Of a DNA stretch of 38,837 bases, positions 1-38,837 are shown piece by piece. The DNA is taken from the NCBI GenBank assembly GCA_019911865.1, contig JAIOJQ010000146.1, forward strand, positions 1 to 38,837. Direction: 5' to 3'. Numbering within the stretch: the stretch's first letter is position 1; each line of letters begins with the position of its first letter. The translations under genes and the position numbers were made by a program. Source of the stretch: Thermoanaerobaculia bacterium (lineage in GTDB: Bacteria > Acidobacteriota > Thermoanaerobaculia > Multivoradales > JAGPDF01). The notes under the pieces are model-generated. The model was not told the DNA's origin. It did not search any database and was given only the letters and a program-made list of their open reading frames with translations.

Positions 1-255
1 AACCCGTCGCCGGCGTGGTCGTGATCGCGGTCGTGATCGTCATCGCCGCCGCCCGCCCCATGGGCAAAGACCGCCGCGCGGCGCGCGGGCAGCCGTGTCG
101 TGCCCGGCGCATCGAAGAGCGCCACCACCCGCGCGCCCCCCGCCAGCGTCGCGATCGCGCCATCGAGCCAGGGCGCGAGACCGCCGCCCTGCACGAAGAC
201 GAGACCGGCCTCCTGGAGCGCCGCCGCCTCGCTCGGGCGCTGGACTTGGGACCCC
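1..255 (-). pseudogene. Fragment of a zinc/manganese ABC transporter substrate-binding protein (ZnuA/TroA-like), truncated at the window edge and lacking its N-terminus
   Basis: Minus-strand reading: SEAAALQEAGLVFVQGGGLAPWLDGAIATLAGGARVVALFDAPGTTRLPARRAAVFAHGAGGGDDDHDRDHDHAGDG. This has the ZnuA pattern (LxPWLD, then a His/Asp-rich loop). The frame meets a stop upstream, so no N-terminal part is present. Confidence 0.55.
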
Positions 256-312
256 TCCCCCCTCGCCCACCCGCTCTACCTGCGTCCGGCTGCCGTGACC
301 CCGGTCCGATGA
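256..312 (+). CDS. C-terminal tail of a TsaB-like protein (partial)
   Basis: Reads PSPLAHPLYLRPAAVTPVR*. The PLYLR tail is typical of TsaB, and the stop overlaps the rimI start (ATGA), matching the common tsaB-rimI arrangement. Very short. Confidence 0.35.
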   Translation, partial: SPLAHPLYLRPAAVTPVR

Positions 313-785
313 CCGTTCCGCTGCCGCTCACCTTCCGTCGCGCCGGACCGGCCGACGCGGTGCCCCTCGCAGAGCTGGAGACCGCCTGCTTCTCTCCCGC
401 CTGGAGCGCGGCCGAGCTCACCTCGCACCTCGCGTCGGCGAGCTGGCTGGCCTGGCTCGCCGAGGCGGGGAACGAGCCGGTCGCTTACGCGCTCTTCCTA
501 GCCCTGCCCGGCGAGGTCGAGCTGCTGCGCGTCGGTGTACCGCCAGCCCGGCGCGCGCGGGGCCTCGCGACCCGCCTCCTCGCCCGGGCTTGCGACGAGC
601 TCGTTGCGGCGGGACGAGCGAGCGTCCACCTCGAGGTCCGGCCGGACAACGTCGCCGCTCTGGCGCTCTATCGCCGACTGGGATTCACCCTCGCGGGCCG
701 CCGGCCGCGCTACTACGCCGACGGCGCCGACGCCCTGCTGCTGCGGCGTGATGCGACGGCTCGCCACGCGCCCGCGGGCGGTTGA
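309..785 (+). CDS. rimI: Ribosomal-protein-alanine N-acetyltransferase (GNAT)
   Basis: ATG at 309. GNAT motifs: LRVGVPPARRARGLATRLL and LEVRPDNVAALALYRRLGFTLAGRRPRYYADGADALLL. Confidence 0.8.
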   Translation: MTVPLPLTFRRAGPADAVPLAELETACFSPAWSAAELTSHLASASWLAWLAEAGNEPVAYALFLALPGEVELLRVGVPPARRARGLATRLLARACDELVAAGRASVHLEVRPDNVAALALYRRLGFTLAGRRPRYYADGADALLLRRDATARHAPAGG

Positions 786-810
786 GACCGGCAGGTCGTG
801 GTGCTAGGGT
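782..810 (+). promoter_or_regulatory. Weak sigma70-like promoter candidate TTGAGA-N17-TAGGGT
   Basis: -35 at 782-787 and -10 at 805-810 with a 17-bp spacer; GGTCGC-T-GCGACC inverted repeat at 808-820. Upstream of the small ORF at 859. Confidence 0.25.
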
Positions 811-858
811 CGCTGCGACCTACCTGCCGTACGCCACGAACCGGAAGGGGGCGGACAA

Positions 859-1089
859 ATGCCGAATCACGACGACCTCAGGAACGAGCTGCTGCGGACG
901 CATCTCGACTACAAGCGTCTGCACGACGAACACCGGCAGTGCGAGCAGCGCCTCGCCGAGCTGGGAACCCGGTCGCTGCTCGGTCCCGAGGACGAGGTGG
1001 AAGAGAAGCGGCTGAAGATTCACAAGCTCGCGTTGAAGGATCAGATGGAGGAGATCCTCCGCGAGCAGGGCACCGGCGCGCCGGTCTGA
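859..1089 (+). CDS. Small YdcH/DUF465-like coiled-coil protein
   Basis: 76 aa: MPNHDDLRNELLRTHLDYKRLHDEHRQCEQRLAEL...EVEEKRLKIHKLALKDQMEEILRE. The DUF465 signature is a register of H, L and K residues ending in LKD.ME.I. Confidence 0.75.
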   Translation: MPNHDDLRNELLRTHLDYKRLHDEHRQCEQRLAELGTRSLLGPEDEVEEKRLKIHKLALKDQMEEILREQGTGAPV

Positions 1090-1115
1090 CCGGCACCGGG
1101 CGCCCTTCTTTTCGC

Positions 1116-1775
1116 ATGCGATTCGCCAAGGAGGCCTGGCCGTTCGTCGTCCCGTTCCTCCTCGCGGGCGGTGCACTCCTCGCGTTCCGCCGCCCTCTCT
1201 GGGGCGGCATCGCGCTCTTGGTCGGATTCCTCGTCCTCCTCTTCTTTCGCGACCCCGCCCGGCGTTTCGATGGTCCGGCCGAGGTCGCCATCGCTCCGGC
1301 CGACGGCAGGATCACGGAGATCAAGGTCGTCGAGGACTCCGAGATCGGACCCGGCCGCCACCTGCGCATCGTCACCTTTCTGTCGGTGTTCGACGTGCAT
1401 GTCCAGCGCTGCCCGGTCGGCGGGACCATCGTCCATTCCGAGTTGCGCCGCGGCCTCAAGCTGGCGGCCTTCAACCCCGATGTCGGCGAGAAGAACGAAG
1501 GGCACACCAACGTCTTTCGCCTCGCCGACGGCAGCCGCGTCGGCGTCCGCCAGCTGGCCGGCCTGATCGCCCGCCGGGTCGTCTCCTGGATCGGCGCCGG
1601 CCAGGTGCTGCGGCGCGGCGACCCGCTCGGGGTGATCAAGTTCGGCTCGCGGGTGGACCTCTTCGTTCCCGAAGGGTGGGAGCCGCTGGTGCGGGTCGGC
1701 GACCGGGTGCGCAACGGCGAGACGCCGATGGCGCGCCCCCGCCCGGCTGCCACCGCCGCGGAGGGAGCTCCATGA
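1116..1775 (+). CDS. psd: Phosphatidylserine decarboxylase proenzyme (archaetidylserine decarboxylase-like short form)
   Basis: VAIAPADGRITEIKVVED, FLSVFDVHVQRCPVGG and GDPLGVIKFGSRVDLFVP (self-cleavage region). Stop overlaps the pssA start. Confidence 0.85.
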   Translation: MRFAKEAWPFVVPFLLAGGALLAFRRPLWGGIALLVGFLVLLFFRDPARRFDGPAEVAIAPADGRITEIKVVEDSEIGPGRHLRIVTFLSVFDVHVQRCPVGGTIVHSELRRGLKLAAFNPDVGEKNEGHTNVFRLADGSRVGVRQLAGLIARRVVSWIGAGQVLRRGDPLGVIKFGSRVDLFVPEGWEPLVRVGDRVRNGETPMARPRPAATAAEGAP

Positions 1776-2551
1776 CGGCCCCACCCGGAACCACCACGCC
1801 CGCCGCGCGCCGGCGCGTCGGCGCCTACCTCCTGCCGAGCCTGTTCACCATCGGCAACATCTATCTCGGCCTCGTCGCCGTGATCCTGGCGCTCGACGGT
1901 CGCTACGGGCGGGCCGGCTTCTGCATCCTGCTGGCCGCCGTACTCGACTTCCTCGACGGCAAGATCGCCCGGCTGACCGGCACCGAAAGCGATTTCGGGC
2001 GCGAGTTCGACTCGCTCGCGGACGTGCTGACCTTCGGCATGTCACCGGCGCTCTGCGCCTGGGCCTGGGGGCTGCACGAGCTCGGCCGCGCCGGCTGGCT
2101 GGTGCCGCTGTTCTACGTCGTCTGCACGGCTACCCGCCTCGCCCGCTTCAACGTGCAGACGACTCGCGTCGACAGCCGCTGGTTCGTCGGCCTGCCGTCG
2201 CCCGCTGCAGCCGGGACGATCGCCTCCTTCCTGCTCGTCGGCGCCGTGCGCGACTGGCGGCCGTGGACCAACGCGACGATGGCGATCGGCCTGGTGATTC
2301 TCGGCCTGCTGATGGTCTCCACTTTCCGTTTCTGGAGTCTCAAGGCGCTCGACTTTCGACGCAGTCGCAGCTATCGCAAGTTGTTGCCCCTGGCAGCGCT
2401 GATCCTGTTGCTCGCCTTCCGGCCGGAAGTCTTCTTCCCCGGTCTGGCGGTCGCCTATGCCGCGTCCGGTCCCCTGCTCTGGCTCTTCGGCCGCTTCTCC
2501 TCGCCGGCCCGCGTCACCCCCCACTCCAATCCGCCGGCGGACGCGCCGTGA
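1772..2551 (+). CDS. pssA: CDP-diacylglycerol--serine O-phosphatidyltransferase
   Basis: CDP-alcohol phosphatidyltransferase motif DFLDGKIARLTGTESDFGREFDSLADVLTFG; multiple TM helices; ATGA overlap with psd. Confidence 0.9.
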   Translation: MTAPPGTTTPAARRRVGAYLLPSLFTIGNIYLGLVAVILALDGRYGRAGFCILLAAVLDFLDGKIARLTGTESDFGREFDSLADVLTFGMSPALCAWAWGLHELGRAGWLVPLFYVVCTATRLARFNVQTTRVDSRWFVGLPSPAAAGTIASFLLVGAVRDWRPWTNATMAIGLVILGLLMVSTFRFWSLKALDFRRSRSYRKLLPLAALILLLAFRPEVFFPGLAVAYAASGPLLWLFGRFSSPARVTPHSNPPADAP

Positions 2552-3510
2552 AGACAGTCGCCGTCGTCCATCCGACTTCGCTGCTCGGCAAGGAACTGCG
2601 CCAGCGGCTCGCGGCCCGATCCGAACTGGTCCGCGACCTGCGCCTCCTGTCGGACGACGAAGAGGAGATCGGTCAGCTGACCGAGGCGGCCGGCGCCGCC
2701 GCTTTCGTCGGGCGGCTCGACGCCGATGCGCTCGCCGACGTCGAGCTCGTCTTCTTCTGCGGCGCCGCGGACGGCGACCGCGAGGCACTCGCCGGACTGC
2801 CGCGTGGCGCGGTGGCCGTCCTGCTCGTCGACGGGTCGACCGCGGACGGGCTCCCGGCGGCCGTGGCAGGGGTGCGCGAGGACCTGCTCGCCGGACACGA
2901 CCGGGTGGTCGCGCCGCCCGCCGAGGTGGTGCTGGTGGCGACTCTCGCCGGCGCGCTCGCCGCTTTCGAGCTGCGGCGCGTCGACGGCACGGTCTTCGCC
3001 CCGGTCTCCGAACAGGGCGAGGGCGGCATCGACGAGCTGTTCGAGCAGACGCGTCGCATCCTCGCCTTCGAGGGAGCACCGAAACCGAAACTGTTCCCGG
3101 CGCAGATCGCCTTCAATCTCCTGCCGTCGGCGCGCGACGCGGCGGGCGTCGAAGCAGCGGTCCGCCAGGCGCTCGGCGACGCCTGCCCGATCAGCCTCCA
3201 GCTTCTCCAGGGCGGCGTGTTCCACGGCGTCGCCGCGTCCCTGCGCGTCGAGCTCGGTCGCGACGCCAGCGTCGCCGAGGTTCGCAAGGCGCTCGGCCGG
3301 GCGCGCGCCGTCACTCTGGCGCGCGACGCGCGCCGTGTCGGACCGGTCGGCGTCGCCGGCGACGAGAAGATCTCGGTCGGTGAAGTGCGCGCTGCCGGAG
3401 CCCCGGGCGCTTTCTGGATCTGGGCCGCGATGGACAACCTCGTGCGGGGCGGCGCGCTCAACGCCATCGAAGCCGCCGAAGCACTGCTGCGCGCCGGCCG
3501 CCCGAGCTGA
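2548..3510 (+). CDS. Aspartate-semialdehyde dehydrogenase-like protein, probably catalytically inactive
   Basis: GTG start overlaps the pssA stop. [22 protein letters not shown]-terminus; IAFNLLP and [23 protein letters not shown] are Asd-like. The active-site Cys segment reads [14 protein letters not shown]. Confidence 0.65.
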
Positions 3511-3685
3511 GGCCGCTTCAGCCTGCGGCGCCCGGCGCGGTAACCCCGGTCCGTTGCGCGACAGGTAGTGGCCGGCCGGGATCGGTTTCCGGGCGATCGC
3601 TCGGCGCCGCCACCGGATTCTCTTGCAGCCCATCCAGCGTCGTCGCTGCCGCTCGGCCTCCCTATCTTCTCCAGCCGTGCGTGCG

Positions 3686-3721
3686 GTCGCGGAATCGCGA
3701 CTGGGACGCGATTGTTATAGT
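3686..3721 (+). promoter_or_regulatory. Possible promoter/operator upstream of trxB
   Basis: Perfect inverted repeat GTCGCG-GAAT-CGCGAC (3686-3701) followed by TATAGT (3716-3721). No convincing -35. Confidence 0.3.
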
Positions 3722-3788
3722 CCCCGGGCGCGTTGGCAGCAGGCACACTCGGCGCGCGCCCGCAGCCCGGACAGGAGCGTATTTCCGC

Positions 3789-4748
3789 ATGGCGACCCCG
3801 CAGAGCAGCGCCGTCCCCCACCACTCCCTCGTCATTCTCGGCTCCGGCCCGGCCGGACTCACCGCGGCGCTCTACGCCGCCCGCGCCGGTCTCGCGCCGC
3901 TGGTCTTCGAGGGAGCTCAGCCCGGCGGCCAGCTGACCATCACCACCGAGGTCGAGAACTACCCCGGCTTCGTCGAGGCGATCCAGGGTCCCGAGCTGAT
4001 CGAGCGCATGCGCGAACAGGCGCGCCGCTTCGGCGCCGAGGTCCGCTTCGAGACGATCGCCCGGGTCGAGCTCGGGCAGCACCCCTTCCGCCTCGAGAAC
4101 GACGAGGGCAAGGCGGTCACCGCCGAGGCGCTGATCCTCGCCACCGGGGCCCGCGCCAAGCTGCTCGGCCTGCCTTCGGAAGCCGAGCTGATGGGCTATG
4201 GCGTGTCCGCCTGCGCCACCTGCGACGGCTTCTTCTTCAAGGGCAAGGAGGTCGCGGTGGTCGGCGGCGGCGACACCGCGGTCGAAGAAGCGACCTACCT
4301 GACCCGCTTCGCCAGCAAGGTGACGCTGATTCATCGGCGCGACGAGCTGCGCGCCTCGAAGATCATGCAGGAGCGAGCGCGCAAGAATCCGAAGATCGAG
4401 TTCGCCTGGAACTCAGAGGTCGTCGAGGTGCTCGGCACGCGCGAAGAGGGGGTGCGCGGTCTGCGCCTGCGCGACACGCAGAATGGCAGCGAGCGCGAGC
4501 TCGCCGTGCAGGGGTTCTTCGTCGCCATCGGCCATGAGCCGAACACGCGCCTCTTCCAGGGCCAGCTGGCGATGAACGAGGTCGGCTACCTCGAGGTCGC
4601 CGAGCCGAGCACGCGCACGGCGATTCCGGGCGTCTTCGCCGCCGGCGACGTCGCCGACCCGAGCTATCGCCAGGCGGTGACCGCCGCCGGCTCCGGCTGC
4701 AAGGCGGCGATCGACGCCGAGCGCTGGCTCGAAGCGCGGCACGGATGA
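3789..4748 (+). CDS. trxB: Thioredoxin-disulfide reductase
   Basis: [25 protein letters not shown], redox [42 protein letters not shown] and [34 protein letters not shown]. Confidence 0.95.
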
Positions 4749-6247
4749 GCGCCCCGGCGAAGACGCTCGGCGAGCTCGTCCGCGCCGGTTACCAGCCGCG
4801 CACGGTACGCGCCGAGATCCGCGCCAACCTGATCGCCAAGCTGCGCGCCGGCGAGACGCTCTTTCCCGGCATCCTCGGCTACGACCGGACGGTGATTCCG
4901 GGCGTCGTCAACGCCCTGCTCGCCGGCCACGATCTGCTCCTGCTCGGACTGCGCGGCCAGGCGAAGACCCGGATCCTGCGCGCGCTGGTCGATTTCCTCG
5001 ACCCGGAAATCCCGGAGCTCGAGGGGAGCGAGATCCACGACGACCCGCTCGCGCCGGTTTCGACCTGGGGGCAGCGGCTGGTGGCCGAGGCCGGCGACGA
5101 CGCGCCGGTCGCCTGGCTCCCCCGCTCGGAGCGCTATCGCGAGAAGCTGGCGACGCCCGACGTCTCGATCGCCGACCTGCTCGGCGACATCGACCCGATC
5201 AAGGCGGCGACCCGGCGGCTGACCTACGCCGACCCCGAGGTCATCCACTTCGGCATCGTGCCGCGCACCAACCGCGGCATCTTCGCGATCAACGAGCTGC
5301 CCGACCTCGCGCCGCGCATCCAGGTCGGCCTGCTCAACCTGCTCGAGGAGCGTGACCTCCAGATCCGCGGCTTCCCGGTGCGGTTGCCGCTCGACCTGCT
5401 GTTCGCCTTCTCGGCCAACCCCGAGGACTACACCAACCGCGGCACCATCATCACGCCGCTCAAGGACCGTATCGCCTCGCAGATCCTCACCCACTACCCG
5501 CCGGACGTGGCGCTCGCCGCGCAGATCACCGCGCAGGAGGCCTGGGTCGAACGCGACGACGGTCCGCAGGTCGTGGTTCCGGACTTCGTGCGCGAGCTGA
5601 TCGAGGAGATCTCGGTCGCGGCGCGCGAGAGCGAGCTGGTCGACCAGTCCTCGGGCGTCTCGGCGCGCGTCGCGATCGCCGCGATCGAGCTGCTGGTCTC
5701 GAACCTCGAGCGCCGGGCGCTCGCGATCGGCGACTCTCCGGTCTGGCCGCGCGTCTGCGACCTGCCGCCGCTGGCGCCGGCCATCACCGGCAAGCTCGAG
5801 ATGGTCTACGAGGGCGAGCAGCAGGGGCCGGAGCTGGTGGTCAGGAAGCTGGTCGGCAACGCCTGCGCGAAGCTCGCCGGGCGCAAGCTGCCGGAGATCG
5901 GCCGCGAGGCCGGCTCGGGCAGCGATGACGACAGCGGTCCGTGGGCGCCGATCCTCGCCTGGTTCGCGGCCGGCAACGAGCTCTCGGTCTCCGACGAGAC
6001 TCCGTTCGAGCAGCACGAACTGGAGCTCGCCCGCGTGCCCGGCCTCGCCGGCCTGGTTGCGGAGCTCGGCGCGACGCGCGGAGAGCGCGCCTTCTGGGCG
6101 GAGCTCGCGCTCGAGGCGCTGCACCAGGCGGTGAAGGTCGCGCGCCAGGACCTCGACAGCCGCGTCAGCTACAAGGAGCTGCTCCGCTTCCAGCTGCTCA
6201 AGCCGCCGGTGCACCGCGGCCCGCGGCGCAGCGGCGACGCGAACTGA
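4745..6247 (+). CDS. MoxR/Mg-chelatase-like AAA+ ATPase
   Basis: Walker A-like [75 protein letters not shown] overlap with trxB; VWA gene directly downstream. Confidence 0.85.
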
Positions 6248-6249
6248 CC

Positions 6250-7338
6250 TTGCGCCACCGCTACCTGCATCTCGATCCCGAACTGCTCCAGTCGATCCTG
6301 GCCGGCATCGATCTGATGCGGATCTGGAACCATCTGGTGCTGGCGGCGGGCGGCGACCCCGATGAAGCGATGAGGTGGATGCGGTATCTGCAGGAGCAGG
6401 GGTACCTCGACCCCTCGCTCGACCTCGACGCCTTCTTCGACGAGCTCGAGCGCGAGCGGCTGATCGAGCGCGACGAGGAGGGGGCGCGAGTGCTCACCGG
6501 CTCGGGCGAGCGCAAGATCCGGCGCGGCGCGCTCGAGGCGATCTTCTCGAATCTCCGGAAAGGGGACGCCGGGTACCACCCGGCGCGCTCCTCGGGCGAG
6601 GGGACCGAGCCGCTGCCGGAGACCCGCCCCTGGTCCTTCGGCGACGAGCTCCACCGCATTGACGGCCCGCGCTCGCTGGCCAACGCGATGAAGCGCTCGC
6701 AGGGCGAGCTCGAGCTGGCCGAGGAGGACCTCGAGGTCTTCGAGACCGAGCACCTGACCTCGTGCGCGACGGTGGTGGCGATCGACGTCTCTCACTCGAT
6801 GATCCTCTACGGCGAGGACCGGATCACGCCGGCGAAGACCGTCGCGCTGGCGCTCACGGAGCTGATCCGCACGACCTATCCGAAGGATTTCGTCGAGGTC
6901 ATCCGCTTCGGCGATCGCGCGGAGCGGATCCCCGACCGCGAGCTCCCCTACCTCGAGGCGGGGCCGTTCCACACCAACACGCGCGAGGCGCTGCAGCTCG
7001 GGCGCGCGATCCTGGAGCGCCGGAAGCAGCCGAACCGCCAGATCTTCCTGATCACCGACGGCAAGCCGTCGGCGATCACCGAGAACGGCAGGATCTACAA
7101 GAACCCGATGGGGCTCGACCTCAAGATCGTCAACAAGACGCTCGAAGAGGCCGACCAGTGCCGCCGGCAGCGGATCGTGATCACCACCTTCATGATCGCC
7201 ACCGACCCGTGGCTCCAGGAGTTCGTCGAGAAGCTGACCAGGGTCAACCGCGGCCGCGCCTACTTCGCCTCGCCCGACAACCTGGGCGAGTTCATCCTCA
7301 CCGACTACCTGCGCAACCGCCGGCGGCGGGTGCACTGA
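6250..7338 (+). CDS. VWA domain protein, partner of the upstream AAA+ ATPase
   Basis: MIDAS motif VVAIDVSHSMILYGEDRITPAKTVALALTELI; IFLITDGKPSAIT. The TTG start at 6250 is tentative. Confidence 0.8.
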   Translation: MRHRYLHLDPELLQSILAGIDLMRIWNHLVLAAGGDPDEAMRWMRYLQEQGYLDPSLDLDAFFDELERERLIERDEEGARVLTGSGERKIRRGALEAIFSNLRKGDAGYHPARSSGEGTEPLPETRPWSFGDELHRIDGPRSLANAMKRSQGELELAEEDLEVFETEHLTSCATVVAIDVSHSMILYGEDRITPAKTVALALTELIRTTYPKDFVEVIRFGDRAERIPDRELPYLEAGPFHTNTREALQLGRAILERRKQPNRQIFLITDGKPSAITENGRIYKNPMGLDLKIVNKTLEEADQCRRQRIVITTFMIATDPWLQEFVEKLTRVNRGRAYFASPDNLGEFILTDYLRNRRRRVH

Positions 7339-7417
7339 CCGGTACCGCGCTGCTACCGCCTCGGCACCCGCAGCGACGACGGGAGTAAGCTAAGGCTGCC
7401 GGAGAGGGAAGACGCCG

Positions 7418-7858
7418 ATGACCCGGGACGAACAGCAGCTGCAACTGCTCTCGATCTTCCACTACATCGTGGCCGGCCTGATCGGGCTCTTCTCGCTCTT
7501 CCCGGTGATCCACCTGGTGGTAGGGCTGGCGATGGCCTCCGGTGCCCTCGTCGAGCCGGGCGCCGAGCCGGGCGAGCGGATGTTCCAGGCGATGTTCGGC
7601 TGGTTCTTCTTCCTGGTGGCGCTGGCGATCATCCTCGTCGGCCTCTGCCTCGCCACCTGCCTGGCGCTCGCCGGCCGCTTTCTCGCCCGACGCGAGCGCT
7701 ACACGTTCTGCCTGGTCGCCGCCGGCGTCGCCTGCACCTTCTTCCCGTTCGGCACCGTGCTCGGCGTCTTCTCCCTCCTCGTGCTGCTGCGCGACAGCGT
7801 GCGCGCCGGCTTCGGTCAGCCCCCTTACGCTCCGGTCGCGGCGCCGCCGGCCGCCTGA
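7418..7858 (+). CDS. Small multi-pass membrane protein of unknown function
   Basis: MTRDEQQLQLLSIFHYIVAGLIGLFSLFPVIHLVVGL plus further hydrophobic segments; plausible upstream RBS (GGAGAGGGAAG). Confidence 0.7.
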   Translation: MTRDEQQLQLLSIFHYIVAGLIGLFSLFPVIHLVVGLAMASGALVEPGAEPGERMFQAMFGWFFFLVALAIILVGLCLATCLALAGRFLARRERYTFCLVAAGVACTFFPFGTVLGVFSLLVLLRDSVRAGFGQPPYAPVAAPPAA

Positions 7859-8056
7859 GTCCGACCCGGCTCGCGGCGAAAATCTGCCGCTGCCGGGCGC
7901 CGCCGCCGAAAGGTCACAAGGAGCCGAAAAGGAGAAGCTTTCGTGCCCCCCGAGTGGCATCATTCCCGTTCCGGAAGGCGCCCGTCGCCCCCGGGCGGCA
8001 GCTGCGCTCCACGGCGCCGGCTCCGGCCTGCCGGACGGACGAGAAGGAAGTCCCCC

Positions 8057-9838
8057 ATGAGGTTTCGAACCGACCGTCCCCCGCTCCCGGCTCTGCTCGC
8101 CATCCTCGTCTTCGCCGGCGTGCCGGCCGCCGGCCTCGCACAGGGCGTCGAGCCGGCCGGCACTCCGTTCGGCGAGCAGGTGGAGGTCGAGGTCGTCAAC
8201 GTCGACGTCGTGGTCACCGACCGCGACGGAAACCGGGTGACCGGGCTCGAGCGCGAGGATTTCGCGCTCTTCGTCGATGGCCAGCCGGTATCGATCGAGT
8301 ACTTCTACGGGCCCCCGGTCGCCGCCGCCCGCATGGCGATGCCGGCCCCGGCGTCGGCGCACGCGCCGACGCCCGGCGCCGCGCCGGAGATGGCTCCGGC
8401 CCTCACCGTCGTCTTCGTCGACCAGAGCGCACTCGAACGGCGGGTGCGCCGGGACACCCTCGCCGAGCTGCGGCAGTTCGCCGTTACGCGGCAGCCGGAC
8501 GAGCGCGTGATGGTGGCCGGATTCGAAGACGCCCTGCGCCTCTTCGCGGTGCCCACCGCCGAGGGTGCGGCGATCGAAACGGCGTTCCAGTCGCTCGCCG
8601 AGCTTCCTTCCCGCGGCTCCCTGGTGACCACCGAGCGCAACCGGCTCGAGCACGAGATTCGCGCCTTCGGCCGGGTCGGTCCGCTGGTGCGCTCCGCCGA
8701 GCAGCCGGAAAGCAACGTGCAGGCGATCCAGCGGCGCCAGGCGAGCGAGACCGAGCGGCTGCAGAGCGAGATCGAGAACTGGGCCGAGCGGGAGCTCGAT
8801 CGCCAGCGTCGTTCGCTGAGCGCCCTCTCCGACATCGTCGCCTCGCTCGCCGCGGTGCCCGGCCGCAAGTCGGCGCTGCTGGCCACCGCCGGTTTCGACG
8901 CCGAGCCGGCCCGCTTCCTGCTGCGGTTCCTCGCCCAGAAGACGAGCTACGACGCGTCGGTCTCGTCGATCCCGCGCGTCGCCGAGCTCGAGCAGCTCGC
9001 CGGGCAGCTCAACCGCGACTACGAGGATCTCGTCCACGCGGCGCAGAACGCCCGCGTCGCCTTCTACACCGTGGTGGCGCGCGAGCCGCCGCCGTCGCAC
9101 AACGCCGCCGAGTTCGCCAGCGCCGGGCGCGACCAGGAGAAGGCGCCGCCGCGCGACTTCGCGGCGGTCGAGCTGGCCTCGAGCGTCACCCGCCTGGCGG
9201 CGGCGACGGGCGGCCGGACTTTCGTGCTCGACGAAGCTCTCGATACCCGCCTCGGGGCGGTGCGCGACGACGCCCGGGCCCTCTACTCGCTCGGCTTCGC
9301 GACCGGGCCGGAGGCCGGCAGCCGGAATCACCGCATCGAAGTCCGTGTCCGCCGCGACGGGGTCGAGCTGCGGCATCGGGAGAGCTACCGCCGCCGCACC
9401 GCCGGCGAACGCCAGGAGGAGGCGCTGATGGCGGCGGCGACGCTCGGCGAAGTGTCCGACTCCGCCGGCCTGGTGCTCGACCTGGGCGAGGCCGTGCCGC
9501 TGGCCCGGCGCGACGACCGCTCGGTCGTCCAGCTGGCGATCCGCATCCCGCTCGCTTCGGTGGCGCTGGTGCCCGACGACGGCCACCGCCGCGGCAGCCT
9601 GAGGGTCCGCGTAGCGGTCTCCGACTCGCGCGGCGCGGTGATCTCGAACGACGACGCGCCGGTCGAGATCGCCATTCCCGAAGCCGATATCGATTCCGCC
9701 CTGGCGGGGGTCTGGGTGCACCGCGTCGAGTTGCGGCTGCTGCCGGGGCTGCATCGCGTCGCGGTGGTGGTCGCCGACGGCGGCGGCGACCTGGCGACCG
9801 CCGCGGTGCCGCTCGAAATCCCCCGCCCGGCGCCTTGA
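8057..9838 (+). CDS. Secreted VWFA-related protein (acidobacterial TIGR03436-like)
   Basis: Signal peptide followed by VEVEVVNVDVVVTDRDGNRVTGLEREDFALFVDGQPVSIEYF, the characteristic N-terminal block of acidobacterial VWFA-related proteins, and ALYSLGFATGPEAGSRNHRIEVRVRRDGVELRHRESY. Confidence 0.8.
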   Translation: MRFRTDRPPLPALLAILVFAGVPAAGLAQGVEPAGTPFGEQVEVEVVNVDVVVTDRDGNRVTGLEREDFALFVDGQPVSIEYFYGPPVAAARMAMPAPASAHAPTPGAAPEMAPALTVVFVDQSALERRVRRDTLAELRQFAVTRQPDERVMVAGFEDALRLFAVPTAEGAAIETAFQSLAELPSRGSLVTTERNRLEHEIRAFGRVGPLVRSAEQPESNVQAIQRRQASETERLQSEIENWAERELDRQRRSLSALSDIVASLAAVPGRKSALLATAGFDAEPARFLLRFLAQKTSYDASVSSIPRVAELEQLAGQLNRDYEDLVHAAQNARVAFYTVVAREPPPSHNAAEFASAGRDQEKAPPRDFAAVELASSVTRLAAATGGRTFVLDEALDTRLGAVRDDARALYSLGFATGPEAGSRNHRIEVRVRRDGVELRHRESYRRRTAGERQEEALMAAATLGEVSDSAGLVLDLGEAVPLARRDDRSVVQLAIRIPLASVALVPDDGHRRGSLRVRVAVSDSRGAVISNDDAPVEIAIPEADIDSALAGVWVHRVELRLLPGLHRVAVVVADGGGDLATAAVPLEIPRPAP

Positions 9839-10008
9839 GCTGCGGCGCGTTCTCCGGCCGAGAGAATCGACGCGGCAGGCAGCAGCTGACGATCACGGTC
9901 GTCTCCGACTCCGGCACCGGCGCGCTGACCGGGGTCGCCGCCACCTTCCGCCTCGAAATCGTCGACGGCGAACATCGCCTCACGCTCGAGCCCGCTCTGC
10001 CGGATTGA
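9835..10008 (+). pseudogene. Possible C-terminal remnant of a DUF3224-like protein
   Basis: Short ORF LSCGAF...QQLTITVVSDSGTGALTGVAATFRLEIVDGEHRLTLEPALPD* resembles the C-terminal half of DUF3224 proteins (SGTGEL.G..G...IEI..G.H.Y.L.Y.L); no N-terminal half is visible. Confidence 0.35.
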
Positions 10009-10071
10009 GGCCGGCTGCCGGGCTGGGCGGGCCGGCTCGGTCCGCGGCGCTCCTGCCCCGCCGGAGGGGGG

Positions 10072-10114
10072 TGGACACGTCGCTTGCACCGTTTTAAGAT
10101 ACCGGCATCCGAAA
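10072..10114 (+). promoter_or_regulatory. Candidate sigma70-like promoter with overlapping operator dyad for the had-bcr operon
   Basis: TGGACA (10072-10077)-N17-TAAGAT (10095-10100). Hyphenated dyad TTTaaGATaCCGGcATCcgAAA at 10093-10114. GGAGG RBS at 10129-10133; had ATG at 10140. Confidence 0.5.
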
Positions 10115-10139
10115 TCGCTTTTGAACCCGGAGGCTTTCG

Positions 10140-11216
10140 ATGCAGGTGGAAGCGTGGACCGTGTACCAGGGCGGCGAACCGATGCGGTTGGAGAATCGCC
10201 AGGAAACCCCCGGTGCCGGCGAGGTCGTCGTCGAGGTCGCCGGCTGCGGCGTCTGCCACACCGATCTCGGCTTCTTCTACGACGGGGTGCCCACCCGCCA
10301 CCCCTTCCCGCTCACCCTCGGCCACGAGATCTCAGGCGTCGTCGTCGAGGCGGGCCCCGGGGCCGCGGAGTGGATCGGTCGAGCCGTCGTCGTCCCGGCG
10401 GTCCTGCCGTGCGGCGAGTGCGCCGCCTGCCGCGCCGGCCGCGGCGCCATCTGCCCGCGGCAGATCTTTCCCGGCAACGACCTGCACGGCGGCTTCGCCA
10501 GCCACGTCCGCGTCCCCGCCCGCGGTCTCTGCCCCCTCCCCGACCTCGCCTCCCCCACCGCAAATCCGGCCGGCCTCGAGCTCTGGATGCTGAGCGTCAT
10601 CGCCGACGCGGTCTCCACTCCCTGGCAGGCGATCGCGCGCAGCGGTCTCGCCGCAGGCGACCTGACGGTCGTCGTCGGCTGCGGCGGGGTCGGCGGATTC
10701 GCGGTGCAGATCGCCGCGGCGCGCGGCGCCCATGTCGTCGCCGTCGACGTCGACGCCGGCCGTCTCGAACAGATGCGGCGCAACGGCGCCGAGCTGACGC
10801 TGCAGGCGGGAGCCCTCGACTTCAAGGCGATCAAAGGGGAGATCGAGGGCCTGACGAAGCGCCGCGGCATTCCGGGATTCCGCCAGTTCGTCTTCGAGAC
10901 TTCCGGCACGCCGGCCGGCCAGACGACCGCCTTCGGCCTGCTCGGGCGCGGCGGCTACCTCGGCGTCGTCGGCTTCACGCCCCACAAGGTCGAGATCCGC
11001 CTCTCCAACCTGATGGCCTTCGACGCCACGGTACAGGGCAACTGGGCCTGCCTGCCCGAGCACTATCCCGACATCGTCGCGGCGGTACTCGCCGGTCGCC
11101 TCGCCCTCGCCCCGTTCGTCGAACGGCGATCGCTGGCGACGATCCAGGAAGTCTTCGCGCAGCTGCACGCCGCGCCCTACAGCCACCGCATCGTCCTCAC
11201 CCCGGAGAACGCCTGA
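10140..11216 (+). CDS. had: 6-hydroxycyclohex-1-ene-1-carbonyl-CoA dehydrogenase
   Basis: Zn-dependent MDR: CGVCHTDLGFFYDGVPTRHPFPLTLGHEISG, CGECAACRAGRGAIC, VVVGCGGVGGFAVQIA. The had identity is supported by adjacent oah-like and bcr genes. Confidence 0.85.
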   Translation: MQVEAWTVYQGGEPMRLENRQETPGAGEVVVEVAGCGVCHTDLGFFYDGVPTRHPFPLTLGHEISGVVVEAGPGAAEWIGRAVVVPAVLPCGECAACRAGRGAICPRQIFPGNDLHGGFASHVRVPARGLCPLPDLASPTANPAGLELWMLSVIADAVSTPWQAIARSGLAAGDLTVVVGCGGVGGFAVQIAAARGAHVVAVDVDAGRLEQMRRNGAELTLQAGALDFKAIKGEIEGLTKRRGIPGFRQFVFETSGTPAGQTTAFGLLGRGGYLGVVGFTPHKVEIRLSNLMAFDATVQGNWACLPEHYPDIVAAVLAGRLALAPFVERRSLATIQEVFAQLHAAPYSHRIVLTPENA

Positions 11217-12343
11217 TGCCCTTCGCCTTCCACGATCACGACCTGCCCGTCCCGCCGCCGCAGCCGGACGGCGAAGCGCGCGTCCTCTGGGAGCGCCTGC
11301 CACTGCGCTCGCCCGACGGCACGCCCGATCCCGAGCTCAAGGTCGTCCGCATCACCCTGGACAACCCGAAACAGTTCAACTCCTACACCACCGCGATGGT
11401 CAAGGCGGTGATCCTCGGCTTCCGTCGCGCTTCCAACGATCGCGCCTGCGTCGCCGTCGTCTTCACCGGCGGCGGCGATCGCGCCTTCTGCACCGGCGGC
11501 AACACCGCCGAGTACGCCACCTACTACGCCGGCCGCCCGGAGGAGTACCGCCAGTACATGCGGCTGTTCAACGACATGGTCAGCGCCATCCTGGCCTGCG
11601 ACAAGCCGGTCATCTGCCGGGTCAACGGCATGCGGATCGCGGGCGGGCAGGAGATCGGCATGGCCTGCGACTTCTCGATCGCCCAGGACCTGGCGACTTT
11701 CGGCCAGGCGGGGCCGCGCCACGGCTCGGCCCCGGACGGCGGCTCGACCGACTTCCTGCCGCTGTTCGTCGGCATCGAGGCGGCGATGGAGAGCTGCACC
11801 CTGTGCGAGACCTGGAGCGCCCACAAGGCGCTGCGCCTCGGCCTGCTCAGCCGCGTCGTCCCGGCCCTGCGGGTCGACGGCGAGTTCGTTCCCAACCCCC
11901 TGGTGGTCACCGACCGCTGGCTAGGCGAGGCGGGCCGCCCCACCTTCGGCGAGCCGCGCGGCGGCGCCGACCGGGTCGCCGGCAAGGAGCTGCTCTCCCG
12001 CGGTGCCGTCGACCTCGGCCCGCTCGACGAGGCGGTCGACGAGCTGGTCTGGAAGCTCGCCCACACCATGCCGGGCTGTCTCTCGAAGACCCTCGAAAGC
12101 CTGCGCAAGCACAAGCTCGAGCACTGGGACCGCAACCGCGAGTCGAATCGCGCCTGGCTGGCGCTCAACATGATGACCGAGGGGCGGACCGGCTTCCGCG
12201 CCTTCCACGAGGGAGACCGCAACCGGCGCGAGATCGACTTTCTCGACCTGCGTCGCCGGCTGGCGCGCGGCGAACCGTGGAGCGAGAAGCTCACCGAGAG
12301 CCTGATCGCGCCGCTCCGGCCGGCCCCGGCGGAGACCAGGTGA
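11216..12343 (+). CDS. oah: 6-oxocyclohex-1-ene-1-carbonyl-CoA hydrolase (Oah/BamA family, crotonase fold)
   Basis: 375 aa with LDNPKQFNSYTTAMVKAVILGFRRASND, CTGGNTAEYATYYAGRPEEYRQYMRLFNDMV, CRVNGMRIAGGQEIGMACDFSIAQDLATFGQAGPRHGSAPDGGSTDFLPLFVG, which are BamA/Oah-specific blocks. Confidence 0.9.
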   Translation: MPFAFHDHDLPVPPPQPDGEARVLWERLPLRSPDGTPDPELKVVRITLDNPKQFNSYTTAMVKAVILGFRRASNDRACVAVVFTGGGDRAFCTGGNTAEYATYYAGRPEEYRQYMRLFNDMVSAILACDKPVICRVNGMRIAGGQEIGMACDFSIAQDLATFGQAGPRHGSAPDGGSTDFLPLFVGIEAAMESCTLCETWSAHKALRLGLLSRVVPALRVDGEFVPNPLVVTDRWLGEAGRPTFGEPRGGADRVAGKELLSRGAVDLGPLDEAVDELVWKLAHTMPGCLSKTLESLRKHKLEHWDRNRESNRAWLALNMMTEGRTGFRAFHEGDRNRREIDFLDLRRRLARGEPWSEKLTESLIAPLRPAPAETR

Positions 12344-12813
12344 GCGCGGTCGCCCCGGCGCTCGCCGTGCGCCGCCTCGCTCCGGAGGACCTCGACCGGG
12401 TGGTCGAGATCGACGCCCACCATCGCGGCAGCGCGGTCCCCGACTACTGGCGCGGTGTGCGCGAGGCCTTCCTGGCGCGCGGCGGCGGCCGGGTCCGGGT
12501 CGCCCTCGGCGCCGAGTCCGAGGGCCGGCTGGTCGGCTTCCTGTTCGGCGAGTCGCGCGCCTTCGAGTTCGGTTCCCCCGCCTGTGGCTGGATCTTCGCC
12601 GTCGGCGTCGAGTCCGGTCACCAGCGCGGTGGCATCGCCTCCGCCCTGCTCTCGGAGGCCTGCCGGAAGTTCCGCGCCGCCGGCATCGCCACCATCCGCA
12701 CCATGGTGCGCCGCTCCGACGTCCCCGTCCTCGCCTTCTTTCGCGCCCACGGCTTCGCCGCCGGCGAGTTCACCCAGCTCGAGCTGAACCTGTCCGAGGG
12801 AGATTCGCGATGA
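12340..12813 (+). CDS. GNAT family acetyltransferase embedded in the benzoyl-CoA operon
   Basis: GTG start overlaps the oah stop by 4 nt. GNAT motif A: IFAVGVESGHQRGGIASALLSEACRKFRAAG; VPVLAFFRAHGFAAGEFTQLEL. Confidence 0.8.
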   Translation: MSAVAPALAVRRLAPEDLDRVVEIDAHHRGSAVPDYWRGVREAFLARGGGRVRVALGAESEGRLVGFLFGESRAFEFGSPACGWIFAVGVESGHQRGGIASALLSEACRKFRAAGIATIRTMVRRSDVPVLAFFRAHGFAAGEFTQLELNLSEGDSR

Positions 12814-13979
12814 GCGCAGCCGTCACCTCCGTCGTCGACCGGGCCGAGGCCCACTACCGCGACCTGGCACTGGCCGGCGTCCGTCGCTGGAAGGAGGCGA
12901 CCGGCGGCCTGGCGATCGGCTACCTGCCGATCTGGGCGCCGCGCGAGATGCTGCACGCCCAGGGGGTCCTGCCGGTGGGACTCATGGGGGGCGGCGAGGA
13001 CGTCGAGATCATCCGCGGCGACGCCTTCTACCAGTCCTACATCTGCCACCTGCCGCGCTCGACCGTCGAGCTCGGCCTCGGCGGCCAGCTCGATCCGCTC
13101 GACGGCCTGCTCTTTCCGGCCATCTGCGACGTCATCCGCAACCTCTCCGGCGTCTGGCAGCTGCAGTTTCCCGGCAAGCTGGTGCGCTACCTCGACGTGC
13201 CGCAGAACTTCGATCCGGAGATCGGCGGCCACTTCCTGCGCCAGGAACTCGAGTCGCTGGCCGCCGAACTCGCGGAGCGCGGTGCCCGGCCACTCGAAGC
13301 GGAGGCGCTGCGCGCTTCGCTCGCCGCCTACAACGCCAATCGCGCCCGGGTGCGCGCCCTCTACGCGCTGCGCGAGCGCGAGCCCTGGAAGGTGCCGACC
13401 TGGGAGCTCTACCTGATCGTGCGCGCCGGTCTGGTGCTGCCGGTCGAGGAGTTCGACCGCCTGCTCGACGACTACGCGGCGGCGGTGACCGCCGACGAGG
13501 AGCGCCGGCCGATGGACCAAGCGCGCGTCCTCGTCGTCGGCTCGTTCTGCGAACAGCCGCCGCTCGGCCTGATCAAGACCCTCGAGCGCTCGGGCTGCTA
13601 CATCGTCGACGACGACTTCGTGCAGATCCATCGCTTCCTGCGCTCCGACATCCCGCTCGACGGTGATCCGCTCGCCAATCTCGTCACCGCCTTCCTCGAC
13701 GATGCCGTCGAGAGCCCGACGCGCTTCTGCGGCACCGACCGCAAGGCCGAGGCGATGGTCGAGCGCACTCGCGCCTGCCGCGCCGAGGGGGTCGTCTTCT
13801 GCGCTCCGAGTTTCTGCGACCCGGCGCTGCTCGACCAGCCGATGGCGGTCGAAGCGGTCGAGTCGATCGGCGTTCCCTGGACCGCCTTCAAGTACGCGGA
13901 GAACACCGGGCAGTTCCAGGTGATCCGCGAGCAGGCCGGCACTTTCGCCGACTCGATCAAGCTGTGGAGCAACCCATGA
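12810..13979 (+). CDS. bcrC: Benzoyl-CoA reductase subunit C (class I)
   Basis: HgdB-like subunit with YICHLPRSTVELGL, FPAICDVIRNLSGVW, GSFCEQPPLGLIKTLERSGCYIVDDDF and VVFCAPSFCDPALLDQP; followed by bcrB-A-D. Confidence 0.9.
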   Translation: MSAAVTSVVDRAEAHYRDLALAGVRRWKEATGGLAIGYLPIWAPREMLHAQGVLPVGLMGGGEDVEIIRGDAFYQSYICHLPRSTVELGLGGQLDPLDGLLFPAICDVIRNLSGVWQLQFPGKLVRYLDVPQNFDPEIGGHFLRQELESLAAELAERGARPLEAEALRASLAAYNANRARVRALYALREREPWKVPTWELYLIVRAGLVLPVEEFDRLLDDYAAAVTADEERRPMDQARVLVVGSFCEQPPLGLIKTLERSGCYIVDDDFVQIHRFLRSDIPLDGDPLANLVTAFLDDAVESPTRFCGTDRKAEAMVERTRACRAEGVVFCAPSFCDPALLDQPMAVEAVESIGVPWTAFKYAENTGQFQVIREQAGTFADSIKLWSNP

Positions 13980-15277
13980 CCTCTCCGACCCCGACGACGG
14001 GAGCGCGCGAGGCGCTCAAGGACGCCAGCCAGCTGCGCCAGAAGCGGATGATCGCCGAGCACTACACCCGCCTGGCGAGGGCCCCCGAGACCGGCAGCCG
14101 GAGCGTCTACACCTTCGTTCCCGGCAACCTCACCGAGCTGCTGCGCAGCTTCGACCTGCTGCCGGTGCTGCCCGAAATCAATGCCCTGCAATCGGCGATG
14201 CGCGGCAAATCGAAGGAGTACATCGCCATCGCCGAGAAGGCCGGCCAGAGCGAAGACGTCTGCACCTACGTCAAGGCCGACTACGGAATGATGAAGGCGG
14301 GCAATCTCGGGCCGACCGGGGAAAAACTTCCCGATCCGGACCTGCTGCTGCTCTCGTACACCGGTTGCTTCACCTTCCTCAAGTGGTTCGAGATGCTGCG
14401 TCACGAGTACAAGGCCCCGGTGGTGATGTTGCACGTCCCCTACCAGGCCGATGGGCGGATCACCGAGTCGATGCGCAACTACGTCGTGGCGCAGCTGCGC
14501 GACAAGGTGATCCCGGAGCTCGAGCGGATCTCCGGCAAGCGATACGACGAGGACCGCCTGCGCGAAAATCTCGCCCGCTCGGCGCGTGCCGAGGAGGATC
14601 TCGTCGCGGTCCTCCAGTCGGCCCGCCGGCGGCCGTCGCCGATCGACTCCTACTTCGGCGCCGTCTACTACGTCGGACCGATCTTCTCCGCCTTCCGCGG
14701 CACGGAGGACGCCTGCGACTACTACCGCGAGTTGCGCGCCGAGATCGACGAGCGCGTCGCACAGGGTCTCGGCCCGGTCACCCCGGACGGCCAGATCGGA
14801 CGCGAGCGCTTCCGCCTGGTCGTCGAGGGCCCGCCGAACTGGACCCACTTCCACGAGTTCTGGCGCATGTTCGCCGACGAAGGGGCGGTCGCGGTCGCCT
14901 CTACGTACTCCAAGGTCGGTGGCGTCTACGACACCGGCTTCCGTCACGACCCGGATCATCCCCTCGAGACGCTGGCCGACTACTGCATGGGCTGCTACAC
15001 CAACCTCTCGCTCCCCTCGCGGGTCGACATGATCTGTCGCTACGTCGAGGAGTACGAGGCCGACGGCGTGCTCATCCACTCGATCAAGAGCTGCAACTCC
15101 TTCTCCGCCGGCCAGCTCGCCATGCTGCGCGAGATCGAGAATCGCACCGGCCGGCCGGGGGGGTTCATCGAGAGTGACCTCGTCGACCCGCGCTACTTCT
15201 CGGCCGCCAACCTGAAGAACCGGCTCGAGTCCTACTTCCAGATGATCGACCAGAAGCGCGGGAGGCTCTCGGCATGA
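13976..15277 (+). CDS. bcrB: Benzoyl-CoA reductase subunit B (class I)
   Basis: SYTGCFTFLKWFEMLRHEYKAPVVMLHVPYQ, EGPPNWTHFHEFWRMFADEGAV, DYCMGCYTNLSLPSRVDMICRYVEEYEADGVLIHSIKSCNSFSAGQ. Confidence 0.92.
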   Translation: MTSPTPTTGAREALKDASQLRQKRMIAEHYTRLARAPETGSRSVYTFVPGNLTELLRSFDLLPVLPEINALQSAMRGKSKEYIAIAEKAGQSEDVCTYVKADYGMMKAGNLGPTGEKLPDPDLLLLSYTGCFTFLKWFEMLRHEYKAPVVMLHVPYQADGRITESMRNYVVAQLRDKVIPELERISGKRYDEDRLRENLARSARAEEDLVAVLQSARRRPSPIDSYFGAVYYVGPIFSAFRGTEDACDYYRELRAEIDERVAQGLGPVTPDGQIGRERFRLVVEGPPNWTHFHEFWRMFADEGAVAVASTYSKVGGVYDTGFRHDPDHPLETLADYCMGCYTNLSLPSRVDMICRYVEEYEADGVLIHSIKSCNSFSAGQLAMLREIENRTGRPGGFIESDLVDPRYFSAANLKNRLESYFQMIDQKRGRLSA

Positions 15278-16575
15278 ACGGCTACGTCGGCATCGATCTC
15301 GGTTCGACGACCACCAAGGCGATCGTCCTCGGCGAGGACGGCGTCATCCTCGGCAAGGGAATCACCAACAGCCGCAGCAACTATTCCGTTGCCTGCGACG
15401 TCGCCCTCTCCGAGGCGCTGATCGACACCCGCTTCGGTCGAATCTCGGCGGCGCTCGCCGCCAGACAGCTCGATGAGGAGGAGCGCAGAAGACTGCTCGA
15501 CGAGCTCGAGCGGCGATTCCGCGAGCAACAGTATCGCCGCCTGCTCGCGCTGTTCGCCGAGCGCATTCTCGGTCACGCGGCCGCGGCCCCGGACAGCGAC
15601 ACGATCGCCCCGGCTCTGCGCGGCATCCTGGACCGCATGGAGGGCGAGAGCGGAAAACTCTTCGCGGCCGGGGCGACGCGGCGCAGCGACTTCTTCCGCG
15701 ACCTCGCCGGTGGCCGCTTTCTCGAACTGGCGGAACAGGCGGCGCGCGCCCTCCAGGTCGGCTTCGACCGCCTCGCCGGACTCTTCGATCGCACGATCCT
15801 CGAGGTCGAGAATCTGCCCGCCGACGAGGACTCGTTCTCCGGCCTCGTCGCCGCCGCCGTTCCTGCCGACGCACCGCCGGCGCTCACCCGCGCGGTCTCG
15901 GAGGCGACCGCCGCACCGATCACCGTGACGCGCTCGGTCGGCACCGGCTACGGCCGTGCCACTCTTCCCTTCCCCAAGGATCAGATCCGCTCCGAAATCC
16001 TCTGCCACGGCCTCGGTGCTCACCACCTCTTCCCCGGCTCCCGCACGGTGCTCGACATCGGGGGCCAGGACACCAAGGCGATCCAGGTCGACGCCGATGG
16101 CATCGTCACGTCCTTCCAGATGAACGACCGCTGCGCCGCCGGCTGCGGCCGCTACCTCGGGTACATCGCCGACGAAATGAACCTGGGCCTGCACCAGCTC
16201 GGCCCCCTGGCGATGACTGCCAAGCGCACGGTTCGCATCAATTCGACCTGCACGGTGTTCGCCGGGGCGGAACTGCGCGAGCGACTCTCGCTCGGCGAGA
16301 AGCGCGAGGACATCCTCGCCGGTCTGCACCGCGCGATCATCCTGCGGGCCCTTTCGTTGCTCGCCCGCTCGGGTGGTGTCACCGACGAATTCACTTTCAC
16401 CGGCGGGGTGGCGAAGAACAGCGCTGCCACGGCGGCGTTGACCGAACTCATCCGGTCCAACTACGGGGAACGGACGATGAACATCTCTCCGGACTCCATC
16501 TACACCGGCGCGCTCGGTGCTGCACTCTTCGCCCGCCGGGACGCCGAGGCGGGAGCCGAAAGGAGCGTCGCATGA
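15274..16575 (+). CDS. bcrA: Benzoyl-CoA reductase subunit A (class I, ASKHA ATPase)
   Basis: GIDLGSTTTKAIVLGEDG, LDIGGQDTKAIQVDADGIVTSFQMNDRCAAGCGRYL, INSTCTVFAGAELRERLSLGEKREDILAGLHRAI. 433 aa with a long insertion, like Thauera-type BcrA. Confidence 0.92.
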   Translation: MNGYVGIDLGSTTTKAIVLGEDGVILGKGITNSRSNYSVACDVALSEALIDTRFGRISAALAARQLDEEERRRLLDELERRFREQQYRRLLALFAERILGHAAAAPDSDTIAPALRGILDRMEGESGKLFAAGATRRSDFFRDLAGGRFLELAEQAARALQVGFDRLAGLFDRTILEVENLPADEDSFSGLVAAAVPADAPPALTRAVSEATAAPITVTRSVGTGYGRATLPFPKDQIRSEILCHGLGAHHLFPGSRTVLDIGGQDTKAIQVDADGIVTSFQMNDRCAAGCGRYLGYIADEMNLGLHQLGPLAMTAKRTVRINSTCTVFAGAELRERLSLGEKREDILAGLHRAIILRALSLLARSGGVTDEFTFTGGVAKNSAATAALTELIRSNYGERTMNISPDSIYTGALGAALFARRDAEAGAERSVA

Positions 16576-17447
16576 GTGTCCTGGCCGGAGACGGAACGCT
16601 GCGCGTGGCCGGCATCGACGTCGGTACGGCGGCAGTCAAGCTGGTCCTGCTCGACGACCGGCCGGGCGAGCGCCCACAGGTCGTGCTGACCCGCCTCGAG
16701 AGGATCCGCCGCCGCGATCCGCAGAAGGTGGTCGAGGAGATCTTCGCCGAAGCGCTCGTCGCCGCGGGCTCCGCAAGCGACGAGCTCGCGTACGTGGCGA
16801 CCACCGGCGAGGGGGAAATGGTGCGCTTCCGCACCGGTCACTTCTACGGCATGACCACGCACGCCCGGGGCGGCCTGTTTCTCGACCCGGAAGTCCGCGG
16901 CGTGCTCGACGTCGGCGCCTTGCACTGCCGCGGCGTGGCGATGGACGAGCGCTCGCGCGTTCTCGGCTATCGGATGACCAGCCAGTGCGCCTCGGGGTCC
17001 GGCCAGTTCCTCGAGAACATCAGCCGCTATCTCGGCGTTTCGCTCGACGACATCGGTCCGCTCTCCCTGCAGTCCGACCAGCCCGAGGCCTGCTCGTCGA
17101 TCTGCGCCGTGCTCGCCGAGACCGACGTCATCAACATGGTCTCGCGAGGCATCTCGGCGTCGAACATCATCCGGGGGATCCACCAATCCATGGCCGGTCG
17201 GTACCTGCGCCTGCTCTCCAACCTCGGAATCCGCGGCGCCGTGCTGGTCACTGGCGGCCTGGCGGCCGACGTCGGCCTGGTTGCGGCGCTGCAGGAGGCG
17301 GCGACCGGCGCGAAGGGCGGGCTCGAGCTGCGCACCCACCCGGAGTCGGTGCTCGCCGGCGCCTATGGCGCGGCTCTGTGGGGCGCATTCCGCGCTCGCA
17401 AGCTGGCGAACCTGGGGCTCGAGCTGGCGAGCGGCGAAGCGGCCTGA
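16572..17447 (+). CDS. bcrD: Benzoyl-CoA reductase subunit D (class I, ASKHA ATPase)
   Basis: AGIDVGTAAVKLVLLDD, LDVGALHCRGVAMDERSRVLGYRMTSQCASGSGQFLENISRYLGV, CSSICAVLAETDVINMVSRGI. 291 aa. Confidence 0.92.
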   Translation: MSVLAGDGTLRVAGIDVGTAAVKLVLLDDRPGERPQVVLTRLERIRRRDPQKVVEEIFAEALVAAGSASDELAYVATTGEGEMVRFRTGHFYGMTTHARGGLFLDPEVRGVLDVGALHCRGVAMDERSRVLGYRMTSQCASGSGQFLENISRYLGVSLDDIGPLSLQSDQPEACSSICAVLAETDVINMVSRGISASNIIRGIHQSMAGRYLRLLSNLGIRGAVLVTGGLAADVGLVAALQEAATGAKGGLELRTHPESVLAGAYGAALWGAFRARKLANLGLELASGEAA

Positions 17448-17499
17448 GAGCCCGACAGATGACTCTCCGGCCGGCGCCACGGGCAGAAATGCCCCGCCG

Positions 17500-17955
17500 A
17501 TGAACTTCCAGCTGTCGACTCGCTACGCCCTTTACGCGGCGCTCGAGATGGCCTCGACCGACGACGGGCGACCGGTCACCGCCGCGCAGGTCGCCGACCG
17601 ATATCGCATCCCGCCGTCGGTGGTCGCCAAGGTGATCCAGCGGCTGGTCAAGGCCGGCCTGGCGCACGGCACCCGCGGTACTACCGGGGGCTATCGGCTC
17701 GCCCGGCCGGCAGCCGAGGTGACGCTGATCGAGGTGGTCGAGATCTTCGAGGGGGGGAGGGAGGCAGCCGCCTGCTCACTCGCCGGATGCGGCGAGGCTC
17801 CCTGCCGGCAGATGGCCGAATGCCGGCTGCGGCGCCTCTTCGAGGAGATCGACGAGCAGGTGAGGGTCACGCTGGCTTCGGTAACCCTCGCCACCCTCGT
17901 GGCGCCGCGAACCCCGCTGGCACCGCTGGTGCAGCTGGCCGCGCGTCGCGCCTGA
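17500..17955 (+). CDS. Rrf2 family transcriptional regulator (BadM-like by context) with a four-Cys cluster
   Basis: MNFQLSTRYALYAALEMAS..., wHTH block AAQVADRYRIPPSVVAKVIQRLVKAGLAHGTRGTTGGYRLARP, then CSLAGCGEAPCRQMAEC; 52 nt after the bcrD stop. Confidence 0.85.
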   Translation: MNFQLSTRYALYAALEMASTDDGRPVTAAQVADRYRIPPSVVAKVIQRLVKAGLAHGTRGTTGGYRLARPAAEVTLIEVVEIFEGGREAAACSLAGCGEAPCRQMAECRLRRLFEEIDEQVRVTLASVTLATLVAPRTPLAPLVQLAARRA

Positions 17956-17967
17956 CGGCGTCCGGGT

Positions 17968-19485
17968 TCAGTTCGCCGGCGGCATGCCGGCGGTCTGTTC
18001 TCCCGCTTTCTTCCCCTCGATCCACTTGAGACGGGTGCCGGCCGGCAGCGGCGCTTCCGGGTCGCTGACGTGGTTCATCAACGCCAGCTGGCGCGGGTCG
18101 GCGTCCGACGGATGCCGGCGGGCGAATTCGTTCCAGCTCATCGGCGCGGCGAGCTCGACGACGCGGACCTTCTGCGGCGCGACCGCGAGCCGCTGGCGAT
18201 CCTTGAGCGTCCGGAAGCTGCCGAGGGTGCTCTCGAACGCCTGCGCGGCGACGACGGCGCGGTCGGAGTAGACCAGGCCGACGAGCTGGAAAACACGCTC
18301 GCCGAGCGCCACGAACGTGGCACGCCCGGAGATCGCGCGCTGACTGGCCAGCGAGAAGTCGGCGCGCACCGCGCTGAGACCGTGGATCCGCGCCTTGCGC
18401 GACGAGATCCGGGTGACTCCCTGCTGGGCGAGGAAGGCCTCGGCGGCCGCCTCCGGAGTCGCTGCCGCGGCATGCCGGAGCTCGATCTGCGCCACCTTGT
18501 CCGGGTGAACGGCGATCAGCCGCTGCTTCTCGTTGACCGCCCGCCAGCCGGCCGGCATCTCGAGCTGGAAGGCGAGACCCGGGTGGTAGAAGGTCGAGCC
18601 GACGAAGTAACCTTCGCGCGGGTCGTGGCCGAAGATCACCCCGTCCAGCCGGTCGAGCAGGCTGGCCGCGCCGACCTCGCCAGACGGATACTTGCGCTCG
18701 GCGATCAGCTGCTCGGCACGCACCCGCCGCGCCGCCGGGTCGGGGTGGGTCGCCAGCCAGTTGGGCAGCCGCCCGGCCCCGGCAAGCTGCGAGGTCCCTT
18801 CCAGAAGAGTGAACATCTTCGGCATCTCGCGCGCTTCCCACCCCCCTTTGGTCAGGTAGCGCAGGCCGAGGTCGTCGGCCTGCCGCTCGTCGTCGCGCCC
18901 GTACTTGAGGAAGAGCAGGCCTAGCCCGGCCTGCACGGCCTGCGCCCCCTGCGCCACTTCGGGAGAGAGGATCGCGCCGACCAGCAGCCCGCCCATCGCC
19001 ACCTGCTGCTTGGAGATCTGGTTGAGGCTGTGCTGCGCGGTGACATGCCCGATCTCGTGGCCGAGCACGGAAGCGAGCTCGGCCTCCGAGCCCATGTGGG
19101 CGAGGATGCCGCGGGTGACGTAGATGTAGCCTCCGGGAAGGGCGAAGGCGTTGACCACCGGGTCGTCGATCACCTTGAACGACCACGGCAGGCCCGGCCG
19201 CTCGGAGCGGGCGGCCAGCTCGCCGCCCAGCCGGCTGACGTACGCCTGCAGCTCGGGGTCGTCCACCAGGCCGAGCTGCTGCACGATCTCGGCGTCCGCC
19301 TGGCGGCCCATTTCGATCTCCTGGGCCTCGCTGTAGAAGTTGAGCTGCGACTTGCCCGTTGCCGGGTTCGAGGCGCAGCCGGCGAGCGCCACGGCGGCGC
19401 TGGCCGCCGCGACGCCGGCGAGAGTGCCGGCGCGGCGGCCGCGCCGGAGCTGCCCGTTCGGGGTGCGTCCTGGATCTCGCATCAT
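17968..19485 (-). CDS. M48 family metalloprotease, lipoprotein
   Basis: Lipobox-like VALAGCASNPATGKSQLNFYSEAQEIEMGRQAD; zinc motif LGHEIGHVTAQH; FALPGGYIYVTRGIL. The longer ORF starts at 19521. Confidence 0.85.
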   Translation of the reverse strand: MMRDPGRTPNGQLRRGRRAGTLAGVAAASAAVALAGCASNPATGKSQLNFYSEAQEIEMGRQADAEIVQQLGLVDDPELQAYVSRLGGELAARSERPGLPWSFKVIDDPVVNAFALPGGYIYVTRGILAHMGSEAELASVLGHEIGHVTAQHSLNQISKQQVAMGGLLVGAILSPEVAQGAQAVQAGLGLLFLKYGRDDERQADDLGLRYLTKGGWEAREMPKMFTLLEGTSQLAGAGRLPNWLATHPDPAARRVRAEQLIAERKYPSGEVGAASLLDRLDGVIFGHDPREGYFVGSTFYHPGLAFQLEMPAGWRAVNEKQRLIAVHPDKVAQIELRHAAAATPEAAAEAFLAQQGVTRISSRKARIHGLSAVRADFSLASQRAISGRATFVALGERVFQLVGLVYSDRAVVAAQAFESTLGSFRTLKDRQRLAVAPQKVRVVELAAPMSWNEFARRHPSDADPRQLALMNHVSDPEAPLPAGTRLKWIEGKKAGEQTAGMPPAN

Positions 19486-19542
19486 GGGCCGAGAATAGCT
19501 TCCCCGGCCGTGGATGCTCAAATGCTCCGCGGCGGAGCCCCG

Positions 19543-20295
19543 TCAGGCGACCGCGGTGACCGGCTCGTCCTCGACGATCCGCCCGTCCTGCACCCGCACG
19601 ATGCGCCGCGTGCGCCGGGCGAGGGCGTTGTCGTGGGTGATCAGCACCAGCGTGCGCCCCTGTTCGGCGAGCTGCTCGAAAAGGCTCAGGATGTCCCGGC
19701 CGGCGCCGGTGTCGAGGTTGCCGGTCGGCTCGTCGGCGAGGATCAGCGCCGGATCGCAGGCCAGCGCCCGGGCGATGGCGACGCGCTGCATCTGGCCGCC
19801 CGACAGCTCGACCGGGCGGTGGTGCATCCGGTCGGCCAGGCCGACCTGTTCGAACAGCCACTCCACCCGCTCGCGCCGCTCGCGCGCCCCGGTGCCCTTG
19901 AACAGCAGGGGCATCTCGACGTTTTCGTACGCGGTGATCTGCGGCAGCAGGTTGAAGCTCTGGAAGACGAAGCCGATCTTGCGGTTGCGAATGTCGGCCA
20001 GCTCGTCGATGCCGAGCTCGGCCACTTCCTCGCCGTCGAGCAGGTACGACCCGCCGGAAGGCACGTCGAGGCAGCCGATGATGTTGAGCAGCGTCGACTT
20101 CCCCGAGCCCGACGGGCCGACGATGGAGACGAACTCGCTCGGCTGCACCGTCAGGTCGACGCCGCGCAGCGCTTCGACCTTCACCGCGCCGGTGTCGTAG
20201 ACCTTGCGGATCGCGTTCATCGAAAGGACCGCGGAAGCACCCGCCGCCCCCCGCCCGTCGCCCTTCCGGCCGTTCTTGCCGATGAAGAAGTTCAT
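19543..20295 (-). CDS. ABC transporter ATP-binding protein (MacB/LolD type)
   Basis: Walker A GPSGSGKST, signature LSGGQMQRVAIARAL, Walker B LILADEPTGNLD, H-loop LVLITHD. Confidence 0.95.
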   Translation of the reverse strand: MNFFIGKNGRKGDGRGAAGASAVLSMNAIRKVYDTGAVKVEALRGVDLTVQPSEFVSIVGPSGSGKSTLLNIIGCLDVPSGGSYLLDGEEVAELGIDELADIRNRKIGFVFQSFNLLPQITAYENVEMPLLFKGTGARERRERVEWLFEQVGLADRMHHRPVELSGGQMQRVAIARALACDPALILADEPTGNLDTGAGRDILSLFEQLAEQGRTLVLITHDNALARRTRRIVRVQDGRIVEDEPVTAVA

Positions 20296-20308
20296 GGTCC
20301 GTCGCCTT

Positions 20309-21586
20309 TCATTCGTAACGCAGCGCGGCCGCGGGCTGGATGTGGACCGCCCGACGGGCCGGGAACCAGCCGGCCAGGAAGCCGATGCCGCCGAGCAGCA
20401 GGATGGTGGTGAGCGCGACCCCGGCCGAGAAGGTCGGGGCGCCGAGGAACTTCAGCGCGTCGCTGTCCGACTTCGACTGCAGGAACGCCAGGCCCTGGAC
20501 GATGGCGAGGCCGGCGGTGACACCGATCACGCCACCCAGCGCGGTGAGCGAAAGCGACTCGATCACCAGCGGACCGAGCACCCAGCTGCGCCGCGAGCCG
20601 AGCGCCATCTGGACGCCGATCTCGCGCGTCCGGTGCTTGACCACGGCGTACATGATGTTGGCGACTCCGACGCCGCCGATGATCAGGGTCAGGGCACCGA
20701 TGATGCCGAGGAAGATCTCGATGCCGAAGCCGATGTTGGTGGTGACCCTCTGCGAGCGCGCGGTGTCCCAGATTCCGAGGGCCCGCTCGTCAGCCGGGTC
20801 GAAGCGGTATTTGCCGCCGAGGACTTCGAAGATGCTCTGCTTGAGCGCTTCGTTGTCATCGACCCGCGGCGCCCGGACCACCAGATTCGACACGTACGTT
20901 CGGCCGCTGATCGCTTTGAAGGTCGACAGCGGGACGAGGACGTGGTCCTTGTCCATGCCGCTGTAAGCGCCCATCTGGATCTTCGGCGACATGACGCCGA
21001 TCACGGTGAAGGGAGCCTGGTTGATCAGGATGGTCTCCCCGACCGCCTCGGCATCGCCGAAGAGCTCCTGCTTGATGCCGTCTCCCAGGAAGGCGACGCG
21101 CCGCTTCTCGCGCTCGTCGCGTTCGTTGAGGAAGCGGCCGCCGGCCTGCGGCAGCTGGTTGCGCAACTCGCCGTAGTCGGGCTCGACGCCCTTGACCGGC
21201 TTCGAGAATGTCTTGCGTCCCCAGGCGACGTTGTTGCCCCAGCGGATCATCTCGGCCGACGCCAGGGTCACCTGGTCGGGCAGCGAGGCACGCAGCAGGC
21301 CGACGTCTTCGGGAGTGAAGCGGAGGGCGCGTCCGGGCGGGAATCCGGCGTGGGCGATCGAGGTCGATCCGGGCCAGATCACCATGATCCCCTCCCCCAG
21401 GCCGCGGCTGCCGCGTGCGAAGTTGCGCTTCAGCCCTTCGCCGAAGGAGAGCAGGAGGACGATCGACAGGGTGCCCCAGGCGATCGCCGCGACGGTCATC
21501 ACCATGCGCTTCTTCTGGATCTGCGCGGAGCGACGGAACAGCGTCCAGACGAGGCCGAACCGGGGCATGCGGAAGGAGTTCGCCAT
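20309..21586 (-). CDS. ABC transporter permease (MacB/FtsX-like), paralog 2
   Basis: MANSFRMPRFGLVWTLFRRSAQIQKKRMVMTVAAIAWGTLSIVLLLSFGEGLK; KHRTREIGVQMALGSRRSWV; FPARRAVHIQPAAALRYE*. Confidence 0.9.
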   Translation of the reverse strand: MANSFRMPRFGLVWTLFRRSAQIQKKRMVMTVAAIAWGTLSIVLLLSFGEGLKRNFARGSRGLGEGIMVIWPGSTSIAHAGFPPGRALRFTPEDVGLLRASLPDQVTLASAEMIRWGNNVAWGRKTFSKPVKGVEPDYGELRNQLPQAGGRFLNERDEREKRRVAFLGDGIKQELFGDAEAVGETILINQAPFTVIGVMSPKIQMGAYSGMDKDHVLVPLSTFKAISGRTYVSNLVVRAPRVDDNEALKQSIFEVLGGKYRFDPADERALGIWDTARSQRVTTNIGFGIEIFLGIIGALTLIIGGVGVANIMYAVVKHRTREIGVQMALGSRRSWVLGPLVIESLSLTALGGVIGVTAGLAIVQGLAFLQSKSDSDALKFLGAPTFSAGVALTTILLLGGIGFLAGWFPARRAVHIQPAAALRYE

Positions 21587-21588
21587 GG

Positions 21589-22824
21589 CTACATCCTCAG
21601 GGCTTCGACCGGGCGCAAGGCCGCGGCGGTGCGCGCCGGAAAGTAGCCCGCCAGCAGTCCGATGGCGCCCAGGATCAGCGTGGTGACGGTGGCCACCTGG
21701 CCGGAGATCGCCGGCGTGCCGACGTAGTCGTCGAGTCCCAGCCCGGGGAAGACGGCGCAGATTCCCCACGAGATGAGGAAGCCGAGCGCCCCGCCGACCA
21801 GCGTGATGGTCAGGGTCTCGAAGAGGAACTGGCCGATCACGTAGCGCCGCCGGGCGCCGAGCGCCATCTTGATGCCGATCTCGCGGGTGCGTTCCTCGAC
21901 CGCCACGTTCATGATGTTCGAAACGCCGATGCCGCCGACCACCAGGGTCAGGGCGCCCACGATGCCGAGGAAGGCGCGGAAGGCGACGAAGAAGGTGGTG
22001 AGGAACTTCAGCCCCTCGGTGGTGTCCCACATCTGCACCGCCTCCTCGTCCGTCGGGTCGAAGCGGTGCCGGCTCGCCGCCAGCTCGATCACCTTCTTCT
22101 TGGCCGCCGCGACCGCGAGCGGATTCTCGACCTGGAAGACGAAGAGATCGATCTCTTCGGGACCGTAGATCGCCTTGTAGGTCGTCGACGGAATGAAGAT
22201 CTTGTCCTTGTCGCGGCCGCTGTACGACGAATCCTGGTCCTTCTGCACCATGACGCCGACTACCAGGAACGGCGTGCCGTCGATGCGCACGCTCTGTCCG
22301 ATGGCGTCGGTGTCGGCGCCGAACAGATCGTTCTTGATCTGGTCGCCGAGGAAGGCCACCCGCCGCCGATTCTCGATGTCCTGCTGATTGAGGAACCGGC
22401 CCCCTTCGGCGGCGATCAGGTTGCGCATCTCGCCGAACTCGACGTTGGTCCCGCTGACGTCGCTCGCCAGCGTCTTGCGCCCGAGCACCACCCGCGCATC
22501 GGACCGCTGGTACTCCTCGCTGATCCGGTCGATCTCCTCGACCTCGCGGTCGATGATGGCGACGTCCTCGTCGGTCATCCGCACCGGGCGGCCACGCGGC
22601 AGTCCCTCCCAGGGCTTGGTGGTACGGATCGGCCAGGCGATGACGATCGCGTCCCCGAGTCCCTTCTGGCTCCGCACCACCCGCTTCTGGAGCCCCTCGC
22701 CGAAGGCCAGCAGGAGGGTCACCGCAGCGGTTCCCCAGACGATTCCGAACACCGTCAGGAAGAGCCGCAGCTTCTGCGCACGGACGTCGCGCAGGAACTG
22801 GCGGAGGTAGTTCTTCAGCGGCAT
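21589..22824 (-). CDS. ABC transporter permease (MacB/FtsX-like), paralog 1
   Basis: MPLKNYLRQFLRDVRAQKLRLFLTVFGIVWGTAAVTLLLAFGEGLQ; EERTREIGIKMALGARRRYV; FPARTAAALRPVEALRM*. Confidence 0.9.
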   Translation of the reverse strand: MPLKNYLRQFLRDVRAQKLRLFLTVFGIVWGTAAVTLLLAFGEGLQKRVVRSQKGLGDAIVIAWPIRTTKPWEGLPRGRPVRMTDEDVAIIDREVEEIDRISEEYQRSDARVVLGRKTLASDVSGTNVEFGEMRNLIAAEGGRFLNQQDIENRRRVAFLGDQIKNDLFGADTDAIGQSVRIDGTPFLVVGVMVQKDQDSSYSGRDKDKIFIPSTTYKAIYGPEEIDLFVFQVENPLAVAAAKKKVIELAASRHRFDPTDEEAVQMWDTTEGLKFLTTFFVAFRAFLGIVGALTLVVGGIGVSNIMNVAVEERTREIGIKMALGARRRYVIGQFLFETLTITLVGGALGFLISWGICAVFPGLGLDDYVGTPAISGQVATVTTLILGAIGLLAGYFPARTAAALRPVEALRM

Positions 22825-22831
22825 GGCGCTC

Positions 22832-23941
22832 TCACTCGATCTTCTTCGGCGGACGCTGCACCAGCTGCTCGCCCTCGTCGAGACCGGCGACGACCTCCAT
22901 GTTCAGTCCGTCCGAGAGCCCGACTTCGATCTCGCGCACCACCGGGTCGGCCTCCGGAGTCGGCCCGGGCAGCTCGACCGTCGCCTTGCCGTCCTCGAGC
23001 TTCACCACCCGTTCGGGGATCAGCAGAACGTCGGTCTTCTCCTGCACGATCACGTCGGCATTGGCCGAGTACCCGGCGCGCAGGGTGACTTCCGAGGCGC
23101 TGGCGTCGATCGCGACCTCGACGTCGAACACCGTCGCCCCCTCCTTCTCGCGCGCCTTCGGGGCGATGCGGATCAGGTTGCCGGGCACGGTGCTGCCCGG
23201 CAGGGCGCCGATCTGGATGCGCGCCAGCATCCCTTCGCGCAGCTTGCCGACGTCGATCTCGTCGACCGTGCCGCGGAACTCGAGGGTCGACATGTCGGCC
23301 AGCGTCATCATGACGGTGCCCTCCTGGAAGGTGGTCAGTGGCACCACCGGATCGCCCGGATTCACCCGCCGTTCGAGCACCGTGCCGGCGGTCGAGGCGC
23401 GGATCACCGAATCGACTGTGGTCGCGCCCTGCCGCTCGATCCGACCCTCCTTGAGCAGCGCCAGCCGGTCGCGTGCCTGTTCGAGTCCGATGCGCGCCTG
23501 TTCGAACTCCTTCTGTCGCGAGTCGAACTGGTCGCGCGCCACGATGCCGCCGGTCCACAGGCTGTGCGAGCGCTCGAGATCCTGCTGTGCCTTGTCGTAG
23601 GCGACCTGGGCCATCTCGACATCGCGCTCGGACTCGGCCAGCTCGAGCGGCGTCGGGTCGGGCGTGATGGCGAACAGCGGCTGTCCCGCCTCCACCCGCT
23701 CGCCCACCTCGACGTAACACTTCGAGACGATGCCGGAGATCTGCGACTTGACCTGGATCTCCTGGTCGGGCACCACCTGTCCGGTGGCCAGCGCCTTGTC
23801 GATGATCGTGCCGCGCGTCACTTCGACGGTCTTGAAGTCCGGCTGCTTGGCCCCCGCGTTGCGGGTCCAGAGAAAGAAACCGACGGCGGCCACGCCGACC
23901 ACCATCGAACCAACGACGACTTTCTTCATGGGCTTGCTCAT
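22832..23941 (-). CDS. HlyD/RND-type periplasmic adaptor subunit
   Basis: N-terminal TM anchor MSKPMKKVVVGSMVVGVAAVGFFLWTR; VKSQISGIVSKCYVEVGERVEAGQPLFAITPD lipoyl motif; upstream of the permeases. Confidence 0.88.
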   Translation of the reverse strand: MSKPMKKVVVGSMVVGVAAVGFFLWTRNAGAKQPDFKTVEVTRGTIIDKALATGQVVPDQEIQVKSQISGIVSKCYVEVGERVEAGQPLFAITPDPTPLELAESERDVEMAQVAYDKAQQDLERSHSLWTGGIVARDQFDSRQKEFEQARIGLEQARDRLALLKEGRIERQGATTVDSVIRASTAGTVLERRVNPGDPVVPLTTFQEGTVMMTLADMSTLEFRGTVDEIDVGKLREGMLARIQIGALPGSTVPGNLIRIAPKAREKEGATVFDVEVAIDASASEVTLRAGYSANADVIVQEKTDVLLIPERVVKLEDGKATVELPGPTPEADPVVREIEVGLSDGLNMEVVAGLDEGEQLVQRPPKKIE

Positions 23942-24048
23942 TCGTGTCCTCCCCGACGGACCTTCCGTTGCCCCTAGTACGCCGGTCGCGGCGCGGAGTT
24001 TCGCGGTGAAAGGGATCCGGCGGAGGGTGCCGCGGCGCGGCGGCGAGG

Positions 24049-25194
24049 TCAGCCGTTGGCGGACAGCGAGGCGCGCAGGCTGCGGTCGAGCTGACGAACA
24101 CGCGGCTGCAGCGGGTCGTGCTTCTCGGCGCGGCGCAGGAAGCGCTGGGCGTCGTCGATCCGGCCGCCAGCCAGAGCCCACTGGCCGAGGGCGGCGAGTG
24201 GCTCGGCATGCTCGGGGAAGAGCCGATGGGCGCGCCGGTAGTAGCGCTCCGCTTCGGCGAGCCTCCCTTCGCGCAGCGACAGGTCACCGAGGGCGAGGAA
24301 GGAGAACGGATTGCGATTGCCGCGCCGATCGGCGAGCGCGAGCAGCTCCTCGGCTTCGACCTGTCGGCCGGCACTGGCGAGCAGTGCCGAGAGGTTGTAA
24401 TACGGCGACGTGGCGATCGGATCCGCCTCGAGGGCCCGCCAGTACGAGGCTTCCGCATCGGCCGCCCGGCCGCTCCGCCGCAGCGCGACGCCGCGATTGA
24501 GCCAGCCGTCGGCGAGTTCGGGGTCGAGCCGCACCGCGACCTCGAGCAGCTCGAGGGCCTTGCGGTGATCGCCCTGACGGATTCTCTCGGCCCCCTGGTT
24601 CGAGTAGAAGAGCGCCAGCGCGCCGAGGTCGGTGAGCGGCTCGGTCGACCGGTACGGCATGAGCTGGTCGGCGCTGAAGTCGAGGATCTTGCGGTTGGCT
24701 GGCGGGCCGTAGGCCGCCGTGACGTGCTCGGAGGCGACCACCAGGTCGCCGTCCTTCTCGTAGCGCTGCAGGTCGGAGACGCGCAGGTAGTAGACGGGAA
24801 TGTCGACCTCGCGCGCCAGGCCGACGAACAGATGGGTGAAGGAGAGGCAGTTCGCCCGCCGGGTCGCCCAGACCTCGCGCGCCGTCAGGGTGGTGCCGCG
24901 CTGGTAGGTGATGGGCGTCTCGCGGTCCTCGATCAGCAGGGCGTTGAGCAGCCGCTGCAGGCGCAGCAGCGGCGAGCCGGTGCGCGGCACCTTCTCGCGC
25001 ACCCAGCTGCGCATCTCGTCGCTGAGCTCGAAGGGGAAGACGATGGCCTGCGGATCGAGTCCCGCTGCGGAAATCTGACGCTCGAGACGGAATCGTGCAC
25101 TCTTCGCGGCTCCCGAGCTGGCGCAACCGCTGGCGAACAGCGCCAGGCCGAGCACGGCGGTCAGTACGGCGGCACGGCTCCGTCCGGGCCTCAT
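24049..25194 (-). CDS. Transglutaminase-like plus TPR lipoprotein
   Basis: Lipobox ALFASGCASSG; REVWATRRANCLSFTHLFVGLAREVDIPVYYLRV (Cys-containing transglutaminase-like core); C-terminal TPR repeats. Confidence 0.8.
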   Translation of the reverse strand: MRPGRSRAAVLTAVLGLALFASGCASSGAAKSARFRLERQISAAGLDPQAIVFPFELSDEMRSWVREKVPRTGSPLLRLQRLLNALLIEDRETPITYQRGTTLTAREVWATRRANCLSFTHLFVGLAREVDIPVYYLRVSDLQRYEKDGDLVVASEHVTAAYGPPANRKILDFSADQLMPYRSTEPLTDLGALALFYSNQGAERIRQGDHRKALELLEVAVRLDPELADGWLNRGVALRRSGRAADAEASYWRALEADPIATSPYYNLSALLASAGRQVEAEELLALADRRGNRNPFSFLALGDLSLREGRLAEAERYYRRAHRLFPEHAEPLAALGQWALAGGRIDDAQRFLRRAEKHDPLQPRVRQLDRSLRASLSANG

Positions 25195-26891
25195 GTCGCC
25201 TCCCCGCCTCCCCGTCCGCGGCGCACCATCGCCAGCCATGAGGGCAATCCCAGTGCCAGGCTGGCCGCGGTGAAGGCGGCCAGGAAGGCGGCTCCGGCTG
25301 CGAGAGCGGTCAGCCAGGGCGGCCAACGCGCGAAGACCGGCGCCGCCACCGCCAGCCCCGCCGCGGCGCCCGCCGAGCTTGCCGCCACCAGACGGAGGCG
25401 CTCGCGCGCCGGGACGCGAAAGTGCGCCAGTCGGCGCGCCAGAGCGCGCGACAGCAGCCCCCACTCGACCCAGGCCCCGACACTCGCCGCCAGGGCGAGG
25501 CCGAGGGAGCCGAGGCGCAGGTCGCCGCCGAGGCCGCCCAGGCCGGGCAGCTCGACGAGCAACCGGCGGTCGAGCAGGAACATTGCCGGCAGCGCCACCC
25601 CGGTGCCGACCGCGACCCGCAGGGCCGCGATGCGCGCCGGCGTCCGCGTGTCCGAGAGAGCGAAGAAGCTGCTCTGCAGGACCCGCGAACCGGTCGAAGC
25701 GGGCAGGCCGAGCGCGTAGCCACCGAGCACCAGCCCGACCAGCCAGGAGTCCGCCTCGCCGAAGCGTCCGGGAAGCAGTCGATAGAGAGCGCTCACGATC
25801 ACCGGCCCCAGCACCAGATACGCCACCGCGGTGGGAAAGTTCAGCAGGCCGGCCTGCCCGAGGGCGCGGCGGGTCCGCCTGGCGATCTCCGACTCCGCGC
25901 CGCTGCCGGCCGCGGCGGCCGAGCGCGCCAGCTCCGGCAGCGCCGCGGCGGCCACCGACTGGCCGAACAGCGCCACCGGCAGAAGGTAGAGCAGCTGGGC
26001 GTAGCCGAGCGCCGAGACCGCCCCGACGGCGAGCAGCGAAGCGAGCAGCTGGTCGAGGTAGGAGGAGAACTGCACCACGCCCCGGCCGGCCACCGCGGGG
26101 CCGAACGCGGCGAGCGCCTCGCGGACCCCCTCCGGGCGCAGCGAGAAGCGGACCGGCACCCCCCGCGTTTCGCGCAGCACGGTCGGCAGCTGGACGAGGA
26201 ACTGCAGCAGGCCGCCGACCAGGGCGCCGATGCAGACCGCCACCAGGAGCCGCTCGTCCCGCCGTCCGGAGAGCAGGCCCCAGGCGAAGGCTGCGATGAT
26301 GGCGGCGTTCCAGACCACCGGCGCCACGTAAGCGAGGAAGAAGCGCCCGTGACTGTTGAGCACGCCGAGCGCCCAGGCCGAGAGCACCAGCAGGCCGGTC
26401 ATCGGGAAGATCCAGCGCACCGCGGTGACTGCCAGTTCGAAGCGATCGACGGCCAGGGTGCCGGCCGCCACCGCCGCCGCGTCGCGCAGATAGCCGGCGG
26501 CGAACAGCGCGACGAGCGGCCGGGCGGCCAGCACACCCACCAGCGCCGCACCCCCGGCCACCGCCAGAAGGAGGCCGAAGACCGCGCCGGCGAAGCGGCG
26601 TGCCGCCTCGTGCCGGCCGGCCGCCAGCAGCCGCGAGTAGATGGGGATGAACGAAGCCGAGAGCGCCTGCTCGCCGAGCAGGTTCTGCAGCAGGTTCGGG
26701 GCGCGCAGGGCGGTCTGCAGGACGTCGGCGTGAGGACCGACGCCGAAGGCGGCGCTGGTCACCGCGGCGCGCGCGAATCCGGCCAGGCGGCTGGCCAGGA
26801 TGCCGGCGCCGACCGCCAGCGCACCGCCGCGCCGGCGACCTGCCCCGCCATCGGCGCCCGTCCGGTCCGCCTCCGCCCGGCGCCCGGCCAT
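25191..26891 (-). CDS. murJ: Lipid II flippase MurJ/MviN
   Basis: GILASRLAGFARAAVTSAAFGVGPHADVLQTALRAPNLLQNLLGEQALSASFIPIYSRL; multiple TM helices. Confidence 0.88.
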   Translation of the reverse strand: MAGRRAEADRTGADGGAGRRRGGALAVGAGILASRLAGFARAAVTSAAFGVGPHADVLQTALRAPNLLQNLLGEQALSASFIPIYSRLLAAGRHEAARRFAGAVFGLLLAVAGGAALVGVLAARPLVALFAAGYLRDAAAVAAGTLAVDRFELAVTAVRWIFPMTGLLVLSAWALGVLNSHGRFFLAYVAPVVWNAAIIAAFAWGLLSGRRDERLLVAVCIGALVGGLLQFLVQLPTVLRETRGVPVRFSLRPEGVREALAAFGPAVAGRGVVQFSSYLDQLLASLLAVGAVSALGYAQLLYLLPVALFGQSVAAAALPELARSAAAAGSGAESEIARRTRRALGQAGLLNFPTAVAYLVLGPVIVSALYRLLPGRFGEADSWLVGLVLGGYALGLPASTGSRVLQSSFFALSDTRTPARIAALRVAVGTGVALPAMFLLDRRLLVELPGLGGLGGDLRLGSLGLALAASVGAWVEWGLLSRALARRLAHFRVPARERLRLVAASSAGAAAGLAVAAPVFARWPPWLTALAAGAAFLAAFTAASLALGLPSWLAMVRRGRGGGEAT

Positions 26892-26897
26892 CTGCAG

Positions 26898-28184
26898 TCA
26901 GCGGTCCCGTTCGAGCGCCGCGAGGGCGAGCGGGCGGACGATCACCGATTCGGCGTCGAGCCCGTCGGCCGCGGCGAGTGCCCTTTCGTACCAGCCACGC
27001 GCCGCCTCCCGGTTCCGATTGCGCGCCTGCGCCTCGCCCAGCAGCCAGGCAATGTAGGGCCGCTCGAGGTCGGACTTGCCGAGCTCGACGGCAGCCTCGG
27101 CACTGCGCCGCTCGGCGAGCAGCAGGTACCCTTCGAGGTACGGGCCGATCCAGGCGTAGTGCTCGGCGTTGGCCGGGTCGCCAGCCATCAGCCGGCGCGC
27201 CTCGGCGGCCAGCTCGCGCGCCCGCGGCAGCTGGCGCCGGGAGGCGGCGACCCGGGCGAGACCGTGCAGCTCGCGCACCCGCCAGAGCGCCCGCTGGTCC
27301 TCTCCGAGTGCCGATCCGGCGATCAACTGGCCGCCGCGCAGATACCAGCTCTCGGCGCCCTCCGGGTCACCTGTTTCGAGCAGCACCCGGGCGGTCGCGT
27401 TGGCCAGACCCGCCGCCAGTTCGGGCCGGCCGAGCTCTTCCCAGACGCGCACCGCCGCCTCGGCGCTGGCGATCCCCTCGGCGGTGCGGCGCTGATAGGC
27501 GCGCACGTAGAAGAGCCCCATCCGGGCGCGGGCGAGCTCCGGCCCCGGCGCCGCCTGCCGCGCCACCTCCTCGAGCTCGGCCACCGCCCCTTCGGCGTCG
27601 CCCATGAAGAGGCGCGCCGTGGCGCGCCCGAAGCGGGCGGCGAGCGGTTCGCCCCGGGCGTCGACGGCATGGTTGTAGGCGTTGAAAGCGGCACCGAAAT
27701 CGCCGCGCCGGCGCGCCAGGTCGCCGAGCGCCATGTTGGCCGCCGGGTGGTCGGGGCGCAGGGCGACCGCCTGCTCCCAGGCGGCGCGCGCCGCGTCGGC
27801 CTCGCCGCCGGCCTGCAGTTGATCGCCCAGCAGCTTCCACAGCCGGGCCTCGCCGGGAGCCAGGGCCGTGGCCTGGCGTAGTCCGGCAATCGCGGCGTCG
27901 CGGTTGCCCTCCTCGACCGCCACCAGGGCGCCGGCGGCGGTGCGCATCCACTCCGGAGCGGCCACATCCGCCGCCACCTCTCGGGCCGCGGCGAGGCGCG
28001 CCGCCCCGCGTTCGGACACCGCCAGCCAGAACCCGGATTCGGCTTTGCGTGCCGCCAGCAACGGGCGCGCCGCCGGGTCGCTGCCGCGGTCGATCGCCGC
28101 CAGTGCCGTCTCGAGGTCGTCCGCCGCGAGAAGGGCCGCCGCGAGCCCGAGCACGAGTCCCACCCACGCCGTGTGTCGCTTCAT
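26898..28184 (-). CDS. TPR repeat protein with signal peptide
   Basis: MKRHTAWVGLVLGLAAALLAADDLETALAAIDRGSD; repeated TPR motifs (LWKLLGDQLQAGGEADAARAAWEQAVALRPDHPAANMALGDLARRRGD). Confidence 0.75.
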   Translation of the reverse strand: MKRHTAWVGLVLGLAAALLAADDLETALAAIDRGSDPAARPLLAARKAESGFWLAVSERGAARLAAAREVAADVAAPEWMRTAAGALVAVEEGNRDAAIAGLRQATALAPGEARLWKLLGDQLQAGGEADAARAAWEQAVALRPDHPAANMALGDLARRRGDFGAAFNAYNHAVDARGEPLAARFGRATARLFMGDAEGAVAELEEVARQAAPGPELARARMGLFYVRAYQRRTAEGIASAEAAVRVWEELGRPELAAGLANATARVLLETGDPEGAESWYLRGGQLIAGSALGEDQRALWRVRELHGLARVAASRRQLPRARELAAEARRLMAGDPANAEHYAWIGPYLEGYLLLAERRSAEAAVELGKSDLERPYIAWLLGEAQARNRNREAARGWYERALAAADGLDAESVIVRPLALAALERDR

Positions 28185-28295
28185 CGAGCCTCTCCTCCCC
28201 TGCCGGAGAGCGGCGCGCCGAGGCGCCGCATTCGTCGAGTCGTGGCCGCCGACTCTACCGCAGCCGGCGCGGCCGACCCGTAGAATCAGCGCACC

Positions 28296-31200
28296 GTGCC
28301 GCGCCCCTCCACCGCCGCTCCCGCTGCCAGCGACGCCGGGCGTCCACGCCTCCACGTCGTCGCGCTGGCGCATCTCGACACCCAGTGGCGCTGGACCGAG
28401 CGCGATTCCGCGGCTCTCTTCCTCCCCGCCACGGTGAGCGAGAACGAGGCCCTATTCGAGCGCCATCCCGCCTACGTCCTCTCCTTCGAAGGAGCGCATC
28501 GCTATCACCTGCTCGAGCAGCTCCACCCCGAGCTGTTCGCCCGGCTGCTCGCCCGCGTCGCCGCCGGGCGCTGGCACCCGGCCGGCGCGGCGATCGAGGC
28601 CTTCGACGCCATCCTGCCGTCGCCGGAATCCCTGCTCCGCCAGATCCACCTCGGCCAGCGCTGGTTCGCTTCCCGGTTCGGCGTCGAGAGCGTCGACCTC
28701 TTCCTGCCCGACTGCTTCGGCTTTCCGGCCAGCCTGCCGCAGATCGCCGCACATGCCGGCCTGCTCGGATTCGTCACCCAGAAGCTGCGCCGCGGCGAGC
28801 TGCTGCGCGCCGCCCGGCCGATCCCTTTCCCTTACGGCCGCTGGCGCGGCGCCGACGGCTCGGAGATTCTCGCCGCGCTCGACCCGGGCGAGTACAGCGC
28901 CCGGATCACCGGCGACCTGTCGCGCGATCCCGCCTGGCTGGCGCGTTTCGCCGCGCGGCGCACTGCCGGCCACCCCGAGCGACTGCTCACTTTCGTCGGC
29001 ATCGGCGACCGCGGCGGGGCGCCCCCCGAGCCCTCGATCGCCGCCCTCGCCGCTTCTCTCGTCTCGGACGGACCGATCGAGGTTCGCCACGGCGGTTCGG
29101 ACCGCATCCACGTCGAGACGACGGAGGCCGAGCGCGCGCGGCTGCCGGCCTGCGAGGGAGATCTGCTGCTGCGCCAGCACGGCACCGGTTGCTACAGCGC
29201 CAAGCTGGCGCTCAAGCGCTGGAATCGAGCCAACGAGCGGCGGGCGCGCGCCGCCGAAGGGCTCGCCGCACTCGCCGCACGCTGCGGCCGCCCGGCGCCG
29301 CGCGACCGGCTGGCCGCCGCCTGGTGGCGCTTCCTCGCCCGCCAGATGCACGACGACCTGACCGGCACCGCGATTCCCGCCGCCTACCGGATCTCGCTCG
29401 CCGACGAGGCGCTCGCCGCCAGCGAGTTCGACGAAGTGGCGGGCGACTCCCTCGCCCACCTCGCCCGCGTCCTCGGGCGGCCGGCCGCCGGCACGCCGGT
29501 CATCCTGTTCAATCCGCTCGGCCAGACGCGCCGGGAGCTGGTCGAGATCGCCTGGCCGGAGGCCGGTCTGCGCCCCCTCCACGTGGTCGGACCGCGCGGC
29601 GAGCTGCTGCCGACGCAAGTCGGCGGCCGGAGCCCGACGACGCCGACGCTGCTCTTCGTCGCCGAGCTGGCGCCGCTGTCGGCGGCCGTCTTCACGGTCT
29701 GCGAGGGACCGAACCCGGCACCCCCCGCCGCGCCCGCTGCCGCTTCGCCGCGCGGGCTGGACAACGGACGCCTGCGGGCGCGCTTCGACGAAGCCGGTCT
29801 GCTGGCCAGCCTGGTCGATGCCGCCCTCGGGCGCGAGCTGCTCGCCGCGCCGTCGCGGCCGGAGAGCTTCGCCAACCGATCGCGCAAGTACCCCGCCTGG
29901 GAGATCCTGTGGAGCGACCTCGCCGCCGGCCCGCGCGCTTCCGGCGGCACCCTGCGCGGCGAGCGGATCCTCGAGTCCGGCCCGCTGCGCGCCACGCTCG
30001 AGCTCGAACGCGAACTGGACGGTCAGCGTCTGCGCGAGCGCTGGAGCCTCGCCGCCGGCGACGCCGGAGACCGCCTCGAGTGCGAGCTGCGGCTCGACGC
30101 GCGACAGACGGGGCGGCTGCTCAAGTACACCCACCACTTCGCCGTCGACGCGCCGCAGATCGCCTGCGACCTCGGTCTCGGACTCGTCCGCCGCCCGCTG
30201 GCCAGCGAGGCGCTCTACGAGGTGCCGGCGCAGCGCTTCGCGGCGCTCGAAGACGGCGCGGGTGGCGGCGCGGCGGTGCTCGCCGACGTGCTCGCCGGCT
30301 GGGACCATCCCGACCCCTCCACCTTGCGGCTGACCTGCCTCCACGCGCCGCGCGCCAGCTTCAAGTGGCGCCACCAGCGCACCCAGGACCGTGGCCGCCA
30401 CCTCTTGCGCTTCGCCCTCGCCGGCCTGGCGGGACGCGCCGACGACGGTGCCGCGGCGGCGCTCGCCGATCGTTTCGCCGAGCCGCCGCTCGCCTGGCGC
30501 GGCGACCCCGGTCCGGCCGTCTCCGGCCCCGCCTCGCTCGGCCTCGGCCTGGCGTGCGGAGCCGCGCGCGTGATGGCGTTCAAGCCGGGCGACGACACGG
30601 ACGAGTCGATCCTGCGCCTCGCCAACCCGACGCCGGAGAAAGTGACCGTGACGATCGGCGACCCCGGATTGCGGGCCGCCCGGCGCCTCGACGGCCGCGA
30701 GCGGGAGCTTGCACCGCTTACCGTCCCGCCGGGCGCGGCGCTGCAACTCGACCTGCCACCACACGCCCTGGTCACCGTCGGTCTCGACCTCGCGTCGGCC
30801 GAAGCGCGGGCCGAACCCGTCCCGGCCCGGCCCGTGCCGCTGCCGTGCAACCGGCGCGCCTTCCGCCCCCGCGGCCGGCGGCGCGGACACACTCGACTGC
30901 CGGGGCCAGCTGCTCGAACTGCCGGAGGGCAGCGCCGAGCTCTGGCTGCTCGGTGCCGCCGTCGGCCGGCGCGAGCTCGAGTTCGAGTTCGGACTCGACG
31001 AGCGGACCCTTCGCCTGACGGTGCCGGGCTGGCGGGCGCCGCTGTACAGCGAGAGCCGATTCCGGCCGCGCCTGCTCGGTGAAGGCGTGGTCGAGGAGGC
31101 GTTCACCGCGGCGGCAACCGCCTGGATCGCCGACTTCGTGCGCGATCGCGACGGCCGCGAACTCCCCGGCGAGCGGGCGCTGCTCGCCCAGCTCTGCCTG

Positions 31201-31320
31201 CCGGTCGCCGGCGCCCGCCGCTTGCGCCTGCCGGCCGGCGGGCGCCTCCGCCTCGTCGCGGCGAGCGCCGTGCCATGGCCGGCGCGGCCCGGTCGGCTGG
31301 TCTCGCTAGCGCGCCTCTGA
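28296..31320 (+). pseudogene. Alpha-mannosidase-like glycoside hydrolase (GH38 type) interrupted by an apparent 1-nt frameshift near 30864
   Basis: HVVALAHLDTQWRWTERDS, LFLPDCFGFPASLPQIAAHAGLLGFVTQKL and LKYTHHFAVDAPQIACDLG lie in frame 1. Continuation TLDCRGQLLELPEGSAELWLLGAAVG... lies in the ORF 30709-31320 frame. Confidence 0.8.
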
Positions 31321-32220
31321 TCCCTGTTCGGCCCCGCCGCGGCCCGTCGCCTCGTCTTCGGGCTCGACGTGGATGGTCACCTGCGAGCGCGGATAGCGCG
31401 CCCGCATCGCCGCCTCCAGGCGGTCGCAGATCTCGTGCGCCACGGCAACCGACGTCCGGCCGGCGACCACCAGGTGGAATTCGACGAAGACCTGCGCTCC
31501 GGCGCGGCGAGCCCGCAAGTCATGGTGCTCGATCACCGGTGGCCCCTCGGCCGCGACGAGCGCCGCCAGCGCCTCCCGCTCGCCGTTCGGCAATCCCTCG
31601 TCCATCAGGCCGCCGATCGAGCCGCGTACCGCGCGCAGACCGGCGCCGAGAATGTGGCCGGCGACGGCGAAGGCCACCAGCGCATCGAGGATCCAGAGCT
31701 TCGTCGCCCAGGCGATGGCGAAGCCGACGTAGGCCCCGAGCGACGTCCAGACGTCACTGCGCACGTGCAGCGCATCGGCCAGCAGGGCCGGCGAGTGCTG
31801 GCGGCGGGCCGCCCGTTCCAGGTAGCCGGCGAGCATCCAGTTGGCCGCGGTCGCGACTCCGGACAGCAGCAGGCCGACGCCGAGCTCCGGGATGCGCGGC
31901 TCGCGTCCGAAGTTCACCACCGCCTGCCAGGCGATGGTCACCGCCGCCAGCATGACGAGCGAACCCTCGAGGCCGGCCGAGAAGTACTCGACCTTGGCGT
32001 GGCCGAAAGGGTGATTCTCGTCGGCCGGTCGCGCCGCGATGCGAACCGCCACGAGCGCCGCGGTCGCGGCGACGACGTTGACCACCGATTCGACCGCGTC
32101 CGACAGCAGGGTGAGCGATCCGGTGCGCCAGGCGGCCAGCAGCTTGAACAGCAGCACGGCGATGCCGACCAGCACCGAGACGGCCGCCGCCCGCTGCGTG
32201 GTGTGGGCGTGGATGCGCAT
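31306..32220 (-). CDS. Cation diffusion facilitator (CDF) family transporter
   Basis: AVLLFKLLAAWRTGSLTLLSDAVESVVNVVAATAALVAVRIAARPADENHPFGHAKVEYFSAGLEG; DALHVRSDVWTSLGAYVG. Confidence 0.92.
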   Translation of the reverse strand: MRIHAHTTQRAAAVSVLVGIAVLLFKLLAAWRTGSLTLLSDAVESVVNVVAATAALVAVRIAARPADENHPFGHAKVEYFSAGLEGSLVMLAAVTIAWQAVVNFGREPRIPELGVGLLLSGVATAANWMLAGYLERAARRQHSPALLADALHVRSDVWTSLGAYVGFAIAWATKLWILDALVAFAVAGHILGAGLRAVRGSIGGLMDEGLPNGEREALAALVAAEGPPVIEHHDLRARRAGAQVFVEFHLVVAGRTSVAVAHEICDRLEAAMRARYPRSQVTIHVEPEDEATGRGGAEQGSEAR

Positions 32221-32256
32221 CAGGCAGTCCCGGCGCGCGGGCTAGACTGCGCCGCC

Positions 32257-32733
32257 ATGGAGCCGCTGCTCGGCGTCGCCCTGCTCGTCGTCCTCGCCGG
32301 GATCGCCGGCACGGTGCTGCCGGCGCTGCCCGGCGTGCCGCTGGTCTTCTTCGGCCTGCTGCTCGCCGCCTGGAGCGACGGCTTCACCCGGGTCGGCGGC
32401 TGGACGCTGGCGCTGCTCGCCCTGCTGGTCGTCGTTTCGCTGCTGGTCGACCTCGCGGGCGCCGCGTTCGGCCTGCGGCGCGCCGGGGCCAGCCGCTGGG
32501 CGCTCGCCGGGGCGCTGGCCGGACTGCTGCTCGGCTTCGCCTTCGGGCTGCCGGGGCTGCTGGTCGGCCCGTTTCTCGGCGCCTTCGCGGCGGAGTACCT
32601 GGTGCGCCGCGACGCCCGCCAGGCGGGAAGGGCCGGGCTGGGAGCCTGGGTCGGGCTGGTGGTCGCCACGGCGCTGCGCCTGGCGGTCGCCTTCGCGATG
32701 GTCGGCATCTTCGCCCTCGCCTGGTTCCTGTGA
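32257..32733 (+). CDS. DUF456 family membrane protein
   Basis: LVVLAGIAGTVLPALPGVPLVFFGLLLAAWSDGFTRVGGWTL...FGLPGLLVGPFLGAFAAEYL. Confidence 0.85.
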   Translation: MEPLLGVALLVVLAGIAGTVLPALPGVPLVFFGLLLAAWSDGFTRVGGWTLALLALLVVVSLLVDLAGAAFGLRRAGASRWALAGALAGLLLGFAFGLPGLLVGPFLGAFAAEYLVRRDARQAGRAGLGAWVGLVVATALRLAVAFAMVGIFALAWFL

Positions 32734-32737
32734 CTCC

Positions 32738-32756
32738 GTCCCGCTGCGGGCGGGAC
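32738..32756. terminator. Candidate bidirectional terminator hairpin between convergent genes
   Basis: Perfect stem GTCCCGC-TGCGG-GCGGGAC in the short gap between stops at 32733 (+) and 32762 (-); no T-tract. Confidence 0.35.
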
Positions 32757-32761
32757 CGGGC

Positions 32762-33241
32762 TTACGGCGCCAGCACCTCGGTGATCTCGAACTCGCGAAT
32801 CCACCATTCGCCCTGGTCGCGCACCCAGACGATGCGGGCGCGGAAGCGCTCGCCGCGCCCGAGAGCTCCCTCGGCGACCGCGAAGCGCGCCGAGGTCTCG
32901 GCGCTGCCGAGGGCGCGGTCGATGCGCACCTCCCGTTCTGCCGCGTCGACCCGGATCGCCGCCGCGCCGTCGCGGTACCGCTGGACGATCGCCGCCAGCT
33001 GCTGGCGGTCGGTGATGGTCGCTTCGTAGGGGCGGGCGAGCACGACGAAGCCGGGCGCGAAGGCCTCGACGATGCGCCGCGTCTTGCCGAACGAGGTGAG
33101 CTGATCTTCCGGCCCGCTCTTCTCGAACCACTCCTGGATCGCGGCGAGCCGCGCCGAGAGCCGCCGACGGTCGCTCGTCCACCAACCCCAGGCGGCCGCC
33201 GTCAGCACCAGCACGAGGAGGCCGGAGACGAGACGCCTCAC
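32762..33241 (-). CDS. Hypothetical membrane-anchored protein (NTF2/SnoaL-like fold possible)
   Basis: GTG start; VRRLVSGLLVLVLTAAAWGWWTSDRRRLSARLAAIQEWFEKSG...RARIVWVRDQGEWWIREFEITEVLAP. Confidence 0.55.
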   Translation of the reverse strand: MRRLVSGLLVLVLTAAAWGWWTSDRRRLSARLAAIQEWFEKSGPEDQLTSFGKTRRIVEAFAPGFVVLARPYEATITDRQQLAAIVQRYRDGAAAIRVDAAEREVRIDRALGSAETSARFAVAEGALGRGERFRARIVWVRDQGEWWIREFEITEVLAP

Positions 33242-33302
33242 GACGGCGGCATCCAGCCCCGGCCCCTCGTTTGCCCGTCCACGGCAGCTCTCGCGCCCTC
33301 GC

Positions 33303-33734
33303 TCAGACTCCGGCCAGGCGGGCGGCGAGGCGGATCTCGACGGCGGCGAGCGCCTTCGATACCGGGCAGTTCTTCTTCGCCCCTTCGGCCTGCCCGGCAA
33401 ACGTGGCGGCGTCGATGCCGGGCACCTCGGCCTCGCAGTCGAGCTCGATCAGCGCGATCGAAGCGCCGCCCTCGCCCATGCGCAGGTGGACCTTCGCCGT
33501 CGTCGCGATGCGCCGCGGCGCGAAACCCGCCTTCTGCAGAGCCCCCGAAAGCGCCATCGAGAAACAGCCGGCGTGGGCCGCCGCGATCAGCTCCTCCGGG
33601 TTGGTTCCCGTCCCCTCCTCGAAGCGGCTGCTGAACGAGTAGGCACCCTCGAAGGCGCCGCTGCCGAGCCGAACGGTGCCGTTGCCGTCTTTCAGGCCGC
33701 CGTTCCAGACGGCGGATCCGTTGCGCGTGGCCAT
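33303..33734 (-). CDS. OsmC family peroxiredoxin
   Basis: GTNPEELIAAAHAGCFSMALSGALQKAGF and AEGAKKNCPVSKAL: the two OsmC cysteines in context. Confidence 0.92.
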   Translation of the reverse strand: MATRNGSAVWNGGLKDGNGTVRLGSGAFEGAYSFSSRFEEGTGTNPEELIAAAHAGCFSMALSGALQKAGFAPRRIATTAKVHLRMGEGGASIALIELDCEAEVPGIDAATFAGQAEGAKKNCPVSKALAAVEIRLAARLAGV

Positions 33735-33753
33735 GTGCTCTCCCCTTGCCGGC

Positions 33754-34284
33754 TCAGAACCCGAAGCGCACGGAGGCGCCGAGGGTGATGGCGTCCGACT
33801 CCGCCTGATCGAGATCGTTGAAGGCGTCGGCGCGGTAGTTGGCGTTGATGTCGAGATGGATCCTGGGCAGCAGCAGCAGATCGACGCCGACCCGCGCCGC
33901 GTACCAGGGGTCCGACCAGTCGTCGCCGGAGAAGAAGCCGTCGCTCTGCGTCATGCCGACGCCGACGCCGCCGTAGAAGCCGCGTCCGGCGAGGAGGTAG
34001 ATCTGCGGCGCGTAAGCCTCTTCGCCGGTCACGCCGCCGAAGCCGTCCTCCCAGTATTCGATGTCGGCCTCGAAGCGCAGCAGGCCTCCCGGCAGGTACT
34101 GGTAGGAGACGACGATCGAATTGCCGCTGTCCTCGATGGCGCCGAGATCGTCGATCTCGATGTCGTCGAGCGTCTCGAAGTAGTGATACCCGAAGCCGAT
34201 CCGGTGCTCGCCGGCGAGCGCCGGCACCGCAGTGAGGGACACCGTCAGGAGCGCCAGGGAGGCGGTTCGAAGGAATCTCGACAT
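33754..34284 (-). CDS. Outer-membrane beta-barrel protein
   Basis: Signal peptide MSRFLRTASLALLTVSLTAVPALAGEHR; alternating amphipathic strands; C-terminal ...TLGASVRFGF with terminal Phe. Confidence 0.75.
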   Translation of the reverse strand: MSRFLRTASLALLTVSLTAVPALAGEHRIGFGYHYFETLDDIEIDDLGAIEDSGNSIVVSYQYLPGGLLRFEADIEYWEDGFGGVTGEEAYAPQIYLLAGRGFYGGVGVGMTQSDGFFSGDDWSDPWYAARVGVDLLLLPRIHLDINANYRADAFNDLDQAESDAITLGASVRFGF

Positions 34285-34427
34285 GAATCGCTTCCTCTCT
34301 TTCTTTTCCGGTCGTCGCAGCGCGTGGCGAGCCGCGGAATGCGACGTCGCCAGCGCAGCGTCAGGATACCAACTCGCTCAGCAAGATGCGCGCCTGCAGG
34401 CGGCGCCGCAATGGCGCCCGCTCGGGC

Positions 34428-35315
34428 TTACAGCACGCCGCTGCCGAAGCTGTCGCAGGAGTCGACGTCGCCGGACTCGAGGCCGCGGCGCAGCCACTGG
34501 GCGCGCATCTCCGAGGAGCCGTGGGTCCAGCTCTCCGGCGTCACGTAGCCCTGCGTCTGCTTCTGCATCCGGTCGTCGCCGATCGCCGCGGCGGCGCGCA
34601 ACCCCTCTTCGGCGTCGCCCGGCTCGAGCAGGCCGCGCTGGTGGGCGTAGTGGCCCCAGACTCCGGCGAGGCAGTCGGCCTGCAGCTCCATGCGCACCGA
34701 CAGTTCGTTGGCCTCTGCCTGCGACCGGGCCCGCTGCTGCGCCGCGGTGACGCGATCGGCGATGCCGAGCAGGTTCTGTACGTGGTGGCCGACCTCGTGG
34801 GCGAGGACGTAGGCCTGGGCGAAATCCCCCGGCGCACCGAACCGGGAGTGGAGATCGTCGAAGAAGGCCAGGTCGATGTAGAGCTTGCCGTCAGCCGGGC
34901 AGTAGAAGGGGCCGACCGCGGCGCTGCTGAAGCCGCAAGCCGACTGCACCGCCTGGCGGAAGAGGACCAGCGTCGGCAGGCGGTACTCGTACCCCCGCTC
35001 GCGGAAGATCGTGCTCCAGGTCTCCTCCGTGTCGGCGAGTACCGTGGCGGCGAACTGCGCCTGCAGATCGTCGGCGGCATCGCCGGTCGCCTGCGGCCCC
35101 GGAGCGCCCGCCGGCGCGTCGACTCCGACCGGCACGCCGCCCGTCTCCTGCACCTGCTGCAGGAGCGCCAGCGGATCCGAACCGGTCAGCCAGGCGAACA
35201 GCACCACGAGCACCACCGTGCCGCAGCCGCCGGCGAGCAGCCCGCGACCCCCGCCCATGCCGCCCGCCCGACGATCCTCGACCTGCGAGCTCTGCCGTCG
35301 ACCTTGCCAGCGCAT
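34428..35315 (-). CDS. YpfJ-type neutral zinc metallopeptidase
   Basis: MRWQGRRQSSQVEDRR N-terminus, single TM, LAHEVGHHVQNLLG zinc motif, ELQADCLAGVWGHYA. Confidence 0.92.
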   Translation of the reverse strand: MRWQGRRQSSQVEDRRAGGMGGGRGLLAGGCGTVVLVVLFAWLTGSDPLALLQQVQETGGVPVGVDAPAGAPGPQATGDAADDLQAQFAATVLADTEETWSTIFRERGYEYRLPTLVLFRQAVQSACGFSSAAVGPFYCPADGKLYIDLAFFDDLHSRFGAPGDFAQAYVLAHEVGHHVQNLLGIADRVTAAQQRARSQAEANELSVRMELQADCLAGVWGHYAHQRGLLEPGDAEEGLRAAAAIGDDRMQKQTQGYVTPESWTHGSSEMRAQWLRRGLESGDVDSCDSFGSGVL

Positions 35316-35474
35316 CGTTCTGCCTCCTCGATTCCTTCACCAGCGACGCGGCCCGGAGCAAGACTTCCACAAACCGGTTTCGCCTCCAAGCCAGGGGCGC
35401 CCCCCGTCGGGTCGCCAGCGACGCTAGGATCCGTTCACCCCGCAAGGACCCCGCGGGAGATCGGAGACCGGACC

Positions 35475-36299
35475 ATGCCCCAGGCGACGCTGGCGGGAAA
35501 GCGACTCTTCATCACCGGTGCGAGCCGCGGCATCGGGCTGGCCATTGCACGCCGCGCGGCGCTCGACGGCGCCCGCGTGGCGGTCGCCGCCAAGACCGCC
35601 GAACCGCACCCGAAGCTGCCGGGGACGATCCACTCCGCGGCGGCGGAGATCGAGGCGGCGGGAGGCGAGGCGCTCGCGCTCGAGTGCGACATCCGCTTCG
35701 AGGAGCAGGTCGAAGCCGCCGTCGCGCGCGCCGTCGAAGCCTTCGGCGGCATCGACATCCTGGTCAACAACGCGTCCGCGATTTCGCTGACCGGCACCCT
35801 CGAGACGCCGATGAAGCGCTTCGACCTGATGCACGGAGTCAACGTGCGCGGCACCTATCTCTGCTCGCGCGCCTGCCTGCCTCACCTGTTGAAAGCGGAC
35901 AACCCGCACGTGCTCAATCTCGCCCCGCCGCTCAACCTCGACCCGAAGTGGTTCGCCGGGCACGTCGCCTACACGATGTCGAAGTACGGCATGTCGATGT
36001 GCGTCCTCGGCATGGCCGAGGAGTATCGCGACCGTGGAGTCGCCTTCAACGCCCTCTGGCCGCGCACCGCCATCGCCACCGCGGCGATCGCCATGATCGG
36101 CGGCGAGCCGATGCTGCGCCACAGCCGCAAGCCGGAGATCCTCGCCGACGCCGCGCACGCCATCCTCGTCCGGCCGGCGCGCCAGTGCACGGGAAACTTC
36201 TTCCTCGACGACGAGGTGCTGGCGGAAGCCGGAGTCACCGATCTCTCCGGCTACGCCGTCGATCCGGCCGCCGAGCTGGTCGGCGATTTCTTCGTCTGA
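35475..36299 (+). CDS. SDR family oxidoreductase (HSDL2-like)
   Basis: LFITGASRGIGLAIARRAA; NNASAISLTGTLETPMKRFDLMHGVNVRGTYLCSRACLPHL; LNLAPPLNLDPKWFAGHVAYTMSKYGMSMCVLGMAEEY. Confidence 0.9.
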   Translation: MPQATLAGKRLFITGASRGIGLAIARRAALDGARVAVAAKTAEPHPKLPGTIHSAAAEIEAAGGEALALECDIRFEEQVEAAVARAVEAFGGIDILVNNASAISLTGTLETPMKRFDLMHGVNVRGTYLCSRACLPHLLKADNPHVLNLAPPLNLDPKWFAGHVAYTMSKYGMSMCVLGMAEEYRDRGVAFNALWPRTAIATAAIAMIGGEPMLRHSRKPEILADAAHAILVRPARQCTGNFFLDDEVLAEAGVTDLSGYAVDPAAELVGDFFV

Positions 36300-36370
36300 C
36301 CCGCCCGGGAGCCGTGAGGCAGAGCCTTCCGCTCCGCGTCCCGCCAGCCGGCGGAGACTAGAATCGGGCC

Positions 36371-38383
36371 ATGCCGGAAGCCATCCTGCGCACCACCGCC
36401 TGTCCGCTCGACTGTCCCGACGCCTGCACGCTCGAAGTGACGGTCGAAGGAGACCGCCTGGCCCGCGTCGCCGGTGCGCGTACGGGCAATCCGGTCACCG
36501 ACGGCTTCATCTGCGGCAAGGTGCGCCGGCTGCCCGAGCACGTGCACGGCGAGGCGCGCCTGCGCCAGCCGATGCGGCGGAAGGGAGCCAAGGGTTCCGG
36601 CCGCTTCGAGCCGATCTCCTGGGACGCCGCCCTCGACCTCGCCGCGGCGCGCCTGGTCGAGACCCGCGACCGGTTCGGCGGCGCCGCGATCCTCCCCTAC
36701 TCCTACGGCGGATCGAACGGCCAGCTCACCCAGGACACCACCGACGCGCTGCTCTTCCGGCGGCTCGGCGCGTCGGCGTTGGCGCGCACCGTCTGCGCGG
36801 CCCCCTCGGGGAGGGCCGCCACCGGCCTCTACGGCAAGATGCCGGGCGTCGCCTACACGGACTATCCGGAGGCGCGACTGATCGTCGTCTGGGGCGCCAA
36901 TCCCCGGACCTCCGGTGTCCATCTCGTCCCCTGGATCCACGCCGCGCGCCAGCGCGGCGCGCGGCTGGTGGTCGTCGACCCGCGCGTCACCTCGCTGGCG
37001 GCGCAGGCCGACCTCCACCTCGCCCCGCGGCCCGGCACCGACGTCGTGCTCGCCCTGGCGGTGATCCGCGAGCTGTTTGCCTCCGGCCGCGCCGACCGCG
37101 AGTTCCTGCGCCGGCATGCGCGTGGCCACGAGGAGCTCGAACGGCGGGCCGCCCGCTGGAGCCTCGAGGCCGCGGCCGAAGTCTGCGGCCTCGAGTCCGG
37201 CGAGATCGCCCGCTTCGCCGAGCTCTACGCGGCGAGTTCACCGGCAATCGTGCGCTGCGGCTGGGGGGTCGAGCGCAACCGCAACGGCGGTTCGGCGGTG
37301 GCGGCGATCCTCGCCCTGCCGGCGGTGGCCGGCAAGTTCGGCGTGCGCGGCGGCGGCTACACGATGTCCAACTCGGGCGCCTGGAAGTTCGCCGCCTTCC
37401 CGGTCGGCGACGCCCCCCCGCCGCCACGCACGATCAACATGAACCTGCTCGGCGAGGCGCTGCGCGCGGAGGCCGAACCGCCGGTCCGGCTGCTGTTCGT
37501 CTACAACTCCAACGCCCTCGCCACGACGCCCGACCAGAACGCGGTGCGGCGCGGCCTGGCACGCGAGGACCTGTTCACCGTCGTCTTCGACGCGGTCGCC
37601 ACCGACACCGCGGCCTGGGCCGACCTGCTGCTGCCCGCCACCACCTTCGTCGAGCACCGCGAGCTGTCGCGCGGCTACGGCGCCTACGCGCTGCAGCTCG
37701 GCGAACCGGTGCTGCCGGCGGTCGGCGAGGCGCGCGGCAACTACCGCGTCTTCGGCGACCTGGCGGTGCGCTGCGGCGTGGCGCGGCGCGAGGAGATCCC
37801 CGCCGAGGCGGCGTGGGTCGAGGCGCTGCTCGACTCGACCGGCAAGGGGGACGCCCTGCGCGCCGAGCTGGCCGAGCGCGGCCTCGGCACCCCGCCGGAC
37901 GGCGAGGCCCCGGTGCAGTTCGTCGACGTCTTCCCGCGCACCGCCGACCGTCGCGTCGACCTGGTTCCCGACGAGCTCGACCGCGAAGCGCCGGAAGGGC
38001 TCTACGCTTTCCGCGCCGAGCCGCAGGAGGCGCGCTATCCGCTCGCCCTGATCTCGCCGGCGAGCGACCGCACCACCTCGTCGACCTTCGGTCAGCTGCA
38101 CGAGGGCGAGGTCGCGGCGCGCCTCCACCCGCGCGATGCGGCGGCGCGCGGCATCGCGGACGGGGCCCGCATCCGCATGTTCAACCCGCTCGGCGAGGTG
38201 ATCTGCCGCGCCCGCCTGTCGGAGTCGCTGCGCCCCGGCGTGGTCGAGCTGCCCAAGGGGCTCTGGCAGCGCCACACCGAGAACGGTTCGACCGCCTGTG
38301 CGCTGGCTCCGGCGACGCTGACCGACCTCGGGGGCGGCGCCTGTTTCAACGACGCGCGCGTGGAAGTCGAGGCACTCCCCTGA
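36371..38383 (+). CDS. Molybdopterin-dependent oxidoreductase (DMSO reductase superfamily)
   Basis: 4Fe-4S motif CPLDCPDAC...ICGKVRRL; LIVVWGANPRTSGVHLVPWI; LLPATTFVEHRELSRGYGAYALQLGEPVL; C-terminal MopB-binding domain. Confidence 0.9.
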   Translation: MPEAILRTTACPLDCPDACTLEVTVEGDRLARVAGARTGNPVTDGFICGKVRRLPEHVHGEARLRQPMRRKGAKGSGRFEPISWDAALDLAAARLVETRDRFGGAAILPYSYGGSNGQLTQDTTDALLFRRLGASALARTVCAAPSGRAATGLYGKMPGVAYTDYPEARLIVVWGANPRTSGVHLVPWIHAARQRGARLVVVDPRVTSLAAQADLHLAPRPGTDVVLALAVIRELFASGRADREFLRRHARGHEELERRAARWSLEAAAEVCGLESGEIARFAELYAASSPAIVRCGWGVERNRNGGSAVAAILALPAVAGKFGVRGGGYTMSNSGAWKFAAFPVGDAPPPPRTINMNLLGEALRAEAEPPVRLLFVYNSNALATTPDQNAVRRGLAREDLFTVVFDAVATDTAAWADLLLPATTFVEHRELSRGYGAYALQLGEPVLPAVGEARGNYRVFGDLAVRCGVARREEIPAEAAWVEALLDSTGKGDALRAELAERGLGTPPDGEAPVQFVDVFPRTADRRVDLVPDELDREAPEGLYAFRAEPQEARYPLALISPASDRTTSSTFGQLHEGEVAARLHPRDAAARGIADGARIRMFNPLGEVICRARLSESLRPGVVELPKGLWQRHTENGSTACALAPATLTDLGGGACFNDARVEVEALP

Positions 38384-38392
38384 GCGCGCCGC

Positions 38393-38761
38393 TCAGGGAG
38401 CCGGCTCGACGCTGAGCGCCGCCGAGCGCGGCGCCGCGCTGCGCGATTCGAACGCCGCCAGCACCACCGTTGCCGCCGCAGTCCGCCGCAGTACCGCCGG
38501 CCAGGGGAACGCGCACTCCCCCGCCGGGCAGGCCACCCCCGGCTGGCAGGCGGCCGGCGACCCCCCGTCGGCGAGCGCCGCGTAGGAGATCGCCCCGGGA
38601 ATCGTGCCGGCCGGCAGGTCGAGCCGCAGCAGGACGCAACCCGGCGGCAGCGTCTCGGCCAGCCGGTCGAGCGAGGCGAGCGGAACCAGGGAGAGCCGGG
38701 CCGCCAGGTCGCTCGGACAGCCGGCGCCGCCGCCCTCGAGCCGCACCTCTATCCGCGCCGC
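38393..38761 (-). CDS. Hypothetical secreted/extracellular protein, 5' truncated by the terminal palindrome
   Basis: ORF reads RIEVRLEGGGAGCPSDLAARLSLVPLASLDRLAETLPPGCVLLRLDLPAGTIPGAISYAALADGG...VEPAP*; its upstream part coincides with the inverted repeat. Confidence 0.45.
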   Translation of the reverse strand, partial: AARIEVRLEGGGAGCPSDLAARLSLVPLASLDRLAETLPPGCVLLRLDLPAGTIPGAISYAALADGGSPAACQPGVACPAGECAFPWPAVLRRTAAATVVLAAFESRSAAPRSAALSVEPAP

Positions 38762-38797
38762 GGCGCGGATAGAGGTGCGGCTCGAGGGCGGCGGCGC
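38724..38797. repeat. Perfect 74-bp palindrome (37-bp arms, no spacer)
   Basis: Base-by-base pairing about the 38760/38761 centre holds from 38724 to 38797; first mismatch is 38723/38798. Confidence 0.95.
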
Positions 38798-38808
38798 TCA
38801 CTCCGACG

Positions 38809-38825
38809 CCCCGCGCCACGCGGGG
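38809..38825. repeat. Short perfect hairpin CCCCGCG-CCA-CGCGGGG next to the palindrome
   Basis: 7-bp arms with a 3-nt loop. Confidence 0.85.
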
Positions 38826-38837
38826 GGAGGCCGGTGG

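Follow-up and report, generated by a model that had tools for sequence, protein, structure and literature searches.

How is a class I benzoyl-CoA reductase operon of a thermoanaerobaculial genome regulated, and does a short dyad at its promoter serve as the operator of the Rrf2-family protein encoded at its far end? The stretch of DNA analysed here, 38.8 kb in full and called the window below, carries the operon on the forward strand. It opens with had, for 6-hydroxycyclohex-1-ene-1-carbonyl-CoA dehydrogenase (10140–11216, ATG at 10140; TIGR03201, 435 bits against a cut-off of 339), and oah, for 6-oxocyclohex-1-ene-1-carbonyl-CoA hydratase (11213–12343; TIGR03200, 552 bits, cut-off 464). These are followed by a gene for a GNAT acetyltransferase of the clade GNAT1 (12343–12813; PF00583) and by bcrC, bcrB, bcrA and bcrD, for the class I benzoyl-CoA reductase (12810–17447), with TIGR02263, TIGR02260 and TIGR02261 over their cut-offs and TIGR02259 just below, at 543 bits versus 578. 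The last gene, rrf2 (17500–17955), is thereby linked to the class I bcr genes; its product is the candidate operator binder and has orthologues in the operons of relatives. It scores 117.9 bits with PF02082 (cut-off 30) and 107 bits with TIGR00738 (cut-off 73), and it falls under the equivalog cut-offs for IscR (72 versus 208 bits), NsrR (62 versus 182), RirA and CymR. Its sequence matches include the Rrf2 family regulator 6hsd (E 7e-17) and IscR 4hf2 (E 4e-10). A sequence-only reading of the window had named all of these genes as we find them, and had pointed to a dyad upstream of had as the site through which the Rrf2 protein acts on its own operon.

That dyad, TTTAAGATACCGGCATCCGAAA, occupies 10093–10114 and is symmetric at 8 of 11 pairs (16 of 22 positions), just as claimed. 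It lies on a sigma-70-like promoter, TGGACA-N17-TAAGAT (10072–10100, forward strand; hexamers at 10072–10077 and 10095–10100), which is the sole promoter-like pair between 9800 and 10300 (1 found, 0.0 expected from the shuffle mean). The surroundings also agree with the reading's description of an AT-rich patch in GC-rich DNA, since the 40 bp around the dyad are 45% GC and the window is 72% GC. Taken by itself the dyad is unremarkable. Markov simulations of the 131-bp intergenic region produced a 22-bp stretch with 8 or more symmetric pairs out of 11 in 36% of cases (P ~0.36), and 219 stretches of 22 bp in the window reach that level too. The reading had proposed a genome-wide search with its literal pattern, and this returned the pattern's own copy only, even with 3 mismatches allowed. 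The idea of an RNA element within the 5′ region was set aside: Rfam gave no match there, and because the -10 hexamer lies within the dyad, the dyad would not be transcribed whole. No terminator was found. The dyad thus draws its significance from comparison with relatives, not from its own statistics.

For this comparison, had loci were gathered from public species genomes and the DNA upstream of had was read. In many Acidobacteriota and in one Myxococcales genome it contains a 24-bp inverted repeat that follows, in some cases loosely, the consensus AAATMGGWA-N6-TWCCKATTT. Copies include AAATAGGTACTGAAATACCTAATT in G011, from the genus of the window, AAATAGGAACTGTAATACCTATTT at two loci (L015 and L016), AAATAGGAATTTGTTTACCTATTT (G424), AAATCGGTATTTTAGTACCGATTT (L024), AAATAGGTATTCGGTATCCTATTT (G022), AAATAGGTATCCTATTTCCGATTT (G273), AAATAGGAATCCGAATTCCTTTTT (G453), AAATAGGAGTCCGATTTCCTGTTT (G432) and AATTAGGTGTCCTAATTCCGAAAA (G280); the Myxococcales MAG has a perfect 9-N6-9 dyad, AAATCGGTA-TTTTAG-TACCGATTT. 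The nearest relative of the window, G012, carries TATTCAGAATTCGGATACTGATTT (24 bits) together with a promoter, TGGACT-N17-CAGAAT, placed within 1 bp of the same position relative to the operator. The site begins 20 bp past the start of the TGGAC(A/T) box in the window and 19 bp past it in G012, with the -10 hexamer inside the site in both. Elsewhere its usual place is over the -10 hexamer or a little downstream of it. In six genomes (G011, G022, G273, G403, G424 and G453), the consensus at up to 1 mismatch is matched at the had promoter and nowhere else in the genome, and because of this uniqueness the site in the relatives looks like a dedicated operator with no regulon. The comparison of had upstream regions that the reading had called for therefore came out in two parts: the literal dyad is not kept, and what is kept is the 9-N6-9 operator, of which the dyad is a degenerate copy.

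In the window this copy is TTTTAAGAT-ACCGGC-ATCCGAAAT, or TTTTAAGATACCGGCATCCGAAAT in full, at 10092–10115; it encloses the 22-bp dyad and shares its centre at 10103.5. The strong consensus, AAATNGGTA-N6-TACCNATTT, has no match in the window within 4 mismatches, and the window site deviates from it at 10 of the 16 fixed positions. Nine distinct operators, the window's copy left out, were combined into a symmetric matrix, which ranks 10092 first in the window, at 14.4 bits versus 7.3 for the runner-up, and when G012 is left out as well, 10092 still ranks first (11.7 versus 8.3 bits). The chance of the window score is 7e-7 per position at genome composition and 4e-4 in DNA as AT-rich as the patch, where ~0.09 such scores are expected per 200 positions; we judge this support for the window copy as a member of the operator set to be real but not overwhelming. 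The copy scores lowest in the set, at 14.4 bits against 20–37 for the others and 31–37 for the best kept. It fits the relaxed pattern WWWTMRGWW-N6-WWCYKAWWW with 0 mismatches and is the sole match in its own genome at up to 1 mismatch, a search that gave no second site of the kind a regulon would require; this pattern was drawn with the window site in view, and the matrix test alone is free of that circumstance. In G010, a genome of the same genus in which no Rrf2 orthologue is found at E 1e-12, a relaxed site drew attention but stays at the level of the control pattern and was rejected. On these grounds the window site is best drawn as 10092–10115, a divergent member of a conserved operator family.

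Presence of the site follows presence of the regulator. Where a had-bcr locus has the operon's Rrf2 and readable DNA upstream of had, the operator is found in 12 of 13 cases, and it is found in 0 of 26 had loci that lack this Rrf2 (Fisher P 3e-9, a value that ignores kinship). The exception, G067, has both Rrf2 and GNAT, and its best operator candidate has 4 mismatches. The clearest case lies within one genus, where G022 possesses Rrf2, GNAT1 and the site and G021 possesses none of the three. The best Had tree implies at least 6 changes in the Rrf2 state. Three independent pairs, all on branches with good support, point the same way in nearly every random pairing, which is too few for significance alone, and the co-occurrence represents a small number of independent events, 3 strongly supported and 6 at most. 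Together with the matrix fit, this pattern supports, though it does not prove, the proposal that 10092–10115 is where the Rrf2 protein from 17500 acts to control its operon.

Based on these comparisons, we put the probability at roughly 0.8 that 10092–10115 is the operator of the operon's Rrf2 and that the bound dimer represses its own operon until a signal of anaerobic aromatic growth arrives. Four features visible in the DNA underlie this reading: the site, its overlap with the promoter, its co-occurrence with rrf2 and its uniqueness in the genome. Rrf2 regulators bind dyads, and an Rrf2 dimer would bind the 9-N6-9 dyad here. The operator extends from about -15 to +9, counted from a transcription start that is predicted to lie 7 bases beyond the -10 hexamer, and because it covers both, a bound dimer would block RNA polymerase. 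This position, together with the precedent of BadM, an Rrf2 protein of Rhodopseudomonas palustris that represses the bcr operon (PMC6191541), argues for repression rather than activation as the presumed sign of regulation. Since rrf2 starts 52 bases past bcrD and lacks a separate operator, it is probably transcribed with the rest of the operon and autoregulated, so the bound protein would repress had-oah-GNAT-bcrCBAD-rrf2, its own gene included. The signal of anaerobic growth on aromatics would then lift repression; the two leading candidates for it are a small-molecule product of the GNAT, as in the BadL/BadM pair, and a cysteine-bound cluster sensed through its redox or iron state.

The divergence of the window copy could also be read as decay, with a real operator in the relatives and a remnant in the window, and perhaps in G012, where Rrf2 control would be lost or weak. 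The low bit score relative to the best-kept sites and the chance-level quality of the literal dyad are what such a remnant would display, but every W, T and G position of the relaxed pattern is kept on both sides, the placement on the -10 hexamer is preserved, and the window's Rrf2 and GNAT genes are intact. The site of G012 has shifted too, as co-evolution of protein and site within a lineage would produce, and we regard decay as improbable. We give about half as much credence to a dyad that is a by-product of the AT-rich -10 region and is bound by no regulator. Its ordinary symmetry and its single genome copy fit such an accident; however, the site is the window's top match to a matrix derived from other genomes, and matching sites occupy the same place at 11 other loci with Rrf2 and at none without it.

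Equally doubtful is use of the site by some other regulator, either of the CRP/FNR type or another of the genome's five Rrf2-like proteins. FNR/CRP sites have the form TTGAT-N4-ATCAA, unlike the GAT-N6-ATC spacing found here. Further Rrf2 proteins are encoded on C188 and C451, and R. palustris has the CRP-type AadR beside BadM (PMC6191541), so candidates of both kinds can be named; but the C188 paralogue is only 34% identical, a protein close to it in G012 is encoded away from the bcr operon, and the co-occurrence is with the operon's own Rrf2.

The panel also yielded a pairing that the sequence-only reading had not included, a new and unexpected addition to its idea: genes of the GNAT1 clade are present in 13/13 loci with Rrf2 and in 0/26 loci without it. 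In the GNAT tree this clade is split from the other GNAT group with a support of 1.000, and its members also occur at L015, L024, L097, L116, L152, L153, L155, L157, L158 and L189. Most relatives have a member of a second GNAT clade immediately ahead of rrf2 (for example L116:9600-9178 and L158:4741-4292); this clade is common in operons without Rrf2 as well and is absent from the window operon. The closest solved GNAT structure matches the window protein at only E 0.001. In R. palustris, acetamidobenzoates made by the GNAT BadL release BadM from the bcr promoter, and BadL-BadM gene pairs have been noted in other Proteobacteria (PMC6191541). By analogy, the window GNAT is a candidate for a BadL-like role as the maker of the inducer. 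A plasmid search for close BadM or BadL relatives found none, and its Rrf2 matches were distant.

As to the signal, the C-terminal half of the window Rrf2 contains four cysteines, and three of them are conserved in 11 of 14 aligned operon orthologues, the window's included. Their spacing in the operon orthologues differs from that of IscR, and the window protein may bind a cluster. In the Rrf2 proteins of L015, L156 and L157 all three cysteines are gone and the operator is retained, which argues that a cluster is not required everywhere; the loss favours a ligand over a cluster as the signal, and these orthologues offer natural controls for distinguishing the two modes of sensing. The reading had suggested benzoyl-CoA or O2 as the effector, and by comparison with BadL/BadM an acetylated aminobenzoate would be an equally good candidate.

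By family and gene context the locus resembles the BadM/BadL system, with an Rrf2 protein tied to class I benzoyl-CoA reductase genes and a GNAT gene in the cluster. BadM acts on the bcr promoter (PMC6191541), as the window Rrf2 may do on the promoter of its own operon. The arrangement differs, however: in the window rrf2 stands at the end of the had-bcr operon and the GNAT gene lies between oah and bcrC, and many relatives carry the second GNAT beside rrf2, a gene found also where Rrf2 is absent. Even so, the acidobacterial set of GNAT1 and Rrf2 looks like an instance of the same logic. With IscR, NsrR and RsrR the operon protein shares membership in the winged-helix Rrf2 family, judged by sequence, and most operon orthologues have three conserved cysteines that may correspond to the cluster ligands of those sensors; unlike them it appears to have one operon-specific target and no regulon, and three orthologues are without the cysteines. 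BzdR and MbdR of Azoarcus are, to our knowledge, not Rrf2 proteins. They regulate genes for anaerobic benzoate and 3-methylbenzoate degradation (PMC6678401, PMC4424350), and the likeness is one of local transcriptional control over a benzoyl-CoA-type pathway.

What emerges is a precise operator and regulator, proposed for the anaerobic breakdown of aromatics in bacterial groups represented here almost entirely by MAGs. The pairing of GNAT1, Rrf2 and operator further suggests that the R. palustris logic of an acetyltransferase-made inducer reaches beyond Proteobacteria. We offer more tentatively, as a generalization that may well fail, that the operon-encoded GNAT and Rrf2 together make up a self-sufficient switch, worked by a small molecule, in bcr operons of Acidobacteriota, Planctomycetota and Myxococcota. 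The GNAT would acetylate an aromatic amine and the product would remove Rrf2 from one dedicated operator, with some lineages adding a cysteine-bound cluster as a redox input and others having lost it.

Several smaller observations concern the loci themselves. The window operon is without a dienoyl-CoA hydratase gene (dch), the best homologue in the genome, on another contig (G000:C444:17951-18694, 170/292 bits), falling below the family cut-off; in G011 a dch gene lies within the operon. In-frame stops flagged in some had homologues proved on re-alignment not to be internal. On C18 of G403 bcrD is followed by a short fragment from the 5′ end of rrf2 (L016:9539-9650), and a full rrf2 with its GNAT gene lies ~11 kb away (L156:1615-2013), a split that may reflect either rearrangement or assembly error. 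Two Planctomycetota had loci (L017:9946 and L020:3208) have an operator-like site at 2–3 mismatches; the contig of the former stops after had, and no bcr or Rrf2 gene was seen near the latter. At seven loci (L152, L153, L155, L157, L189, L116 and L015) a third half-site, for example ATATAGGTAAATAGG, is spaced 7–8 bp from the operator and in many cases covers the -10 hexamer; it may provide room for a second dimer.
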